64,000 bases of DNA, from contig JAKSQM010000001.1 of assembly GCA_024404115.1 (NCBI GenBank), positions 124,001-188,000 of the forward strand, in the 5' to 3' direction. Source of the DNA: Clostridia bacterium. Lineage in GTDB: Bacteria; Bacillota; Clostridia; Oscillospirales; Acutalibacteraceae. The position numbers and the translations under genes are program-made. This document shows positions 1 through 64,000 of this stretch, in pieces. Numbering within the stretch: position 1 is the first letter of the stretch; the number at the start of each line of letters is the position of its first letter. Below the pieces are notes generated by a model. It did not search any database. It saw nothing but the letters and a program-made list of their open reading frames with translations, and was not told the origin of the DNA.

Positions 1-251
1 ATCTTGCACCGCACCACAAGGATTGCGGACTTATGATATACAGCCTTGACAGTCAGGATGTTAATGCAGGCGGTTCAGGTTGTGGATGCTCTGCCAGTGT
101 TTTATGCTCAAAAATAATGAAAGAACTTTGCGAGGGCAAGCTCAACAAAGTTCTTTTTGTGGCAACGGGAGCGTTACTTTCCCAGACATCTGCAATGCAG
201 GGCGAAACAGTGCCGGGGATTGCTCACGGTATTTTGTTTTCTAACCAATAA
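1..251 (+). CDS. spoVAD: Stage V sporulation protein AD, 3' end only
   Basis: The open frame runs in from the left edge (frame from base 3) and ends at TAA 249-251, so only about the last 82 residues are visible. They contain the GGSGCGCSA and LFVATGALLS segments and the PGIAH stretch near the C terminus, which I recognise as the end of SpoVAD, a thiolase-fold protein of the SpoVA channel that takes up dipicolinic acid during spore formation. The rest of the gene and any spoVA neighbours lie outside the window. The stop is directly adjacent to the stop of the convergent gene on the other strand, with no terminator hairpin between them. Confidence 0.9.
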   Translation, partial: LAPHHKDCGLMIYSLDSQDVNAGGSGCGCSASVLCSKIMKELCEGKLNKVLFVATGALLSQTSAMQGETVPGIAHGILFSNQ

Positions 252-926
252 TCAGCGGTATTTTTCCATAAGGCTCTTAAATAAAATCTGCGTTGAGGGC
301 GGTGTGTATGTTATGGCATTTGCACCAGCTCTTATGGTTCTTTCAACAGATTCCTCTGTGCTTCCGCCAGACGCAATTATTGGAACATCGGGGAATTTCT
401 TTCGAATTTTTGCAACGATTTCGGGAGTTTTTGAAGCACCTGCAACATTTATAATTGACGCTCCCGAAGAGAGCCTTGCGGCAATATCGGTGTTTTCATT
501 TACAACAGTGATTATCACAGGAATGTCAACCGCTTTTCTTACTGCACGCAGGTTAAGATTTGATATTGGCGCATTGAGCACAACGCCCATTGCACCTTGA
601 CATTCAACGTCCTTTGCCAGCGCAACGGTGCGGAAGCCTTTTGTTGTGCCACCGCCAACACCGCAAAAAACGGGGACATAAGAGGCTTTGATTAAAGCAT
701 CGCTTATTGCCTGCTGTGGCGTGAACGGATAAACCGCAAAAACCGCATCAGCGTCGCAGTTGCGTATAATTGCAATATCCGTTGTGAAAACAAGCGTTTT
801 AATGCGCCTGCCATAAATTGTGATACCACTGGCTTTGTGTGCGGCTTCGGGCATTTTAAGAATGTTGTGCCTTAATGCACTGTTGATAGTGGGGGCTTTT
901 AATCGGGTAGCTTTTTCGTTATCCAT
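252..926 (-). CDS. Conserved TIM-barrel protein, ThiG/nitronate-monooxygenase-like
   Basis: 224 residues; the ATG at 926 follows a clear AAGGAGG site. The chain reads as a small (beta/alpha)8 barrel: VPVFCGVGGGTTKG in the middle, IPVIITVV and ASIINVAGAS further on, and a phosphate-binding type end, IIASGGSTEES followed by RAGANAITYTPPS. These resemble the IMP-dehydrogenase/nitronate-monooxygenase/ThiG kind of barrel. Close homologues in clostridia are usually labelled only 'hydrolase' or hypothetical; no catalytic residue can be assigned from sequence alone. It is transcribed alone, with its own promoter at 965-993, and converges on spoVAD. Function unknown. Confidence 0.7.
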   Translation of the reverse strand: MDNEKATRLKAPTINSALRHNILKMPEAAHKASGITIYGRRIKTLVFTTDIAIIRNCDADAVFAVYPFTPQQAISDALIKASYVPVFCGVGGGTTKGFRTVALAKDVECQGAMGVVLNAPISNLNLRAVRKAVDIPVIITVVNENTDIAARLSSGASIINVAGASKTPEIVAKIRKKFPDVPIIASGGSTEESVERTIRAGANAITYTPPSTQILFKSLMEKYR

Positions 927-964
927 AAGATCCTCCTTATCGGCAGTAATATTTTATTTTTTAG

Positions 965-993
965 ATTGTAATATGTAAAATTTTTCAAGTCAA
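965..993 (-). promoter_or_regulatory. Sigma-A type promoter for the TIM-barrel gene
   Basis: On the minus strand TTGACT (993-988) and TACAAT (970-965) are separated by 17 bases, about 40 bases before the ATG at 926. The hexamers are seen directly; promoter activity is inferred. Confidence 0.6.
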
Positions 994-1049
994 TATTTTC
1001 GATAATTGTTTAACATTTAATTTACATTTTTTATTAAAGGGTGATTTTT

Positions 1050-1199
1050 TTGAATGAAAGAGGTACTGTAAAATTATTAAAAACCGCAGTGGGAGTTTCA
1101 AAAATTCTTGAGGTGCTTTGCACATTCTCAACGGCGGTAACAGCGGTTTTTGCCATACTGGCTATATGCTCCACCGCAAGAAAATTACACAGCAGATAG
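1050..1199 (+). CDS. Small single-pass membrane protein, 49 aa, unknown
   Basis: A TTG at 1050 lies six bases after AAAGGGTG (1036-1043) and opens a 49-codon frame ending at TAG 1197-1199. The product has a basic N terminus (MNERGTVKLLK) and one hydrophobic helix at about residues 17-41 (ILEVLCTF through AVFAILAIC), then a short basic tail. It is too short for standard gene calls. The stop is followed after two bases by a repeat element that abuts stop codons at its two other sites here, which mildly supports the frame. No family is recognised. Confidence 0.5.
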   Translation: MNERGTVKLLKTAVGVSKILEVLCTFSTAVTAVFAILAICSTARKLHSR

Positions 1200-1201
1200 A
1201 T

Positions 1202-1238
1202 GGGACTGCCGCCTTTAGCGCAGACCGAAAAACAAAAT
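1202..1238 (+). repeat. Short inverted-repeat element, copy A (one end only)
   Basis: The sequence from GGGACTGCCGCC through TTTAGCGCAGACCGAAAA matches the left ends of copies at 25091 and 43705. The opposite end (CTAAATTCGAC) is not found here, so this copy is truncated or diverged and its right boundary is arbitrary. It starts two bases after the stop of the small membrane protein gene. Confidence 0.55.
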
Positions 1239-1252
1239 AGAGATAAAAGTAA

Positions 1253-1300
1253 AAGGGATTTAAGGTTAACCTAAGCACAGGTTTAAACTTTAAATCCCTT
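1253..1300. terminator. Hairpin between small gene and GH43, likely bidirectional terminator
   Basis: AAGGGATTTAA (1253-1263) and TTAAATCCCTT (1290-1300) are perfect inverted repeats. They are followed on the plus strand by ATTTTAAT and on the minus strand by a weaker T-rich stretch. The hairpin is positioned to end both the small plus-strand gene and the minus-strand GH43 gene. Confidence 0.6.
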
Positions 1301-1362
1301 ATTTTAATATAAATCATTAAATAACCTTTGTTTTTCTAAGCGTTTTTTACTTATTTACTTAC

Positions 1363-2391
1363 TTATTTAATTATTAAATCCGCAACAAAATTATAAACCT
1401 TGGTGAAGAACGATTGAAATTTATCTTTCGCAGTTTTTTCTTCAATTAGTTCAATTGAATATCCGCAGTCTTTAACTGGCAAAAACAAAGCAGTTGTCAT
1501 GCTTATTGATGAATCATTCGGCGAATGGATAGACATCATAAGCTGACCGTCATTTCTGTAAAATAACATTCCGTGTCCGCCGTCAAAAATATGAGCATCA
1601 TTTTTCTTGTAAAGTGCAAATGGTTCGTGAATCCATCTGCCGTCAATTTTGCCGTTGGAGCTATAAGCAAGACCAACTGCATAACCGCCAGACTTCGCAC
1701 TGTTTGACCACAGCATCATAAGCTTGCCTTCGCTTGTTTTATAAATAAAAGGCCCGTCGGTTACACGGCTGTCTGTCCATAAATGCCCGTCGGCTCTGAA
1801 AATCTCTTTAGGCTCGCCCATTCTGAATGAAAGGTCGTCGCTTAGTTTTGACACCGCCATTGTGCCGATTTCGTCCTTATTTGAAGTCCATTCATTTACA
1901 TAAATTATCCATGGCTGACCCTCATCGTCAACATAAAGTGTGCCGTCAATGCAATCACGATATTTCGGTGTAATATGACCGTTACTGTGAAGTGTAAACG
2001 GGCCTAATGGATTGTCCGCTTTAAAAACAGCCGTTCCTCTGTGCTGTGTAACAGAAGAATAATATGTTGCAAAAAGATAGAAGTTCCCGTTGTAATAATG
2101 ACATTCGGGTGCCCAGAAATCTTTTATGCCGTCAAAATCCTTTTCGTTTGAGGCAGAGAAAACCTCGTAAGGTCCTGACCAATTATTAAGGTTATCACTT
2201 ACATAACAGCCGTAGCCAGCGCCTGCCGCCCCTGTGCCGTACATATAATATTTTCCCTCAAATGTGAGAATAAACGGATCTCTGATAAAAATATCCTGCG
2301 TAGCTTTTGTGTTGCTTTCAGCAGATGCAACAGAAGAAAAATTAAGCATAAAAATAACCACCGTGAGAATTATTGAAAGAATCTTTTTCAT
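1363..2391 (-). CDS. Secreted glycoside hydrolase family 43 protein
   Basis: GH43 enzymes are five-bladed beta-propellers that cleave arabinose- or xylose-type linkages in plant polysaccharides. The ATG at 2391 follows AGGAGGATGTTT and opens directly with a signal peptide (MKKILSIILTVVIFML through ASA), so the upstream in-frame extension is rejected; mature start is near residue 25. Visible are the general-base motif RDPFIL, the second Asp region (CIDGTLYVDDEG) and a TDGPFIY segment where the acid residue is expected. Most GH43 proteins have EGP there, so this is a DGP variant. About 342 residues, a lone catalytic domain with a short charged C-terminal extension. Substrate cannot be assigned; arabinan or arabinoxylan fragments are the family norm. 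Confidence 0.85.
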   Translation of the reverse strand: MKKILSIILTVVIFMLNFSSVASAESNTKATQDIFIRDPFILTFEGKYYMYGTGAAGAGYGCYVSDNLNNWSGPYEVFSASNEKDFDGIKDFWAPECHYYNGNFYLFATYYSSVTQHRGTAVFKADNPLGPFTLHSNGHITPKYRDCIDGTLYVDDEGQPWIIYVNEWTSNKDEIGTMAVSKLSDDLSFRMGEPKEIFRADGHLWTDSRVTDGPFIYKTSEGKLMMLWSNSAKSGGYAVGLAYSSNGKIDGRWIHEPFALYKKNDAHIFDGGHGMLFYRNDGQLMMSIHSPNDSSISMTTALFLPVKDCGYSIELIEEKTAKDKFQSFFTKVYNFVADLIIK

Positions 2392-2473
2392 AAACATCCT
2401 CCTTTTTAAAGAGCTTACCATAAAATCCTCTTTAAGTAAAGATGTTAATTTTCTCACGGTAATTTTTTAGTTT

Positions 2474-3310
2474 TTATTTGCCTTTTGAGTTAAGTGAGCC
2501 CATATCAATCAGCGAGCTTGAATTGCCTGTAACCTGAGGAAGTATGCCGTTCCACTTATCAATCTTGTTGTATTCGATAATTTTATCTGTCAGTGATTTA
2601 TTAAGTGTGTTGTTTGCGTCAGCCTCAGCATCTGCCTTGATTTTGATTGTTTCAGCCTCTGCTTCTGCGTTTGTGATGGCTGTCTGCTTCTCTGTTTCAG
2701 CTTTAAGAAGCTTCTGCTGTGCTACCTGTTTCTCTTCAATAGCGGTGATGAATGCCTCTGAAAAATCGAAGTTGATGATGTTCACATCTGTTACATAAAG
2801 TCCGATGTCGTTGAGCTTTTCGTTAAGTCCCTTTACAAGTCCCTCTGAAATCAAAGCTCTGTTTGTAACGCTTTCTTCTGCTGTGTATTTTGCGGTGATT
2901 GCTTTAAGCACCTCGTTGATTGCAGGTGTTACAAGCACTGTTTCATAGTCTGCACCGATGTTTTTATAAATGCTGTATGATTTGCTTGAATCAACTCTGT
3001 AGTTCACTGCAAGGGTTGTTGTAACTGTCTGCAAGTCCTTTGAGAATGCTTCTGTTTCAACCTCTAATTTTAAAATTCTGTTGTCGATTTTAACAACCTG
3101 CTGAACAAAAGGTGCTTTCACATGGATGCCTTCCTGAAGCGTTGAGTTTTTAACCTTGCCGAGGGTTACTATAACGCCAGTATGACCGGGCTCAACGATT
3201 GAAAAGCAGTTAACTGCAACTATGATTACCGCTATCACTGCGATAATTGCGGGGATGAATTTTTTAAAATTAAATTTGTTGCCAACATCAATAACATTAT
3301 TATTTCTCAT
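2474..3310 (-). CDS. Prohibitin-like SPFH/Band 7 membrane protein
   Basis: 278 residues; AAGGAGAACAG precedes the ATG. One membrane helix (FIPAIIAVIAVIIVAVNCF, about residues 17-35) is followed by an SPFH domain beginning IVEPGHTGVIVTLGKV and containing EGIHVKAPF, then a long Glu/Ala/Lys-rich coiled coil (about 190-245, AETEKQTAITNAEAEAE) typical of prohibitins, which assemble into membrane rings. The start lies 12 bases after the end of the DUF1836 gene, so the two are probably cotranscribed. A second SPFH protein of the paraslipin type is encoded at 34631. Its specific role is unknown. Confidence 0.85.
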   Translation of the reverse strand: MRNNNVIDVGNKFNFKKFIPAIIAVIAVIIVAVNCFSIVEPGHTGVIVTLGKVKNSTLQEGIHVKAPFVQQVVKIDNRILKLEVETEAFSKDLQTVTTTLAVNYRVDSSKSYSIYKNIGADYETVLVTPAINEVLKAITAKYTAEESVTNRALISEGLVKGLNEKLNDIGLYVTDVNIINFDFSEAFITAIEEKQVAQQKLLKAETEKQTAITNAEAEAETIKIKADAEADANNTLNKSLTDKIIEYNKIDKWNGILPQVTGNSSSLIDMGSLNSKGK

Positions 3311-3322
3311 ATCTGTTCTCCT

Positions 3323-3892
3323 TTACTTTTCTGAAAGTTCCTTGATTTTATTAAAATATCCGTCAGCCTCCTGCTTGAGCTTGCCAGACATATATGTGCT
3401 GACCATTGTAAGCAAAGCCAGCGTCAGCCTTTCTTTTGCTCCGCTGTCGGGGCCTGTATATTCAGAAATGGTTCTTTCTATAATTTCTTTTGCTTCAGTG
3501 TGGAATGTGCCCTGTGAATCCATACATCGAATGATTTCACAGAAATATTCATACAAAGCTTCTTCTGAAATAATATCGTCGCTTTCGTCATCTGCACTTC
3601 CGTTAACCATTTTCATAAGCTCGCCGATTCTGTCAATCTGCATACATTCACGCAAAGAGGATATAAGCAGAATTCTTGCCAGCTGCCTTGAAAAATATTT
3701 TTTGTTAATGGGATGTGCAACAAAGCCCCTTTTGACCCAATTCTGAATTGTTGATGGGCTAAGCCCCGTAATGCTGCAAACCTGACCTAATGTTAAGCCC
3801 TTGGCGGCTGTTATCATAGGCTTGAAAACAGAGAATATTCCGCTTTCGTCAGAGTAGTGCAGTACAGTGCCTGGTATGAGCTTTTCCTGCAT
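3323..3892 (-). CDS. DUF1836 family protein with MerR-like helix-turn-helix
   Basis: 189 residues from the ATG at 3892, which sits eight bases after AAGGAGG; an in-frame GTG at 3901 overlaps that ribosome site and is rejected. The segment at about residues 35-70 (GLTLGQVCSITGLSPSTIQNWVKRG, given here only as a landmark starting at GLTLGQ) is a MerR-like helix-turn-helix, followed by SRQLARILLISSLRECMQ and an acidic linker. This is the DUF1836 pattern common in Firmicutes. A DNA-binding regulatory role is inferred. It precedes the SPFH gene in a two-gene operon and is divergent from the glycerol-linked operon. Confidence 0.75.
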   Translation of the reverse strand: MQEKLIPGTVLHYSDESGIFSVFKPMITAAKGLTLGQVCSITGLSPSTIQNWVKRGFVAHPINKKYFSRQLARILLISSLRECMQIDRIGELMKMVNGSADDESDDIISEEALYEYFCEIIRCMDSQGTFHTEAKEIIERTISEYTGPDSGAKERLTLALLTMVSTYMSGKLKQEADGYFNKIKELSEK

Positions 3893-4013
3893 TATCCTCA
3901 CCTCCTTGAGTTTACCTGATTATATCACAGGTTCATATGACTGTCAAGTGCTTTTTGACAAAATTTTGACAAAAATTTTTTTGCACATATTTTCTGTAAT
4001 TGAACTATTTCTC

Positions 4014-4042
4014 TTGAAAAAGAAAAAATAGTGTGATAGAAT
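4014..4042 (+). promoter_or_regulatory. Promoter of the channel/glycerol-3-phosphate operon
   Basis: TTGAAA (4014-4019) and TAGAAT (4037-4042) are separated by 17 bases, in an AT-rich region about 60 bases before the channel gene. It lies in the divergent region shared with the DUF1836 gene. No operator palindrome is obvious. Confidence 0.5.
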
Positions 4043-4100
4043 TTTTTCAGAGTTTATATTTAATCCGAACTCATAAAAAATTTTTTAGGAGGATGTTATT

Positions 4101-4763
4101 ATGTCATCAATCAAAAAGTATGTTGCAGAGTTTATCGGCACATTCGTGCTCGTTTTCTTCGCTTGCGGAACAGCAGCTATGGTAGGCTGTGATACACCTG
4201 CAGGTTATCTTGCAACAGCAATCGCATTCGGCCTTGTTATCGTTGCTATGGCTTATTCAATCGGCAATGTTTCAGGCTGCCACATCAACCCCGCAGTTTC
4301 AATTGCAATGCTCGTTAGCGGCAAATTGAGCTTCAAAGATTTCATCGGCTATGTTTTAGCTCAGTTCGCTGGTGCAACAGCTGGCGCAGCTGCTCTTATG
4401 GCTTTTGCAGGCAAAGACAGCGGCCTTGGCACAAACGCTCTTTTCGAGGGCAAAATCGTAGCTTCACTTGTTATTGAAGTTATCCTTACATTCGTATTTG
4501 TTCTTGCAATCCTTGGTGTTACATCAAAGATTGAAAACAGCTCAGTTGCAGGCATCGTAATCGGCCTTTCACTGACACTTGTTCACCTTCTTGGTATTTC
4601 TTTCACAGGCACATCTGTTAACCCTGCAAGAAGCTTTGGCCCCGCTCTCTTTGTTGGCGGCGAAGCACTTTCAACAGTATGGGTATTCATCGTAGCTCCC
4701 CTTGTTGGCGGCGTACTTGCAGCACTTGTTTATAAGTTCCTTGATTCAAAAAAGGCTGAATAA
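4101..4763 (+). CDS. MIP family channel (aquaporin type)
   Basis: 220 residues, six membrane helices, start after TTAGGAGGATG. Both pore loops are present: CHINPAVS (about residues 59-66) and TSVNPARSFGPAL (about 173-185). In glycerol facilitators the residue after the second NPAR is normally Asp; here it is Ser followed by FGPA, the aquaporin (AqpZ-like) signature. It begins 36 bases before the first gene of the glycerol-3-phosphate oxidation operon, so a role in glycerol entry is possible from context, but the motif favours water or a broader substrate range. It appears to be the first gene of the operon. Confidence 0.88.
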   Translation: MSSIKKYVAEFIGTFVLVFFACGTAAMVGCDTPAGYLATAIAFGLVIVAMAYSIGNVSGCHINPAVSIAMLVSGKLSFKDFIGYVLAQFAGATAGAAALMAFAGKDSGLGTNALFEGKIVASLVIEVILTFVFVLAILGVTSKIENSSVAGIVIGLSLTLVHLLGISFTGTSVNPARSFGPALFVGGEALSTVWVFIVAPLVGGVLAALVYKFLDSKKAE

Positions 4764-4799
4764 GATAAAAATAATTTAAAATATAAAGGATGATATTGT

Positions 4800-6236
4800 A
4801 TGCAGTTTGATGTTGCAATAATCGGCGCAGGCGTCAGCGGCGCACTTACAGCAAGAGAACTGAGCCGTTACAACATGCAAGTTGCTCTTATTGAAAAGGG
4901 CAGCGATGTTGCAGTTGGCTCAACAAAAGCTAACAGTGCTATCGTTCACGCAGGCTTTGATGCCGAGAATGGCACGCTTAAGGCAAAACTCAATGTTGAG
5001 GGAACAGCTCTTATGCCACAGGTTTGCAAAGAGCTTAATGTACCTTACAAAAACATCGGCTCACTTGTTGTTGCATATTCTGAAAAAGAAATGCAGACAG
5101 TGCAGACTCTTTATGAAAGAGGCGTTAATAACGGCGTACCTGATATGCGTGTTATTGATAAGGCAGAGCTTAAAGAGCTTGAACCTATGATTTCTGACCT
5201 TGCAGTTGGTGCATTATGGGCACCCTCAGCAGGTATTGTATGCCCATATGAGCTGACTATCGCTGCGGCAGTTAACGCTGCCGAAAACGGTGTTGGATTC
5301 TTCCGTAACTGTGAAGTTAAAGGCATTGAAGATGACGGTGAATATTTCACTCTCGACACAGCACAGGGCGAAATTAAAGCTAAATATGTTATCAATGCGG
5401 CTGGTGTTTATTCAGACACTGTTGCACGCATGATTGGCGATGACAGCTTCAACATAATCCCCAGAAAGGGCGAATATTACCTGCTTGATAAGAGCGAATG
5501 CTCAAAGGTTAAGCACACTGTTTTTGTATGCCCCACAGAGATGGGCAAGGGCATTCTTCTTTCTCCAACAGTTGACGGCAATGTGCTTGCAGGCCCCACA
5601 TCAATTGATATTGAAGAGAAAGATGATGTTGATACAACAGCCGCTGGACTTAAGCTTGTCAGCGACAATGCACCAAAATCAATCCCCACAATCAATCTTC
5701 GCAATTCAATCACTTCTTTCACAGGCATCCGTGCTCATACAGACCGTAAGGATAACGACTTTGTTATCGGTCAGAGTGAAAAGAACGCAAGATTCATCAA
5801 TGTTGCAGGTATTGAGTCCCCTGGTCTTTCATCTGCTCCTGCAATCGGCAAATATGTTGCTGATATTGTTCTTTCTCTCTTCCCCTGTGAAAAGAAAGCA
5901 GATTTCAACCCCGAAAGACCTGCTCCTGTTCGTTTCCGTGAAATGAGCACAGAGGAGCGCAAGGCTCTTATTGAAAAAGATAAACGCTACGGCCGTATCA
6001 TCTGCCGCTGTGAAACAGTTACAGAGGGCGAAATTATTGACGCTATTCAGGGTCCTGTTGGCGCAATTGATATGGACGGCGTTAAGAGAAGAACAAGAGC
6101 TGGTATGGGTCGCTGCCAGAGCGGTTTCTGCGGCTCAAAGGTTGTTGAAATCCTTGCCCGTGAGCTTGGTAAGAACGTTAATGACATCACCAAGTACGGC
6201 GGAGAATCAAAAATAATTTATGAAAGGACGAAATGA
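4800..6236 (+). CDS. FAD-dependent glycerol-3-phosphate dehydrogenase-like protein with C-terminal BFD [2Fe-2S] domain
   Basis: 478 residues. N-terminal FAD-binding Rossmann motif IIGAGVSGALTARE, then a DAO-type domain containing AAGVYSDTVARM and FTGIRAHT. The C terminus carries a BFD-like cluster domain with CRCETVTEGE (about 398-407) and GRCQSGFCG (about 435-443), giving the four cysteines for a [2Fe-2S] centre. This is the GlpA-like layout of Firmicutes, where it works with a second flavoprotein and a DUF1667 protein, both of which follow immediately. Together they would oxidise glycerol-3-phosphate to dihydroxyacetone phosphate. No glycerol kinase is nearby, so the substrate may come from lipid turnover. 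Confidence 0.85.
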   Translation: MQFDVAIIGAGVSGALTARELSRYNMQVALIEKGSDVAVGSTKANSAIVHAGFDAENGTLKAKLNVEGTALMPQVCKELNVPYKNIGSLVVAYSEKEMQTVQTLYERGVNNGVPDMRVIDKAELKELEPMISDLAVGALWAPSAGIVCPYELTIAAAVNAAENGVGFFRNCEVKGIEDDGEYFTLDTAQGEIKAKYVINAAGVYSDTVARMIGDDSFNIIPRKGEYYLLDKSECSKVKHTVFVCPTEMGKGILLSPTVDGNVLAGPTSIDIEEKDDVDTTAAGLKLVSDNAPKSIPTINLRNSITSFTGIRAHTDRKDNDFVIGQSEKNARFINVAGIESPGLSSAPAIGKYVADIVLSLFPCEKKADFNPERPAPVRFREMSTEERKALIEKDKRYGRIICRCETVTEGEIIDAIQGPVGAIDMDGVKRRTRAGMGRCQSGFCGSKVVEILARELGKNVNDITKYGGESKIIYERTK

Positions 6237-6246
6237 GGTGGCTTCT

Positions 6247-7500
6247 ATGTTAAATTATGATTTAGCTGTTATCGGCGGCGGTCCTGCAGGTATGGCTGCG
6301 GCACTTGAAGCAAAAGAGAACGGCGTTGAAAAAATAATCATCCTTGAAAGAGCCGCTACCCTCGGCGGAATACTTGAACAGTGTATTCACGCAGGTTTCG
6401 GACTTCATTATTTCAAAGAGGAGCTTTCAGGCCCCGAATATGCTTATCGCTTTATCGAAAAGGTTAAGGCAACAGATATTGATGTTAAGGTTGACACAAT
6501 GGTTCTCACAATTGAAGAGGGCAACAAAATCACCGCAACCAATAATGTTGACGGACTTATCGAAATCAGCGCAAAGGCAATCGTTCTTGCAATGGGTTGC
6601 CGTGAAAGACCAAGAGGAGCTATCAATATTGCAGGCAGCCGCTGCTCAGGTATTATGACAGCAGGCACAGCTCAGAAATATGTTAATATTGACGGCTATA
6701 TGCCTGGTCATAAAATCGTTATCCTCGGCTCAGGCGACATCGGTCTTATTATGGCAAGACGTATGTCCCTTGAGGGCGCAAAGGTTCAGATGGTTTGCGA
6801 GCTTCAGCCCTATTCAAACGGACTTACAAGAAATATTGTTCAGTGCCTTGATGATATGGGTATTCCCCTTAAATTAAGCTGCACAGTTGTTGCAACACAC
6901 GGTAAAGAACGCCTTGAGGGCGTTACAATTGCCGATGTTGACGAAAAGCTTTGCCCCATCCCGGGCACAGAGAGATTTGTTGAGTGCGATACTCTTCTTC
7001 TTTCAATCGGTCTTATCCCCGAAAACGAGCTTACAAGAATGGCAGGCATCGACCTTGACAGAGTTACAAACGGTGCTGTTGTTGATGAATACCGCCAGAC
7101 AAGCAAAGAGGGCGTATTTGCCTGCGGTAACGTTCTTCAGGTGCATGACCTTGTTGACTATGTTACTATCGAAAGTAAGCTTGCAGGTAAAGGTGCTGCA
7201 AAATATATTAAGGGCGAAAGCGAAAAGGGCGAATATATTGAAACACAGGGAATCAACGGTGTAAGATATATCGTTCCGCAGAAAATCAATTCAAAAACAG
7301 ACGATGATGTTAATCTTTATTTCCGTGTCGGCTCTGTTTATAAGGGAGCAAAAATCGTTGTAACTTGCGGCGATAAGGTTATTCTTTCAAAGAAAAGACC
7401 AAGAATGTGCCCCAGCGAAATGGAAACCGTTACAATCAAGAAAGATGTTATCGAGTCAATTCCCGCAGGCGAGAAGCTTACGGTAAGGGTGGAGGAATAA
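6247..7500 (+). CDS. FAD/NAD(P)-dependent oxidoreductase of the glycerol-3-phosphate operon (GlpB-like position)
   Basis: 417 residues from the ATG at 6247, preceded by GAGGTGG; an upstream in-frame ATG at 6220 overlaps the previous gene and has no ribosome site. Two dinucleotide folds are visible: AVIGGGPAGMAAALEA for FAD near the start and IVILGSGDIGLIMARR (about 160-175) for NAD(P)H. GVFACGNVLQVHDLVD near residue 293 is the pyridine-nucleotide-disulfide-oxidoreductase type C-terminal FAD contact. The gene sits between the GlpA-like and DUF1667 genes and probably passes electrons from the dehydrogenase to a soluble acceptor; that acceptor is not known. Confidence 0.85.
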   Translation: MLNYDLAVIGGGPAGMAAALEAKENGVEKIIILERAATLGGILEQCIHAGFGLHYFKEELSGPEYAYRFIEKVKATDIDVKVDTMVLTIEEGNKITATNNVDGLIEISAKAIVLAMGCRERPRGAINIAGSRCSGIMTAGTAQKYVNIDGYMPGHKIVILGSGDIGLIMARRMSLEGAKVQMVCELQPYSNGLTRNIVQCLDDMGIPLKLSCTVVATHGKERLEGVTIADVDEKLCPIPGTERFVECDTLLLSIGLIPENELTRMAGIDLDRVTNGAVVDEYRQTSKEGVFACGNVLQVHDLVDYVTIESKLAGKGAAKYIKGESEKGEYIETQGINGVRYIVPQKINSKTDDDVNLYFRVGSVYKGAKIVVTCGDKVILSKKRPRMCPSEMETVTIKKDVIESIPAGEKLTVRVEE

Positions 7501-7503
7501 GTG

Positions 7504-7860
7504 ATGATAAAGAATATTATTTGTGTATCCTGCCCTATGGGCTGCCCCATCACTGTTGAGCTTTCAGATAGTGGCGAGGTTATCAATGTTACAGGCAACA
7601 CCTGCCCCAGAGGTAAGGCATATGCCATTACAGAGTGCACCGCACCCACAAGAATGCTCACATCAACAGTTAAGGTAAACGGCGGCAGAACAGCTATGGT
7701 GCCCGTTAAAACATCCAAGCCCATCCCCAAGGGAATGATGTTTGATATTATGAAAGAGATTAACTCTGTTGAGGTTAATTCTCCTGTTGCAATCGGTCAG
7801 GTTATTATTGAGAATGTGCTTGATACAGGCGCAGATGTAATCGCAACAAACGAAGACTGA
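7504..7860 (+). CDS. DUF1667 protein, third subunit of glycerol-3-phosphate dehydrogenase module
   Basis: 118 residues from the ATG at 7504 (GGAGG eight bases upstream); an adjacent in-frame GTG at 7501 is an equally close alternative. The N terminus has a CVSCPMGC cysteine cluster and a further NTCPRGKAYA, four cysteines arranged like an iron-sulfur or metal site. The family is nearly always found directly after the two flavoproteins seen here and is thought to complete their electron-transfer complex. The C-terminal half (ITECTAPTRMLTST onward) is the conserved DUF1667 portion. Last of the metabolic genes in the operon. Confidence 0.85.
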   Translation: MIKNIICVSCPMGCPITVELSDSGEVINVTGNTCPRGKAYAITECTAPTRMLTSTVKVNGGRTAMVPVKTSKPIPKGMMFDIMKEINSVEVNSPVAIGQVIIENVLDTGADVIATNED

Positions 7861-7913
7861 TAAATAGAATACGATGAGATTTTGACAAATCAGAATTTGA
7901 CGGAGGAAAATGA

Positions 7914-8105
7914 ATGATGGATAAAAAGAATACGATGTTGTGGAGTTTTAGTCTCCTTATAATTTCTATTGTAACGGTTATTTGGGGAGTTTGTAACATA
8001 GCTGGAATAGAATTACCTGATGTAGCGGTTAGAATTATGGGAGTAATAGATATTTGTGCAATACCTGTTTTGGTATATACTTCTATAAAGAAAAAGGGAA
8101 GATAA
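7914..8105 (+). CDS. Small two-helix membrane protein, unknown
   Basis: 63 residues; the ATG at 7914 follows CGGAGG at seven bases. Two hydrophobic helices are clear: MLWSFSLLIISIVTVIWGVC (about 8-27) and a second around IMGVIDICAIPVLVYTSI (about 41-58), ending in the basic KKKGR. It lies 53 bases after the DUF1667 gene and could be read through from that operon. No family recognised. Its AT-rich codon use differs slightly from the metabolic genes upstream. Confidence 0.6.
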   Translation: MMDKKNTMLWSFSLLIISIVTVIWGVCNIAGIELPDVAVRIMGVIDICAIPVLVYTSIKKKGR

Positions 8106-8109
8106 ATCC

Positions 8110-8280
8110 CAATTTGTCGAGCATTCCTGTAGGGGATGGCGTCCTCGACATCCCGTAAATTGAGCTATCAGAGCTGAAAGGTGCTTGCATTAAGAGTAGA
8201 TTGCCACGGTTGCAAAGCAACCTCGCAATGACGTTGTTTTAGCTCGGTACAAATCAATTCGGGTGCGGGTGTCCCGCCCT
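8110..8280. repeat. Mosaic of palindromic intergenic repeats
   Basis: This gene-free stretch (8106-8451) holds a chain of inverted repeats. CAATTTGTCGAG (8110-8121) pairs with CTCGAC (8144-8149) and AAATTG (8157-8162), enclosing GGGATG/CATCCC. A second unit at 8200-8229 has ATTGC/GCAAT around GGTTGC-AAA-GCAACC. A third near 8255-8275 pairs a GGGTGCGGG-type arm with CCCGCCC. The second unit, 'attgccacgg...ctcgcaatgac', is of the kind scattered through many Firmicutes genomes. No open frame with a ribosome site is seen. Confidence 0.6.
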
Positions 8281-8310
8281 CAATTATTCATTATTCATTT
8301 GTTCAGTAAC

Positions 8311-8350
8311 ACCCGTTGAAAGGATTGTTCTTTTCAGCGGGTATTTTTTT
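8311..8350 (+). terminator. Intrinsic terminator
   Basis: ACCCGTTGAAA (8311-8321) pairs with TTTCAGCGGGT (8332-8342) with one wobble, followed by a run of seven T at 8344-8350. It ends the upstream operon and small membrane protein transcript. Confidence 0.75.
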
Positions 8351-8451
8351 ACCATATTAAGCATTTTTAAACATAGCCGTCTTTTATTTTTGTGTTGCAA
8401 TTAAGCGTGGACTTATGTTATATTTAGAATATACCAAACCTTGGAGGGCAT

Positions 8452-9060
8452 ATGAGAGTTATAAAACCCAATGAAAAAATCTCTAAAAAAGAGTTAAGAT
8501 ATTTTGCAAATATGGCAGGCAGGGCATATGTCAATGACCCTGTTCATTCCTATGCTACAAAAAATCCCGAAAGGCGGGTGCGTTTCGTTTCTCATTTTAT
8601 GATGGAAAGACTCAACACCTCCAACGGCGAGGATTATATTTATATTGATGACGAAAACAGGGGCATCTGCGTGTGGCGAAAGGCACACAACGAATATGGC
8701 GTGATGGACTTCCTCCGCTGTGCCGACTGGCTTTATCTTTACTGGTTCTGGCCAAATACTCTGCGCACTCTCAAAGCCTACAGCTACCTTGATGTTAAGG
8801 TGTTTGACGAGGATACATGGATTATTTCACCTGTTTTTGTTGACCCGAAATATCAGAATCAGGGCATTGCCACCGCTCTTATAAAGCAGGGAATAGCCGA
8901 CCTTGCACCGCTTGGTTATAAGTTCGGTCTTGAAGCGCAGGACGAAAACAATGTGAAATATTACGAAAAGCTTGGATTTAAAACAATCCAGCACGATTAT
9001 TATGAAAAAATCAACATTCATCACTATTATATGGTCTATGACCCGAAGGAAAGCGAATAA
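8452..9060 (+). CDS. GNAT family N-acetyltransferase
   Basis: 202 residues, start after CTTGGAGGGC. The acetyl-CoA binding motif is at about residues 126-145 (FVDPKYQNQGIATALIKQ), followed by YYEKLGF, the usual C-terminal GNAT strand-helix. The aromatic-rich middle (DWLYLYWFWPN) is typical of a GNAT subgroup with unknown acceptors. Its stop is immediately followed by the start of the metallo-beta-lactamase gene, so the two are one transcript ending at the hairpin at 9859. Confidence 0.85.
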   Translation: MRVIKPNEKISKKELRYFANMAGRAYVNDPVHSYATKNPERRVRFVSHFMMERLNTSNGEDYIYIDDENRGICVWRKAHNEYGVMDFLRCADWLYLYWFWPNTLRTLKAYSYLDVKVFDEDTWIISPVFVDPKYQNQGIATALIKQGIADLAPLGYKFGLEAQDENNVKYYEKLGFKTIQHDYYEKINIHHYYMVYDPKESE

Positions 9061-9852
9061 ATGAAAATCACAACTCTTGCTGAAAACACAACCAATGGCG
9101 CACTGAAAAGCGTTCACGGACTCTCTTTTTATATCAAAACAAGAAAGCACAAAATTCTTTTTGATTTAGGCCCCGACAACACTCTTTTTGAAAACGCAGA
9201 GAAGAAAAATATTGATTTAAGAAGCGTTGACACGGTTATAATTTCTCACGGACACAATGACCATGGCGGCGCATTAAAGCAATTTTTGCAGGTGAATAAC
9301 CACGCAAAGGTTTATATTCAACGCTCCGCCTTTGAGCAACATTTTGCAAAGGTGCTGTTTTTAAAAATCAGCGTTGGCCTTGACGCTTCTTTAATGGATA
9401 ACCCCAATGTGGTTTTGCTTGACGGCAACACAAAAATTGACGATGAGCTTTATCTTTTCACTGCCGATACAAAAGGCAAGTTCCGCTCCAAAGCAAACGA
9501 TAACCTTTATACAAAGAGCGGACTTGACGATTTCAGCCACGAGCAGAGCCTTTTAATCACCGAAAACAAAAATGTGCTGATTATGGGTTGCGGTCATTCG
9601 GGTGTTGTGAATATCCTTGAAAAGTTGAGCGTTCACCCTGATTATTGCCTTGGCGGATTTCATCTTTTTAACCCTGTAAACAAAAAGACAGTGCCTCAAA
9701 ACCAGTTGGATTTTGTTGCAGATGAGCTGAAAGAATACGGTGATGTTTCTTTTTATACCTGCCACTGCACAGGGCAGAAAGCCTATGAATATCTTAATAA
9801 ATCCCACAAAAAAATAAAATATATCTCTTGCGGAGATGAACTTACAATTTAA
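9061..9852 (+). CDS. Metallo-beta-lactamase fold hydrolase
   Basis: 263 residues; starts on the base after the GNAT stop. The metal motif HGHNDHGG is at about residues 63-70, with MGCGHSG (about 177) and CHCTG near the C terminus completing the expected metal ligands. The layout, with a VDTVIISHGH strand and a late CGHSG, matches the family often annotated as dihydropterin/beta-ribofuranosylaminobenzene phosphate synthase-like. True substrate unknown. Cotranscribed with the GNAT gene. Confidence 0.85.
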   Translation: MKITTLAENTTNGALKSVHGLSFYIKTRKHKILFDLGPDNTLFENAEKKNIDLRSVDTVIISHGHNDHGGALKQFLQVNNHAKVYIQRSAFEQHFAKVLFLKISVGLDASLMDNPNVVLLDGNTKIDDELYLFTADTKGKFRSKANDNLYTKSGLDDFSHEQSLLITENKNVLIMGCGHSGVVNILEKLSVHPDYCLGGFHLFNPVNKKTVPQNQLDFVADELKEYGDVSFYTCHCTGQKAYEYLNKSHKKIKYISCGDELTI

Positions 9853-9858
9853 TTTAAC

Positions 9859-9898
9859 AGACGGCTGTGAAGATTTCTCTTTTCATAGCCGTCTTTTT
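9859..9898 (+). terminator. Intrinsic terminator of the GNAT-MBL operon
   Basis: AGACGGCTGTGAA (9859-9871) pairs with TTCATAGCCGTCT (9882-9894) with one wobble, followed by TTTT. Confidence 0.85.
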
Positions 9899-9932
9899 GT
9901 ATGATTTTTGCTATTGTGTAATAGATTGACTC

Positions 9933-9961
9933 TTGACAACAGAACAAATGTTCGGTATAAT
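9933..9961 (+). promoter_or_regulatory. Promoter of the Y-family polymerase operon
   Basis: Perfect TTGACA (9933-9938) and TATAAT (9956-9961) hexamers with a 17-base spacer. The spacer contains a LexA palindrome. The same arrangement recurs at 43891-43919. Confidence 0.85.
9942..9953. promoter_or_regulatory. LexA (SOS) operator
   Basis: GAACAAATGTTC with flanking A and G fits the Gram-positive SOS box CGAAC-N4-GTTCG. It lies between the -35 and -10 hexamers, where LexA binding would block polymerase. The exact reverse complement is present at 43902. Confidence 0.85.
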
Positions 9962-9989
9962 AATGTTAATCTTTCAAGGCGGTGATAAA

Positions 9990-11495
9990 ATGACCGAAAA
10001 ATCTTATATCGCCATAGATTTAAAATCCTTTTATGCCTCTGTTGAATGTGTTGAAAGGGGACTTGACCCCCTTGGTGTCAACCTTGTTGTGGCAGATGAA
10101 AGCCGAACAGATAAAACCATCTGCCTTGCAGTTTCGCCGTCTTTAAAAAAATACGGCATCCCGGGCAGGGCGAGGCTTTTTGAGGTGAAGCAAAAGGTGC
10201 GTGAAGTCAACGGCTTCCGCAGGATGAATGCCCCGAAAAAGAAGCTGGAGGGCGAATCCTACTACGCAGAGGAGCTTGAAAAAAATTCTGCACTGAGCCT
10301 GTCTTTTATAGCGGCTACCCCTCGAATGAAGCTTTATATGGATTACAGCACACGAATTTATGATATTTACCTTAAATATATCGCACCCGAAGATATTCAC
10401 GTTTACTCAATTGACGAGGTGTTTATTGACGCAACGCCTTATCTCAATATTTATAAATGCACCGCAAAAGAGCTGGCAATGAAAATGATTCGCCAGGTGC
10501 TAAAAGAAACGGGTATAACCGCCACCGCAGGCATTGGCACAAATCTTTACCTTTGCAAAATCGCAATGGATATTGTTGCAAAGCACTGCGAGCCTGACGA
10601 AAACGGTGTCCGCATTGCAGAGCTTGACGAAATGAGCTACCGCCGACTTTTGTGGGATCATCGACCGCTTACGGATTTCTGGCGCATAGGCAGGGGATAC
10701 CAGAAAAAGCTGGAGGAATACGGACTTTATACAATGGGCGATATTGCCCGTTGCTCCTGCGGAAAGCCAAATGAATTTTATAACGAAGAGCTGCTTTATA
10801 AGCTCTTTGGCGTCAATGCAGAGCTTCTTATTGACCACACATGGGGATGGGAGCCCTGCACCATGGAAGAAATTAAAAGCTACCGCCCTCAAAGCAACTC
10901 TATCAGCTCAGGGCAGGTGCTTTCGTGCCCTTATGAATTTGAAAAAGCGAGGCTGATTGTCCGTGAAATGACGGAGCTTCTTGCCCTTGACCTTGTTGAA
11001 AAGCGACTTACAACAAATCAGCTGGTGCTGACAATCGGCTACGATGTGGAGAGCCTTAAAAATCCAAATATAAAAGATAAATATAAGGGCGAAATCACAA
11101 CCGATTTTTATGGCAGAAAGGTGCCGAAGCACGCACATGGTACAGCAAAGCTTAAAAGCACCACATCATCGTCAAAAATAATCGTCAATGCGGTGATGGA
11201 TTTATTTGACCGAGTGGTGGATAGCAACCTGCTTGTGAAGCGTGTTTGCGTGGCGGCAGGCAAGGTTGAAAATTTTAAAAATGAAACAGGCGAATATGAA
11301 CAGCTTGATTTTTTTACAGATTATAAAAAGAAAGAAGCAGAGGAAAAAGCGCTGAAAAAGGAGCGTGAGCTTCAGCTTGCCATTTTGCGAATGGAAAGAA
11401 AATACGGCAAAAACGCAGTTATAAAAGGAATGAATCTGTTGGAGGGAGCAACGACAATTGAGCGCAATGCGCAGGTGGGTGGACACAAAGCATAA
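9990..11495 (+). CDS. Y-family DNA polymerase (UmuC/ImpB/MucB/SamB type)
   Basis: 501 residues from the ATG at 9990, preceded by AAGGCGGTGAT. An in-frame ATG at 9933 overlaps the promoter and is rejected. Catalytic motifs are AIDLKSFYASVE near the start (first metal Asp and steric residues) and YSIDEVFID (about 136-144, the SIDE motif). GIGTNLYLCKIAMD (about 180) and the little-finger region follow, with a basic coiled C-terminal tail. This is the translesion polymerase class related to Bacillus UvrX/YqjW. It is the first gene of a LexA-controlled operon with a YolD-like partner downstream, so error-prone repair during DNA damage is strongly supported. Confidence 0.92.
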   Translation: MTEKSYIAIDLKSFYASVECVERGLDPLGVNLVVADESRTDKTICLAVSPSLKKYGIPGRARLFEVKQKVREVNGFRRMNAPKKKLEGESYYAEELEKNSALSLSFIAATPRMKLYMDYSTRIYDIYLKYIAPEDIHVYSIDEVFIDATPYLNIYKCTAKELAMKMIRQVLKETGITATAGIGTNLYLCKIAMDIVAKHCEPDENGVRIAELDEMSYRRLLWDHRPLTDFWRIGRGYQKKLEEYGLYTMGDIARCSCGKPNEFYNEELLYKLFGVNAELLIDHTWGWEPCTMEEIKSYRPQSNSISSGQVLSCPYEFEKARLIVREMTELLALDLVEKRLTTNQLVLTIGYDVESLKNPNIKDKYKGEITTDFYGRKVPKHAHGTAKLKSTTSSSKIIVNAVMDLFDRVVDSNLLVKRVCVAAGKVENFKNETGEYEQLDFFTDYKKKEAEEKALKKERELQLAILRMERKYGKNAVIKGMNLLEGATTIERNAQVGGHKA

Positions 11496-11506
11496 GGAGG
11501 ATTTTT

Positions 11507-11917
11507 ATGAGCAAATATGATGATATTATAAATCTGCCCCACCATATTTCAAGCGAAAGACCGCAGATGTCAAACTATGCAAGAGCCGCCCAGTTTGCGC
11601 CCTTTGCGGCGCTGACAGGCTATGACGATGAAATCAAAGAAACTGCAAGGCTCACCGATTGCAAGGCAGAAATTGACGAATATGTGAAGCAGGAGCTTAA
11701 CAGAAAGCTGTTGCAGATTAAAGAAAAAATCGGTGAAAATCCGCTGGTGGAGTTGACATATTATGTACCGTACCAGTGGAAGTCGGGTGGAAAATATATA
11801 ACAAAAAAATTCAAAATCAAAAAGATTGATGAGCTTCAGAAAGTTATCATCTGCGAGGGCGAAACGGAAATTCCCATAGACGATATTTACGAAATAAACG
11901 GAGAATTTGAAATATAA
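11507..11917 (+). CDS. YolD-like protein partnered with the Y-family polymerase
   Basis: 136 residues; ATAAGGAGG precedes the ATG. The N terminus contains YDDIINLPHH, RPQMSNYARAAQFAPF and AALTGYDDEI, the pattern of the YolD-like family that almost always follows UvrX-type polymerases. The rest is a small beta-rich domain. It starts 11 bases after the polymerase stop and shares its SOS promoter. In Bacillus such proteins are thought to assist or restrain the polymerase; the mechanism here is unknown. Confidence 0.75.
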   Translation: MSKYDDIINLPHHISSERPQMSNYARAAQFAPFAALTGYDDEIKETARLTDCKAEIDEYVKQELNRKLLQIKEKIGENPLVELTYYVPYQWKSGGKYITKKFKIKKIDELQKVIICEGETEIPIDDIYEINGEFEI

Positions 11918-11976
11918 CTTGATTTTATGCTGGCTGTGCTTTATTATTAAATTAAGAAAAAATTCGGAGGTAATTT

Positions 11977-13731
11977 ATGTCTAAATTTGAATATAAAGGC
12001 AACAGCTTTTTTCTTGACGATAAAGAGTACACTATAATTTCAGGTGCAATGCACTATTTCCGCATCCCCCGTCAGTATTGGAGAGACAGACTTCAGAAGC
12101 TGAAAGAGTGCGGCTTCAACACACTTGAAACATACACCTGCTGGAATCTTCACGAGCCGCAGGAGGGTGTATTTGACTTTTCGGGTATGCTTGACCTTGA
12201 AGCGTATATCGACATTGCCGCTGAGCTTGGACTTAATGTAATTCTTCGTCCAGGCCCCTATATCTGCGCTGAATGGGAGTTTGGCGGCTTGCCTGCGTGG
12301 CTTCTCAATTATAAAGATATGGACATCCGCTGCAATGACGAGGTGTTTATTTCAAAGGTTGAGCGTTATTATAAAGAGCTTCTGCGCCGTGTTGTGCCGA
12401 GGCTTTGCACCAATGGCGGCAACATCATTATGATGCAGATTGAAAATGAATACGGCAGCTACGGCAACGACCACGAATATATGCAGAAAATTGCCGATAT
12501 TTATATTGAAAACGGTGTTGACTGCCAGCTTTATACCTCAGACGGTGCCAGCTATTCAATGCTCTCTGGCGGAACATTACCGCAGTATCCCTGTGTTGCA
12601 AATTTCGGCTCAAGACCCGAGGAGAATTTCAGAGTTTTAGAGGATTTCAGACCAAATCAGCCTAAAATGTGCGGTGAATACTGGTGCGGATGGTTTGACC
12701 ACTGGTATGAGGAACACCATGTTCGTGATGCAAAAGAACTTGCAGGTCTTTTTAAAGATATGATTGATGCAGGCGCTTCGTTGAATTTCTATATGTTCCA
12801 CGGTGGCACTAATTTCGGCTTTATGAATGGTGCAAATTATTATGATGTTTATGAGCCGACCATAACAAGCTACGACTACAATGCGCTCCTTTCAGAGGCA
12901 GGCGACCTGACCCCTGCATATTATGAGGTGCGCAAAATGATTGAAAATCTCAATGGCGAAAAACTGCCTCAGCTGACAGTTAAAAATTCAGAAAAAGCGT
13001 CATACGGCAAGCTGACCCTTTCAGAGCGTTGCTCTGTTTTTGATGCACTTTCAAAAATTTCTGCTCCTGTTCACACTGCTGCACCAAAATTTATGGAGGA
13101 TATAGGTCAGTATTACGGCTACACAATGTATTCCACCACGCTTACAGGCCCTATTGATAAAAAGGAGCTTAAATTTGACGCTGTGCACGATAGAGCCGTG
13201 GTTTATCTTGACGGCAAGTATCAGGGCACTTTTGAGCGTTCACGCCGTGCAGACAAAATTGAAATCGGTCTTGGCAAGGGCGAAACAGCTCGCCTTGACA
13301 TTCTTTGCGAAAATATGGGCAGAGTGAATTACGGCCCAAAAATTATGGATAGAAAAGGCATCCGTGGTGTCCGCTTTGATTTAGGCTATCACTTCGGCTG
13401 GGATATGTATCCGCTTCCGATGACCGACCTTTCAGCTATTCAGTTTAAGGCAGAGTCTGGCGAAACAGACACAGCCTCATTTTTCAGAGGATATCTTGAT
13501 ATTGAGGACGAGCCAAAGGATACATTCATCCGCCTTGACGGCTTCCACAAGGGATTTGTTGTAGTCAACGGATTTAACCTCGGCAGATATTTCAATGATG
13601 CAGGTCCGCAGAAAACTCTATATTGCCCTGCACCAATGCTCAAAAAAGGCAAAAACGAAATCATCGTATTCGAATCCGACTCCGTTCAGAATGAAACAAT
13701 TGAGTTTACTGATACACCAGAATTAGGATAA
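11977..13731 (+). CDS. Glycoside hydrolase family 35 beta-galactosidase
   Basis: 584 residues, intracellular (no signal peptide), start after TTCGGAGG. The TIM barrel contains SGAMHYFRIPRQYW, RPGPYICAEWEFGG, the acid/base motif QIENEYGSYG (about 153-162) and the nucleophile region GEYWCGWFDHW (about 231-241); YMFHGGTNFGFMNG follows. C-terminal beta-sandwich domains include FVVVNGFNLGRYF. GH35 enzymes release terminal beta-galactose from oligosaccharides. Cytoplasmic location implies imported sugars. It is monocistronic, with the terminator at 13739. Confidence 0.92.
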   Translation: MSKFEYKGNSFFLDDKEYTIISGAMHYFRIPRQYWRDRLQKLKECGFNTLETYTCWNLHEPQEGVFDFSGMLDLEAYIDIAAELGLNVILRPGPYICAEWEFGGLPAWLLNYKDMDIRCNDEVFISKVERYYKELLRRVVPRLCTNGGNIIMMQIENEYGSYGNDHEYMQKIADIYIENGVDCQLYTSDGASYSMLSGGTLPQYPCVANFGSRPEENFRVLEDFRPNQPKMCGEYWCGWFDHWYEEHHVRDAKELAGLFKDMIDAGASLNFYMFHGGTNFGFMNGANYYDVYEPTITSYDYNALLSEAGDLTPAYYEVRKMIENLNGEKLPQLTVKNSEKASYGKLTLSERCSVFDALSKISAPVHTAAPKFMEDIGQYYGYTMYSTTLTGPIDKKELKFDAVHDRAVVYLDGKYQGTFERSRRADKIEIGLGKGETARLDILCENMGRVNYGPKIMDRKGIRGVRFDLGYHFGWDMYPLPMTDLSAIQFKAESGETDTASFFRGYLDIEDEPKDTFIRLDGFHKGFVVVNGFNLGRYFNDAGPQKTLYCPAPMLKKGKNEIIVFESDSVQNETIEFTDTPELG

Positions 13732-13738
13732 AAAAATT

Positions 13739-13767
13739 CCCCCACAGTTGCGAGGCTGTGGGGTTTA
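13739..13767 (+). terminator. Terminator of the GH35 gene
   Basis: CCCCACAG (13740-13747) pairs with CTGTGGGG (13756-13763), followed by a short T-rich stretch. Confidence 0.65.
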
Positions 13768-13776
13768 TACTGCAAT

Positions 13777-13808
13777 AAAAAAGCACCCTGTTCTCAGAGT
13801 GCTTTTAT
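13777..13808 (-). terminator. Terminator of the SpoIID-like gene
   Basis: AAAAGCAC (13779-13786) pairs with GTGCTTTT (13799-13806). Read on the minus strand the stem is followed by TTTTTTATTG, so it ends the gene transcribed toward it from 15171. Confidence 0.7.
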
Positions 13809-13815
13809 TTATTCA

Positions 13816-15171
13816 TTACGGATTATATTTGATATTCAAGCAATGTGAGCGAACTCTGCTTGCACCGAATACCTGTGTTCTGATTGTGTCGCCCTTATAT
13901 GTCTTAGAGCCAAGCTTCATTGATGAAATATAACCTGTGTTTTCATCAACTGACTTATCGTGAACAACATTTGCAAACCATGTTGAGGGGTCGCCTGTGA
14001 GGGTAACACCTGTATTCTTCTGAATGATTGACTTCAATTCGTCAGCGGTGAATGTGTAAACACGCTTGCTGATACTGTCTGATTCAGGGGATTCTCTGCC
14101 GCCTGCAAGGTAAGCAGGTGAGGGACCGTAACCCCATGCGTTTTCAGATGAAGTTGTCTTATGACCAACGCTTGAGCAGTAAACTGTAAGAGCAGGCTTG
14201 CCTTCAAACTGAACATATTTGCCGAGAACCTCGTTCATTGCTCTGCCAACTGCTGTGCCTTCCCATTTGTAGGATGCTTTGAATTCGTGTGTGCCGGCAG
14301 GAACCTTGAAGTTATAATACTTAGCAAATGTGTAAATTGCAACCATAAGTGATTTTATGGATTCATATGATACATAGTCGCCTGTTTCAGCGTATGTAGC
14401 GCAGGCAATGTACTGTTTAAGTGAATATGTTGCGCCGCCAAATGTAACTGTTGAGGGCATATTAGTGTCGGTAACAATCTTAGTCTTATCACTGTGATAA
14501 TAGTGAAGAAGAATCTTGTCATATGTCCAGCCTTGCTCAGCGTAAGCAATTGCGCCAGTCTGGCTCATTCCAACACCATGACCGAAGCCGTAGCAGGTGA
14601 TTGTGAATGTGCCTGATTTGCCTGTTGGCTCATCCTGCTTAATGGGGTTCTTTGAAATATACTGGAGGCTTACCCAGCCCGACTGACCTGCATATGTTGT
14701 TTTGCCCCAGCCGTTGCTCTCGTTAGTGATTGTGAGCTTTGTGGTGTAGGGGATGTTTGCAAGAATAGTTGAATTTGTGTTTGTTTCAGAGCGAAGTCTT
14801 AATGAAGGCTCTGCTGTAACATAACCAGTGTACGGCTTGAAATCTGTGGGAGTTTCGGGAGTGGTAGGCTTTTCAGGGAAAGAGGTTTTGATGCCCGTAA
14901 CAACAAGAAGAATTTCAAGTGCATCCGTGGAGTTGATTGCCCCGTCCCAGTTTACATCAGCAACCTTCTGCATATCTGCTGAAAGGGTGATAAGTGATAC
15001 TGAATGTTGAAGAACACTCAATGCGTCAGCGGAGTTGAGGTTACCGTCTCCGTTAACATCACCCATTGCGGTAGCCGCCGCAGAATGAAGCATCAGCGGA
15101 CATATAAGCACCACAATTGCAAGCAAAAATGAGATTGCTCTTTTCAGTAATTTGGATTTATAGACTGTCAA
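13816..15171 (-). CDS. Secreted dockerin + SH3b + permuted SpoIID/LytB-like protein
   Basis: 451 residues from a TTG start with GGTGA upstream. Signal peptide at about residues 10-33 (FLLAIVVLICPLML). A type I dockerin-like pair follows: GDVNGDGNLNSADAL (about 37) and ADVNWDGAINSTDAL (about 67). An SH3b domain lies at about 113-178 (LRLRSETNTNSTIL, GWVSLQYI). The SpoIID-like region begins with GFGHGVGMSQTGA (about 197) and HYYHSD, and only later has YIACATYAETGD, SIKSLMVAIYTFAKYY and TVYCSSVGHKT. In ordinary SpoIID the GHGVGMSQ segment comes last, so the order here is circularly permuted. It is probably a peptidoglycan glycan-strand lytic enzyme held at the surface. No cohesin partner lies in the window. 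Confidence 0.8.
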   Translation of the reverse strand: MTVYKSKLLKRAISFLLAIVVLICPLMLHSAAATAMGDVNGDGNLNSADALSVLQHSVSLITLSADMQKVADVNWDGAINSTDALEILLVVTGIKTSFPEKPTTPETPTDFKPYTGYVTAEPSLRLRSETNTNSTILANIPYTTKLTITNESNGWGKTTYAGQSGWVSLQYISKNPIKQDEPTGKSGTFTITCYGFGHGVGMSQTGAIAYAEQGWTYDKILLHYYHSDKTKIVTDTNMPSTVTFGGATYSLKQYIACATYAETGDYVSYESIKSLMVAIYTFAKYYNFKVPAGTHEFKASYKWEGTAVGRAMNEVLGKYVQFEGKPALTVYCSSVGHKTTSSENAWGYGPSPAYLAGGRESPESDSISKRVYTFTADELKSIIQKNTGVTLTGDPSTWFANVVHDKSVDENTGYISSMKLGSKTYKGDTIRTQVFGASRVRSHCLNIKYNP

Positions 15172-15254
15172 AAAAATTCACCGTCCGTTCAAGTTTTACC
15201 TATACTTTTAATAATAATCAAAGAGATTATACACTTTTTGTAACGATTTGTCAA

Positions 15255-16286
15255 TTATGGTAAACATTTTTTTACAATTTCGGCTAAAAATTTTTTCTCA
15301 TCTGTGGCTGAAAGATAGACATTATCAAGGTTTTTCTTTAAATTATAAACACATTTCAATGTTTTGTTGGCTTCCGCAATAAGCTCAATATAAGCTTTTT
15401 TGCAAAATAATGCCCTCGATTTGATGCTTTTTTCAAAATCCTCCTTCATAAAACGGGTTTTTCTTATGCGTTTTGCGTTTTCAAAAGTAACAAAAGATGT
15501 TCTTTCGCAATAAATTCCATAAGAAATTTCGGGGATAATAATGTGCCGAATGGTTTTGCCGTCAAGAAAATCCAAAAATGAAATCACATCGTATCCGCAG
15601 CTGAGAGCATAGAGCCTTATTTTATCTGTAATCAGCGAAGCCGCCGCCATGGAAAAATCGTTGATAATGCTGATTCTGTCGCACATTCCGCTAAACTTTT
15701 CAAGGGGAAATTCGCAGCCGTTTGTGGTGAGAACATTCGCAAAATATTTTTTCTCCTTGCCGATTTTGCCCGTGGGGGGAGTGCCGTAGGTTTTCCACAG
15801 CTTAGCAGAAAATCGGTTGATTTTCGGGTGGTTCAGCGAGGTGGATTCAATCCTTTTGCAATCGTCTGCAATTCCCTTTGCGGCAGAGATGAACCCTGCA
15901 CACCTGCGCTCCTCCTTTTTTATTTCTTTTAATAAATCCAGCACCTCATCCCTGCGCTGATTTAAAATCTGCAAATTCTGATAAGCGTTCAGGTCAATTA
16001 TGGTGTCTGTTATGCCGTAGGTCTGCGGCTCAACGGGGTTTGGCGAGGTGCCGTCAACAATTGAAAATCCTTTTTCTGCACACAGAAGTGAAACGGGATT
16101 TTCATTGTAATCATACTCGATTTTGCATTCGCACGGTGTCGATTCCTGCACCTGTTTCATTATTTTATGTTTAAGCGAATCTGGATAGCCCTTAATAATG
16201 TATGTAAAATGGTTGTTTTGCTTTGGCTGATTTTTTAAATAAGTCAGCCCGTTTTTGGTATAAGCCTGTGAACAGAAAAAATTCAT
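15255..16286 (-). CDS. ATPase-like protein related to the PRK06851 family, P-loop degenerate
   Basis: 343 residues from the ATG at 16286, after GGGAGGT at eight bases; a longer frame to 16334 lacks a site. The pattern, with an N-terminal IIKGYPDSLKHKIMKQ strand-loop-helix, then CECKIEYDY and FSIVDGTSPNPVEPQ followed by DTIIDLNAYQN, matches the first half of a Bacillus/Clostridium ATPase family. In that family the first motif is a real GGPGTGKST Walker A and the second VDGTAPH. Here the glycines, Lys and Thr of Walker A are replaced, so nucleotide hydrolysis is doubtful. The family label is from memory. Function unknown; monocistronic. Confidence 0.55.
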   Translation of the reverse strand: MNFFCSQAYTKNGLTYLKNQPKQNNHFTYIIKGYPDSLKHKIMKQVQESTPCECKIEYDYNENPVSLLCAEKGFSIVDGTSPNPVEPQTYGITDTIIDLNAYQNLQILNQRRDEVLDLLKEIKKEERRCAGFISAAKGIADDCKRIESTSLNHPKINRFSAKLWKTYGTPPTGKIGKEKKYFANVLTTNGCEFPLEKFSGMCDRISIINDFSMAAASLITDKIRLYALSCGYDVISFLDFLDGKTIRHIIIPEISYGIYCERTSFVTFENAKRIRKTRFMKEDFEKSIKSRALFCKKAYIELIAEANKTLKCVYNLKKNLDNVYLSATDEKKFLAEIVKKCLP

Positions 16287-16413
16287 TGTCTGACCTCCCG
16301 TCTGCTGATATTTTATATTATTCAAAATGCACAAAAGAGTTACATAAAATATTGCACATTCTTCGTCAAGATGTTATTTTTATAATAAAATGTTCTAAAA
16401 AGACTATTTTCTA

Positions 16414-16442
16414 TTGATTTTTAAAATGTTTGGTGTTATTAT
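16414..16442 (+). promoter_or_regulatory. Candidate promoter of the 51-aa peptide gene
   Basis: TTGATT (16414-16419) and TATTAT (16437-16442) with a 17-base spacer, leaving a leader of about 70 bases. An alternative -35, TTGGAC at 16447, has no good -10 at proper distance. Confidence 0.4.
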
Positions 16443-16516
16443 TTTCTTGGACAAGCTTATGCTTCGTTCAGATACATATTGTATTCTAATCAAATCTTTG
16501 AAAGGAGAAAAACACA

Positions 16517-16672
16517 ATGGCAGACATTATCGCATTAGTAGAGAAACTTGTTGCTCTTATTCAGAGCGGCGATGTAGCAGCTATCCTTGACATGGTTAAG
16601 AGCTTTGACTTCACAGCTATCGTTGAAGCAGTTAAGGGCATCATCGCATCAATCACAGCTATCATTGGCTAA
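16517..16672 (+). CDS. 51-aa anionic amphipathic peptide, unknown (PSM-beta- or bacteriocin-like in shape)
   Basis: The ATG follows GAAAGGAG at eight bases and the frame ends at TAA 16670-16672. The product (MADIIALVEKLVALIQ at the start, IVEAVKGIIASITAIIG at the end) is almost wholly amphipathic helix, with 3 Lys against 6 Asp/Glu and no Cys. It has no signal peptide and no double-Gly leader. Codon use is richer in G/C-ending codons (ATC, GCT, GAC) than the AT-rich flanks, as in highly expressed genes. It stands alone between a promoter-like sequence and a very strong terminator. The shape recalls phenol-soluble modulin beta peptides and leaderless bacteriocins, but I see no clear homology to either and no immunity or export gene beside it. 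Confidence 0.7.
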   Translation: MADIIALVEKLVALIQSGDVAAILDMVKSFDFTAIVEAVKGIIASITAIIG

Positions 16673-16691
16673 TTGATTAACAAAAATTAAA

Positions 16692-16746
16692 AAATATGGG
16701 TTTTGACTTTTCCGTGCAGGAGGGTCAAAACCCATATTTCTTTTTT
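16692..16746 (+). terminator. Strong terminator of the 51-aa peptide gene
   Basis: AAATATGGGTTTTGAC (16692-16707) and GTCAAAACCCATATTT (16724-16739) are a perfect 16-bp stem, followed by C and six T. Confidence 0.9.
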
Positions 16747-16760
16747 ACCCTTTATAATAT

Positions 16761-18542
16761 TTATGCGCCGATTCCAAAATAAATTCGTTCAATATCAGAA
16801 TTCATTGTTGATTCAGCATTGAGAAGCGATTCAAAATCATAGTTGGCAGCGTATTTGCTCATTTTTATTTTTTCAGCTTCGTCGGCAATATCACCAGAAG
16901 AGATTGTTGCTCTCACAGCGTAATTCCAGTATTCACCGTAATTTTTAAGGAAATATACAATAGCAAAGCTGGATTCTGTTTCGATAAATTCAATATCGCC
17001 ATTCTTTCTGTTTTTGTCAGATACCCAGTTCTTTAAATTTTCGTTAAGCTGGTCGGCTGTTGCAACAGGAACAAGTCCGCCCGAAGAAGCGGTTGAGCTT
17101 TGAGATTTAATAAGAGCGGTGCAGGCAAATTCATTTTCGTCAACTTTGTTTTTCTTGATTTCATCAAAAATCGCCTGTGCCTGTGTTTTTGCCTCGCTAA
17201 GTGCAGAGCCTGTGAGGGGATTGCCGTTGGCATCTGCCTTGCTGATAACAATTTCACGGTAGCATACATTGTCCACAGTTGTGTATGCAGGCTTGTTTAT
17301 AACTGCAATGATGTTGCCGTTTGCGGAGTCAAATATTTTTTTGTCCCCTGCTTTTCGCTCTTTTGAATATGCCCACTGAGCAAGCTTTTCAGAATACTGC
17401 TCAATAATATACTGGTTTGGAACAGTTGGAAGATATGTTCTGTCTGATGTGTCGCCCATATATTTCTGAACAGCGTTTGTGAATTCGTCTGCTGACTTGA
17501 TATCTTTAAAAATCTTGTCGGCAGTTTCTTTTGCACCATCGCCAGTTGTTTCAAAAACGCTCAAATCAATGAAATCATAATTAGCGGAGTTTGTTTCATA
17601 GATTGTTTTAACATTATCCTTTGAATAAGAGTCCATCTTTTGGAGGCTCACAACGGTGTCATATTTTGTTGCAGTGTATTCTCTTATAAGCTCATTTTTA
17701 AAGAATTCCTCGTCGCATCCCTGACCGAAAAGGAGCTGTAAATACTGTGTAAGGTTCTGATATCCGCTGCCCTTGATTGCATTGCGCAGACCCTCAATGT
17801 GAGAATAAACCTGATATCTGATGTCGTCTGTCAGCTCAATTCCAGCATCCTTTGCAAGGTCAAATTTTGTGCGGTAATTTGTCATTGTGGCAATTGCATC
17901 GCTGCGAATGTACTCCTGCCATGAAAGCTCTTTGCCGCCCTCTTCTTTTACAGTTGTTGTCTGCTGAGTGATTGGCTTTTTAAAATCAAATGCACTGGGG
18001 TTAGTCTTTAAAAATTCGTCGAAATAATCTAAGTAGTAATCATTGTTTTCGTCAAATTTATCGCCAAGCTTCTGTGCAACAAACTGGTTAAACTGAAGCT
18101 GAGAATTATTCTGAACATTTGAAAAGCTCTGACGGTAAAAGAATTCGTATTCCTTATAATCAATGTTGATGTCCCCAAGCTTCATGATGGCGGTGTCATC
18201 GTCCGCCTCTGTGTAGGTGTATTCAATAAGCTTTTCGGGATGATTCTTTTTAATATCCTCAAGCCTTTTTTTGTTGATACCGCTAACAATCATAGCCACC
18301 GCAACAGCAACCGCAAGGGCCGCCGCTACGCAAGGGATAAGGATTTTAAGTATCTTTTTATTTTTTTCGCTGTTCTCTTTAGCTTTTAATTTTTTCTCAC
18401 GGAGCTTCTGAGATTTTTCTTTTTCTTTCTTTAAAAATTCATCTGTTTCAGTGTTTTTCTTTATTTCTTTAAAAACCTTGCCGCATTTGTTGCACTTAAC
18501 CGCATTCTGGGGCAGATTTTTACCGCATTCGGGGCATATCAT
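16761..18542 (-). CDS. Zinc-ribbon membrane protein with SurA/PrsA-like foldase region
   Basis: 593 residues from the ATG at 18542 (TGGAGG at seven bases), not the upstream frame start. N-terminal zinc ribbon CPECGKNLPQ...CNKCGK (residues 3-23), then a lysine-rich coiled segment and one membrane helix (ILIPCVAAALAVAVAVAMIV, about 67-86). The large extracytoplasmic part resembles SurA/PrsA chaperones: an N-terminal IKLGDINIDYKEYEFFYRQ-like helix region and a later stretch with CYREIVISKADANG and AQAIFDEIKKN typical of a parvulin rotamase neighbourhood. A cytosolic zinc ribbon joined to a foldase is unusual. Role in extracellular protein folding is inferred. Confidence 0.65.
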   Translation of the reverse strand: MICPECGKNLPQNAVKCNKCGKVFKEIKKNTETDEFLKKEKEKSQKLREKKLKAKENSEKNKKILKILIPCVAAALAVAVAVAMIVSGINKKRLEDIKKNHPEKLIEYTYTEADDDTAIMKLGDINIDYKEYEFFYRQSFSNVQNNSQLQFNQFVAQKLGDKFDENNDYYLDYFDEFLKTNPSAFDFKKPITQQTTTVKEEGGKELSWQEYIRSDAIATMTNYRTKFDLAKDAGIELTDDIRYQVYSHIEGLRNAIKGSGYQNLTQYLQLLFGQGCDEEFFKNELIREYTATKYDTVVSLQKMDSYSKDNVKTIYETNSANYDFIDLSVFETTGDGAKETADKIFKDIKSADEFTNAVQKYMGDTSDRTYLPTVPNQYIIEQYSEKLAQWAYSKERKAGDKKIFDSANGNIIAVINKPAYTTVDNVCYREIVISKADANGNPLTGSALSEAKTQAQAIFDEIKKNKVDENEFACTALIKSQSSTASSGGLVPVATADQLNENLKNWVSDKNRKNGDIEFIETESSFAIVYFLKNYGEYWNYAVRATISSGDIADEAEKIKMSKYAANYDFESLLNAESTMNSDIERIYFGIGA

Positions 18543-18661
18543 ATGCGTTCCTCCATTCAGTGAAATCATATACATTATATATTATCATCAAAATAGAGAA
18601 TTTGCAATATTCATCAGTGTTTCAATATTATAAATTTATTTAAAAATTTTTGTTTTCTGTA

Positions 18662-18691
18662 TTGACAAGTCATATTTATATGTGCTAAAAT
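18662..18691 (+). promoter_or_regulatory. Promoter of rpsU
   Basis: TTGACA (18662-18667) and TAAAAT (18686-18691) with an 18-base spacer, about 55 bases before rpsU. Confidence 0.6.
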
Positions 18692-18746
18692 AAGCCGTAA
18701 ATAAAGCAAATATACCCCTTGCAATTGCGGAGGGAGGGAATAAGCA

Positions 18747-18923
18747 ATGAGTCAGGTAAAAGTTAAAGAAGGCGAATCCTTAGACAACGCTCTCAGAAGA
18801 TTTAAAAGACAGACTTCAAGAGACGGCGTTATTCAGGAAGTTCGTAAAAGAGAGCACTATGAAAAGCCCTCTGTAAAGCGTAAGAAGAAATCTGAAGCTG
18901 CACGTAAACGTAAGTATAAGTAA
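18747..18923 (+). CDS. rpsU: 30S ribosomal protein S21
   Basis: 58 residues; GGAGGGAGGG precedes the ATG. The product reads [20 protein letters not shown], then [18 protein letters not shown] and a C-terminal run of Lys/Arg (KRKKK, RKRKYK), the unmistakable S21 pattern and size. It is shorter than many gene-call cut-offs. It is followed by an intrinsic hairpin and then lon, so most transcripts probably stop before lon. Confidence 0.97.
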
Positions 18924-18936
18924 TTTTCTTGTACAT

Positions 18937-18970
18937 AACAGGGTACTTTTGTGGTACCCTGTTTATTTTT
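18937..18970 (+). terminator. Terminator/attenuator between rpsU and lon
   Basis: AACAGGGTAC (18937-18946) pairs with GTACCCTGTT (18954-18963), followed by TATTTTTT. No separate promoter for lon is visible between this hairpin and lon, so lon may rely on read-through. Confidence 0.8.
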
Positions 18971-18988
18971 TCATTTGGAGTGATGAAT

Positions 18989-21415
18989 TTGGTTACAAGC
19001 CGTTCATTATCAATACCGATGCCAACAGTCGCCCTCAGGGGTCTTGTTGTCTTTCCGGGTATGAATATAAATTTTGATGTGGGTCGTGAAAAATCCATTG
19101 CCGCTCTTAAAACAGCTATGTCTCACAATCAGGAGCTGTTCCTTGTAACACAGAAGGATATAAGAGAGAATGACCCAGATTATGATGAGCTTTATAAGGT
19201 TGGCACTATCGCAAGGGTGAGCCATATGCTCAGAATCCCCAACAGCGAAAACATCCGTGTTTCTGTTGAGGGACTTCGCAGGGCAAGACTTTGTGAGGTG
19301 CTGTCAAATGACGAATACCTTATTTGCGAAATCAAACCTAAAAACGATACACCGATTAAGGCGGAGGATCATGACTATGCCGCCGCCCTTGTCAGAAAAT
19401 CAAAGGATTTACTTGAAGATTATGCGGAATATGCGCCGCAGATGCCTGCCGATGTTATACTTAATGTGCTTGAAAGCCACGATGCAGGCAAAATTGCCGA
19501 TTATATTGCAGGCAATATTATGCTCGAATATCAGGACAGGCAGAAAATTCTCAACGAGTTTAACCCTGTTCAGCGAATAGAAAAAATCTGTTACCGCCTT
19601 GCTAAAGAAAGCGACCTTTTAAAGCTTGAGGCAGAGATTGGCGATAAGGTTCAGGATCAGATAGACAAAGGTCAGCGTGAATATTATCTTCACGAGCAGA
19701 TGAAGGTAATTTCAGCGGAGCTTAACGGAAGCAATTCACCAGAGGAAGAGTGCGAGGAGTTCAGAGAAAAAATTCTTACTTTGAATCTTCCAGAAGAGAG
19801 CGAAGAGAAGCTTCTCAAAGAATGTGCCCGCCTTGAAAAGATGCAGTTCCAGTCCCCCGAAGCTGGCGTTCTCAGAATGTATCTTGAAACCTGCACCGCC
19901 CTGCCGTGGAACACCTTAACAAGAGATAACCTTGACCTTGCAAACGCAAGAAAGGTTCTTGATAAAGACCACACAGGACTTGAAAAGGTTAAAGACAGAA
20001 TTATTGAAACACTGGCTGTGAAAAATCTTACAGATAAGCCCTCAGCGCAGATACTTTGCCTTGTTGGCCCTCCCGGTGTTGGTAAAACTTCAATTGCAAA
20101 GTCTGTTGCAGAAGCTCTTGGAAGAAAATTCCAGAGAATCTCTTTAGGCGGTGTCAGCGATGAAGCCGAAATCAGAGGTCATCGCAAAACATATATCGGC
20201 TCAATGCCGGGCAGAATAATTGCCGCTATTCAGCAGGCAAAAACTGCAAATCCGCTTATTCTTCTTGATGAAATTGATAAGCTGGGTTCAGATTATAAGG
20301 GCGACCCATCATCTGCACTTCTTGAGGTGCTTGACCCTGAGCAGAATAAAACCTTCTGCGACCATTATATTGAAATTCCGTTTGATTTGAGCAAGGTTCT
20401 TTTCCTCACCACTGCCAATGACCGTTCAGATATTCCTGATCCGCTTCTTGACAGAATGGAAATTATTGAGCTTCCAAGCTATACAAGAGAAGAGAAATTC
20501 AGAATTGCAAAAAATCACCTTGTGAATAAGCAGAAAAAGCTCCACGGTCTTAACGGCAATAATTTCAGAGTAAATGACGAGGCTATTTATGCGCTGATTG
20601 ACGGCTACACCCGTGAGGCAGGCGTAAGAAAGCTGGAACAGAAAATTGCCGCTCTTTGCAGAAAAGCTGCTGTTAAGATAGTTGACGGCACTAAAAGAAG
20701 CGTTTTTGTTAAGGCAAAAGACCTTGAAGATATTTTGGGTGCACCCGATTATCTTCCCGATACACTTGAAACAGAGCCAACTGTCGGCATTGTTAACGGA
20801 CTTGCATGGACTTATGCAGGCGGTGAAATGCTTCAGGTTGAAATCTCTGTTATGGACGGTAACGGCAAATTTGAGCTTACAGGTCTTTTGGGCAATGTTA
20901 TGAAAGAATCTGCCAGTGCGGCGGTAACATATGTTCGTGCCCACGCAGAGCAGTTTAATATCAGCCCCACTTTCTATAAAGATAAAGATATTCACATCCA
21001 TTTCCCAGAGGGAGCTATTCCAAAGGACGGCCCCTCCGCAGGTGTAACAATAGCAACTGCACTTGTTTCCGCTCTTGGCGAAATCCCTGTTGACCAGACC
21101 GTTGCTATGACAGGTGAAATTTCACTTCGTGGCAGAGTTCTCCCAATTGGCGGACTTCGTGAAAAGACAATGGCGGCTTACAGAATGGGCATCAAAAAGG
21201 TTATTATTCCGCAGAAAAATCTCCCCGATTTAAAAGAGGTTGATAAGGTGGTTAAGGATGCAATTGAATTTGTGCCTGCCACAACACTTGATGATGTTTT
21301 CGCTGTTGCTCTTTTGAAAGAAGAAGAGAAAAGAGTGGCGGCTGCCGCAAGCGTAAACATAAACAATAAAGGTGCATATTCCACCGTAAGAGCAGGTGAG
21401 AGAAATGAATTATAA
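18989..21415 (+). CDS. lon: ATP-dependent Lon protease
   Basis: About 808 residues. The chosen start is TTG 18989, eight bases after TTGGAG; an ATG at 18983 is only two bases from that site and less likely. N-terminal LON domain ([15 protein letters not shown]), AAA+ module with Walker [10 protein letters not shown] and Walker [10 protein letters not shown], and the Ser-Lys protease with KDGPSAGVT (catalytic Ser) and [10 protein letters not shown] (catalytic Lys). Lon removes damaged and regulatory proteins in the cytoplasm. It lies between rpsU and ysxC, whose start overlaps its end; lon next to ysxC is common in Firmicutes. Confidence 0.96.
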
Positions 21416-21983
21416 TAATGTTAAATTTGTTACCTCTTACGGCGTGTCGGGTCAGCTTCCGCCATCTGACGGAGTTGAAATTGCATTTGCAGGCAGGTCA
21501 AATGTTGGCAAATCATCCCTTATAAATAAGGTCTTTAACAGAAAAAATCTTGCAAGGGTCAGCTCTGTGCCTGGCAAAACTGTTACAATCAATTTTTTTG
21601 ATTGCGATGGCATCAAAATGATTGACCTCCCAGGCTATGGCTATGCAAAGGTTTCGCACGATGAAAAAATCCGTTGGGCAGAGCTTATGGAGGGCTACTT
21701 CCAGTCTGGCAGAAACATTCACCTTGTTTTGCAGCTTGTTGATATGCGCCACAGTGTAACTGCGCAGGATATTGAAATGATGAATTTTATGAAATTCAAC
21801 AATATTCCTTTCATAGTGGTTATGACAAAATGCGATAAGCTCAATAAATCAGAAACGGCAAAAAGGCTCCAAGAAATCAAAACCGAGCTTGCCGATTTTG
21901 AGGGAGTTAAAGCAATTCCATTTTCAGCAACCAAAGGCACAGGTGTTGAAGATATAAAACGGGAAATTGAAAAAGCAATATAA
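21405..21983 (+). CDS. ysxC: Ribosome biogenesis GTPase YsxC/EngB
   Basis: 192 residues from the ATG at 21405 (GGTGAG upstream), overlapping the last 11 bases of lon. GTPase motifs: G1 AGRSNVGKSSLIN, G3 DLPGYGYAKV, G4 TKCDKLNKS and G5-like PFSATKGTGV. YsxC acts in assembly of the 50S subunit. Full length for the family. Translation is probably coupled to lon. Confidence 0.96.
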   Translation: MNYNNVKFVTSYGVSGQLPPSDGVEIAFAGRSNVGKSSLINKVFNRKNLARVSSVPGKTVTINFFDCDGIKMIDLPGYGYAKVSHDEKIRWAELMEGYFQSGRNIHLVLQLVDMRHSVTAQDIEMMNFMKFNNIPFIVVMTKCDKLNKSETAKRLQEIKTELADFEGVKAIPFSATKGTGVEDIKREIEKAI

Positions 21984-21985
21984 TA

Positions 21986-22019
21986 AAAGAGCTGTTCTGG
22001 TTTTTCAGAGCAGCTCTTT
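21986..22019. terminator. Bidirectional terminator between convergent genes
   Basis: AAAGAGCTG (21986-21994) pairs with CAGCTCTTT (22011-22019). The minus-strand reading is followed by TTTTATTAT and serves the zinc-ribbon gene; the plus strand serves ysxC. Confidence 0.7.
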
Positions 22020-22035
22020 CACTTGTTATGTAACC

Positions 22036-22977
22036 TTATTTATTGAATGTTTTTTCGTATTGCGCTTTTATATCTTTTTTACCGTCATAAAATTCTTCAT
22101 ATACACCGTCATAAAAATTATAAAGTTTATCAAAGTGTTTTTCATATGATTCGTACATACGCTCCCAAGCTTTTTGATACTCTTTATACATTTTATCGAA
22201 TAAATCAGAAACTTCATCATAGTCAGCTTTTTTGAAAGCCTCGGTTAATATATCGTTAAAATCCTTGAAAGCGTCTTCATATATATTATTGATGGCTTTA
22301 TAATAATCGTCCATTGATCTTGACCATGCCTTGTAGCCGTCTTCCATAGATCTGCTCCACTTTTTATAATCTTTGATGTCAGATTTCGCTACATCCTTAT
22401 AGTATGAATACATATCCTGAACAACTGCATCATAAAGCTTTGATGATTCTTTATCACAAAACGAGTACCACGCACTGATTTTGCTTGAATTATTTTTTAA
22501 GCTTTTATAACTGCCCTTGATGCTTTTAGACAACGAAGCATATTCGTCTTTGATTTTTTTGATGGATGCATCAGCTTCTGCGACGATGATTGTATCAATT
22601 GTTTCATCTTTAGATGAGGCTTTTGTTGTTTCTTTATCAGAGGAAGCTGTTGTGGCTTCTTCACTTTCTTCAACAGCGGATTCAGTGGTTTCACTTTCTT
22701 CTTCAATTTCTTTTACAATAGATTGTGTAGCTGCGCCCTCTTGAGAAGCTCGTAAGTCAGCTATTTTTAATGCTAAAAGCATATTGAGATTTTGGGCTAT
22801 AACAAGAGAAATTATAACAACGGGTATTATAAGGAGGACTACCCATAACTTGTTTTTTTTCTTTTTCTTCTTCTTCTTTTTAGGAATATACCAATCTAAG
22901 CCGTAACCGCACTCAGGACAAAATGCATCTGTATCCCATACATCATTTCCGCAATGTTTACATTTGACAAGTGCCAT
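22036..22977 (-). CDS. Zinc-ribbon membrane protein with long helical extracytoplasmic region
   Basis: 313 residues; GCGAGGATAATTT precedes the ATG. N-terminal zinc ribbon CKHCGND...CPECGYG (residues 6-25), a run of nine lysines, one membrane helix (LWVVLLIIPVVIISLVIAQ, about 43-62), an acidic Ser/Thr/Glu-rich linker (about 90-130) and then a long helical region rich in Tyr, Lys and Asp, with related units KKWSRSMEDGYKAW and SRSMDDYYKAINN. No enzyme motif. The same cytosolic zinc-ribbon plus membrane-helix plan occurs in the gene at 16761. Function unknown; possibly surface or envelope related. Confidence 0.65.
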   Translation of the reverse strand: MALVKCKHCGNDVWDTDAFCPECGYGLDWYIPKKKKKKKKKNKLWVVLLIIPVVIISLVIAQNLNMLLALKIADLRASQEGAATQSIVKEIEEESETTESAVEESEEATTASSDKETTKASSKDETIDTIIVAEADASIKKIKDEYASLSKSIKGSYKSLKNNSSKISAWYSFCDKESSKLYDAVVQDMYSYYKDVAKSDIKDYKKWSRSMEDGYKAWSRSMDDYYKAINNIYEDAFKDFNDILTEAFKKADYDEVSDLFDKMYKEYQKAWERMYESYEKHFDKLYNFYDGVYEEFYDGKKDIKAQYEKTFNK

Positions 22978-23078
22978 AAATTATCCTCGCTTTTTTTGTT
23001 ATAAGTCCGTATCGACTCTTTTATTATTATCATTGAACCTTAAATTTACTTTATTTTTAAATTGAGGATATAAAATGC

Positions 23079-23128
23079 AAACGGCACATTTGCTGATTTT
23101 TTCGTCAGATGTGCCGTTTTTGTTTTTT
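23079..23128 (+). terminator. Orphan intrinsic terminator between divergent genes
   Basis: AACGGCACAT (23080-23089) pairs with ATGTGCCGTT (23109-23118), followed by TTTGTTTTTT. It lies upstream of both divergent genes and before the promoter at 23133, so it does not end either one. Confidence 0.75.
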
Positions 23129-23132
23129 ATTA

Positions 23133-23161
23133 TTGCAAATGAAAATCGGTTATGTTACTAT
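23133..23161 (+). promoter_or_regulatory. Promoter of the DUF5054 gene
   Basis: TTGCAA (23133-23138) and TACTAT (23156-23161), 17-base spacer, just after the orphan terminator and about 37 bases before the ATG. Confidence 0.5.
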
Positions 23162-23197
23162 AAAAAAGCCAAGTTTAATATTGAACGGAGAGGTAAT

Positions 23198-25099
23198 ATG
23201 GAAATTAAAAAAATTCTTGTTGTTTTTAAAACACATCTTGATATCGGCTTTACAGACTTTGCAGAGAATGTAACCGAAAAATATATGAATCAGTTTATCC
23301 CCGGGGCAATTAAGGTTGCAAGGGAGTTAAGAGAAGCTGGCGGTGAGGCTCGATTTAAATGGACAACTGGCTCATGGCTTATTTATGAATACCTTATGCG
23401 TAAGGGCGAAAAGGAGTGTGCCGAGCTTGCACAGGCAATTGAGCAGGGCGACATCTGCTGGCACGGACTTCCCTGCACAACCCATACAGAGATTATGGAT
23501 AAAGAGCTTTTTAAATATGCTCTTTCTTTAAGTCAGCGACTTGATAAAAAATTCGGCACAAAAACAATTGCCGCCAAAATGACCGATGTTCCTGGTCATA
23601 CAAAGGCAATGATTCCCTTTATGAAAGAGGCAGGACTTGAGCTTCTTCATATCGGTGTTAACGAAGCGTCAGCTGTGCCCGATGTTCCCGAAATTTTCCG
23701 CTGGAAAGCTGACAACGGCGATATGATAAATGTTATCTATAACGGTGAATACGGCAACTTCACAAAGTTAGGTGATACTGGCACAGCACTTTGGTTTGCG
23801 CACACTCTTGATAATTTAGGCGCACAGAAAGCGGAGGAGATTGTAGAAATTTTCCGCTCTCTCCGTCAGCAATTCCCCGAAGCAGAGCTTAAAGCGGCAG
23901 ACCTTAACGATGTTGCAATTGCTTTAAGAGAAGCAGAGGATTCACTGCCCGTTATCACAGACGAAATCGGCGACAGCTGGATTCACGGCACTGGCACTGA
24001 CCCTAAAAAAATCTGTCAGTTCAGAGCATTGGAAAAGCTCTATGTTTCACTTCCCGAGGGCGAAGATAAAGAAAATCTTGCAAGGGGACTTCTGCTTATT
24101 CCTGAGCACACATGGGGTCTTGACGAAAAGACACATCTTCACGATAATGCTCACTATAAACGCAGTGAATTTGAATCTCTTCGTGGTGAGCAGAATTATC
24201 AGAAAATGGAAGCATCGTGGCGTGAACAGCGTCAGTTTATGTATAGTGCAGTTGAAAAATTAAGCGAAGAAAATAAACAGAAAGCATATGCTTTAATGGC
24301 AGAAGCAGAAAGAGCAATTCTTTCAACAGACGGCTATAAAAAAATAAATTCAAACGAAAAAATTGACGGTGAAAATTATTCAATCCGCTTTAATGATAAT
24401 GGTGAAATTGATTTTCTTTCACTTAACAACCAGCTTGTTGCTGACGAAAATCACAAGCTCACATCACTTCTTTATCAGAGCTTTTCTTATGATGATTATC
24501 TCACTTTCCACAAAAGATACCACCGCATTGAGGACGACTGGGCATATCAGGATTTCACAAAGGTTGGTATGGAAAATGAGCATAAAGAATTCACAGCAAA
24601 TGGCGAAGCTTATAAAAACGGCAACCGCTTTGTTGTGAAATACACTTTCCCGAAAGAGGCAACAGATTTCCTCGGTGCTCCCGAAATGGCAGACTTGCTT
24701 ATTGAAATTAAAGATGGCAGCGTTCACTTTGATTTTGCGTGGCTTAATAAGCCTGCCAACAGAATGGCAGAGGCCATGTGGCTTGGCTTTAACCCAATAG
24801 GGGAGGAGCGTAAAATCAGAAAATTAGGCACATTCATTGACCCTCAAAAGGTAGTCAGCCGTGGCAACAGAAGCCTTCACGCAACAGATTGGGGCGTTTC
24901 GTTTAATAATCTCACAATTGAGTGCGTTGATTCAACTCTTGTAAGTCCCTGCAAGCCTTGCGTTCTTCAGTTTGCGGATGTTATTCCAAATGAAAAAGAC
25001 GGATTTTATTTCGGACTTCACAACAACCTGTGGGGTACAAACTTCCCCATGTGGTACGGCGAAAATGCCCGATTCAGATTTAATTTGAACTTGGGTTGA
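23198..25099 (+). CDS. DUF5054 / GH38-like glycoside hydrolase
   Basis: 633 residues from the ATG at 23198 (CGGAGAGG upstream); the longer frame to 23075 runs through the terminator and promoter and is rejected. The N-terminal half has KTHLDIGFTDFAE, whose His and Asp correspond to metal ligands of GH38/57-type barrels, then WTTGSWLIYEYL, GLPCTTHTE, KMTDVPGHTKAM and DEIGDSWIHG. The C-terminal half is beta-rich, as in GH38. Proteins with this arrangement are classed as DUF5054 and are likely alpha-mannosidase-type enzymes, but the specificity is not established. No signal peptide, so cytoplasmic. Its stop codon lies inside repeat copy B. Confidence 0.7.
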   Translation: MEIKKILVVFKTHLDIGFTDFAENVTEKYMNQFIPGAIKVARELREAGGEARFKWTTGSWLIYEYLMRKGEKECAELAQAIEQGDICWHGLPCTTHTEIMDKELFKYALSLSQRLDKKFGTKTIAAKMTDVPGHTKAMIPFMKEAGLELLHIGVNEASAVPDVPEIFRWKADNGDMINVIYNGEYGNFTKLGDTGTALWFAHTLDNLGAQKAEEIVEIFRSLRQQFPEAELKAADLNDVAIALREAEDSLPVITDEIGDSWIHGTGTDPKKICQFRALEKLYVSLPEGEDKENLARGLLLIPEHTWGLDEKTHLHDNAHYKRSEFESLRGEQNYQKMEASWREQRQFMYSAVEKLSEENKQKAYALMAEAERAILSTDGYKKINSNEKIDGENYSIRFNDNGEIDFLSLNNQLVADENHKLTSLLYQSFSYDDYLTFHKRYHRIEDDWAYQDFTKVGMENEHKEFTANGEAYKNGNRFVVKYTFPKEATDFLGAPEMADLLIEIKDGSVHFDFAWLNKPANRMAEAMWLGFNPIGEERKIRKLGTFIDPQKVVSRGNRSLHATDWGVSFNNLTIECVDSTLVSPCKPCVLQFADVIPNEKDGFYFGLHNNLWGTNFPMWYGENARFRFNLNLG

Positions 25100-25161
25100 C
25101 GCATTTAGCGCAGACCGAAAAGTAAAATCCAAAGCGGAGAAAACTAAATTCGACAACCCAA
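25091..25161. repeat. Short inverted-repeat element, copy B (complete, 71 bp)
   Basis: The left arm TTGGGTTGACGCATTTAG (25091-25108) and right arm CTAAATTCGACAACCCAA (25144-25161) are imperfect inverted repeats around a core beginning CGCAGACCGAAAAG. The TGA of the DUF5054 gene (25097-25099) is in the left arm, and the TAG of spoIIR (25144-25146) is in the right arm. Related copies are at 1202 and 43705. Confidence 0.75.
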
Positions 25162-25758
25162 ATAATTTTTTATTTCTTCAATAATTTCAATGATTTTAAA
25201 CCGTGGCTCATATTTCGGATTTTTCGATATGAGCCGCATTCCTTTTTTGCCTAAAATAGCTTCAATATCTGTGTTGGCTCTTGCGGCTGGCAGACACATT
25301 GCAGGGAACATAACGCACCACCAGTTGTGTCCCTCGCCCTTTTCAATAACCACCCGCAACGCTAAATATTTCCCTGCGGGCAAAGTAAATTTTCCGTATG
25401 TTCGTGTGGCAAAAAATTCATCTTTAAGTGAAATGTTGACGGTGTAATCAAACCCGTTTTCTTTAATGACTTCGCTTGCAATTTTTTGAAGCTTTGAAAT
25501 CTGCGGTGTGATTTTTTCAACGGCATTTTCAATGTCAACTGTTCCGTCAAATATGTCTGCGCCCTTTTTTAAAAGAGCATCACGCACCTTTAATTTCAGC
25601 TCCTGATCCTCTTTTTTATCAGATGCCGCCACAATGTGAAGCCGCAGCACCTTATCACGCACATCACTGCAATCAAGGTCAAAGCTGACCATACTTAAAA
25701 TAATTGATACTATAATTGAAAAGATAATTGCCTTTTTAAATTTTTTCAGTATGTTCAA
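25144..25758 (-). CDS. spoIIR: Stage II sporulation protein R
   Basis: 204 residues from a TTG start six bases after a run of seven G. A short N-terminal membrane/signal helix (AIIFSIIVSIILSMV) is followed by DKVLRLHIVAASDKKEDQELKLKVRDAL, which I recognise as the SpoIIR core (shown here only by its ends: VLRLHIVA and LKVRDAL), then GKYLALRVVIEKGEGHNWWCVMFP near the C terminus (GHNWWCVMFP is the key segment). SpoIIR is secreted from the forespore and triggers SpoIIGA to process pro-sigma-E in the mother cell. The final residues (CRI) and the TAG stop derive from repeat copy B. The ribosome site and start sit in a hairpin. Confidence 0.9.
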   Translation of the reverse strand: MNILKKFKKAIIFSIIVSIILSMVSFDLDCSDVRDKVLRLHIVAASDKKEDQELKLKVRDALLKKGADIFDGTVDIENAVEKITPQISKLQKIASEVIKENGFDYTVNISLKDEFFATRTYGKFTLPAGKYLALRVVIEKGEGHNWWCVMFPAMCLPAARANTDIEAILGKKGMRLISKNPKYEPRFKIIEIIEEIKNYLGCRI

Positions 25759-25803
25759 AAAAATCCCCCCCGACTTTCAAAAAAAGTATGGGAGGGAATT
25801 TTT
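25757..25803. terminator. Hairpin over the spoIIR ribosome site, possible terminator
   Basis: On the minus strand an AAATTCCCTCCC arm (25803 side) can pair with GGGGGGGATTT, followed by T residues that include the spoIIR TTG start. On the plus strand the same hairpin ends in AATTTTTG. It may end the WYL transcript and also mask the spoIIR ribosome site. Pairing is imperfect. Confidence 0.4.
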
Positions 25804-25807
25804 GATT

Positions 25808-26806
25808 TTATTCATATAAAAGTGAAATATCTCTTGCCTTATCTCTTACTGCATTTTTAAGCTCAATTGGTTCAAGCACTTTCATGTCTGTGCCAAACTG
25901 CATTATCCACGAAACAAGACCCTCGCTTAACTCAACTGTAGCACGCACAATAAACGCATCCTCGCCGTCTATCATAAGCGGTATGTTTTCGCCGAAACGC
26001 TCAAGAATATCGTCAACAAGTCTGTTGTTGCAACGAAGCTTAATTTCACCGCTGTCGCCGCTGAACATATTAAACAGTTTGTTGGAATAATCCGCAGAGT
26101 CGAATTTATCTTTATAAGCAGAAACTGCCGAAAAATGCCTGCACGGAGTGTCTGTAATCTGTATGTTGCTTATGCGGTCAAGGCGCACGTGCATAAGATT
26201 AGAATATTTCGGGTTGTTGCAAACAAGATAATAATGATCGTTTGACCAGATAAGTGCGTAGGGGTTTACAATAAATATTTTTGAAGTGAATCTGCGCACA
26301 AATCGTTTCTCTAATTTGCGTTTAGAATATTCAAACTGCACCTGTACTTTTTGCTCAATGGCATCACTTAATGCGCTGATAATTTCATAAAGCTCCTCGT
26401 TTGAGCACTTAACACTTGAATTAACATAAACCTGACGGCGGAGCATTTCTTCCTGACTTTCACTTAAAAGCGAGCCTGTTTTATAAACCAGTGACTTTGT
26501 TTTTTTAGGTGAAATAAACTTTGCCGCCAGCACCGCATCTGTCAGAAGTCGAACCTCCGCAGGCTCAAAGCGTCTGCTTTTAAGATAATATCCTCTCACA
26601 GGGGAGCGGGTGTTTACAATCTCCATTCCGTAATCCTGCAAAGCCTCAATATCGCCGTAAATTGCCTTTCTTTCCGCAGAAATTCCGTAATCATCCTGAA
26701 GAATTTCACAAATCTGCTCTGCACTGAAAACATGGTTTTCGTCAGACCTGCGTGAAAAAATATCCTGTAAATATAATATCCTTAATTTCTGGTTGCCTTT
26801 GCCCAT
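25808..26806 (-). CDS. WYL-domain transcriptional regulator
   Basis: 332 residues. N-terminal helix-turn-helix of the HTH_11 kind (FSAEQICEILQDDYGI then ERKAIYGDIEALQDYG), a middle helical region, a WYL-type domain (FIVNPYALIWSNDHYYLVC, HVRLDRISNIQI) and a C-terminal WCX extension. Such proteins are ligand-responsive transcription regulators. It starts 11 bases after the GH2 gene and is cotranscribed with it, so it may control that gene and itself. Ligand unknown. Confidence 0.88.
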   Translation of the reverse strand: MGKGNQKLRILYLQDIFSRRSDENHVFSAEQICEILQDDYGISAERKAIYGDIEALQDYGMEIVNTRSPVRGYYLKSRRFEPAEVRLLTDAVLAAKFISPKKTKSLVYKTGSLLSESQEEMLRRQVYVNSSVKCSNEELYEIISALSDAIEQKVQVQFEYSKRKLEKRFVRRFTSKIFIVNPYALIWSNDHYYLVCNNPKYSNLMHVRLDRISNIQITDTPCRHFSAVSAYKDKFDSADYSNKLFNMFSGDSGEIKLRCNNRLVDDILERFGENIPLMIDGEDAFIVRATVELSEGLVSWIMQFGTDMKVLEPIELKNAVRDKARDISLLYE

Positions 26807-26817
26807 AAAATCACCTG

Positions 26818-28557
26818 TCAGTAGCTAAGCTTTCTGTTGATTTCTTTAACTGTTTCTGCGTCAATTTTAAGAATTTCTCTGTCATATGTAAACATTCCGT
26901 TTATCTCAAATTCAACATCAGAAACCTGCGTGTAAACTGTTGCACAGAGTCCTTTTTCCACAAGGGGAATAACCTGCTCCTCGTGAAGCTTTTTGTAAGC
27001 CTCGGTAACCTTTTCACTGCTCTTGTAGTTCACATTGTAGCCGAAGCTCTTGCTTGCATTGTATGCGTGTTCGGGGATGATGTAGCTAAGTCCGCCAAAC
27101 TCCGTCAGTGCAAAGGGTCTGCCGTCCATTTTGGGAAGTGTAACGGGGAAAATGTATCTGTGCATGCTGTTGAGCTCGCCGCCCTTCTGGTCGTGCCAGC
27201 CGCTGGCGTGGTCAACAATTCGGCTGCTGTCATATGCCTTGATTTCGTTGCCGATTCTTTTTGCGTCAAACTGACCCCAGCCCTCGTTAAAGGGAACCCA
27301 GCAACCAATTGAGGGGCAGTTATAAAGTGTGTCAATAACCTCATAAAGCTCTTTTTCAAAAGCATCACGGTAGTCTTTGTCTTTTCTTCCGAAAAGCTTG
27401 TAGTGGCTGTCTTTAATTTTTGTCAGCTTAATGTTTGGCAGCGCACCAACAAGAATAAGATTAAGCTTGTCAATTCCGCTTACCATATCCTGCCATACAA
27501 TCATGCCCAGCCTGTCGCAATGATAATACCATCTTGCAGGCTCAACCTTAATGTGCTTTCTGAGCATATTAAAGCCTAAATCTTTCATTGACTGAATATC
27601 AAAAATCATAGCCTCGTCAGTGGGTGGTGTCAGTATTCCGTCGCACCAGTATCCCTGATCAAGAAGTCCACGCTGAAAATACGGCTCATTGTTGAGCATC
27701 ATTCGGGGAAGTCCCTTTTCGTCTTTGCCAATGCTGAATTTTCTCATGCCGAAATAGCTCTGAATGCTGTCTTTTTCTTCACCGTCAACGAGCTTCAATG
27801 TGATGTCATAAAGAAACGGATTTTCGGGGCTCCACAATTTCTGTTCGGGGATTTCAATATCCTCATCCTTTGAAATTTTACCGCAGAAAATTTCTTTTTC
27901 GCCCTCTTTAACAGATGCAAAAATTTCACCCTCACCCTCAACATCTGTTTTAATGTTAATAACCGAGCGGTCAATATCGGGCAGAAGTTTAATTGATTTA
28001 ATGTGGCTTTCACTTACAGGCTCAAGCCAGACTGTCTGCCAAATACCTGTGGTGGATGTGTACCAGAATCCGTGGCTTTTTGTTGCCTGCTTGCCCCTTG
28101 GCTGCATAGCTTTGTCGGTGGGGTCAAAAACTCTTAAATTAAGTGTGTTTTCGCCCTCAATAAGATAATCTGTAATGTCAAAGCTGAAAGGCACATAACC
28201 GCCCTTGTGTTCGCCGATTTTTTTGCCGTTGATGAAAACACGGCAGTACCAGTCCACAGCGTCAAAATTCAGCATAACTCTCTTGCCCTCAAAGCAGGGG
28301 TCAAGAGTGAATTTTTTTTCGTACCAGAGAAGCTGTTTGTCGCTTACTCTTTTTTCAACGCCTGAAAGGGGACTTTCAACTGCAAATGGAACAAGAATAT
28401 CGCCGTCAAATTTTTCGGGGATTTCATCCTGCATATCAGTAATCGCATATTTAAAAATTCCGTTAAGATTCTGCCAGTCATTTCTTACAAACTGCGGGCG
28501 GGGATACTCCTGCCATGGCTGAATTTTATCAACCTTATCTGTCCAGCGTGTTTTCAT
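26818..28557 (-). CDS. Glycoside hydrolase family 2 protein (beta-galactosidase/glucuronidase type)
   Basis: 579 residues from the ATG at 28557 (AAAGG nine bases upstream); two earlier ATGs overlap the ribosome site. N-terminal jelly-roll sugar-binding domain (YEKKFTLDPCFEGKR, VFINGKKIGEHKGGY, WYTSTTGIWQTVWLE), an immunoglobulin-like domain, then a TIM barrel with acid/base NEGWGQFD (about 414) and nucleophile ALTEFGGLSY (about 473). Cytoplasmic. The exact substrate is not clear; homologues are annotated beta-galactosidase or beta-glucuronidase. First gene of a two-gene operon with the WYL regulator. Confidence 0.88.
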   Translation of the reverse strand: MKTRWTDKVDKIQPWQEYPRPQFVRNDWQNLNGIFKYAITDMQDEIPEKFDGDILVPFAVESPLSGVEKRVSDKQLLWYEKKFTLDPCFEGKRVMLNFDAVDWYCRVFINGKKIGEHKGGYVPFSFDITDYLIEGENTLNLRVFDPTDKAMQPRGKQATKSHGFWYTSTTGIWQTVWLEPVSESHIKSIKLLPDIDRSVINIKTDVEGEGEIFASVKEGEKEIFCGKISKDEDIEIPEQKLWSPENPFLYDITLKLVDGEEKDSIQSYFGMRKFSIGKDEKGLPRMMLNNEPYFQRGLLDQGYWCDGILTPPTDEAMIFDIQSMKDLGFNMLRKHIKVEPARWYYHCDRLGMIVWQDMVSGIDKLNLILVGALPNIKLTKIKDSHYKLFGRKDKDYRDAFEKELYEVIDTLYNCPSIGCWVPFNEGWGQFDAKRIGNEIKAYDSSRIVDHASGWHDQKGGELNSMHRYIFPVTLPKMDGRPFALTEFGGLSYIIPEHAYNASKSFGYNVNYKSSEKVTEAYKKLHEEQVIPLVEKGLCATVYTQVSDVEFEINGMFTYDREILKIDAETVKEINRKLSY

Positions 28558-28662
28558 ATACATCATCCTTTCATTTACATACATTTTAAACGAAAAAACA
28601 AAAAAAGTCTATAGATTTAAGCCGATTTGTTTATAAAAAATGGTCAGACAAAAACAGCTGTG

Positions 28663-28691
28663 TTGACTTTGCAACTGCGGTTTGATATAAT
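28663..28691 (+). promoter_or_regulatory. Promoter of the MBOAT/SGNH pair
   Basis: TTGACT (28663-28668) and TATAAT (28686-28691), 17-base spacer, about 50 bases before the GTG start. Confidence 0.7.
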
Positions 28692-28745
28692 CAAAATGAC
28701 ATTTTGAAATAATAATTTTGCACTGAACCGAAAGGCGGTATTAGC

Positions 28746-30206
28746 GTGGCATTTAACACAATAGAATTTCTACTTTTCTTTTTTGTATTTTTTGCTTTGT
28801 ATTATATTTTCCCTCAAAAAGCAAGAAATGTTCTTTTGCTTGCAGGCAGCTTGTTTTTCTATGCAACAAACAGCCTGCCGCTTTCTCTTTATATAATTCT
28901 GGCAATAATTTCAACATACATTCTCGGTCTGCTTATTCAAAAAAATTCGCAGAGCAAAAAGGCGTGCAACGCACTTCTCAGCGTGGGTGTTGTGGCTCTT
29001 GTGGCGGCACTTGCTGTGTTTAAATACACAAACTTTTTTATCAGAGGATTTAACAGCATTTTTTCAAAAGATGTGAGCCAGTTTAATATAATTGCACCCC
29101 TTGGCATAAGCTTCATCACATTCTCTGCAATTTCTTACCTTGTGGATGTTAAAAGGGAAAAAGTTATTGCCGAAAAAAACATTTTAAAATACGCACTTTT
29201 CCTTTCATTCTTCCCAAAGGTTATGCAGGGGCCTATTGAAAAAGCGTCAGATATTATTCCTCAGTTTGAAAAAGAGCATAAATTCCAGCTTATCCCTGCC
29301 CGTGAGGGATTTGTTACCGCTCTTTTCGGCTTGTTTATGAAAATGGCTGTAGCAGACAGAATTGCCATCCCCGTCAATGAAATTTTTGGCTCATTAAGCG
29401 AGCAGACAGGTGCAAGAATTATTGCAGGCGTTTTCCTTTTTGCCGTTCAGCTTTATGCCGATTTCGCAGGCTATTCTCTTATTGCAATTGGCTCATCTCA
29501 GATTCTCGGCTTTAATATAAAACAGAATTTCCGTCAGCCGTATTTTTCACTTTCCGTTTCAGAATTCTGGAGACGCTGGCACATCAGCCTCAACACATGG
29601 CTTAAAGATTATATCTATATTCCCCTTGGCGGCAGCAGATGCAGTAAGGCAAGAAAATATTTCAATGTAATGGTAACATTTCTTGTCAGCGGATTCTGGC
29701 ACGGCGCAGATGTGGGCTATATAATTTGGGGCGGACTTAACGGCGCATATGTTGTTGGTGAAAATGTTTACCGTGATATAAGAAAGAAAAAAGAGCCTGC
29801 AAAAGCCAATGCTTTTCTTAACTTTTTAATGCAGGCAAAAACTTTTATTCTTGTTGGTTTTTCATGGCTGTTTTTCAGAGCGCAGACAGCAGAAGATATT
29901 GCACTTTCTTTTAAACAAATCTTTACAAATTTCGGCTTAAAAAATTATCTTGATTACCTTATAAATCTTGTTGTAGGAAAGAGCCACGATGCGCTTCTCG
30001 GCTATCTTGTTACAGGCTTTTGCACATTCATCATGATAGTTGCAGATATTTTAATTACAAACAAAAAAATATCTGCAGGAAAAATTGCACAGGGCAATAG
30101 ATTCCTGCGATGGATAATTCTCTACGCACTTATTTTTATGATAATTCTTTTAGGCGCATACGGTTTTGGCTACAACGCATCGTCATTTATTTATGACAGA
30201 TTCTGA
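28746..30206 (+). CDS. MBOAT family O-acyltransferase (AlgI/PatA-like)
   Basis: 486 residues from a GTG start after AAAGGCGGT. Many membrane helices; hallmark segments are FFPKVMQGPIEKA, SEFWRRWHISLNTWLKDY, YIPLGGSR and SGFWHGAD, the last containing the catalytic His. Such proteins pass an acyl group across the membrane to a cell-surface glycan, working with an extracytoplasmic SGNH partner, which follows 18 bases later. The acceptor (capsule, wall polymer or secreted glycan) cannot be told from sequence. Confidence 0.93.
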   Translation: MAFNTIEFLLFFFVFFALYYIFPQKARNVLLLAGSLFFYATNSLPLSLYIILAIISTYILGLLIQKNSQSKKACNALLSVGVVALVAALAVFKYTNFFIRGFNSIFSKDVSQFNIIAPLGISFITFSAISYLVDVKREKVIAEKNILKYALFLSFFPKVMQGPIEKASDIIPQFEKEHKFQLIPAREGFVTALFGLFMKMAVADRIAIPVNEIFGSLSEQTGARIIAGVFLFAVQLYADFAGYSLIAIGSSQILGFNIKQNFRQPYFSLSVSEFWRRWHISLNTWLKDYIYIPLGGSRCSKARKYFNVMVTFLVSGFWHGADVGYIIWGGLNGAYVVGENVYRDIRKKKEPAKANAFLNFLMQAKTFILVGFSWLFFRAQTAEDIALSFKQIFTNFGLKNYLDYLINLVVGKSHDALLGYLVTGFCTFIMIVADILITNKKISAGKIAQGNRFLRWIILYALIFMIILLGAYGFGYNASSFIYDRF

Positions 30207-30224
30207 TGAAAGGGGGAGCTTTAT

Positions 30225-31826
30225 ATGACAAAAAAAGAGATAAAAAAAGAAGTCTTTTTTGTAATAATTTTTCTTTTAATTTTTGTGCTTGCTTTCACGG
30301 CTCTTACATTGCTTTATTATCCAAAAAGAAGCCCTGAAGACAGCACGGGAAATCTTTCAAACGGCATATATCTTGAAGACGAAAATTCAATTGATGTTTT
30401 GCTGGTTGGCTCGTGTAATATGTACACCTCTTTTAATCCGCTGTTTTTTTATGAGAATACAGGCATAACAAGCTACGACAGAACCTGCCCCGATCAGAAT
30501 ATGATTTCATCATATTATTATATCGAAGAAACACTCAAAAGGCAGACCCCGAAAGTTGTGGTTGTTGACTCACTTTTTGTTGGCGATAAAGATACAGATG
30601 AAAGAGAAGCTTATAACAGATGCGCTGTTGATTTTATGCGCCCGAATTTGTCAAAGTTAGGTCTTATAAATGCGCTTTCAAAATATGAATCAGCTTATAT
30701 GCAGTCCATTAACCCGTCAAATCCCAGCAAAGCTCTCACATGGGCAGGCTATGTTTTCCCCTTGCTTCGTTATCATCACCGAATGGATTTCAAAAAGGAA
30801 GATTTAACTTTTTTCTTAGATTACACTGGCTATAATTATCATAAGGGCAGCGAATCTCACAGCAATTATAACAATATTAATTTCGAGTATGATTTTGTAA
30901 ATAATTCAACAGAAGTTCGTGAAGATGCAAAGGAATATGTGCCCAAAATTATCAAGCTTTGTAAAGAGAAAAATATTCCGCTGATATTTATTAACACCCC
31001 CAATAAATACAGGTGGAATGACACATTAACCTCCGCTGTAAAGAATTATATCGAAAGTCAGGGCGGCACATTCCTTGATTTATATCATGAGTATGGCGAT
31101 ATGCTGTCGCACGATTATTATTTTGAGAGCAATACAGGCAGACTTAACGTTTACGGCATGGAGGTTTTCACAGAGCGTTTAGGCAGCTATCTTGTTGAAA
31201 AATTCAGCCTTAAACCTACACCAATGAGCGACGCTAAAAAGGCACAGTGGCAGTCTGACATCAACACTCTTTACGCAAAGATGAAAGAAGAGGGTGCGCC
31301 GCTGGAGGATGGTCAGCTGGCACAGGTTTGCAATAAAGATGACAGCATCCTTGTCAGATGGAATCTTTTTAAAGACTGCAAAAATTATGAGCTTTATAAG
31401 CGAAGCGGTGCAGAAAAAGAATATACTCTCCTTGGCAAAATAGACGGCAATGATTATTACGATAAGGCTGTCAAAGAGGGGGAGGAATATTCGTATTATA
31501 TTGTCCCCTGCGAGGGAGCACATAAGGGCGAAAAATCCGAAGAAGCATCATATGTTTTTGTTGAAAAACCGAAAGAGGTAACAGCAACACGCCACGGCGA
31601 AGAAATCACAGTAACATTTGCTAAAGAAAAGAAGTATGACAGCTTTTCTGTTGAACGCAGAAAATATGGCGATTTCAGATTCTTTGATTTGGCAACAGTT
31701 GAAGATGTTGAATACAAAGACACTGCCCTTAAAGAAGACACAGTTTATTTTTACAGAGTAATGAATTGCATAGAAAAAGACGGCAAGACATATTACAGTG
31801 ATGGCACTGCCTGCAAAGAAAATTAA
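30225..31826 (+). CDS. SGNH-like partner of the MBOAT transferase, with FN3-like repeats
   Basis: 533 residues, start after GGGGGAGC. N-terminal membrane anchor (VFFVIIFLLIFVLAFTAL, about 10-27). An SGNH-like domain follows, with DVLLVGSCNMYTSFNP (about 60-75) in place of the usual GDS/GSS nucleophile strand, then KVVVVDSLFVGD and PLIFINTPNKYRW, and YGMEVFTERL near the end. The C terminus has two fibronectin-III-like repeats (about 365-450 and 455-533), each ending in a YSYYIV or YFYRVM strand. It probably completes the acyl transfer or binds the glycan. If the nucleophile is in the GSCNMY strand, it could be Ser or Cys; not certain. Confidence 0.75.
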   Translation: MTKKEIKKEVFFVIIFLLIFVLAFTALTLLYYPKRSPEDSTGNLSNGIYLEDENSIDVLLVGSCNMYTSFNPLFFYENTGITSYDRTCPDQNMISSYYYIEETLKRQTPKVVVVDSLFVGDKDTDEREAYNRCAVDFMRPNLSKLGLINALSKYESAYMQSINPSNPSKALTWAGYVFPLLRYHHRMDFKKEDLTFFLDYTGYNYHKGSESHSNYNNINFEYDFVNNSTEVREDAKEYVPKIIKLCKEKNIPLIFINTPNKYRWNDTLTSAVKNYIESQGGTFLDLYHEYGDMLSHDYYFESNTGRLNVYGMEVFTERLGSYLVEKFSLKPTPMSDAKKAQWQSDINTLYAKMKEEGAPLEDGQLAQVCNKDDSILVRWNLFKDCKNYELYKRSGAEKEYTLLGKIDGNDYYDKAVKEGEEYSYYIVPCEGAHKGEKSEEASYVFVEKPKEVTATRHGEEITVTFAKEKKYDSFSVERRKYGDFRFFDLATVEDVEYKDTALKEDTVYFYRVMNCIEKDGKTYYSDGTACKEN

Positions 31827-31889
31827 AAAGTAAAATCACCCTTGAATTATTCCGCAAAATGTGTTATAGTTCTTGGGTGAATTAAATAA

Positions 31890-31974
31890 GCGGGTATGGT
31901 GGAATTGGCAGACACGTAAGATTTAGGATCTTATGCCTCACAGCGTGCAGGTTCGACCCCTGTTACCCGCACCA
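31890..31974 (+). tRNA. tRNA-Leu (anticodon TAG)
   Basis: Acceptor stem GCGGGTA (31890-31896) pairs with TACCCGC (31964-31970); the discriminator A and CCA end are encoded (31971-31974). Anticodon loop TTTAGGA within a TAAGA/TCTTA stem, a long variable arm typical of Leu, and the T-loop GTTCGACCC. Length 85. Confidence 0.95.
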
Positions 31975-31975
31975 C

Positions 31976-32007
31976 AATCCGAATGGCTCCGCTGTTCGGA
32001 TTTTTTG
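31976..32007 (+). terminator. Terminator of the tRNA-Leu transcript
   Basis: AATCCGAA (31976-31983) pairs with TTCGGATT (31995-32002), followed by TTTT. Confidence 0.85.
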
Positions 32008-32101
32008 CGTTTTTATTGTATATTTTATTTCCATATATTGCCAAAATGAAAAGAATATTGTAAAATGTTGGCGAACACTATTTTATCAGGGGGATAATAA
32101 A

Positions 32102-34108
32102 ATGAGTGCACAGACAATAGACTTTTTAGAAAAGATAGTTTTGCCAATCGTTGTGGCAATTATTGGCTTGTTTGGTGGAATAGCTATTAACAAATATATC
32201 AAGAAAAATAAAACCATCAACAAAAACGATAATAGCACAAAAACCAAAATAGAAAATAATGGCACACAATGTGATGTTGCAGGCACTTCACTTGATAAGT
32301 CTATTAACACAAACAATTATTTTTATGGAACATTTGAACCTGTGAAAGAAAAAAATAATGCGATAAACGAACAGAAATTAGCAGAAAAGTATGCGAAATA
32401 TTCTGAAATAGCCTATAAAAGCCATAATGATGTTAAAACTTTGGTTTCAAGAGATACTTTACGACATATAAAAGGTGTAGATTCTATTTATGTTAGTGTT
32501 GGTGTAAATCATGAAAAGCTTGGCGAGTTTAGTACTGAACATGTTGTCAAACTTTTTCTGAATTTAGGCAATCACATTGTAATACAAGGCACTACTGGTG
32601 CAGGTAAAACAATGTTAATGAAATATCTTTTTCTTGAAGCTGTAGAAGAAGAATCATATATTCCCTTATTTATAAGACTGAATCGAATTAGCGAACAGCA
32701 AGCCGACAATATATCAATCAAGGAACTTGTTTATTTGTCTATTGGCGAATTTTGTGATGATGTGTCAGTAACAGAGTTTAAGTATAACCTTGATAAAGGA
32801 AAGTATCTTTTCTTGTTTGATGGATTTGATGAGATAGCAGAAACTCATTTAAAGAAAGCATCAATTGCAATAAACGATTTCTGCAAAAAATATCCTGATA
32901 ATCCATGCGTTGTAACATCTCGTGCTGGAATGGATATGTCACAATTTTTACATTTTGAATCTGTTCAGATGATGCCACTCAATAAGGAGCAAGCTATTGA
33001 ACTTGCATCAAAGCTGGGAATGGACGACGAAAAAACAAAGGAATTTTGCAAACAGTTAGATAAAGGCGTATTTTATAAACATAGGGAATTTGCAGAAAAT
33101 CCGCTTCTCCTTTCTATGATGTTCCTTACATTTTTAGAGAATGGTTCTGTACCCGAAAGAATAGTTGATTTTTATGATAGAGCATATAATGCCCTTTATA
33201 ATAACCACGATAGTTTTAAATACGGATATTTTGAAAGAACTTTCGAATCATCACTTACACCTGACGAATTTAAAAAGGTGTTTTCTCATTTCTGCTTTCA
33301 GACTTATATGGCAGCTAAATACTATTTTACTAAAGATGAAATTACAGAACAGATAAAAAAGAGCATGGCAAAATGCGAACTTGATGAATCACAGGCAGAG
33401 AACTATCTTAATGATCTTATCAAGGCAGTTTGCCTTTTTACCTGTGAGGGTACAAGTTATGTTTTCACATATGGCTGCTTTCAGGCGTATTTTGCAGCTC
33501 TCTACACCGAAAAAATGGATGATGAAAAGCAAGGAGAGTTTTTCGAAAAGTTGTTGTCAAAAGAGCGTTATAGCACTAAAGAGGATTATTATAAAATACT
33601 TTCACAATTGATGAATGAACAATTCTATATTAACGCTCTTGAAGATAAATTCCGTAGCATAGGACTTAATAATTCTATCACAGAAGAAAAAATTTTGAGA
33701 CTAGTTAAATGTGGTAACTTGGTAACAGACTATATTGACTTTTATATTAAAGCTTTTTTTGAAGAAATATATTTCTGTAATTGTTTTAACTTATTTAAAC
33801 ATTACAAAAGGGTAGACTTATACTATGATGAATATACTAGATTTACCAATAAAAAAAATAAAGAACGATTCAAAGAACTCTTTGAAAAAGCACCAAAAGG
33901 CGATTTTGATAATGTATGGAGTTTTGATCTTGAAAATTCGGATGAACTTACTGATTTGGAAAAACAAGAATTCTATTTAATTGTAATTAAAGAAACAGGA
34001 TTTGATAAATTTCTCCTCGAAATCCACAACTGGCTTAACTCTTTAGATGAAAAGCGAAAGAAACTTAAAGAAAGCTCAAAATCCCAAAACTGGTTTGAAG
34101 AATTCTAA
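32102..34108 (+). CDS. Membrane-anchored NACHT NTPase, probable antiphage protein
   Basis: 668 residues; a GGGGGA site precedes the ATG. One N-terminal membrane helix (IVLPIVVAIIGLFGGIAI, about 12-29), a polar Asn/Lys-rich linker, then a NACHT module: Walker A VIQGTTGAGKTMLMK (about 160), Walker B FLFDGFDEIAE (about 240) with the small-residue-plus-FDE pattern, and sensor CVVTSRAG. The C-terminal ~350 residues are alpha-helical with no recognisable repeats. This is the bacterial STAND/NACHT plan in which a sensor C terminus switches an N-terminal effector, here a membrane segment. The gene lies directly after tRNA-Leu, is AT-rich compared with neighbours and is transcribed alone, as expected for an acquired defence gene. 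The defence role is inferred. Confidence 0.82.
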   Translation: MSAQTIDFLEKIVLPIVVAIIGLFGGIAINKYIKKNKTINKNDNSTKTKIENNGTQCDVAGTSLDKSINTNNYFYGTFEPVKEKNNAINEQKLAEKYAKYSEIAYKSHNDVKTLVSRDTLRHIKGVDSIYVSVGVNHEKLGEFSTEHVVKLFLNLGNHIVIQGTTGAGKTMLMKYLFLEAVEEESYIPLFIRLNRISEQQADNISIKELVYLSIGEFCDDVSVTEFKYNLDKGKYLFLFDGFDEIAETHLKKASIAINDFCKKYPDNPCVVTSRAGMDMSQFLHFESVQMMPLNKEQAIELASKLGMDDEKTKEFCKQLDKGVFYKHREFAENPLLLSMMFLTFLENGSVPERIVDFYDRAYNALYNNHDSFKYGYFERTFESSLTPDEFKKVFSHFCFQTYMAAKYYFTKDEITEQIKKSMAKCELDESQAENYLNDLIKAVCLFTCEGTSYVFTYGCFQAYFAALYTEKMDDEKQGEFFEKLLSKERYSTKEDYYKILSQLMNEQFYINALEDKFRSIGLNNSITEEKILRLVKCGNLVTDYIDFYIKAFFEEIYFCNCFNLFKHYKRVDLYYDEYTRFTNKKNKERFKELFEKAPKGDFDNVWSFDLENSDELTDLEKQEFYLIVIKETGFDKFLLEIHNWLNSLDEKRKKLKESSKSQNWFEEF

Positions 34109-34143
34109 TCCCAAATCCTGTTAAAATAATATCAATTTTCATA

Positions 34144-34171
34144 TTGACTTTTATGGGGCAGATGATATAAT
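34144..34171 (+). promoter_or_regulatory. Promoter of the NfeD-SPFH operon
   Basis: TTGACT (34144-34149) and TATAAT (34166-34171), 16-base spacer, 28 bases before the NfeD start. Confidence 0.7.
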
Positions 34172-34199
34172 GAACTTGAGCATAAAGGGAGGCGATGCT

Positions 34200-34634
34200 A
34201 TGCTTTATTTCTGGATAGCTGCAGTAATCGTTCTGCTCATTATTGAGGTGGCGACTATGCAGCTCGTTACCATCTGGTTTGCCGTGGGTGCGGCGGCTGG
34301 ATTGATTGCTTACCTTTGCAACTTGCCCCTTGTCTGGCAGATTGTGCTTTTCGTTGCTGTTTCAGCGTTGGCACTGGCTGTTACAAGGCCGTTTGTTAAA
34401 AGGTTCGCCCACAAAGAGATTGACCCCACCAATGCAGACAGGTGCATAGGCAAAACCGCCATTGTTGTTGAGGATATTAACAACAATTTAGGCAAAGGCG
34501 CAGTTAAAATCAACGGCGCTGTGTGGACTGCTCGCTCCGCTGACGGTGAGCCAATCGAAACCGAAAAAGAGGTTATTATTGAGAAAATTGACGGTGTTAA
34601 GCTCATCGTCAAAAAACAGGAGGTAGTTGTATGA
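34200..34634 (+). CDS. NfeD family membrane protein (short form)
   Basis: 144 residues from the ATG at 34200 (GGGAGG at seven bases); an upstream ATG at 34170 overlaps the -10 box. Two to three membrane helices in the first 70 residues (FWIAAVIVLLIIEVATM, WQIVLFVAVSALALAV), then an OB-fold C terminus beginning RCIGKTAIVVEDI and containing AVWTARSADG. The NfeD OB domain binds its SPFH partner, whose gene overlaps by four bases (ATGA). Confidence 0.9.
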   Translation: MLYFWIAAVIVLLIIEVATMQLVTIWFAVGAAAGLIAYLCNLPLVWQIVLFVAVSALALAVTRPFVKRFAHKEIDPTNADRCIGKTAIVVEDINNNLGKGAVKINGAVWTARSADGEPIETEKEVIIEKIDGVKLIVKKQEVVV

Positions 34635-35557
34635 ACCCCGCATTGATAGCTGTTGCAATTATTGCTTTTATCGTTATCCTTATTATCATTTCCAACATCA
34701 AAATCGTTCCACAGTCAAAGGCTTATGTTATTGAGCGACTTGGCACCTACAGCACCACATGGGAAACTGGTCTTCATGTTAAAGTGCCGATTTTTGAAAG
34801 AGTTGCTAAAGTTGTTTCTCTTAAAGAGCAGGTTGTGGATTTCCCGCCCCAGCCCGTTATCACAAAAGATAATGTTACAATGCAGATAGACACCGTTGTT
34901 TTCTTCCAGATTACTGACCCCAAACTTTACACATACGGTGTTGAAAGACCAATCTCTGCTATTGAGAATCTGAGCGCAACAACACTTCGTAATATCATCG
35001 GTGAAATGGAGCTTGACCACACACTCACATCCCGTGATATTATCAACGCAAAAATCAGAGGAATCCTTGACGAAGCCACAGACCCGTGGGGAATTAAGGT
35101 AAACCGTGTTGAGCTTAAAAATATCCTTCCGCCTCGTGAAATTCAGGACGCTATGGAGAAGCAGATGAAAGCCGAGCGTGAACGCCGTGAATCTATCCTC
35201 CGTGCAGAGGGCGAAAAGGCAAGTCAGATTCTTGTTGCACAGGGTAAAAAAGAGTCTCAGATTCTTGAAGCCGAAGCAAACAAGCAGTCTGCAATTCTTC
35301 ACGCAGAGGCTGTTAAAGAGTCAAAGATGCGTGAGGCAGAGGGTGAAGCTGACGCTATCCGCACAGTTATGAAAGCTCGTGCAGAGGGTATTGCCTGCAT
35401 TAACGACTCTATGCCCAGCGATGCTTATATCAGACTCAAGAGCCTTGAAGCATTTGAAAGTGCCGCTAACGGTCAGGCAACAAAGATCATCATTCCCTCA
35501 GAGATACAGGGACTTGCTGGACTTGCACAGGGAGTAACAGAAGTAATTAAAGGCTAA
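34631..35557 (+). CDS. Paraslipin-type SPFH/Band 7 protein (QmcA-like)
   Basis: 308 residues. N-terminal membrane helix (LIAVAIIAFIVILIIIS), SPFH domain starting IVPQSKAYVIERLGTY with VVSLKEQVVDFPPQPVIT, ENILPPREIQDAMEKQMKAERERR-type junction (key part LPPREIQDAM) and a long Glu/Ala coiled coil (EGEKASQILVAQGKKESQ). Paraslipins form membrane cages together with NfeD proteins. The ATG overlaps the NfeD stop, so translation is coupled. It is distinct from the prohibitin-like SPFH at 2474. Confidence 0.93.
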   Translation: MNPALIAVAIIAFIVILIIISNIKIVPQSKAYVIERLGTYSTTWETGLHVKVPIFERVAKVVSLKEQVVDFPPQPVITKDNVTMQIDTVVFFQITDPKLYTYGVERPISAIENLSATTLRNIIGEMELDHTLTSRDIINAKIRGILDEATDPWGIKVNRVELKNILPPREIQDAMEKQMKAERERRESILRAEGEKASQILVAQGKKESQILEAEANKQSAILHAEAVKESKMREAEGEADAIRTVMKARAEGIACINDSMPSDAYIRLKSLEAFESAANGQATKIIIPSEIQGLAGLAQGVTEVIKG

Positions 35558-35569
35558 AATCAAAAATTT

Positions 35570-35604
35570 TGCGTGGAGCGAGAAATCACCCCACGCATTT
35601 TTTA
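35570..35604 (+). terminator. Terminator of the NfeD-SPFH operon
   Basis: TGCGTGG (35570-35576) pairs with CCACGCA (35591-35597), followed by TTTTTT. It overlaps the 3' end of the convergent gene. Confidence 0.8.
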
Positions 35605-35952
35605 TGCAAAAAAATCATATATAAACGGGAACTTATCATCTATAAGCGACTTTGCATTTTTGCATATAAGATAAATATTGCCCACTGGGGCAGGGGCGAG
35701 GCTGAGGATTTTTTCAACGGGCAGGTGCTTCAATTCATCTGCGGTGTAAACGGATTTATCAATTTTAACCGAAATTTCCTCGTCATCCCTCACGGCATAA
35801 ATCATGGCAGGCTGAATCCCTGCGTCAAGAGCGTCGGTGTTGTTCTTGGTGGCGAAAATGCCCATAACAATAAGTATAACGCACGAAATTATCACCGTTA
35901 CGCAGGCGAAGTTGTGCACAATTTTCTGATGTTCTTTTCTGTTGTCTTTCAT
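35602..35952 (-). CDS. Small single-pass membrane protein, unknown
   Basis: 116 residues from the ATG at 35952, after AAAAGGAGG; the longer frame to 36045 has no site. A basic N terminus (MKDNRKEHQK), one membrane helix (FACVTVIISCVILIVMGIFA, about 14-33) and an 80-residue extracytoplasmic part with a DEEISVKIDKSVY strand and PVEKILSLAPA. No family recognised. Lies between the convergent SPFH operon and divergent pckG. Confidence 0.65.
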   Translation of the reverse strand: MKDNRKEHQKIVHNFACVTVIISCVILIVMGIFATKNNTDALDAGIQPAMIYAVRDDEEISVKIDKSVYTADELKHLPVEKILSLAPAPVGNIYLICKNAKSLIDDKFPFIYDFFA

Positions 35953-36066
35953 AAAATAACCTCCTTTTAAAATATTCTTGACCTGTTTTGGAAATACTAT
36001 ACCTGCAATTTGTAACAAATGACAAATTATTAACAAAAATATCAACGATTATTTTTTATTTTTCCG

Positions 36067-36095
36067 TTGCAAAAGTAATGAAAAAAGTTTATAAT
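36067..36095 (+). promoter_or_regulatory. Promoter of pckG
   Basis: TTGCAA (36067-36072) and TATAAT (36090-36095), 17-base spacer, about 75 bases before the ATG. Confidence 0.65.
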
Positions 36096-36170
36096 GTATC
36101 CGTCAAAATTTGGGAAATGCTATTTAAAGTATTTTATTGGTATTTCAATAATTCTGAAAGGAGAATTATC

Positions 36171-37952
36171 ATGGCACTTACAAATAACAAATCAATCCTT
36201 GATTGGGTCAATGAAAAGATTGACCTTGTAAAGCCCGATGAGGTTATGTGGATAGACGGCTCTGAAGAGCAGCTTGACGCACTCCGCAAAGAGGCTTGCG
36301 AAACTGGCGAAATGACAAAGCTTAACGAGGAGCTTCTTCCCGGATGCTACCTCCACAGAACAAAACCCAACGATGTTGCCCGTGTTGAGGGCCGTACATT
36401 CATCTGCACCGAAACAAAGGAGCAGGCTGGCCCCACAAATAACTGGGAAGATCCTCAGGTTATGTATAAAAAGCTTTATGATATTGCAAGAGACAGCTAT
36501 AAGGGCAGAACAATGTATGTTATCCCTTATTCAATGGGTCCTGTTGGCTCAAAGTTCTCAAAGGTTGGTATCGAAATCACAGACTCAATCTATGTTGTTC
36601 TTAACATGTCAATTATGACAAGAGTTGGCAAAGCAGTTCTTGATTGCTTTGGCGATGAAAACAATGACTGGGTTCGTGGTCTTCACTGCAAATGTGATGT
36701 TGACGAGGAGCAGAGATATATCTGCCAGTTCCCTCAGGACAACACAATTATTTCAGTAAATTCAGCATACGGCGGAAACGTTCTTCTTGGTAAGAAGTGC
36801 TTCGCTCTTCGTATTGCTTCATATCAGGGCAAGAACGAGGGCTGGCAGGCAGAGCATATGCTCATCCTTGGCGTTGAGAATCCCAAGGGCGAAGTTAAAT
36901 ATATCTGCGCAGCATTCCCCTCAGCTTGCGGTAAAACAAACCTTGCTATGCTTGTTCCTCCCGAGGGATACAAGAAGAAAGGCTATAAGGTTTGGTGCGT
37001 AGGCGATGACATCGCATGGATCAGAAAAGGCGCAGACGGCAGACTTTACGCTATTAACCCCGAAAACGGTTTCTTCGGCGTTGCACCTGGCACAAACGAA
37101 AAATCTAACCCCAACGCACTTGCATCAACAAAGAGCGGCACAATCTTCACAAACGTTGCTCTTAACCTTGATAACAACACAGTTTGGTGGGAAGGTCTTG
37201 ACAAGAATCCACCCGAGAATGCTATCGAGTGGAAGGGTCAGCCTTGGAACGGCAAAGAGAGCACAGAGAAAGGCGCTCATCCCAACAGCCGTTTCACAGC
37301 TCCTGCAAAGAATTGCCCCTGCATCAGCAAAGAGTTTGAGAACCCCGACGGTGTTCCGATTTCAGCATTTGTATTCGGCGGCAGAAGAGCTGCTCTCACT
37401 CCTCTTGTATATCAGTCAAGAGATTGGAACCACGGTGTATTTGTTGGTTCAATCATGGCTTCTGAAACAACAGCAGCAGCAACAGGCGCAGTTGGCGTAG
37501 TTCGCCGTGATCCTATGGCAATGCTTCCTTTCTGCGGATATGACATGGGCGATTACTGGCAGCACTGGATTGACATCGGTGAAACACTTGATGCAGACAA
37601 GGCTCCCAAAATCTTCAATGTTAACTGGTTCCGTAAGGACGAAGACGGCAACTTCATGTGGCCTGGTTTCGGCGACAACCTCCGTGTTCTTGAATGGATA
37701 ATCAAACGCTGCGAGGGCGAGGTTGAGGCTGACGAAACAGCTATCGGCTATCTTCCCAAGGCAGAGGATATTAACCTTGAGGGTCTTGAGGGTGAAGTTA
37801 CACTTGATTCACTCAAGAGCATCCTTGATGTTGATAAAGAGCTTTGGAAGAAAGAAACAGCAGGCATCGAAGAGTTCTATGGCAAGTTTGGTAAGACACT
37901 TCCCGCAGAGCTCAAGAAAGAGCTTGACACACTTAAAGCTAACCTTGACTAA
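36171..37952 (+). CDS. pckG: Phosphoenolpyruvate carboxykinase (GTP)
   Basis: 593 residues from the ATG at 36171 (GAAAGGAG at eight bases); the frame upstream to 35988 has no site. GTP-type features: PYSMGPVGSKFSKVGIEITDS region (key SMGPVGS), the P-loop FPSACGKTNLAML with the reactive Cys, CVGDDIAWI metal site, and AFVFGGRRAALTPLVY. It interconverts oxaloacetate and phosphoenolpyruvate with GTP, in gluconeogenesis or in CO2-fixing fermentation of gut anaerobes. Codon choice and its own promoter suggest high expression. Confidence 0.97.
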   Translation: MALTNNKSILDWVNEKIDLVKPDEVMWIDGSEEQLDALRKEACETGEMTKLNEELLPGCYLHRTKPNDVARVEGRTFICTETKEQAGPTNNWEDPQVMYKKLYDIARDSYKGRTMYVIPYSMGPVGSKFSKVGIEITDSIYVVLNMSIMTRVGKAVLDCFGDENNDWVRGLHCKCDVDEEQRYICQFPQDNTIISVNSAYGGNVLLGKKCFALRIASYQGKNEGWQAEHMLILGVENPKGEVKYICAAFPSACGKTNLAMLVPPEGYKKKGYKVWCVGDDIAWIRKGADGRLYAINPENGFFGVAPGTNEKSNPNALASTKSGTIFTNVALNLDNNTVWWEGLDKNPPENAIEWKGQPWNGKESTEKGAHPNSRFTAPAKNCPCISKEFENPDGVPISAFVFGGRRAALTPLVYQSRDWNHGVFVGSIMASETTAAATGAVGVVRRDPMAMLPFCGYDMGDYWQHWIDIGETLDADKAPKIFNVNWFRKDEDGNFMWPGFGDNLRVLEWIIKRCEGEVEADETAIGYLPKAEDINLEGLEGEVTLDSLKSILDVDKELWKKETAGIEEFYGKFGKTLPAELKKELDTLKANLD

Positions 37953-37968
37953 TTAAATATTAAATAAA

Positions 37969-38002
37969 AAATCGGGACTGTTTTGTGCAGTTCCGATTTT
38001 TT
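37969..38002 (+). terminator. Terminator of pckG
   Basis: AAATCGGGACTG (37969-37980) pairs with CAGTTCCGATTT (37988-37999) with one wobble, then TTT. Confidence 0.85.
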
Positions 38003-38003
38003 G

Positions 38004-38032
38004 TTGACTTTGTGCCCTTTAAATGATAAAAT
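38004..38032 (+). promoter_or_regulatory. Promoter of the HprK-like/PqqD/S26/ABC-F operon
   Basis: TTGACT (38004-38009) and TAAAAT (38027-38032), 17-base spacer, 27 bases before the first ATG and directly after the pckG terminator. Confidence 0.65.
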
Positions 38033-38059
38033 TATATTGGACTTTTATGGAGGTGAATT

Positions 38060-38782
38060 ATGCCTGTTTATGTTATAGCGGGGCTTCCCGTTGAGTATGA
38101 TTGCAAATATCCTCTTTTAAAAAACAGAAGTAAAAAATATCTTGCACCAGATGATGTAAAACCGCTTTTTAAAATCCACCTTGACGAAAATTTCTATGCT
38201 GAAAAAAGAAAAATTTCCCCCACAATCAGTGATGAAATTCAGGAATATATGAATACGGGTGCAATATTTTATAAAGAGTTGCTCTCTTATGGCGGTGTAA
38301 TGCTTCACGCTTCAGCTGTTGCAGTTGACGGATACGCTTATCTTTTCTCTGCTCCGTGCGGAACAGGCAAATCCACACATACAAAAATGTGGCAGAAGCT
38401 TTTTGGAAAAGACAGGGCGGTTATCATAAATGACGATAAGCCTGCCATAAGAAAAGTTGACGGAGTTTATTATGCTTTCGGTACGCCTTTCAGCGGTAAG
38501 CACGATATAAGTGAAAATGCGGGCTATATCATAAAAGGCATTGGCTTTCTTCGAAGAAGCAGCGAAAACAGTATCCATAAGCTTTCACCAGATGTTGCAA
38601 TGGTTCCGTTTTTTAACCAGACCATAAGACCTAAGGAAGAAGAAAAAATGGATTTACTTTGCAAAAATGCAGATGATATTTTAAAAAGCATCAGCTTTTA
38701 TGCCCTTGATTGCAGGGCAGATACAGATGCCGCACAGACGGCTTATAATATGATGAAAGGCGGCGAAAATGATGAAAATTAA
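38060..38782 (+). CDS. HPr kinase-like (HprK-related) protein
   Basis: 240 residues, start after ATGGAGG. The P-loop YLFSAPCGTGKSTHTKMW is at about residues 92-109, and VIINDDKPAIRK (about 121-132) is the Walker B-like segment with two Asp; the fold matches the C-terminal half of HPr kinase without its N-terminal domain. HprK-related kinases of this kind occur beside PqqD-like chaperones in peptide-modification clusters, and some phosphorylate lasso peptides. The next gene is PqqD-like and overlaps by 14 bases. Substrate unknown. Confidence 0.8.
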   Translation: MPVYVIAGLPVEYDCKYPLLKNRSKKYLAPDDVKPLFKIHLDENFYAEKRKISPTISDEIQEYMNTGAIFYKELLSYGGVMLHASAVAVDGYAYLFSAPCGTGKSTHTKMWQKLFGKDRAVIINDDKPAIRKVDGVYYAFGTPFSGKHDISENAGYIIKGIGFLRRSSENSIHKLSPDVAMVPFFNQTIRPKEEEKMDLLCKNADDILKSISFYALDCRADTDAAQTAYNMMKGGENDEN

Positions 38783-39029
38783 AAAAGAGTTTAAATTAAG
38801 AACAGTTGGCGGAATGAACATTGTTGTTTCAACCGCAGGGATGAATTTTCAGGGGATTATAACCGTAAACAACACTGGCGAATTTATCTGGAAAATGCTG
38901 GAGCAGGGCGCAGAAGAAAGTGAAATTATCACCGCCCTTGCAAAGGAATGTAATGTTTCAGAGGAAGATATTTCACAGGATGTTAAGGAGTTTATCTCAT
39001 CTCTTGAGGGAGCGGGTATCCTTGAATAA
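38769..39029 (+). CDS. PqqD-like peptide chaperone (RRE)
   Basis: 86 residues; AAAGG lies eight bases before the first of two adjacent ATGs and within the previous gene, so translation is coupled. Size and pattern (IVVSTAGMNFQGIITVNNTGEFIW, of which NNTGEFIWKML is the hallmark; then VSEEDISQDVKEFISSLEGAGIL) are those of PqqD family proteins: a beta wing and three helices that bind leader peptides of ribosomally made modified peptides. It sits between an HprK-like kinase and an S26-like peptidase. No radical-SAM enzyme or precursor is beside it. Confidence 0.85.
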   Translation: MMKIKKEFKLRTVGGMNIVVSTAGMNFQGIITVNNTGEFIWKMLEQGAEESEIITALAKECNVSEEDISQDVKEFISSLEGAGILE

Positions 39030-39477
39030 AGAAATTAACCTTTCTCAATTGGAAGACGTTATTGTTGAGGTGCTGGAGCACGATTCACAGGTTACATTGA
39101 CCGCTTCGGGGAATAGTATGGAACCGTTTATTTCTGACGGCAAAGATAGTGTTGTTTTAAAAAGACCCGATAAGGAGCCGAAAAAAGGCGACATTATTTT
39201 TTATAAAAGAAGTAACGGCAAGCTGGTACTTCACAGGGTAGTCGGTGAGGATGAAAACGGCTATATCCTTTGCGGAGATAACCAGTGGATTAAGGAACAC
39301 GGCATCAAAAAAAGTCAGATTATAGCAGTGCTGGATTCCATAGAGAAAAACGGCAGAGTGATAAAATCTGACGGATTATATTTTAAACTATTTAAAGTAT
39401 TTCTGCCACTTATAAAATGGGTGCGCAGAATTAAAAATTCTATCAGTATAAGATTAAAGGGAGAACACAAAAAATGA
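39022..39477 (+). CDS. S24/S26 (signal peptidase-like) protease
   Basis: 151 residues from a TTG at 39022 that overlaps the PqqD stop, with GGGAG nine bases upstream. The catalytic Ser is in TASGNSMEPFISDG (about residues 25-38) and the general-base region is GDIIFYKRSNGKLVLHRVVG, where Lys or the KGD segment is expected; YILCGDNQW completes the S26 pattern. A hydrophobic/basic C terminus (VFLPLIKWVRR) may attach to the membrane. In the context of HprK-like and PqqD genes it may remove a leader peptide. Overlaps the ABC-F gene by four bases. Confidence 0.78.
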   Translation: MNKEINLSQLEDVIVEVLEHDSQVTLTASGNSMEPFISDGKDSVVLKRPDKEPKKGDIIFYKRSNGKLVLHRVVGEDENGYILCGDNQWIKEHGIKKSQIIAVLDSIEKNGRVIKSDGLYFKLFKVFLPLIKWVRRIKNSISIRLKGEHKK

Positions 39478-41084
39478 TAAGCACAGTTAATGTAGGTCTG
39501 CAGTATGGCGGAAGAGAGCTTTTTAAAAATGTTGATATGACCTTTTCAAAGGGCAATTGCTACGGACTTATTGGCGCAAACGGCGCAGGCAAATCAACAT
39601 TTCTTAAAATTCTTTCAGGCGAAATTGAGCCCAATAAGGGCGAGGTAATCTATACCCCTGGTGAAAGAATTTCTGTTTTGAAGCAGAACCACTTTGAATT
39701 TAACGAATATTCAGTTATCCGCACCGTTCTTATGGGCAACCCCGACCTTTGCAAAATTATGGACGAGCGTGATGATTTATACTCAAAAATGGAGCTTACA
39801 GAAGAAGAGGGCATCCGTGTTTGCGAAATTGAGGATGAATTTGCAGAAATGGGTGGCTACAGCGCAGAGAGCGACGCTGAAATCCTCCTTAACGGACTTG
39901 GCGTAACAAACGAATTCCACTATCTTCTTATGAGCGAGCTTACAGACGCAATGAAGGTTAAGGTGCTTCTTGCACAGGCACTTTTCGGCAATCCTCAGAT
40001 TCTTCTGATGGACGAGCCTACCAACCATCTTGATGTTGACGCTATTGACTGGCTTGAGGAGTTCCTTATTGAGCTTGACTCAACTGTTATCGTTGTATCT
40101 CATGACAGACATTTCTTAAACAAAGTCTGCACACATATTGTTGATATCGACTTCGGCAAAATTGCAATGTATGTTGGTAACTATGACTTCTGGTATGAAT
40201 ACACACAGATGGCACAGCGTCAGCTTCGTGAGCAGAATAAAAAGGCAGAGGCAAAGAAGAAAGAATTGCAGGAATTTATTGCACGATTCAGCGCAAACGC
40301 TTCAAAATCAAAGCAGGCAACCAGCCGTAAAAAGCTCCTTGACAGCCTTGTTATTGAGGATATGCCTGTTTCTTCAAGAAGATTCCCGTTTGTTGATTTC
40401 AAGCCCGACAGAGAGGTTGGCAATGACTTGCTCACTGTCAGCGGAATTTCAAAAACAATCGGTGAAAGAAAAGTTCTTGACAATGTTTCTTTCACAATTA
40501 AACCAAGAGAAAAGGTTGCATTTGTTGGCACAGACAGCCTTGCAAAAACAACTCTTTTCAAAATAATCACAGGCGAAATCGAGCCTGACGAGGGCGAGTT
40601 CAAATGGGGCGTTACAACCTCACAGTCATATTTCCCCAGCGATAATTCAGAATTTTTTGACGGCTGCGAGGATTCACTTATTGACTGGGTAAGAAGATAT
40701 TCAAACCTTGTTTTTGAGTCTGATGTTCGTGGCTGGCTTGGCAGAATGATGTTCTCTGGCGAAGAGGCAACCAAAAAAGCAAAGGTGCTTTCTGGTGGTG
40801 AAAAGGTTCGTTGTATGCTTTGCAAAATGATGCTTTCAGGTGCAAACGTTCTTATTTTTGATGAGCCTACCAACCATCTTGACCTTGAGTCTATCGCTTC
40901 ACTTAATAACGGAATTATTAAATTCCCCGAAACAGTTCTCTTTACTTCACATGACCACCAGTTTGTTCAGACAATTGCAAACAGAATAATTGATGTAACA
41001 ACAGGCAGTTTTTATGATAAAGAGATAACATATGACGAATATCTTGAAGAAATGAAAGAAAAGCAGGCTAATGGAGGTTATTGA
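39474..41084 (+). CDS. ABC-F family ATPase (YkpA/YbiT type)
   Basis: 536 residues, no membrane segments, two ABC cassettes joined by the long helical linker of ABC-F proteins (RQLREQNKKAEAKKKELQ, about 243-260). The first has Walker A GANGAGKST and LMDEPTNHLD but a changed signature (SELTDAMKV). The second has GTDSLAKTT in place of a canonical P-loop but an intact LSGGEKVR and IFDEPTNHLD. ABC-F proteins act on the ribosome; some give antibiotic resistance. This one resembles the housekeeping YkpA/YbiT group. The ATGA overlap ties it to the peptidase upstream. Confidence 0.88.
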   Translation: MISTVNVGLQYGGRELFKNVDMTFSKGNCYGLIGANGAGKSTFLKILSGEIEPNKGEVIYTPGERISVLKQNHFEFNEYSVIRTVLMGNPDLCKIMDERDDLYSKMELTEEEGIRVCEIEDEFAEMGGYSAESDAEILLNGLGVTNEFHYLLMSELTDAMKVKVLLAQALFGNPQILLMDEPTNHLDVDAIDWLEEFLIELDSTVIVVSHDRHFLNKVCTHIVDIDFGKIAMYVGNYDFWYEYTQMAQRQLREQNKKAEAKKKELQEFIARFSANASKSKQATSRKKLLDSLVIEDMPVSSRRFPFVDFKPDREVGNDLLTVSGISKTIGERKVLDNVSFTIKPREKVAFVGTDSLAKTTLFKIITGEIEPDEGEFKWGVTTSQSYFPSDNSEFFDGCEDSLIDWVRRYSNLVFESDVRGWLGRMMFSGEEATKKAKVLSGGEKVRCMLCKMMLSGANVLIFDEPTNHLDLESIASLNNGIIKFPETVLFTSHDHQFVQTIANRIIDVTTGSFYDKEITYDEYLEEMKEKQANGGY

Positions 41085-41085
41085 T

Positions 41086-43164
41086 ATGCTTAAAGGTATC
41101 CTTGCTTTTGCTCAGGCATTTTTGTTTTTAGTATCATCATTTTCAGTTCTTGATTCAAGCTTTAAATATAAGGTAGATATGAAAGCTGCTGATTTAACAT
41201 CAGAAACAGATATTACTTTTGACAGCATTTCGGCAGATGATGTTGAAGTTTCAGAGGAAGAAAAACAGCTTTGCCGTCAGTGGTATGAAGAGAATGTTCT
41301 CACTACAAGCGGTGTGCCTGCATATGATTTCACTGTTGGCGGCAAAAAGCTTTCCAAAAATCTCTCTGATTGGGAGATTACCCTTGGGGAAGAGAGCGAA
41401 GTCGGCGCAGTTTATAAGGGCGGCAAAACAACAATTGTTAATTTAAAGCATAAAAAGAGCGGCATCACCGCCACTGTAGAAGCTACAATTTATGAAGATT
41501 TCGCCACTTGCGAATGGACGGTTTTCATAAAGAATGAGGACAGCAAAAAATCCCCCGTTATCAAGAATTTTAATGGCGGAGATTTCACCCTTAAAACTGG
41601 TAAAACAGACCTTTATTTCAGCAGAGGTTCAAGACCTGCCAACAACGATTTTGAGCTTCTTAAAACAGATGTAAACGCTATCCCTATGCGCTTCAATGCC
41701 AACGGAGGAAGATCAGGCTCTTTCCTGCCATTCTTTAACCTTGACGGTGATGACTTCGGCACAATTCTCAGCGTAGGCTGGACAGGTCAGTGGCTGACCA
41801 CCCTCAAGCAGACTAAAAACGGCGTTAAAATAAACGCAAAGCAAGAGAATTTTAAGGCATACCTTGACCCAAACGAAGAGGTGCGCTCACCTTTGGTTTG
41901 CCTTACATTCTATAAGGGCGGCAACCCACTTAAAGGTTTCAACACTTTAAGAAAATGGGAAACTGACTGCGTAACAACAGAAAGTGCAGATGCACTTAAC
42001 GGCTATGTTATTGCCAACGAATTTTCAACCCTCAACACCGAACAGCTTATTGCAGAGATTGAAAAAATCAACCCGAAAGTTCTTGAAGATGTGGACTATT
42101 TCTGGATGGATGCAGGCTGGTATAAGTATGACGAAAGCTGGGCAGACGGAGTTGGAAACTGGATTCCCGACGCAAACAGATTCCCCAACGGACTTAAACC
42201 TGTTGGCGATAAAATAAACTCAATTGGCAAACGCTTCCTTTTGTGGTATGAACCCGAAAGAGTTCGTGAAGACACATTCCTTTATAACGAAGCAATGAAG
42301 CACGACACCTGGATTGTTAAGGATGGCGGCAATCTGCTTTGGAATTTAGGCGATGATGATGCCTGCGAATATCTGAGCAAATACATAAGCAAATCCCTTG
42401 TTGATAACGGTGTTACAATTTACCGTCAGGATTTCAACTTCACACCCTCAACCTATTGGGAAAAAGCAGATAAAAATTTCTATAACAAACGAAAAGGCAT
42501 CTGTGAAAACCACTATGTAACAAACCTTTATAAATATCTTGATTGCCTTATTGATTCTGTTGACGGTCTGATGATAGATAACTGCGCTTCTGGCGGCAAA
42601 AGAATAGATATTGAAATGACAAGACGCAGTGTTCCACTGTGGCGAAGCGACTATAACTGCGGCAATGCAGACGGCAGTGTTAAGCCAGATGTACTTGAAG
42701 CAACACAGGCAATGACAAGCGGACTTTCCTGCTGGATTCCCTACAGCGGCACAAACAGATATTTCCATTCAGAATATGCTGCACGCTCTGCAATTCTTAC
42801 CAATCAGTCGGTTTATGAGCCGTCTGTTGAGGAGTTTGCAAAGTATGATGATGTGAGCCGTTATATGACAGATAAGTACTATCCTCTTGCCCTTGGCGGA
42901 ATGGATATGTCAAAATTTGTTGCAATGCAGTTTGGCTCAGGCGATGAGGGTGCGGCTGTGATTTATAAAAGAGAGAATGTTGAGAGCAATACATTCACCA
43001 TAAAGCTTAACGGACTTTATGAAGACAAAACTTATGAAGTTTATGACATTGATGCTCCCGAAAAGATTTATACTCTCACAGGTGCAGAGCTTATGAGCGA
43101 TGGCATTGCCCTTTCAATCACAGAAACACCAAAAGCAGTTGTTGCAAAATATAAGGTGAAATAA
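41086..43164 (+). CDS. Glycoside hydrolase family 36 alpha-galactosidase-like, with N-terminal signal
   Basis: 692 residues from the ATG at 41086 (GGAGG at eight bases). N-terminal hydrophobic segment (ILAFAQAFLFLVSSFSVL) suggests export or a membrane anchor, without a lipobox. A beta-sandwich N domain is followed by the barrel: DYFWMDAGWYK, GKRFLLWYEPERV, nucleophile YRQDFNF (about 447) and acid/base DNCASGGKRIDIE (about 500-512), then WRSDYNCGN. GH36 enzymes remove alpha-galactose from raffinose-type sugars and galactomannan. It begins two bases after the ABC-F stop. Confidence 0.9.
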   Translation: MLKGILAFAQAFLFLVSSFSVLDSSFKYKVDMKAADLTSETDITFDSISADDVEVSEEEKQLCRQWYEENVLTTSGVPAYDFTVGGKKLSKNLSDWEITLGEESEVGAVYKGGKTTIVNLKHKKSGITATVEATIYEDFATCEWTVFIKNEDSKKSPVIKNFNGGDFTLKTGKTDLYFSRGSRPANNDFELLKTDVNAIPMRFNANGGRSGSFLPFFNLDGDDFGTILSVGWTGQWLTTLKQTKNGVKINAKQENFKAYLDPNEEVRSPLVCLTFYKGGNPLKGFNTLRKWETDCVTTESADALNGYVIANEFSTLNTEQLIAEIEKINPKVLEDVDYFWMDAGWYKYDESWADGVGNWIPDANRFPNGLKPVGDKINSIGKRFLLWYEPERVREDTFLYNEAMKHDTWIVKDGGNLLWNLGDDDACEYLSKYISKSLVDNGVTIYRQDFNFTPSTYWEKADKNFYNKRKGICENHYVTNLYKYLDCLIDSVDGLMIDNCASGGKRIDIEMTRRSVPLWRSDYNCGNADGSVKPDVLEATQAMTSGLSCWIPYSGTNRYFHSEYAARSAILTNQSVYEPSVEEFAKYDDVSRYMTDKYYPLALGGMDMSKFVAMQFGSGDEGAAVIYKRENVESNTFTIKLNGLYEDKTYEVYDIDAPEKIYTLTGAELMSDGIALSITETPKAVVAKYKVK

Positions 43165-43701
43165 ATGAAAAGTTATGTTGCCTTTTTAAGAGGCATAAAC
43201 ATCAGCGGCAAAAATAAAGTTCCTATGGCGGAGCTGAAAACCTGCTTTGAAAAACTGGGATTTTCAAGTGTTTCAACTTACCTTAACAGTGGCAATGTTT
43301 CGTTTGATTCAGATGTTGACGATGTTAAAAAAATCAGAGCCAATATTGAGAAAATTATTTCTGATTCTTTCGGCTTCACTGTGCCAGTTTTTGTGGCAGA
43401 AAAAGAAAGTGTTGCAGAGCTTTTATGTAACGCTCCCGCTTGGTGGGGCAGTGGAGATAAATCGCTTTATGATAATCTTATTTTTATTCTGACAGATGAA
43501 ACTCCAAAAGAAATATGCGATTCAATCGGTCCCACATCCGCCGACCTTGAAAAAACAGAGATTGTCGGCAACGCAATATTCTGGACTTTTGATAGGGCAG
43601 CGTATCAGAAATGTGCATGGTGGAAGCGGACAGCACAGGCAGGCATTGCAGAAAAGCTGACCATAAGAACGGCAAATACAATTAAAAAAATCTGCAAATA
43701 A
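43165..43701 (+). CDS. DUF1697 family protein
   Basis: 178 residues, starting on the base after the GH36 stop. The N terminus YVAFLRGINISGKNKVPMAEL (key part FLRGIN) and STYLNSGNVSFDS are the conserved DUF1697 signature; APAWWGSGDK and AWWKRTAQ follow. A small alpha/beta protein of unknown function, common as a single gene in many bacteria. It ends the operon, and its TAA is three bases before repeat copy C. Confidence 0.85.
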   Translation: MKSYVAFLRGINISGKNKVPMAELKTCFEKLGFSSVSTYLNSGNVSFDSDVDDVKKIRANIEKIISDSFGFTVPVFVAEKESVAELLCNAPAWWGSGDKSLYDNLIFILTDETPKEICDSIGPTSADLEKTEIVGNAIFWTFDRAAYQKCAWWKRTAQAGIAEKLTIRTANTIKKICK

Positions 43702-43704
43702 AAA

Positions 43705-43856
43705 GAATTTAGCGCAGAACGAAAAGAAAAATTATAAGGGTATGAATTTATTAAAGTTCATATCCTTTTTCTTTTCTAAGAATTTTTTCGTCCTCGCAGT
43801 ATCTATATACAGCGTCAGACGAGAAAAATCCTTTCTGCATCTAAATTCGACAGTCC
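43705..43856. repeat. Short inverted-repeat element, copy C (152 bp)
   Basis: GAATTTAGCGCAGAACGAAAAG (left end at 43705) and CTAAATTCGACAGTCC (43841-43856) are the inverted ends shared with copy B. Inside are a hairpin (AAGGGTATGAA with TTCATATCCTT) and a T-rich/A-rich stem (TTTTTCGTC with GACGAGAAAAA). It is longer than copy B by an insert that carries a short open frame on the minus strand. Confidence 0.7.
43751..43840 (-). CDS. 29-aa open frame inside repeat copy C
   Basis: ATG at 43840 to TAA at 43751 gives MQKGFFSSDAVYRY, then CEDEKILRKEKGYEL. A weak AAGGA lies about 15 bases upstream, rather far. It may be a genuine micropeptide, or coding-like sequence that happens to lie in a structured repeat. 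Conservation of the frame in other copies would decide. Confidence 0.25.
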   Translation of the reverse strand: MQKGFFSSDAVYRYCEDEKILRKEKGYEL

Positions 43857-43890
43857 TTTTTTGATAAATAATAGCATAACTAATTTTTTA

Positions 43891-43919
43891 TTGACATTGT
43901 TGAACATTTGTTCTATAAT
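43891..43919 (+). promoter_or_regulatory. Promoter of the tail-fibre-like cassette
   Basis: Perfect TTGACA (43891-43896) and TATAAT (43914-43919), 17-base spacer with a LexA palindrome ending directly against the -10. Same layout as at 9933. Confidence 0.85.
43902..43913. promoter_or_regulatory. LexA (SOS) operator of the tail-fibre-like cassette
   Basis: GAACATTTGTTC is the exact reverse complement of the operator before the Y-family polymerase gene (9942-9953). The outer flanking bases are T on both sides rather than C/G, so affinity might be somewhat different. Confidence 0.8.
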
Positions 43920-43972
43920 TATAATAGGTAAGTATGTAAAAGGCTCCTTTGGTACATCAAGGAGATGGACAT

Positions 43973-44863
43973 TTGAGTAAAATCAAAGCTGTTACAAACG
44001 ATAACAAACTGATAATTACTGCACGCCCGTCAATCACCTCCGGCAGCAAAAATGTTGATGAGCTTCTGGTGGTGTTTGATAAATCGTGGGAATTTGACTC
44101 AGCGATGTATTTTGTCAATTTTTATCTTGATGATGATTCTGACGGAATTGTGAGAAGACTTGATGTTATTGGAAACACGGGCAGCTGCAAATTGCCCGAT
44201 TACATCACAAAAGATGCTGGATTTTTTCACTTTGGCGTGTTCACAAAGGCGGATGACGATATTGTCAAAACATCTGATGTGGTGGCATACGAGGTCAAAA
44301 AAGGCATATGTGTTGAGCCAGACGGAGATGCAAACGAGCACACAAATATCTCTGAATTAAAAAGGTGGTTTATTGACCTGCTCAATGCCAATGTTCACCC
44401 TGTTTCGTTTTATTATAAAATGAGGCTTGGGGATATTGACGCAACATTCACCACATATATGTCAGAGCTTTACGGTGAAATTTCAAATCTTAACGGCTTC
44501 AGCGACGGTCTTTATGCTCTTATTAAAGAATATGTCAACCCCAATTTGCAAAAGGATTCTGATACGGCAATGGTTTTCCTTTCGTGCATTGTTGCGCTTG
44601 AGGATTATTTCAAATTGATTTATTCAAGAATTGATTATGACAGCGATAATTCAGACCTTGTTGATTTGCTGAATTTCAAAAGTGAAATCAGAGAAATTGT
44701 CAAAAATTATCAGGGCGAAAGCTTTAACGAAAACAGCAGTGATACGGACTGCCTTAATGAGGTTAGAGAAATCGTAACCCGTTCACAGGCTCTTGAAAAA
44801 GAAAACAAAGCCTTTATTGACGGGCTAATAAATATTTATTTACAGGAGGATGCTAATGCCTAA
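43973..44863 (+). CDS. Phage baseplate/BppU-like protein, SOS-controlled
   Basis: 296 residues from a TTG at 43973, eight bases after AAGGAG; the upstream in-frame ATG lies within the leader and lacks a site. The N-terminal ~110 residues (ITARPSITSGSKNVDELLVVFDKSWEFDS, key part SGSKNVDEL; then CKLPDYITKDAGFFHFGVFTK and VVAYEVKKG) match the immunoglobulin-like N domain of phage baseplate upper proteins and clostridial prophage tail proteins. The remaining ~185 residues are helical and acidic. It is the first gene of a three-gene cassette with a LexA operator. No other phage structural or lysis gene is near. Confidence 0.65.
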   Translation: MSKIKAVTNDNKLIITARPSITSGSKNVDELLVVFDKSWEFDSAMYFVNFYLDDDSDGIVRRLDVIGNTGSCKLPDYITKDAGFFHFGVFTKADDDIVKTSDVVAYEVKKGICVEPDGDANEHTNISELKRWFIDLLNANVHPVSFYYKMRLGDIDATFTTYMSELYGEISNLNGFSDGLYALIKEYVNPNLQKDSDTAMVFLSCIVALEDYFKLIYSRIDYDSDNSDLVDLLNFKSEIREIVKNYQGESFNENSSDTDCLNEVREIVTRSQALEKENKAFIDGLINIYLQEDANA

Positions 44864-46064
44864 CGAAATATACGAAAATATTATTGAAAATCAGAATAAC
44901 TTTATCACTGCCCGCACAGCAGAGATAAACGAGCTTAAAGATAACACCGCAACAGCATTGGCATCACTTTCTGCCCTTGCAAACCGTGTTTACGGCTACA
45001 CCCACACGGCGGTGGTTACAGACAGCCTTGACGCTGTTTATTCAGCAATTATTGCAGAAAACAACGAGCTTGCGGAGCTTTCTGCTGTTGGCTTCACTGC
45101 AATGCTCCACGCAGGTGATACAATCACTATGCAGGGTAACAGGGTGTTTATCAACGGCACTGAGGCGCAGACAGACTATGCCTTTTCGGGCGAAAACTCA
45201 GCGGGTGGCACAGAATTTGTCAATGTGTGGTATTTTGAAAAGAACAACAGCCTTGTGCTTTCAGATGAAATATCTTTCAATATTTCTGAAATAAAGATTT
45301 TTGAAAAAAGCGCACATATCGTGTTAAATAACAGTTACACCGATTTTGTTCATAAGGCTGAAGCATCAGGGTTCACCCCTGCAAATCCAATTTGCTGCCG
45401 TGAGCTTACAGAGAACGGCATTGCTGAACGCTCATTGGTGAATGCAACAGGTAACCTTGTTGCATATCACTCAGATATGACTACAATGAGCCGTAATTTT
45501 TCAGGTCTTGCAAAAAATACAAATCTTAAATTGGTAGATTTGCCGGAATTGCTTACTATTGGAGAAATGACAGATAATAGTGATGTTGTTAGCACATTTG
45601 CGGGGTGCAGCAACCCTAATCTGATTTTCAATTTCCCGAAATTAAAAAATATATCTGGTGGATTTATATTTGGTAGCGATAATGCTATAAACGAACGTGC
45701 TATATTCAGAAATGTAAGAAGGGTGGAACTTCCAGAAAGCGTTGTGGCAATTAAGAACGTCCTCTGCTATAATAATGAGATTATTGTCTTAAATTGCAGG
45801 AATGCAGAATCAATCAGCGACAACTGGTGCACCAAAGCTCCCACCGGTGCACTTGTAATGTGTGCAGACTGGGGCGCATCAATCAACCTCGCTACCGCTG
45901 CCGCCAACTGGAGCAAGGCAGATTTCATTGATTTATTTCAGAATAAGCTCCGTGATATGGGCGAAGATGTGCGTGAAATAAAAATCCCGTCAGCTATTTT
46001 TGACAGCTTGACGGATGAAGAATTTGAACTGGTTGAAAACAAAGGCTGGACTATCGGCTGTTAA
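44856..46064 (+). CDS. Tail-fibre-like protein with coiled coil and leucine-rich (BspA-like) domain
   Basis: 402 residues from the ATG at 44856 (AGGAGG at six bases), overlapping the upstream gene by eight bases. N-terminal helix (FITARTAEINELKDNTATALASLSAL) as in trimeric fibre stalks, then a beta-rich middle (GDTITMQGNRVFINGTE, SEIKIFEKSAHIV). The second half has irregular leucine-rich units (LKLVDLPELLTIGEM, NLIFNFPKLKNISGG, RRVELPESVVAIKN). The end (FIDLFQNKLRDMG, SLTDEEFELVENKGWTI) resembles the C termini of phage tail proteins with BspA-like repeats. A receptor-binding role is inferred. Confidence 0.6.
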   Translation: MPNEIYENIIENQNNFITARTAEINELKDNTATALASLSALANRVYGYTHTAVVTDSLDAVYSAIIAENNELAELSAVGFTAMLHAGDTITMQGNRVFINGTEAQTDYAFSGENSAGGTEFVNVWYFEKNNSLVLSDEISFNISEIKIFEKSAHIVLNNSYTDFVHKAEASGFTPANPICCRELTENGIAERSLVNATGNLVAYHSDMTTMSRNFSGLAKNTNLKLVDLPELLTIGEMTDNSDVVSTFAGCSNPNLIFNFPKLKNISGGFIFGSDNAINERAIFRNVRRVELPESVVAIKNVLCYNNEIIVLNCRNAESISDNWCTKAPTGALVMCADWGASINLATAAANWSKADFIDLFQNKLRDMGEDVREIKIPSAIFDSLTDEEFELVENKGWTIGC

Positions 46065-46076
46065 GGAGGGCAAATT

Positions 46077-46250
46077 ATGAATTATACAGTAAACGGCAAA
46101 AACTACACCGCAGATGACGGATATGTTTTTTGCCATAAAATAAGCGGAGCTTGTTTTAAAAAGCTCCGACTTGCAAAAAATGACAGAATTGAAAACTATG
46201 ATGTTATCCCCGAACCTGTACCGCAGGAGGAAGAAGCAACAGAAGAATAA
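46077..46250 (+). CDS. Small acidic-tailed protein ending the tail-fibre-like cassette
   Basis: 57 residues; AAGGAGGGC precedes the ATG, 12 bases after the fibre gene. It begins MNYTVNGKNYTADDGYVFCH, has two Cys and a basic middle (FKKLRLAKND), and ends in a Pro/Glu tail (PEPVPQEEEATEE). Phage tail operons often have a small gene just after the fibre gene (XkdX-like or fibre-associated); the position fits, but there is no sequence match I recognise. An internal hairpin (CGGAGCTT with AAGCTCCG) overlaps the middle of the gene. Confidence 0.6.
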   Translation: MNYTVNGKNYTADDGYVFCHKISGACFKKLRLAKNDRIENYDVIPEPVPQEEEATEE

Positions 46251-46265
46251 GCATAAATAAAAATA

Positions 46266-46296
46266 GCGGAGCTGTGTTGTGGCACAAGCTCCGCTG
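46266..46296. terminator. Bidirectional terminator after the tail-fibre-like cassette
   Basis: AGCGGAGCT (46266-46274) pairs with AGCTCCGCT (46288-46296). The minus strand is followed by ATTTTTATTT and serves the convergent acyltransferase gene. Confidence 0.7.
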
Positions 46297-46305
46297 TATG
46301 TTTAA

Positions 46306-47223
46306 TTATTTAAGAATTTTGTCGCCGTCAAATGCAATAAGACCGAATCCGCTGCCTGCTTTGTTGCCTGCACGAAGCCACTCTGCATAGCATTTCTGAA
46401 GTGTTGTCTTTGTGGGAAGCTTATCAAGGGGCAAGTCTGATTCATAGCCGAAAATACGCCAGCCATCGTGGAAATCTTTTTTCTCATCCCAGCTGATGAT
46501 TTCAAAGTCATCCATAAATCTGCGGATGTTCAGCTTTTCGGGAAGGAACTCTTTGTGCTTTGGATAAAGAAGCCATGAACCGCAGCCAAAAATAACAATA
46601 CCGTCGTCAAAGAATTTTGAAACGCTCTTGTATGCTTCCTTGTATGATGCAAGGCGAACCTCATCTGTAAGGGGAACACCTGATGACGGAATGTGGAATC
46701 CGATGTATTTATCACCTTTCTTGATAACCTTGCCGCATTTCATAGTGTAAGGTGTGTCTGATGTGTATGTTGCAACTTCATACTGGAATCTGCCGTAAGC
46801 AACTCTTGCCATGCGGAAAAATCCGTCATACCAGCCTGCAACGAATGTTCCTGGAACTTTTTCACATTCCATACATTCAAGAAGCTTATATTTAAGGTCG
46901 CCCATTGTTTCGTAATATACCTTTTCATCAATACCGTAAAGGGTGTACTGATTTTTAAGCTCCTCTGTAAGGCTAAGTAAAAATACAAAGTGAAGTGTGT
47001 ATTCGCTGTATCCCATAACCTTTGCAAGGGCAGTGAGCCTTAAAAGAAGCTTGTCCTCAATTCTTAAATGACGGTCGTAATATTTTTTTCTTGTTGCTTC
47101 AAAGCTTCTTGCAAAGCGTTTGTTGCTGTCAAGCTTTTCAAGTACCTCTGTAAAAAGCTCTTTAGCTTCAGCAGGGTAGTCATAATAATTCATAAAATCC
47201 TGTATAAATTTTGTGTTATACAT
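46306..47223 (-). CDS. Acyltransferase-like (GNAT-related) protein
   Basis: 305 residues from the ATG at 47223 (TTGGAGG at eight bases); an ATG at 47238 lies before that site. The C-terminal half reads YIGFHIPSSGVPLTDEVRLASYKEA, FGCGSWLLYPKHKEFLPEKLNIRRF and FGYESDLPLDKLPTKTTLQKCYAEWL (key parts HIPSSG, SWLLYP and LPTKTTLQ), a pattern I associate with a group of GNAT-related acyltransferases annotated only as 'acyltransferase domain' proteins. The N-terminal half is helical. Substrate unknown; monocistronic. Confidence 0.6.
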   Translation of the reverse strand: MYNTKFIQDFMNYYDYPAEAKELFTEVLEKLDSNKRFARSFEATRKKYYDRHLRIEDKLLLRLTALAKVMGYSEYTLHFVFLLSLTEELKNQYTLYGIDEKVYYETMGDLKYKLLECMECEKVPGTFVAGWYDGFFRMARVAYGRFQYEVATYTSDTPYTMKCGKVIKKGDKYIGFHIPSSGVPLTDEVRLASYKEAYKSVSKFFDDGIVIFGCGSWLLYPKHKEFLPEKLNIRRFMDDFEIISWDEKKDFHDGWRIFGYESDLPLDKLPTKTTLQKCYAEWLRAGNKAGSGFGLIAFDGDKILK

Positions 47224-47403
47224 TTTAAATTCCTCCAAAAATTCAAGAAAGTTATTCCTTTGATATAATTATACAATAAATTTGTCATAATTCAATATAA
47301 TTTGCAAAAATAACACCTTAAAGTTAAAAACCATATACAAAAACAAAAATTCGTGATATAATCAACCTACAGGCAGATTTTTCTGCGGAAAGGGAGAGAT
47401 AAT

Positions 47404-48783
47404 ATGTCAAAACCTAAATTAGGGTTAAGAGTATGGTTTAATCTGATTCTGTTTGGCTTTATGGGTCAGGTTGCGTGGAATGTTGAAAATATGTATTTCA
47501 ACACATTCCTTTGCAATTTTATTTATGGCAATGCCACACCCGATGCCGTTAAAAGCTCCATGAGCGTTGTTGACGCCGTTGCATGGATGGTAGCCCTCAG
47601 CGCAGTTGTGGCGGTTATCACAACATTCATCATGGGCAACCTCAGCGATAAAATAAATAACAGAAAGATTTTCATTTCTGTCGGCTATATCCTTTGGGGT
47701 ATTGTAACAGGCTGTTTTGGCTTCATTTCGCTGGATAACACCGCAAAATTAGGTCATTTTTCATCAGCCGCAGGCATTCTCACCGCAACAGTGTGGATTG
47801 TTATCGGCATGGATTGCCTTATGACATTTATGGGCTCAACCAGCAACGATTCAGCCTTTAATGCGTGGGTAACAGATGTTACAGATACAGAAAACAGAAC
47901 AACCACCGAAACAGTTCTTTCAATTATGCCTATTGCGGCTCTCGGTGCAGTTACAGCATCAGGTGCGGCGGTTACAAAATTAGGCTATCCCGTTTTCTTC
48001 TTCGGTCTTGGCGGATTCGTTACCCTCTGCGGCATCCTCGGACTTTTCACCATGAAAGATTCAAGAAGCGGTGAGGTTAATAAAAGCTCTCACTATTGGG
48101 CAGACCTTTTCTACGGTATGCGTCCCTCTGTTATTAAAGAGAATTCACGCCTTTACCTTGCACTTTTAACCTTGTGCATTTATAACACCGCTTTTCAGGT
48201 TTTCTTCCCCTATCTTATAGTTTATCTTCAGCACAGCGAGCTTGATTTCCTCAATAAGCTCCCCACTCTTTTCAGCGGTTCATCACTTATTATAACAGTT
48301 GTATCTCTTGTTGTTACCGTTGCAGTGCTTCTTTTCTTCATTCTCAGAGTTAATAAAATCGGCAAAGGCATCTGCCTTGTTATCTGCGGATTGCTCTACG
48401 GTTTAGGTCTTATTGCCGTTTCATTTGCACGCACACCGCTTACATTCCTTGTTTCCTGCTGTCCTTTCCTTGTTGGCTATGCAATGCTCGGCATCATCGT
48501 TGGCGCAGTTATCCGTGATTTCACACCCGAAGATAAAACAGGACTTTTCCAAGGTGTCAGAATGGTGTTTATGGTGCTTATCCCCATGGTTGCAGGTCCT
48601 CGCCTTGCATCAATTGCGGCTAAAAATTCAAGCATCACATATATTAACGATTTAGGCGCAGAGAATATTCTGCCCTCGTCATTGATGTTCCTTATTGCAG
48701 GCATCCTTGCTCTTACAATGTTTGCGGCTGTTATTCCGCTTCTTAAAAAGGGCATTGACCCAAGAAAAGTTAAGAACGATTGA
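47404..48783 (+). CDS. MFS transporter (GPH/sugar symporter-like)
   Basis: 459 residues, about 12 membrane helices, start after AAAGGGAG. MFS loop motif GNLSDKINNRKIFISVG lies between helices 2 and 3, and TDVTDTENRTTTETVLS follows helix 4, as in sodium/proton-sugar symporters. The C-terminal half has RDFTPEDKTGLFQGVRMV. Given the nearby glycoside hydrolases a sugar or oligosaccharide substrate is plausible, but nothing in the sequence fixes it. Confidence 0.88.
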   Translation: MSKPKLGLRVWFNLILFGFMGQVAWNVENMYFNTFLCNFIYGNATPDAVKSSMSVVDAVAWMVALSAVVAVITTFIMGNLSDKINNRKIFISVGYILWGIVTGCFGFISLDNTAKLGHFSSAAGILTATVWIVIGMDCLMTFMGSTSNDSAFNAWVTDVTDTENRTTTETVLSIMPIAALGAVTASGAAVTKLGYPVFFFGLGGFVTLCGILGLFTMKDSRSGEVNKSSHYWADLFYGMRPSVIKENSRLYLALLTLCIYNTAFQVFFPYLIVYLQHSELDFLNKLPTLFSGSSLIITVVSLVVTVAVLLFFILRVNKIGKGICLVICGLLYGLGLIAVSFARTPLTFLVSCCPFLVGYAMLGIIVGAVIRDFTPEDKTGLFQGVRMVFMVLIPMVAGPRLASIAAKNSSITYINDLGAENILPSSLMFLIAGILALTMFAAVIPLLKKGIDPRKVKND

Positions 48784-48807
48784 CAAATCTTAATTTTGCG
48801 GTATAAT
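48780..48807 (+). promoter_or_regulatory. Promoter of the secreted hydrolase gene
   Basis: TTGACA (48780-48785) and TATAAT (48802-48807), 16-base spacer, overlapping the MFS stop; the GTG start is about 30 bases on. Confidence 0.7.
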
Positions 48808-48836
48808 TCTAATATGATATTTAAGGAGGATTTCCT

Positions 48837-50978
48837 GTGAAAAAGTTTTTATCAGTTTTGTTAAGTCTTGTGCTTGTGTTTTCAATTATTACCCCTGCCA
48901 TTTTTGCAGAGGATAAAGACACAGCACTTATGACAGCCAACTCTGTTGAAGAGGCTGTTAAACTCAGTGGCGACCAGTACCCAATAGTTTTTGTTACAGG
49001 TATCGGTCAGACATTCTCATATTATATTGATGATGCCAGCGAAGATGTTATGTACCTTAACGGCAAGGCATATAACTACAGCACAATGGCAAACCTCTTT
49101 ATGCTTGATACTGAAATTACTACAATTATTTCAGATATTTTTGAAGACATCGGCTCTGGCGACGCCAGTGCGGCAGATGTTATCAGAGCATTGAAGCAGG
49201 TTAAGAATAATAAAATTCTTCAGAACAGCTTCGGCACAGTTGCAGGCGGTGCAAACTTCGTTAAGGTTCTGGGTCAGATTATTTCATCTATTTCAACAGG
49301 TATTTACACTGTTAATTACAATGACCTCTGCACACTTGCAAAGGGACTTCTTCACGATAATATTATTGATGAAAACGGCAAGCTTCCCGAATATATTGTT
49401 TCTTCTGTTCATGAATGCCCCATAAGCGAGTTTGATGTTAAGCCAGACGGCACAGAGGCAAACGCATTTGGTAAGGGCAGATTTTACAGAGATATTCCCT
49501 GCCGTGAAATTCTTGAAGAAATCGGCGAGGATAAGGTTTTCTGCTATAACTACGCATCATTCGGCAGCCTTACAAATATTGCCGCAGGTCTTGACCACCT
49601 TATCAATGATGTTATTCTTGGCAAAGACGGATATTTCCCCGATGCTGAAAAGGTTGTTCTTATCCCCATGAGTATGGGTGCGGCAATGGTAAGTCAGTAT
49701 CTTTATAACTGCGAGCAGGCAGGCAAAGACCCCCATGTTGCAAGAGTAGTCAGCATTGTTGGATGCTGGAACGGCAGTGATATTATGGCTGACCTTATTG
49801 AAAAGAAATATGTTGAAAATTCAGTAGAGCTTTTCTATACAAAGTGGCCCGTTATTGTTGGCAATGATCAGACTGTCGGCACTGTCCTCAACACATTATG
49901 GCGACTTTTCAGCCACGATGCACTTTCAAAGCTTATTACCGATGTTTTAAGTGCAATCTGTGATGAGCTTATATTAAAATCCCCGTCAATGCTTGCTCTT
50001 ATTCCAAGCGACAGATATGACGCTATCAGAGATAAATATCTCACAAGACCTGGCTATGAAAGCGTTCTCAAAGAGCTTGACACATACCATAAGGTGCAGT
50101 TAGGGCTTAAAGACAGAATGGCAAAGCTCAATAAAGAATACGGCATTGAGTTCTATTTCATCAGCGGTTACGGTCTTAACCTCGGCGGCGGATTTGAAAA
50201 GTACGACACCACAAAAGATAACTATTCATTCTTCGGCTTCCTCTATTCATCAAATAAGGTTAATTCAGATGAAATCATCCCCATTCAGTCAACAGCTCCA
50301 GGCACAACCTGCGTTCCTGTTGGTCAGACATTCTCTGACGAATATATGAAGACCGCTGAAAGCAACGGCACCGCAAAATATATCGACCCGTTCAGTCAGT
50401 CAATCGACCTTTCAACCTGTTATTATCCCGACCACGCATGGGTGTTCTATCAGCAGATTCACCAGCTTGATAATAACAACACCGCTTTAAGGCTTGCATT
50501 TAAGATTGCAAACGGCGAAATCTCAGATGTAAATCAGTGCAAGGATACTTATCCCCGGTTTAACGATTCAAGAGATTTAAGAGGAATAAACGGCGACCTC
50601 CAGTGGGTTAAGGCAGCTATCCTTGATGTTAAGGACACTAACCCTGTCGCTGCATCAATTGCAGACGAAGCACAGGGCTATTATGACAAGGGCATGGCAA
50701 TTGTAAACAGCACCATCAACCACAGAGATGATGAAGAAGCCTTTGCAAAAGAGTTAAAGGATTTCCGTGCAGACGCTTCAAGAGTGCTCAGCGGTCAGGC
50801 TCCAAAGGAAGAGAAAGAGCCTACTTTCTGGGAGGCAAACGGCGATAACATTCTCTCAACATTCAGTAAGTTTATGTATAAGGCATTCAGCGGATACGGA
50901 CTTCCCGATATTGTGAATTTATTTGTAAAGTCTTTCTTAAAGATTGCCGAAACAGTTCTTACACTTATTGCCGCATAA
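48837..50978 (+). CDS. Secreted alpha/beta-hydrolase-like protein
   Basis: 713 residues from a GTG after AAGGAGG. Signal peptide MKKFLSVLLSLVLVFSIITPAIFA. Hydrolase-like signs: a YPIVFVTGIGQTF strand with oxyanion-type loop (about 48), CYNYASFGSLTNIAAGLDHLIN (about 238), and VVLIPMSMGAAMVSQYL (about 277-293), where the Ser of PMSMG occupies the place of GxSxG. A late PDHAWVFYQQIH (about 535) supplies a candidate His. The C terminus (YGLPDIVNLFVKSFLKIAETVLTLIA) is an amphipathic or weakly hydrophobic helix that could contact membrane. It is probably a lipase or esterase; identity uncertain. Confidence 0.65.
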   Translation: MKKFLSVLLSLVLVFSIITPAIFAEDKDTALMTANSVEEAVKLSGDQYPIVFVTGIGQTFSYYIDDASEDVMYLNGKAYNYSTMANLFMLDTEITTIISDIFEDIGSGDASAADVIRALKQVKNNKILQNSFGTVAGGANFVKVLGQIISSISTGIYTVNYNDLCTLAKGLLHDNIIDENGKLPEYIVSSVHECPISEFDVKPDGTEANAFGKGRFYRDIPCREILEEIGEDKVFCYNYASFGSLTNIAAGLDHLINDVILGKDGYFPDAEKVVLIPMSMGAAMVSQYLYNCEQAGKDPHVARVVSIVGCWNGSDIMADLIEKKYVENSVELFYTKWPVIVGNDQTVGTVLNTLWRLFSHDALSKLITDVLSAICDELILKSPSMLALIPSDRYDAIRDKYLTRPGYESVLKELDTYHKVQLGLKDRMAKLNKEYGIEFYFISGYGLNLGGGFEKYDTTKDNYSFFGFLYSSNKVNSDEIIPIQSTAPGTTCVPVGQTFSDEYMKTAESNGTAKYIDPFSQSIDLSTCYYPDHAWVFYQQIHQLDNNNTALRLAFKIANGEISDVNQCKDTYPRFNDSRDLRGINGDLQWVKAAILDVKDTNPVAASIADEAQGYYDKGMAIVNSTINHRDDEEAFAKELKDFRADASRVLSGQAPKEEKEPTFWEANGDNILSTFSKFMYKAFSGYGLPDIVNLFVKSFLKIAETVLTLIAA

Positions 50979-50992
50979 ATTAAATAAAAATT

Positions 50993-51027
50993 TCCCGCCG
51001 AAAGGATTGCTCATCGGCGGGATTTTT
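50993..51027 (+). terminator. Terminator of the secreted hydrolase gene
   Basis: TCCCGCCGA (50993-51001) pairs with TCGGCGGGA (51014-51022), followed by TTTTT. Confidence 0.9.
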
Positions 51028-51049
51028 GATATAAATGCAAAATATAAAT

Positions 51050-51559
51050 TTATTTATTTTTCTTTTCAAATCTGAAGAAATAATCTCCGCCTGCCACATC
51101 ATCTGGGATATGCGGGTCTTTATGGTGCGGATTAAAAAATTCAACAGCAGAAAAGCCCAATCTGTTTATATAAAAATGAATATTACGCTTTTCAAAATAT
51201 GGTGTGCAGGTTTCCCAAATTTCTGTGTCAGGGTAGAGTTGTTCGATTGCTTTCCACATTTTCCGCCCGATACCATTGCTTTGTATTCCGTGCTTCACAT
51301 ATAAAAAATCAAGGTGGTTATGGTGAGTTTTGCTGTTGATTATAACAATTGCACCGCCAACCATTTTGCCGTCAACCACCGCTTTGTATGAAACGGCACC
51401 GTCTTTTGAAAGGGAATCCTCAATATCTTTATCGGGCAGAACTTCTTCAAACTCTTCCTGCGGTAAATTCTGCTCTGCACCCATCTGAAAAGCTTCTTTC
51501 ATATCCGATTTGAATTGTGTCAAATCGGATTCATCTAAAGGTAAAAGTTTAAAATCCAT
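51050..51559 (-). CDS. GNAT family N-acetyltransferase
   Basis: 169 residues. The acetyl-CoA motif is LDFLYVKHGIQSNGIGRKMWKAIEQ (key part QSNGIGRKMW, about 95-104), with FYINRLGFSAVEFF near the end. Starts eight bases after uvrA and is read with it. It lies in the uvrBA operon by position only; no link with repair is implied by its sequence. Confidence 0.85.
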   Translation of the reverse strand: MDFKLLPLDESDLTQFKSDMKEAFQMGAEQNLPQEEFEEVLPDKDIEDSLSKDGAVSYKAVVDGKMVGGAIVIINSKTHHNHLDFLYVKHGIQSNGIGRKMWKAIEQLYPDTEIWETCTPYFEKRNIHFYINRLGFSAVEFFNPHHKDPHIPDDVAGGDYFFRFEKKNK

Positions 51560-51567
51560 AATACATC

Positions 51568-54399
51568 TTAACCTCTCATAAGCACCTTTTTAAGATACTG
51601 ACCTGTGTAAGAGCCGTCAACCTGTGCCACCTCTTCGGGTGTTCCGCAGGCAATAATTTCGCCGCCCTTGTCGCCGCCGTCGGGGCCTAAATCAATAATG
51701 TGGTCGGCTGTTTTAATAACATCAAGGTTATGCTCAATTACAAGCACTGTGTTGCCAGAGTCAACAATCCTCTGCAAAACAGTTATGAGCCTGTGAACAT
51801 CCGCTGTGTGAAGTCCTGTTGTTGGCTCGTCAAGCAGATAAATTGTTTTGCCTGTGCTGTGCCTTGCAAGCTCCGTTGCCAGCTTCACCCTCTGCGCTTC
51901 ACCGCCAGAAAGGGTTGTGGCAGGCTGACCAACCTTAACATAACCAAGACCAACATCACAAAGAGTTTTCAGCTTTTTCTGAATCTTCGGCACTGCGGAG
52001 AAAAACTCTGCCGCCTCTTCAATTGTCATTTCAAGCACATCAAAAATCGTCTTGCCCTTGTATTTAACTTCGAGGGTTTCTCTGTTATATCTTGTGCCGC
52101 CGCAAACCTCGCAGGGAACATAAATATCGGGCAAGAAGTGCATTTTGATTTTAACAATGCCATCACCCTGACAGTCCTCGCATCTGCCACCCTTAACATT
52201 GAATGAGAAGCGGTTTGCCTTGTAGCCTTTGATTTTCGCATCCTTTGTTTCTGCAAAAAGCTCCCTTATATCGGTGAAAACACCTGTGTATGTGGCTGGG
52301 TTAGAGCGTGGACTTCTGCCGATAGGGGACTGGTCAATGTCAATAATTTTATCAAGATTTTCAATTCCCTCAAAGTGGTCGTGCTTTCCGGGGAATTTTT
52401 TTGCTTTGTTAAGGTCTGTTGCTAACTTCTTATAAATAATTTCGTTCACAAGTGAAGACTTGCCCGAACCCGAAACACCTGTTACGCACACAAATTCACC
52501 TAAAGGAATGGTAACATCAATATTTTTAAGGTTGTTCTGCTCTGCACCAAATACCTTTAAGAATTTGCCGTTGCCCGTTCTTCTCTCTTCGGGAACAGGG
52601 ATTTTCTTTCTTCCGCTGAGGTACTGACCTGTGATTGACTCCTCACAATTCATAATATCCTCAACGCTTCCGCAGCATACAACGTTACCGCCGTGAATGC
52701 CTGCTCCCGGGCCAATATCCACAATATAATCTGCCGCAAACATTGTGTCCTCATCATGCTCAACCACAATCAGAGTGTTGCCTATATCTCTCAAATGGCG
52801 AAGCGTGCCAAGGAGCTTTTCGTTATCTTTCTGATGAAGTCCGATGCTGGGCTCATCAAGCACATAAAGCACACCCATAAGTGAAGAACCAATCTGCGTT
52901 GCAAGCCTTATTCGCTGACTTTCACCGCCAGAAAGTGTGCCTGCGGAGCGTGAAAGTGTAAGATATTCAAGACCAACGCTTGTAAGGAAAGAAAGCCTTT
53001 CTCTTATCTCTTTAATAATTGCCTTTGCAATCATTTCGTCCCTTTGTGAAAGGGTAAGATTATCAAAAAATTCAAGAGTTGCGGTCATGGATTTCTGACA
53101 TACCTCGTCAATGTTAAGACCGCCCACTGTAACACCAAGGGACTCTTTTTTGAGCCTTGCACCGTTACATTCGGGGCACTGAACAGATGTCATATACTGC
53201 TCAATATCCGCCCTCGACCACTCGCTTGTGGTTTCTGTATATCTGCGCTGGAGGTTGTTTATAATTCCCTCAAAATCTGTCATGTATGTTCCGCTGCCGT
53301 ATTCACTTTTGCGAATCATCTTGAGCTTTTTGCCGTCAGTGCCATACATCAGCACCTTTTTTGTTTCTTCGGGAAGCTCATCATAGGGGGTGTCCATGCT
53401 GCCGCCATAAGCATTAAGCACACCCTCAAAATACATCTGCGCAATTGTGCCGCCATCTGCCTTTGACCAGCCTGATGCTTTAATTGCACCCTCTGTCAGT
53501 GAAAGGCTGCCGTCTGGCACAACAAGGTCGGGTGAGGGTCTGCTGAATACACCAAGACCTGCGCACCTCTGGCACGCACCAAAAGGATTGTTGAAAGAGA
53601 ACATTCTTGGAGCTAACTCCTCAACGCTCACACCGTGCTCAGGGCAGGCATAATTCTGTGAAAACATCATCTCTTCGCCGTCTGTAACATCTATAAGTAC
53701 AATGCCCTCAGACATTTTTGCGGCTGTTTCAACAGAATCTGAAAGTCGGCTTTTAATATCAGCCTTAATAACAAGTCGGTCAACAATGATTTCAATGTTG
53801 TGCTTCTTGTTTTTATCCATTTTAATATTTTCAGAAAGGTCATAGATTATGCCGTCAACACGCACACGAACAAATCCGCTTTTTCTTGCATTGTCAAGCT
53901 CTTTAACATATTCGCCTTTTCTGCCCCTTACAATTGGAGCAAGCACCTGAATTTTTGACCTTTCGGGAAGCTCCATAATTTTATCAACAATTGTGTCAAC
54001 ACTCTGTTTGCTGATTTCTCTTCCGCAAACAGGGCAGTGGGGGATGCCCACCCTTGCAAAAAGCAGACGCAGATAGTCATAAATTTCTGTAACTGTGCCG
54101 ACTGTTGAGCGTGGATTTTTTGATGTGGTTTTCTGGTCAATTGAAATAGCAGGGGAAAGACCCTCAATGTAATCCACCGCAGGCTTTTCCATCTGACCTA
54201 AAAACTGACGGGCATATGATGAAAGGGATTCAATATATCTTCTCTGACCCTCTGCATAAATTGTGTCAAAGGCAAGGGACGATTTGCCCGAGCCAGAAAG
54301 ACCTGTGAAAACAACCAGCTTATCTCTGGGGATTCTCACATCAACATTTTTTAAGTTGTGCTCTCTTGCACCTTTAATAAAAAGATCTTTAACCTGCAT
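51568..54399 (-). CDS. uvrA: Excinuclease ABC subunit A
   Basis: 943 residues; GAAGGTAAG precedes the ATG, which is adjacent to the uvrB stop. Two ABC modules: Walker [14 protein letters not shown] near the start and [13 protein letters not shown] (about 640), each with an LSGGE signature ([30 protein letters not shown]). Zinc modules CPVCGRE (about 120), CPECNGARL and CEDCQGDG...CEVCGG are present. UvrA recognises damaged DNA with UvrB in nucleotide excision repair. Full length. Confidence 0.98.
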
Positions 54400-56355
54400 T
54401 TACTTACCTTCTTTAAGCTTTTCGATTTTATCACGCAAATACGCTGCGTGTTCAAATTCAAGAATTTTTGCCGCCGCTTTCATTTCAACGGTCAATTGTT
54501 TAATCATTTCTTCTCTCTGCGCCCTTGTCATGCGGCGTGAGGATTTGTCTTTTTCGTGGCTTGAAATTTCAAGAATATCTCTGACATCCTTTTTGATAGT
54601 CTGCGGTGTGATGCCGTTGGCTTCGTTGTATTTCTGCTGTTTCTCTCTTCTTCGTGCCGTTTCTCTGATAGCCTTTTCCATAGACGGTGTTACGCTGTCT
54701 GCATACATAATAACCTGACCGCCTGCGTTTCGTGCGGCTCGTCCTGCCGTCTGAATAAGTGATGTTTCACTGCGCAGGAATCCCTCTTTGTCTGCGTCAA
54801 GAATAGCAACCAGCGAAACCTCTGGAATATCAAGACCCTCACGCAAAAGGTTGATGCCAACAAGCACATCAAATTCGCCCAAACGAAGCTCACGGATAAG
54901 CTTCATTCGCTCAATTGTGTCAACATCATAGTGCATATATCGCACCTTAATGTCAAGATTGTCAAGGTAATCTGTCAAATCCTCTGCCATCTTTTTGGTG
55001 AGCGTTGTTATAAGCACTCGCTCGCCCTTTTCTGTTCGCATATTTATTTCAGAAACAATATCGTCAATCTGACCCTCTGTTGGCTTAACGATAATTTCGG
55101 GGTCAAGAAGTCCCGTAGGTCTGATAAGCTGTTCCGCTATCTGAACGCTTGTTTCTTTTTCAAATTCACCCGGAGTTGCACTTACAAAAATTTTCTGCCC
55201 GATTTTGTTGTAAAATTCTTCAAATCTCAACGGTCTGTTGTCATAAGCCGAGGGCAGACGGAATCCGAAATTTATAAGGCTTTCTTTTCGTGAGCGGTCG
55301 CCGCCATACATTCCTCTGACCTGCGGAAGCGTAACATGAGATTCATCAACAAAAAGAAGAAAATCATCGGGAAAATAATCAAGCAGTGTAAATGGAGGGT
55401 CGCCCGCTTTTCTTCCGGACATAATTGCCGAATAATTTTCAATGCCCTTGCAAAAGCCTGTTTCACGGAGCATTTCAATATCGTATTCAGTTCTCTGCTT
55501 TATTCGCTGTGCCTCAATGAGCTTGCCCTCGCTCTGAAAACGCTCAACCTGCTCCAACATTTCAGCGTAAATTGTTTTAATTGAAGCCTCCATTTTTTCT
55601 GGTGATACAACATAATGTGAAGCAGGGTAAATTGCAACATGAGAAAGCACATTTTTAACCTGACCTGTGAGGGCATTTATTTCACTTATTCTGTCTATCT
55701 CGTCGCCAAAAAATTCAATTCTTATGGCGTTCTCATTTGAATAAACAGGGTAAACCTCAACCACATCGCCACGGACTCTGAATTTATTTCTTGTGAAGCC
55801 TATGTCATTTCTTTCATACTGAATTTCAATAAGCTTCTGAATTAAATCATCACGGTTTTTCTCCATCCCTGTGCGAAGTGAAATTACCATACTGCGGTAA
55901 TCAATAGGGTCGCCGAGGGAGTAAATACACGAAACACTAGCTACGATTATAACATCCCTGCGCTCTGAAAGGGCAGATGTTGCCGAGTGGCGGAGCTTGT
56001 CTATTTCGTCATTGATTGCGCTGTCTTTTTCAATGTAAGTGTCTGTTGTGGGGATGTATGCTTCGGGCTGATAATAGTCATAATACGAAACAAAATATTC
56101 AACCGCATTTTCTGGAAAAAATTCTTTAAACTCACTGCAAAGCTGAGCCGCAAGGGTCTTGTTGTGGGCAAGAATCAGCGTAGGTCTGTTGAGCTTTGCA
56201 ATAATGTTTGCCATGGTGAAGGTTTTGCCCGAACCTGTAACACCAAGAAGAGTCTGCTCTTTATATCCTTTGTTTACGCCGTCTGCCAGCTTTTCAATAG
56301 CCTGTGGCTGGTCGCCCATTGGCTTAAAATCTGAAACCAGCTTGAAATGGTCCAT
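54400..56355 (-). CDS. uvrB: Excinuclease ABC subunit B
   Basis: 651 residues, start after AAGGGGGTTG. Walker [13 protein letters not shown], the beta-hairpin [12 protein letters not shown], helicase motifs [11 protein letters not shown] and QTAGRAARN, and the C-terminal UVR segment ([19 protein letters not shown]) that contacts UvrC. Followed directly by uvrA. No LexA palindrome is apparent upstream, unlike the two SOS promoters in this window. Confidence 0.98.
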
Positions 56356-56454
56356 TTCACAACCCCCTTGAAGAATAAATCAATTACAGGTTAGTATAAC
56401 ACAAATTAACAATAAAAGAAATATGATATTAAAACTTTTCGTAATTTTCGTTCG

Positions 56455-56483
56455 TTGACATCAGCGCTTTAATCTGTTAAAAT
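56455..56483 (+). promoter_or_regulatory. Promoter of the HAD gene
   Basis: TTGACA (56455-56460) and TAAAAT (56478-56483), 17-base spacer, 30 bases before the ATG. Confidence 0.65.
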
Positions 56484-56513
56484 TTTTATATAATTTATTA
56501 AGAAGGAATCACT

Positions 56514-57170
56514 ATGGAAAATATCAGATACGCAATTTTTGACCTTGACGGAACACTCACCGATTCAATGCACATATGGGATACCTGCGGCGGCGCATAT
56601 CTTATGATGAGGGGCATAACTCCCCACGCAGGCGAAACATTCCGCACAAGAGGATACCGTGAGGGCATCACATATATGATTGAGGAATACAATCTGCCAA
56701 TGACATATGACGAGCTTATGGCGGAGCTTTTAAAAATCCTTGAATATTATTATTTTAACATTGCAGAAGCAAAAAGCGGCGTTAAAGAATTTCTTGAAAA
56801 AATGGAAAAGAACGGCGCAAAAATGTGCATTATCAGCGCCACAAATCAATATCTTGTTGATGCTGCTTTGAAGCGCAACGGAATTGACAAATATTTCTGC
56901 AAAGTTTATTCAACAACTGACATCGGCAAGCATAAAGATAATCCCGAAATTTTTAACATTGCAAAAGAATTTTTAGGTGCAGAAAACAGCGGTGAAGTTT
57001 TTGTTTTTGAGGATGCACTTTACTCAATAAAAACTGCAAAAAGTGCAGGCTATAAGGTTATAGGCATTGAAGATTATTCCGCAGAGCCTGACAGAGAAAA
57101 AATCAAAGAGCTTTCAGATTATTACATCACAGATTATTCTGAAATTTATAATTATCTTAATCTCGATTGA
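56514..57170 (+). CDS. HAD superfamily hydrolase
   Basis: 218 residues, AGAAGGAATC upstream. Motif I FDLDGTLTDSM, motif II IISATNQYLV, the KHKDNPEIF lysine region and motif IV EDALYSIKTAKSAGY give the phosphoglycolate-phosphatase/beta-phosphoglucomutase-like subgroup. Likely removes phosphate from a small metabolite. It lies 51 bases before the glycosyltransferase gene. Confidence 0.9.
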   Translation: MENIRYAIFDLDGTLTDSMHIWDTCGGAYLMMRGITPHAGETFRTRGYREGITYMIEEYNLPMTYDELMAELLKILEYYYFNIAEAKSGVKEFLEKMEKNGAKMCIISATNQYLVDAALKRNGIDKYFCKVYSTTDIGKHKDNPEIFNIAKEFLGAENSGEVFVFEDALYSIKTAKSAGYKVIGIEDYSAEPDREKIKELSDYYITDYSEIYNYLNLD

Positions 57171-57221
57171 CAACCATTGCATATTTCTAAAAAACAATAT
57201 ATAATAGGCTTGGTGATTAAA

Positions 57222-58370
57222 ATGAATGAACCTGTAAGAATTTTAAATCTTTTTACAATTATGAACCGTGGCGGAGCGGAAACAATGGTAATGAATTATT
57301 ACCGCAAAATTGATAAATCAAAGGTGCAGTTTGATTTTATGGTGCACAGGCAGGAACGAGGTGCCTATGACGATGAAATTGAAGCAATGGGCGGCAGAAT
57401 TTACAGAATGTGTCCCATCTTTCCGCAGAATTTTGCAAAATATAAAAAGATGCTTAAAGTGTTTTTTGACGAGCATCCCGAATATAAAATTCTTCATTCC
57501 CATATGTCAGAGCTTGGCTGCTTCGCATTTCAGGAGGCAGAGAAGCACGGCATAAAGGTTAAAATCTGCCACGCACACAATGCCCCAGTTAAAGGCAGTA
57601 TGAATTTAAAAGAAAAAGGTCAGCTGATTTTCAGAGATTATTTTAAAAAGAAAATGCTCCCCTTTACAGACCATCTTTTTATCTGCGGAGAGGAAGCAGG
57701 TAACTGGCTTTACGGTGAAGAAAACAAAGACAGATTTGTGATGATGAATAACGCTGTTGACGCAGAAAAATTCAGATTTTCTTCTGCTGTAAGAGAAGAA
57801 ATGCGAAAGGAATTTGGCATTGAAAATAAACTTGTCATTTTAAATGTTGGCAGGTTTAATCCGCAAAAAAATCACACATTTATCATAGATATTTTTAAAG
57901 AAATCAAAGCTCTTCAAGAGGATTCTGTTTTGCTTCTTGTGGGCAACGGAGATTTGCAGGAAGAGATTAAAGAAAAAGTTAAAAAACTGGGACTTACTGA
58001 CTCTGTGAAATTTTTAGGGCTTCGCAGTGATGTTGATAAAATCCTCCAGTGTGCAGATGTTTTTCTTTTCCCGTCTTTGTATGAGGGACTTCCTGTTACT
58101 ATGGTTGAGGCGCAGTCCTCTGGCATAAAGTGCTTTATTTCAGATGTTATCCCACAGCAGTGCGTGCTCACAGATGATGTTACCGCTTTGAGCCTTTCAA
58201 AGGGTGCAAAATATTGGGCAGAGCAAATAGTTATGTTAAAAGACGGCTACGAAAGAAAAGACAGATATGACGATATGGTGAAAGCCGATTTTGATATTAC
58301 ATCAAATGCCAAATGGCTTTGCGATTTTTATTTAGCACAATACAACAACGCTTACGGAGAAAATTTATGA
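57222..58370 (+). CDS. Family 4 glycosyltransferase
   Basis: 382 residues from the ATG at 57222 (TTGGTGA upstream); the longer frame lacks a site. GT-B fold: N-terminal ILNLFTIMNRGGAETMVMNYYR with the GGAE loop, then LVILNVGRFNPQKNHTF (about 212), DVFLFPSLYEGLPVTMVEAQSSG (key EGLPVTMVEA, about 290-299). Such enzymes of the EpsF/CapM type use nucleotide sugars to build surface glycans. Its stop overlaps the next gene (ATGA). Confidence 0.88.
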   Translation: MNEPVRILNLFTIMNRGGAETMVMNYYRKIDKSKVQFDFMVHRQERGAYDDEIEAMGGRIYRMCPIFPQNFAKYKKMLKVFFDEHPEYKILHSHMSELGCFAFQEAEKHGIKVKICHAHNAPVKGSMNLKEKGQLIFRDYFKKKMLPFTDHLFICGEEAGNWLYGEENKDRFVMMNNAVDAEKFRFSSAVREEMRKEFGIENKLVILNVGRFNPQKNHTFIIDIFKEIKALQEDSVLLLVGNGDLQEEIKEKVKKLGLTDSVKFLGLRSDVDKILQCADVFLFPSLYEGLPVTMVEAQSSGIKCFISDVIPQQCVLTDDVTALSLSKGAKYWAEQIVMLKDGYERKDRYDDMVKADFDITSNAKWLCDFYLAQYNNAYGENL

Positions 58371-60445
58371 ACGAATCATTTTACAAAAATCAGAATTTAA
58401 AATTTAATAAATTCCCTAAAACACAGTTTGAGGGCGCATTTTTAGGCAACGGTAGCTTCGGAGCTTCACTTTATCATGACGAAGAAAACACCTTGATTAT
58501 CAAAACAGGTCATAACGAAGTTTTTGATATCAGACCAAAGCTACCTACAGAATATGAAAGCGAGCCTATGTTTATTTCATGCCGTATTCCTATCGGCTAT
58601 TTTAAAATAAACACTCCCTCCGCTGCTACAGAATGTGAAGAGGAGCTTGACATTTACACAGCAGAATTTACAGGCAAAATCACAACAGAAAATGGCGGCT
58701 ATAAGTGTAGCTGTATCACAGATAAAAACAGCGATTTAATTATTTTAAAAATTAAATATGCTGACGAAAAGCCACAGCTTCAGTATGTTCCGCAAAAGGC
58801 AATGTCCCCCCGTCAGGCTCATATGATTGCCATTGACGATTACAACCGCCTGAGCAAAAATTACCCTGAGCCAAAAGAAGCAGAGGATATTTTTGAAAAC
58901 GAAATCAACACTCATTTTCAGCCATATTTTTCTTATGGCGGATACGCTGTGTCCTATAAAGTAACCGAAAAAGACGGCGAAATTTTTGCACTTATTTCTT
59001 GTGCAGAAAGTGAAGAGGGCAACAGTGCAGTTGCAAAGAGCGTTGCAATTATTGAAAATGCAGAGAAAGATATTGAAAAAGTTCTTGAACTTCACAAAAA
59101 GAAATGGGCAGAGTATCACGCAGAGAGTTTCCTTTCTTTGAATGATAAAAAATTCGAGCAGTTCTATCATCTTCAGATGTATAAGCTTGCCTGTGCCGCA
59201 AAGGCTGACGGTGTTCCTTTTGACACCTGCTCTGTTTGGCTTTATGAAAAAACAGCGTGGCCAGACGCTTGGTGGAACCTTAATGTTGAGCTTTCATATT
59301 CACCCCTTTATGTTTCAAATCATCTTGATATTGCCCACTCACTTACAACATCTATCAAGAAAAATTTTGAAAATCTTAAAAATAATGTTCTTGAAGAATA
59401 CAGACACGATTCCCTTGCAATCGGCAGGGCAACAGATAAAAAAATCCGTGGTGTTGTTCTTGAACCCGGCAAGGATAACCCCGACAATAAAACAGAATTA
59501 GGCAATCTTACATGGGCAATGTATTATTGCTGGCAGGAATATCAGATGACCCTTGACAAGTCAATTCTTTCAGAGGTTGTTTACCCTGCACTTAAAGGCG
59601 CAACCGCTTATTATTCACACTTCCTTTATGAGGGTGAGGACGGAAAGCTTCACCTGCCCAGAACAGCATCACCCGAATATATCGGCGTTAAAGGCGGCGA
59701 TGTAAACTACGATATGGGTCTTATGCGCTGGGGCTTTGCAACGCTCAATAAGGTCTGCGAAATTCTCGGAGTTGATGACGGCAAAATCGAAGAAAGAGAA
59801 AACATTCTCAAAAATCTTGCAGATTATCCCCACGATGATGAAGAGGGATTTTACATATCAGCAGAAACAAAATACGAGGTTTCTCACAGACACTATTCAC
59901 ATCTGCTTGCATTCTATCCCCTTCGTGTGTGCAAGGATGAAAAACTTCTTCGCACTTCACTTGAATATTGGCAGAGCAAAAAAGAGGCACTTCTCGGCTA
60001 TTCGCAGACTGGTGCCGCTTCTATGAGGGCAATGCTTCACGAAGGCAACCTTGCGTTACAGCACCTTAACAATCTTTTTAAAGGATTTATCACACCAAAC
60101 TCAATGTATAATGAGGACGGCAACCCCGTTATTGAAACACCACTTTCAGCCGCAACAAGTATGCAGGATATGCTCATTCAATCCCATGACGGAATTGTTG
60201 ATATTTTCCCTGCCGTACCTGATAGCTGGACAGACATCTGCTTTAAGAATTTCAGAGCGTGGGGCGGATTTATGGTTGACGCTGAAAAGAAAGACGGCAA
60301 AACAAAGTTTATTAAAATTCACAGCCTTTGCGGTGAAAAGTGCATAATTAAAGCCGATGCAAAGCTTGACTATCCTGTAAGAACAGACGGCTTATACGAA
60401 ATAAAAATTAAAGAGGGCGAAACAGTTACAATCAATGCCCTTTAA
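58367..60445 (+). CDS. GH95-like glycoside hydrolase
   Basis: 692 residues from the ATG at 58367, which overlaps the glycosyltransferase stop; GGAGA is just upstream. N-terminal beta domain with FLGNGSFGASLYHDEEN (GNG.GA motif of GH95 N domains), a helical linker, then an (alpha/alpha)6 barrel with DAWWNLNVELSYSPLY where GH95 has WTTNINTEMNYWP-like sequence, LPRTASPEY, SHRHYSHLLAFYP, and LSAATSMQDMLIQSHDG with IFPAVPDSW near the end. Family members are alpha-L-fucosidases or galactosidases. Cytoplasmic. Activity not certain as the core motif differs from the best-known members. Confidence 0.78.
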   Translation: MNESFYKNQNLKFNKFPKTQFEGAFLGNGSFGASLYHDEENTLIIKTGHNEVFDIRPKLPTEYESEPMFISCRIPIGYFKINTPSAATECEEELDIYTAEFTGKITTENGGYKCSCITDKNSDLIILKIKYADEKPQLQYVPQKAMSPRQAHMIAIDDYNRLSKNYPEPKEAEDIFENEINTHFQPYFSYGGYAVSYKVTEKDGEIFALISCAESEEGNSAVAKSVAIIENAEKDIEKVLELHKKKWAEYHAESFLSLNDKKFEQFYHLQMYKLACAAKADGVPFDTCSVWLYEKTAWPDAWWNLNVELSYSPLYVSNHLDIAHSLTTSIKKNFENLKNNVLEEYRHDSLAIGRATDKKIRGVVLEPGKDNPDNKTELGNLTWAMYYCWQEYQMTLDKSILSEVVYPALKGATAYYSHFLYEGEDGKLHLPRTASPEYIGVKGGDVNYDMGLMRWGFATLNKVCEILGVDDGKIEERENILKNLADYPHDDEEGFYISAETKYEVSHRHYSHLLAFYPLRVCKDEKLLRTSLEYWQSKKEALLGYSQTGAASMRAMLHEGNLALQHLNNLFKGFITPNSMYNEDGNPVIETPLSAATSMQDMLIQSHDGIVDIFPAVPDSWTDICFKNFRAWGGFMVDAEKKDGKTKFIKIHSLCGEKCIIKADAKLDYPVRTDGLYEIKIKEGETVTINAL

Positions 60446-60459
60446 GAGGAGGACTGACA

Positions 60460-61317
60460 ATGTTTGTCAGCGAAAAATACAAGGGCAAATGCCCCGTTTC
60501 ATTTGAAATTTTTCCGCCAAAAGGCGAGTTTGATATTGCAGGTGTGCGCTCACTTATAAACGATTTAAAAGTGCTTTCGCCCGATTTTATCAGCGTAACT
60601 TTTTCAGCAGGCGGTGGCGGAAACAGCCGAAAAACAATCGACATTGCATCTATCATCAAAAATGAATTTGGCATAGATGCAGTGTGCCATATGACCTGCA
60701 TAAATTCAGATAAAGAAGAAGTTCAGTCTGTTGTTGATTCAATCAAGCAGAATAAAATCGAGAATGTTCTGGCTTTAAGAGGAGATATTGTTGAGGGCAA
60801 AACTCCAACAGATTTCCTTTATGCCAAGGAGCTTATTCCGCTTATTAAAGAAAACGGACTTTGCGCAGGTGCGGCTTGCTATCCCGAGGGTCATGTTGAT
60901 TGCTATGATGTTGAAAAAGATATTGAATATATGAAAGAGAAGCAGGACGCAGGCGCAGACTTCTTTTTAAGTCAGCTTTTCTTTGATACACCGTCTTATT
61001 ATAAATTTTTAGAGCGTTGCGCACGCCACGGCATCAATAAGCCGATTTCAGCGGGCATTATGCCAATGCGCACCAAAGAGCAGATTATGCGATTTATTTT
61101 TATGTGCGGTGCATCCCTCCCAAGGGGAATTATCAACCTTTTAAATAAATATGAAAATGATGCTGAATCACTTAAAGCGGCAGGTGTGGAATATGCCTCA
61201 CAGCAGATAGTGGAGCTTATGAAAAACGGCGCACAGGGCATTCATATTTACACCATGAACAGACCCGAAATTGCCGCATGTAATCTCAGGAGAATTAAGG
61301 ATGAGGGACTTAGATAA
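60460..61317 (+). CDS. metF: 5,10-methylenetetrahydrofolate reductase
   Basis: 285 residues, start after AGAGGAGG. FEIFPPKGEFD near the N terminus (catalytic Glu region), SVTFSAGGGGN, NVLALRGDIVEGK (about 108) with FAD/folate contacts, DFFLSQLFFD and ISAGIMPM. It makes methyl-tetrahydrofolate for the MetH reaction encoded downstream. The next gene overlaps by 17 bases, so the three methionine genes are tightly coupled. No S-box riboswitch is present in the 14-base gap upstream. Confidence 0.95.
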   Translation: MFVSEKYKGKCPVSFEIFPPKGEFDIAGVRSLINDLKVLSPDFISVTFSAGGGGNSRKTIDIASIIKNEFGIDAVCHMTCINSDKEEVQSVVDSIKQNKIENVLALRGDIVEGKTPTDFLYAKELIPLIKENGLCAGAACYPEGHVDCYDVEKDIEYMKEKQDAGADFFLSQLFFDTPSYYKFLERCARHGINKPISAGIMPMRTKEQIMRFIFMCGASLPRGIINLLNKYENDAESLKAAGVEYASQQIVELMKNGAQGIHIYTMNRPEIAACNLRRIKDEGLR

Positions 61318-61945
61318 AGATATTCTTTACTGCCTCGGCTATGGCAATAATCTGCCAGATGACAGAACAAAATCGCTCATTGAAAAAGTTAAAACCGAAG
61401 CTCTGCCAAAGCTGAAGCCGAGAGCTGTCCATGGCACATTTCAAAAAAATATGCTGAATTTTTCTGGCAAAGATATTGAAGAACATTTAAACGGCGCAGA
61501 GCAGTGTATTCTTTTTGCCGTAACATTAGGGGCAGAAAGCGAAAGATTGTTTTCAATTTATCAGCGGACGGATATGGAAAAGGCTGTTATTTTTGATGCA
61601 GTTTGCGATGCTTTTGTTGAAGCGTTTGCAGATGAATATTGCGATAATCTTTTAAAAGAATACAGAGAAAAAGGACTTTATATTAACACAAGATACAGCC
61701 CGGGCTATGGCGATTTTAACATAGAATATCAGAAAGAATTTATCTCACTTTTAAATTGTCAGCGGTCAATTGGCTTGACGGCAAATGACAGCTCCGTTCT
61801 TATTCCACGCAAAAGCATAACGGCGGTTATGGGGATTTTCACTTCACCTCCGCAGGGCAAAACAAAGGGCTGTGCGGCGTGCAATATGAATTCAACCTGT
61901 AAAATGAAAGGAAAAGGCAAATGTTTAAAACACACAGATTTTTAA
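61301..61945 (+). CDS. Stand-alone MetH reactivation (AdoMet-binding) domain protein
   Basis: 214 residues from the ATG at 61301 (AGGAG at eight bases), overlapping metF and metH. The C-terminal half has RYSPGYGDFNIEYQ (the RXXPGYG AdoMet motif of the MetH activation domain), NDSSVLIPRKSITAVMGI and a Cys-rich end (CAACNMNSTCKMKGKGKC). It supplies AdoMet-dependent reductive reactivation of cob(II)alamin to the following MetH, which would otherwise need this domain fused at its C terminus. The Cys-rich tail could bind a metal or cluster; that is inference. Confidence 0.88.
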   Translation: MRDLDKDILYCLGYGNNLPDDRTKSLIEKVKTEALPKLKPRAVHGTFQKNMLNFSGKDIEEHLNGAEQCILFAVTLGAESERLFSIYQRTDMEKAVIFDAVCDAFVEAFADEYCDNLLKEYREKGLYINTRYSPGYGDFNIEYQKEFISLLNCQRSIGLTANDSSVLIPRKSITAVMGIFTSPPQGKTKGCAACNMNSTCKMKGKGKCLKHTDF

Positions 61946-64000
61946 TTGTTGACGGCGGAATGGGCACGATGCTCCAGTCAAAAGGACTTAAAGCAGGGGA
62001 GCAGCCAGAGCTTTTTATGCTGAAAAACAAAGAAGTTGTTACTTCTGTTCATAAAGAATATGTTGAAGCAGGTGCAGACATCATCACAACCTGCACATTC
62101 GGTGCAAATAAATATAAATTAGGAAGCGATGAAAAAAGCCGTGAGGTGATTCTCTGCGCTGTTGAGTGTGCAAAGAATTCTGGCGCAAAATATGTAGCTC
62201 TTGATATTGGACCCTGCGGTTCACTTCTTGAGCCTATAGGCTCACTTACATTTGAGGACGCCTATGATTCATTTGCAGCGCAGGTTAAGGCAGGCGTTGA
62301 GGCAGGCGCAGACCTTGTAATTGTTGAAACAATGTCTGACTTGCTTGAAATAAAAGCGGCTATCCTTGCAGTTAAAGAGAATTCATCGCTTCCCGTTATT
62401 GCTACCATGACATTTGAAAAAGACGGCAAAACTTTCCTTGGCACAGATGCAAAAACTGCCGCAATTGCCCTCACTTCTTTTGGCGCAGATGCTGTTGGTG
62501 TCAACTGCTCATTAGGACCCGAAGAGTTAAGCGATGTCATTGATGAGTTTATACTTTACGCAGGTGTACCTGTTGCAATGCAGCCAAACGCAGGCTTGCC
62601 CGTTATTGAAAACGGCGAAACTGTTTTTAAAATCACACCCGAAGAATTTGCAGAAAAAAGTGCAGAGAAAGCAAAAAAAGGCGTTCTCATTTTTGGCGGA
62701 TGCTGTGGCACAACCCCTGCACATATAAAAGCACTTGCAGATAAATTAAAAGATATTGAGCCTGTGAAGCTCCCCGAAAAGCATTTTACTTCTTTCACAA
62801 GCGGCAGAGAAACAGTTATTCTTGACGGCAAAAACAGCGCAGTTATCGGCGAAAGAATTAACCCCACTGGTAAAAAGAAGCTGAAAGAGGCTCTCAGAAA
62901 TAAAAACTATGATTATGTTATAAATGAAGCTCTTAATCAGGAAAACTGCGGTGCAGATGCGCTTGATGTGAACGCAGGACTTCCCGAAATTGACGAAAAA
63001 GAAACGCTCGTTGCAATGGTCAAAGAGATTCAGGCAATCTGCTCACTTCCTTTGCAGATAGATTCATCTGACCCCGAGGTTGTTGAAGCGGCTGTCAGAA
63101 TTTATAACGGCAAGCCGATTATTAACTCCGTCAACGGAACAGAAGATAGCATGGCAAAAATTTTGCCGATTGTTAAAAAATACGGCACAGCTGTTGTTGC
63201 ACTGACCCTTGACGACAGCGGAATCCCCAAAAAAGCAGAGGAAAGATTGAGGGTAGCAGAGAAAATTATTTCCCGTGCAGAGGCTATGGGCATCAGCAGG
63301 GATGACATTATTGTGGATTGCCTTACCCTCACCGTTTCCACAAGTCAGAGCGCTGTTAAAGAAACGCTGAAAGCTGTTACTCTTGTTAAAGAGAAGTTAG
63401 GTGTCAGAACTGTTCTTGGTGTCAGCAATGTATCTTTCGGTATGCCAAACCGTGAGCTTATCAATGCCTCTTTCCTTGCAGAGGCTTATGGCGCAGGTCT
63501 TGATATGCCAATTCTCAACCCCTTGAGTGAAAAATACCGTGAAATCATTGCCGCTCATAAAGTGATAAATAACGAGGATGTTTCGGGTAAGGATTTTATT
63601 GAAAAATATGGCAATGTTGAAAAGATGGCTGCACCTGTTAAGGCAGACGCTAAAAAAGACCTTAAAGATATAATTATCAGCGGTATTAAAGGCGAAGCAA
63701 AGTCCGCAGTGGCAGAGCTTCTTAAAGAAAAAACTCCGCTTCAGATTATCAACGGCTATTTTATCCCTGCACTTGATGTTGTTGGCGAAGGCTTTGAAAA
63801 GGGCAAAATGTTCCTGCCCCAGCTTATGGCATCTGCACAGGCTGTTAAAAACGGCTTTGAAGCAATAAGCGAAACAATGGGTGTAACTACTCCCACAAAG
63901 GGCAAAATAATTCTTGCAACTGTTAAGGGCGATATTCACGATATAGGCAAAAATATTGTTAAAATGCTTCTTGAAAATTACGGCTACGATGTTATTGACC
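61921..64000 (+). CDS. metH: Cobalamin-dependent methionine synthase, 5' part (runs off window)
   Basis: 693 residues are visible; no stop before the window ends. Homocysteine domain at about 1-285: DGGMGTMLQ near the start, GVNCSLG (about 195) and GGCCGTTP (about 259) give the three zinc Cys. Folate-binding barrel from about 300 (GERINPTGKK), NDLTLTVSTSQ-like folate contacts, then the helical cap (GKMFLPQLMASAQAVK) and the start of the cobalamin domain with GDIHDIGKN (about 670), whose His binds cobalt. The start at 61921 follows AAAGGAAAAGG and overlaps the reactivation gene by 25 bases. It methylates homocysteine to methionine. Confidence 0.95.
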   Translation, partial: MFKTHRFLIVDGGMGTMLQSKGLKAGEQPELFMLKNKEVVTSVHKEYVEAGADIITTCTFGANKYKLGSDEKSREVILCAVECAKNSGAKYVALDIGPCGSLLEPIGSLTFEDAYDSFAAQVKAGVEAGADLVIVETMSDLLEIKAAILAVKENSSLPVIATMTFEKDGKTFLGTDAKTAAIALTSFGADAVGVNCSLGPEELSDVIDEFILYAGVPVAMQPNAGLPVIENGETVFKITPEEFAEKSAEKAKKGVLIFGGCCGTTPAHIKALADKLKDIEPVKLPEKHFTSFTSGRETVILDGKNSAVIGERINPTGKKKLKEALRNKNYDYVINEALNQENCGADALDVNAGLPEIDEKETLVAMVKEIQAICSLPLQIDSSDPEVVEAAVRIYNGKPIINSVNGTEDSMAKILPIVKKYGTAVVALTLDDSGIPKKAEERLRVAEKIISRAEAMGISRDDIIVDCLTLTVSTSQSAVKETLKAVTLVKEKLGVRTVLGVSNVSFGMPNRELINASFLAEAYGAGLDMPILNPLSEKYREIIAAHKVINNEDVSGKDFIEKYGNVEKMAAPVKADAKKDLKDIIISGIKGEAKSAVAELLKEKTPLQIINGYFIPALDVVGEGFEKGKMFLPQLMASAQAVKNGFEAISETMGVTTPTKGKIILATVKGDIHDIGKNIVKMLLENYGYDVID

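Follow-up and report, generated by a model that had tools for sequence, protein, structure and literature searches.

Why should three genes of phage tail-tip type stand by themselves among host-type genes of a Clostridia bacterium, behind a strong promoter that holds a LexA-type operator core, and which particle, if any, would their products serve? The cassette that they form lies in a stretch of 64 kb (C1:124001-188000, hereafter the window) of an assembly of 2.43 Mb in 44 contigs that is 83.8% complete, and its features are listed in Table 1. The sequence-only reading of this DNA had suggested that the cassette supplies alternative tips to a particle encoded elsewhere in the genome, and this is still the best-supported reading, although the likely partner is a GTA-like particle and not an ordinary prophage or tailocin. 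We hold with moderate, about even, confidence that the cassette is a LexA-switched accessory fibre locus for such a particle.

Table 1. Features of the cassette and its borders (positions of the window).
Feature	Position	Strand	Basis or remark
Terminator-like hairpin between the upstream DUF1697 gene and the cassette	43736..43767	+	14 pairs, T-rich tail
Sigma-70-type promoter, TTGACA-17-TATAAT	43891..43919	+	12/12 matches
LexA-type operator core GAACATTTGTTC, 3' part of the promoter spacer	43902..43913	+	motif search
Gene A, 296 aa, tail-tip/baseplate-type; beta-rich first domain and helical remainder (low-confidence model)	43973..44863	+	homologs, model
First domain of A, about residues 1-111	43973..44305	+	homology; the fibre encoded by the LexA-box fibre/lysis operon begins with a counterpart
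Gene B, 402 aa, fibre/receptor-binding type	44856..46064	+	homologs in viral contig L039 and G017
Gene C, 57 aa, small, acidic tail	46077..46250	+	weak match; B-then-C order as in viral contig L039
Hairpin separating the cassette from the convergent acyltransferase gene	46263..46297	.	within a -25 kcal/mol fold

Genes A, B and C are intact open frames in one orientation, tightly spaced and preceded by ribosome-site-like sequences, in agreement with their earlier description. The TTG codon at 43973 is most likely the start of A, judging by the copies in a related species (G017), and the start of B has been corrected to 44856. The hairpin that follows C, previously taken as the terminator of the unit, is present, but it is absent from the output of a terminator scan of both strands and its T-run, judged by eye, is poor on the plus strand and suits the convergent minus-strand gene better. 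Pfam matches identify the neighbours of the cassette as DUF1697 (2.2e-40), GNAT-type acyltransferase, MFS and GH36-type genes. The acyltransferase gene has different neighbours in G008 (two copies), G017 and G016, and these loci provided no empty site. Rfam and tRNA scans of the window returned a single tRNA-Leu, distant from the cassette. The contiguous integrase, head, tail and lysis genes of a complete prophage were not found at the cassette, nor does any match to a head or lysis protein adjoin it.

Control by LexA is suggested by the position of the operator core rather than by its frequency. The perfect promoter and the LexA palindrome that had been reported are both there, the palindrome lying within the spacer. 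The window has two occurrences of the motif GAAC-N4-GTTC where 0.66 would be expected, and because 12 of 100 shuffled sequences reach two, the motif alone is weak evidence; the count itself is little proof and its position is what matters. Five promoters of the form TTGACA-N15..19-TATAAT are present in the window and two of them contain the core, that of the cassette and, on the other strand, that of a Y-family polymerase gene at 9990-11495 (IMS, 2.4e-26). Genes for Y-family polymerases are classically SOS-controlled. The exact 12-mer GAACATTTGTTC has four copies in the whole assembly (the reversed control has 0), three of which lie in promoter spacers: those of the polymerase, of the cassette and of a fibre/lysis operon on contig C34 (other strand). 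The fourth, on C6, is found between a -10-like box and a small frame. A LexA_DNA_bind match was found in all 18 genomes of the genus, as well as in 10 of 14 control genomes, and 17 LexA frames were read. Given that the core overlaps the promoter and that the genome has a lexA gene, the cassette sits, on the sequence evidence, under a LexA-type operator, at which LexA would bind and through which DNA damage would induce the three genes.

The relatives of the cassette point to phage tails. Searches of A, B and C against Pfam and PHROGs gave nothing usable, tblastn of A and B against 50,697 phage records gave no match, and scans of viral contigs gave no confirmed match with the single B sequence and none with an alignment of A. 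Homologs of A were found in G017 (3.8e-40 and 7.1e-15). The second belongs to a siphophage tail module, where it immediately follows Dit and Tal, the order being Dit (phrog_33, 5.5e-32), Tal (PF06605, 1.5e-23), A homolog, B homolog; the frame ahead of Dit is presumably tape measure-like (by eye). A second G017 contig carries a fused A+B frame behind its own promoter, running off the contig end and adjoining a gene that we take by eye to be RluD-like. The promoter of this chromosomal copy lacks a LexA core, a point against an SOS-switched fibre locus. The first 160-180 aa of B are 44-47% identical to the two G017 copies, and a full-length homolog of B (33%, 7e-64, in a single comparison) is present in the 104-kb viral contig L039 (IMGVR_UViG_3300021400_001310), followed by a C-like gene (16 of 50, E 0.01, a weak match from a single comparison). 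L039 thus matches the cassette in having a complete B followed by C, but its copies follow tail genes, which we take by eye to be Dit- and Tal-like, and have no LexA-type core, GAAC-N4-GTTC being absent from the 20.4 kb of the contig that were examined. Judged by homology, A-B-C is a phage tail-tip module, because its homologs follow Dit and Tal in G017 and the B/C pair recurs in L039; the three-gene tail-tip unit originally described is thereby confirmed. Nor is the block restricted to complete prophages, as the G017 copies occur both in a siphophage module and beside host-type genes.

Structure prediction, which the earlier account had recommended, was less informative. The models are poor (pLDDT 44.6 for A and 40.1 for B); in that of A the first domain resembles phage baseplate proteins, which lends weak support to the BppU-like fold proposed for it, but unrelated Ig-like folds score equally and the fold search of A gave TM-scores of only about 0.2-0.3 for the query. 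In Pfam no BppU match was found for A up to E 1, and any likeness to the upper baseplate proteins of BppU type is one of fold, seen in a low-confidence model. The BspA-type leucine repeats ascribed to B are not borne out, there being no LRR family match for B up to E 1 or for its viral homolog up to 0.1; the model of B is too poor for a judgement by fold. Profile searches against PDB sequences gave none for the fibre domain of the operon and one chance-level row for B (E 0.29).

Could the cassette be no more than what a siphophage prophage left behind? It would then be a tail-tip piece stranded by recombination or deletion, functionless now, with a strong promoter kept or gained by chance. In favour of this, the nearest relatives lie in phage tail modules, B is rare in the genus (2/18 genomes; in a scan of genome contigs the two confirmed loci are the G017 contigs), and the two G017 contigs with a B relative share their terminal sequence, which a recombining repeat would produce. 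We nevertheless consider it unlikely, in view of the three intact frames, the exact operator core within a 12/12 promoter, a GC content (0.403 vs 0.407) and a codon use (0.89 and 0.91 vs 0.89 for a neighbouring gene) that are host-like, and the second promoter and A/B arrangement in another species (G017). The window was compared at E 1e-3 with 81 predicted proteins from the ORF sets of L022, L030, L031, L039 and L103, a query set that includes host neighbours and spurious frames. Phage-type queries matched the stretches of A and B and, once, 25 residues at 11181-11255 (5.6e-4), which is likely a chance match of a small hydrophobic protein; two more matches stem from host-gene queries. Apart from A-B-C, no phage remnant was recognised by this comparison in the 64-kb window, which bears out the claim that no other phage gene is nearby and argues against a remnant.

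A partner for the cassette as an accessory fibre locus is suggested by the fibre/lysis operon. A search for A in 98 genomes gave matches in 16, namely this genome, G017 and 14 others of the genus, and in those 14 the match is the third gene of an operon of the order regulator, 79-aa protein, fibre, M23 peptidase, small protein (phrog_1863; hydrophobic by eye) and SPP1-type holin. In this genome the operon lies at C34:197257-199745. The fibre of the operon joins an A-type first domain to an M14 carboxypeptidase (HMM, one species). In this genome it is no more than the shared domain (129 aa), in G003 it has 120 aa, and in the remaining 15 of the 17 genomes 415 codons or more are open. The first domains of A and of the operon's fibre align with an hhalign probability of 97 (E 1e-10, 104 columns), and tblastn of the 129-aa fibre against the window finds A (24% over 112 aa, 2e-5). 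The domain is of a common beta-sandwich type and the identity is only about 25%, which counts against a partnership. The regulator has HTH_3 (9.5e-11) and a weak Sigma70_r4 match in G002 and gives only weak, below-cut-off matches in this genome. One copy is found in 17 of the 18 genomes of the genus, and its promoter has a perfect LexA core in 14 of the 17, a core with one mismatch in two (G005 and G009) and none in one (G007). The coreless promoter of G007, and G017, in which the regulator was undetected, are points against an SOS-switched fibre locus.

The head and packaging genes stand apart from this operon, in a cluster that ends about 10.6 kb before it on the same contig (C34:180015-186638) and has the order TerS, TerL, portal, protease-like, capsid, connector, 115-aa and 289-aa proteins. 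The cluster was read in seven genomes of the genus, lies between host-type genes and is complete in order in six; the exception, G010, has a short portal frame (331 aa) and no recovered protease-like gene, a further point against. Neither integrase nor replication genes were seen with the cluster (by eye, in ORF tables of 12.5-19 kb per genome, with no HMM), and GAAC-N4-GTTC is absent from the head-cluster stretches of the seven genomes. Capsid and packaging genes that are chromosomal and split over loci, with no integrase or replication genes, are what is looked for in a GTA. A TerL match was found in 18/18 genomes of the genus, but phrog_2 also matches 11/14 controls, and the count rests on frames of 424-450 aa with E < 1e-47 in 17/18, the remaining one being truncated at a contig end. 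For the particle of the genus no tail gene was recognised, whereas A and B have their nearest relatives in long-tailed phages, which again counts against the pairing. A terminator-like hairpin precedes TerS in 8 of the 10 genomes with a placeable TerS start (without a shuffle control; seven genomes fall outside this count, and the hairpin of this genome differs from the others), a position that would fit anti-termination.

The particle genes appear to have been inherited with the chromosome. Distances for TerL and the regulator, set against those for host LexA, gave correlations of 0.895 and 0.914 (0 of 9999 permutations) across 16 of the 18 genomes, G017 being left out for want of a regulator and G007 because its TerL is incomplete at a contig end. 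Among the eight closest pairs per gene, dN/dS was 0.04-0.06 for TerL, 0.11-0.20 for the regulator and 0.10-0.41 for the fibre (with high dS). TerL is vertically inherited and under purifying selection, which is also what is looked for in a GTA.

The cassette may instead be an accessory tip for an ordinary tailed prophage, carried by other strains or encoded in the missing part of the assembly and served in trans after SOS induction, but we judge this improbable. The gene order is that of a phage tip, and other members of the genus do carry ordinary tailed phage genes: G014 and G017 have Dit and Tal, and several genomes have extra TerL matches (e.g. G008). Set against this, the search of this genome for a prophage or tailocin partner, as the sequence-only reading had advised, yielded none: Dit, Tal and Baseplate_J were not found in the 83.8% complete assembly, and because of this no other tailed phage is seen as a partner, the one TerL-family match beyond the GTA-like TerL being weak (2.8e-5, a 688-aa frame). 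A contractile tailocin was likewise considered as the partner and rejected, as Baseplate_J is found in 0/18 genomes of the genus and in 3/14 controls. It is more improbable still that the cassette encodes a domesticated surface or released protein (an adhesin, decoy or killing protein) that SOS-induced lysis sets free and that acts outside any particle, as the fibre-like sequence, the SOS-type promoter and an operon for holin and M23 peptidase that shares the operator core would allow, but B and C are still collinear with viral contig genes, A retains the domain common to the fibre of the particle operon, no secretion signal was noted by eye (no predictor), and the adhesin or killing system once suggested gained no positive support.

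As a LexA-switched accessory fibre locus, the cassette would work as follows. A-B-C would be a phage-derived tail-tip and receptor-binding module that the host has retained as a locus of its own behind a LexA-type operator. Repression by LexA would end when DNA damage inactivates it, turning on both the cassette and the C34 operon with its regulator, fibre, M23 peptidase and SPP1-type holin. The sigma-like/HTH regulator may then turn on the head and packaging cluster, much as GafA and GafZ are described to activate the head genes of GTAs in Alphaproteobacteria (PMC9638019, PMC11150451). GTA-like particles would be assembled from the separate loci and freed by lysis, transferring DNA, and A would dock through the domain that it has in common with the operon's fibre, bearing B and C as alternative receptor-binding tips.

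GTAs are few outside the Alphaproteobacteria. FpGTA of Faecalibacterium prausnitzii, presented by its authors in January 2026 as the first GTA of the human gut microbiome, is described as capsid-like particles of about 40 nm with about 9 kb of DNA, encoded by two distant chromosomal operons, one for packaging and head and one for baseplate, fibre, receptor-binding, holin and endolysin proteins (PMC12946183). The gene arrangement of the genus shows this two-operon plan as well. As far as that description goes, the genus differs in that its fibre/lysis operon opens with a sigma-like/HTH regulator behind a LexA-type core, and this genome has a third, orphan fibre locus where FpGTA is described with two operons; the FpGTA main text uses 'LexA' 0 times and 'SOS' once (PMC12946183). 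RcGTA and CcGTA are likewise described as having dispersed loci, with the activators GafA and GafYZ (PMC9638019, PMC11150451), to which the regulator with weak Sigma70_r4 matches and the hairpin before TerS would correspond here. LexA is stated to be required for RcGTA (PMC9638019), and LexA sites have been placed in silico at the Dinoroseobacter GTA cluster (PMC6473078). In these accounts the systems are alphaproteobacterial and the link to LexA is indirect or in silico; the likeness to the genus is one of plan. In the open-licence PMC literature we found no report of a GTA operon with a LexA operator in Clostridia, nor of a separate SOS-switched fibre locus; within that literature both would be new. 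The two-operon plan is known from FpGTA.

More tentatively, and with less than even confidence, we suggest that much of the family has an ancient, vertically inherited gene-transfer-particle system in which LexA stands over a sigma-like activator and lysis operon, and that species add or swap SOS-switched fibre loci which retarget the particles. If this is true, DNA damage would lead to altruistic lysis and to the sharing of DNA with chosen recipients, and the LexA-type operator on the activator/lysis operon would explain the timing of particle production. A prediction would be that gene transfer and lysis in these Clostridia increase under DNA-damaging drugs. With a fibre locus set apart yet under the same type of switch, recipient range could be tested as an exchangeable module, and culturable relatives offer a direct test of the gene sets and operator positions.

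The evidence from beyond the genus is mixed. A wider search for the regulator gave 62/150 family genomes, in which likely relatives are mixed with generic HTH matches; of the best 13 relatives outside the genus, seven show a LexA core no further than about 210 bases upstream of the match and six do not (without a chance expectation), and the regulator alignment gave no confirmed relative in the viral-contig scan at that sensitivity. In the phage collection the portal matched six records, of which one is a Microcystis phage (29.5%) and the other five are human-faecal and carry no annotation. The longest of the three faecal records read presumably has its head cluster between housekeeping-type genes, and in MT835508 (human-faecal 'Bacteriophage sp.', portal 53%) we take the homologous cluster, by eye, to have ribosomal, rnf and nrd-type genes on either side; such host-type flanks would be at most an indirect sign that random host DNA is packaged and delivered, and contamination could explain them too. 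Among viral contigs the portal had 19 matches, on contigs of 2.9-31 kb. Five were read: in L194 and L196 we take the cluster, by eye, to lie beside metabolic-type genes, two have uninformative flanks, and in L189 the cluster is followed by what by eye we take for an integrase-like frame, which speaks against a pure GTA reading for that lineage. Within the family, the portal is found in 87/150 genomes (77/135 genera) and in 0/14 controls, with one match each, including a fragment at a contig end in G164. In 30 portal loci that were read (two of them of the genus), a strict capsid motif lies within 1.5 kb in 11 and the protease motif comes next in all 30.

Table. Coordinates of the features in the genome that carries the window (G000)
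Feature	Position	Position in G000	Remark
GTA-like element, head/packaging cluster	L023 2016-8639	C34:180015-186638	
LexA-box operon	L022 7258-9746	C34:197257-199745	
Y-family DNA polymerase gene with promoter	window 9933-11495		TTGACA-17-TATAAT promoter; LexA core identical to that of the cassette
Small frame	L024 ~9103	C6:29102	

The TerL of the head/packaging cluster was found in all 18 genomes of the genus, and a portal related to its own is found in 87 of the 150 genomes of the family. Outside the genus (L106, L107, L191, L194, L196), relatives of the cluster continue into what appear by eye to be tail genes, whereas such genes were not seen adjoining the cluster within the genus; accordingly, the particle of the genus may be a tail-reduced form. 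About 170 bases 5′ of TerS lies a hairpin with a T-run in 8 of 10 head clusters of the genus (L040-L046, L049, L099 and L023), and a TA(A/T)GG(G/T)TGA-type motif lies upstream of TerS in nine of the ten when one mismatch is tolerated. Farther 5′ than either, a TTTGT...ACAAA-type dyad was recognized by eye. These elements are possible candidates for a regulator target or an anti-termination site.

The LexA-box operon encodes a regulator, a 76-aa protein, a shortened fibre, an M23 peptidase, a small hydrophobic protein and an SPP1-type holin. Relatives of the regulator from other genera (L075, L080) come with a LexA core; the frame after them resembles deoB by eye, and neither fibre nor lysis genes lie in the stretches examined. 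In the related species G017, two contigs (L030 and L031), one with the phage tail and the other with the orphan locus, stop in identical terminal sequence inside the B homolog, which suggests that this fibre end is a repeated, recombining sequence.

LexA cores also occur at other promoters of G000. Besides that of the polymerase gene (see table), the promoter before the small frame is flanked by two, one exact and one imperfect. The frame itself, of roughly 80 aa with a single hydrophobic stretch (by eye), is perhaps, by analogy, an SOS division inhibitor.
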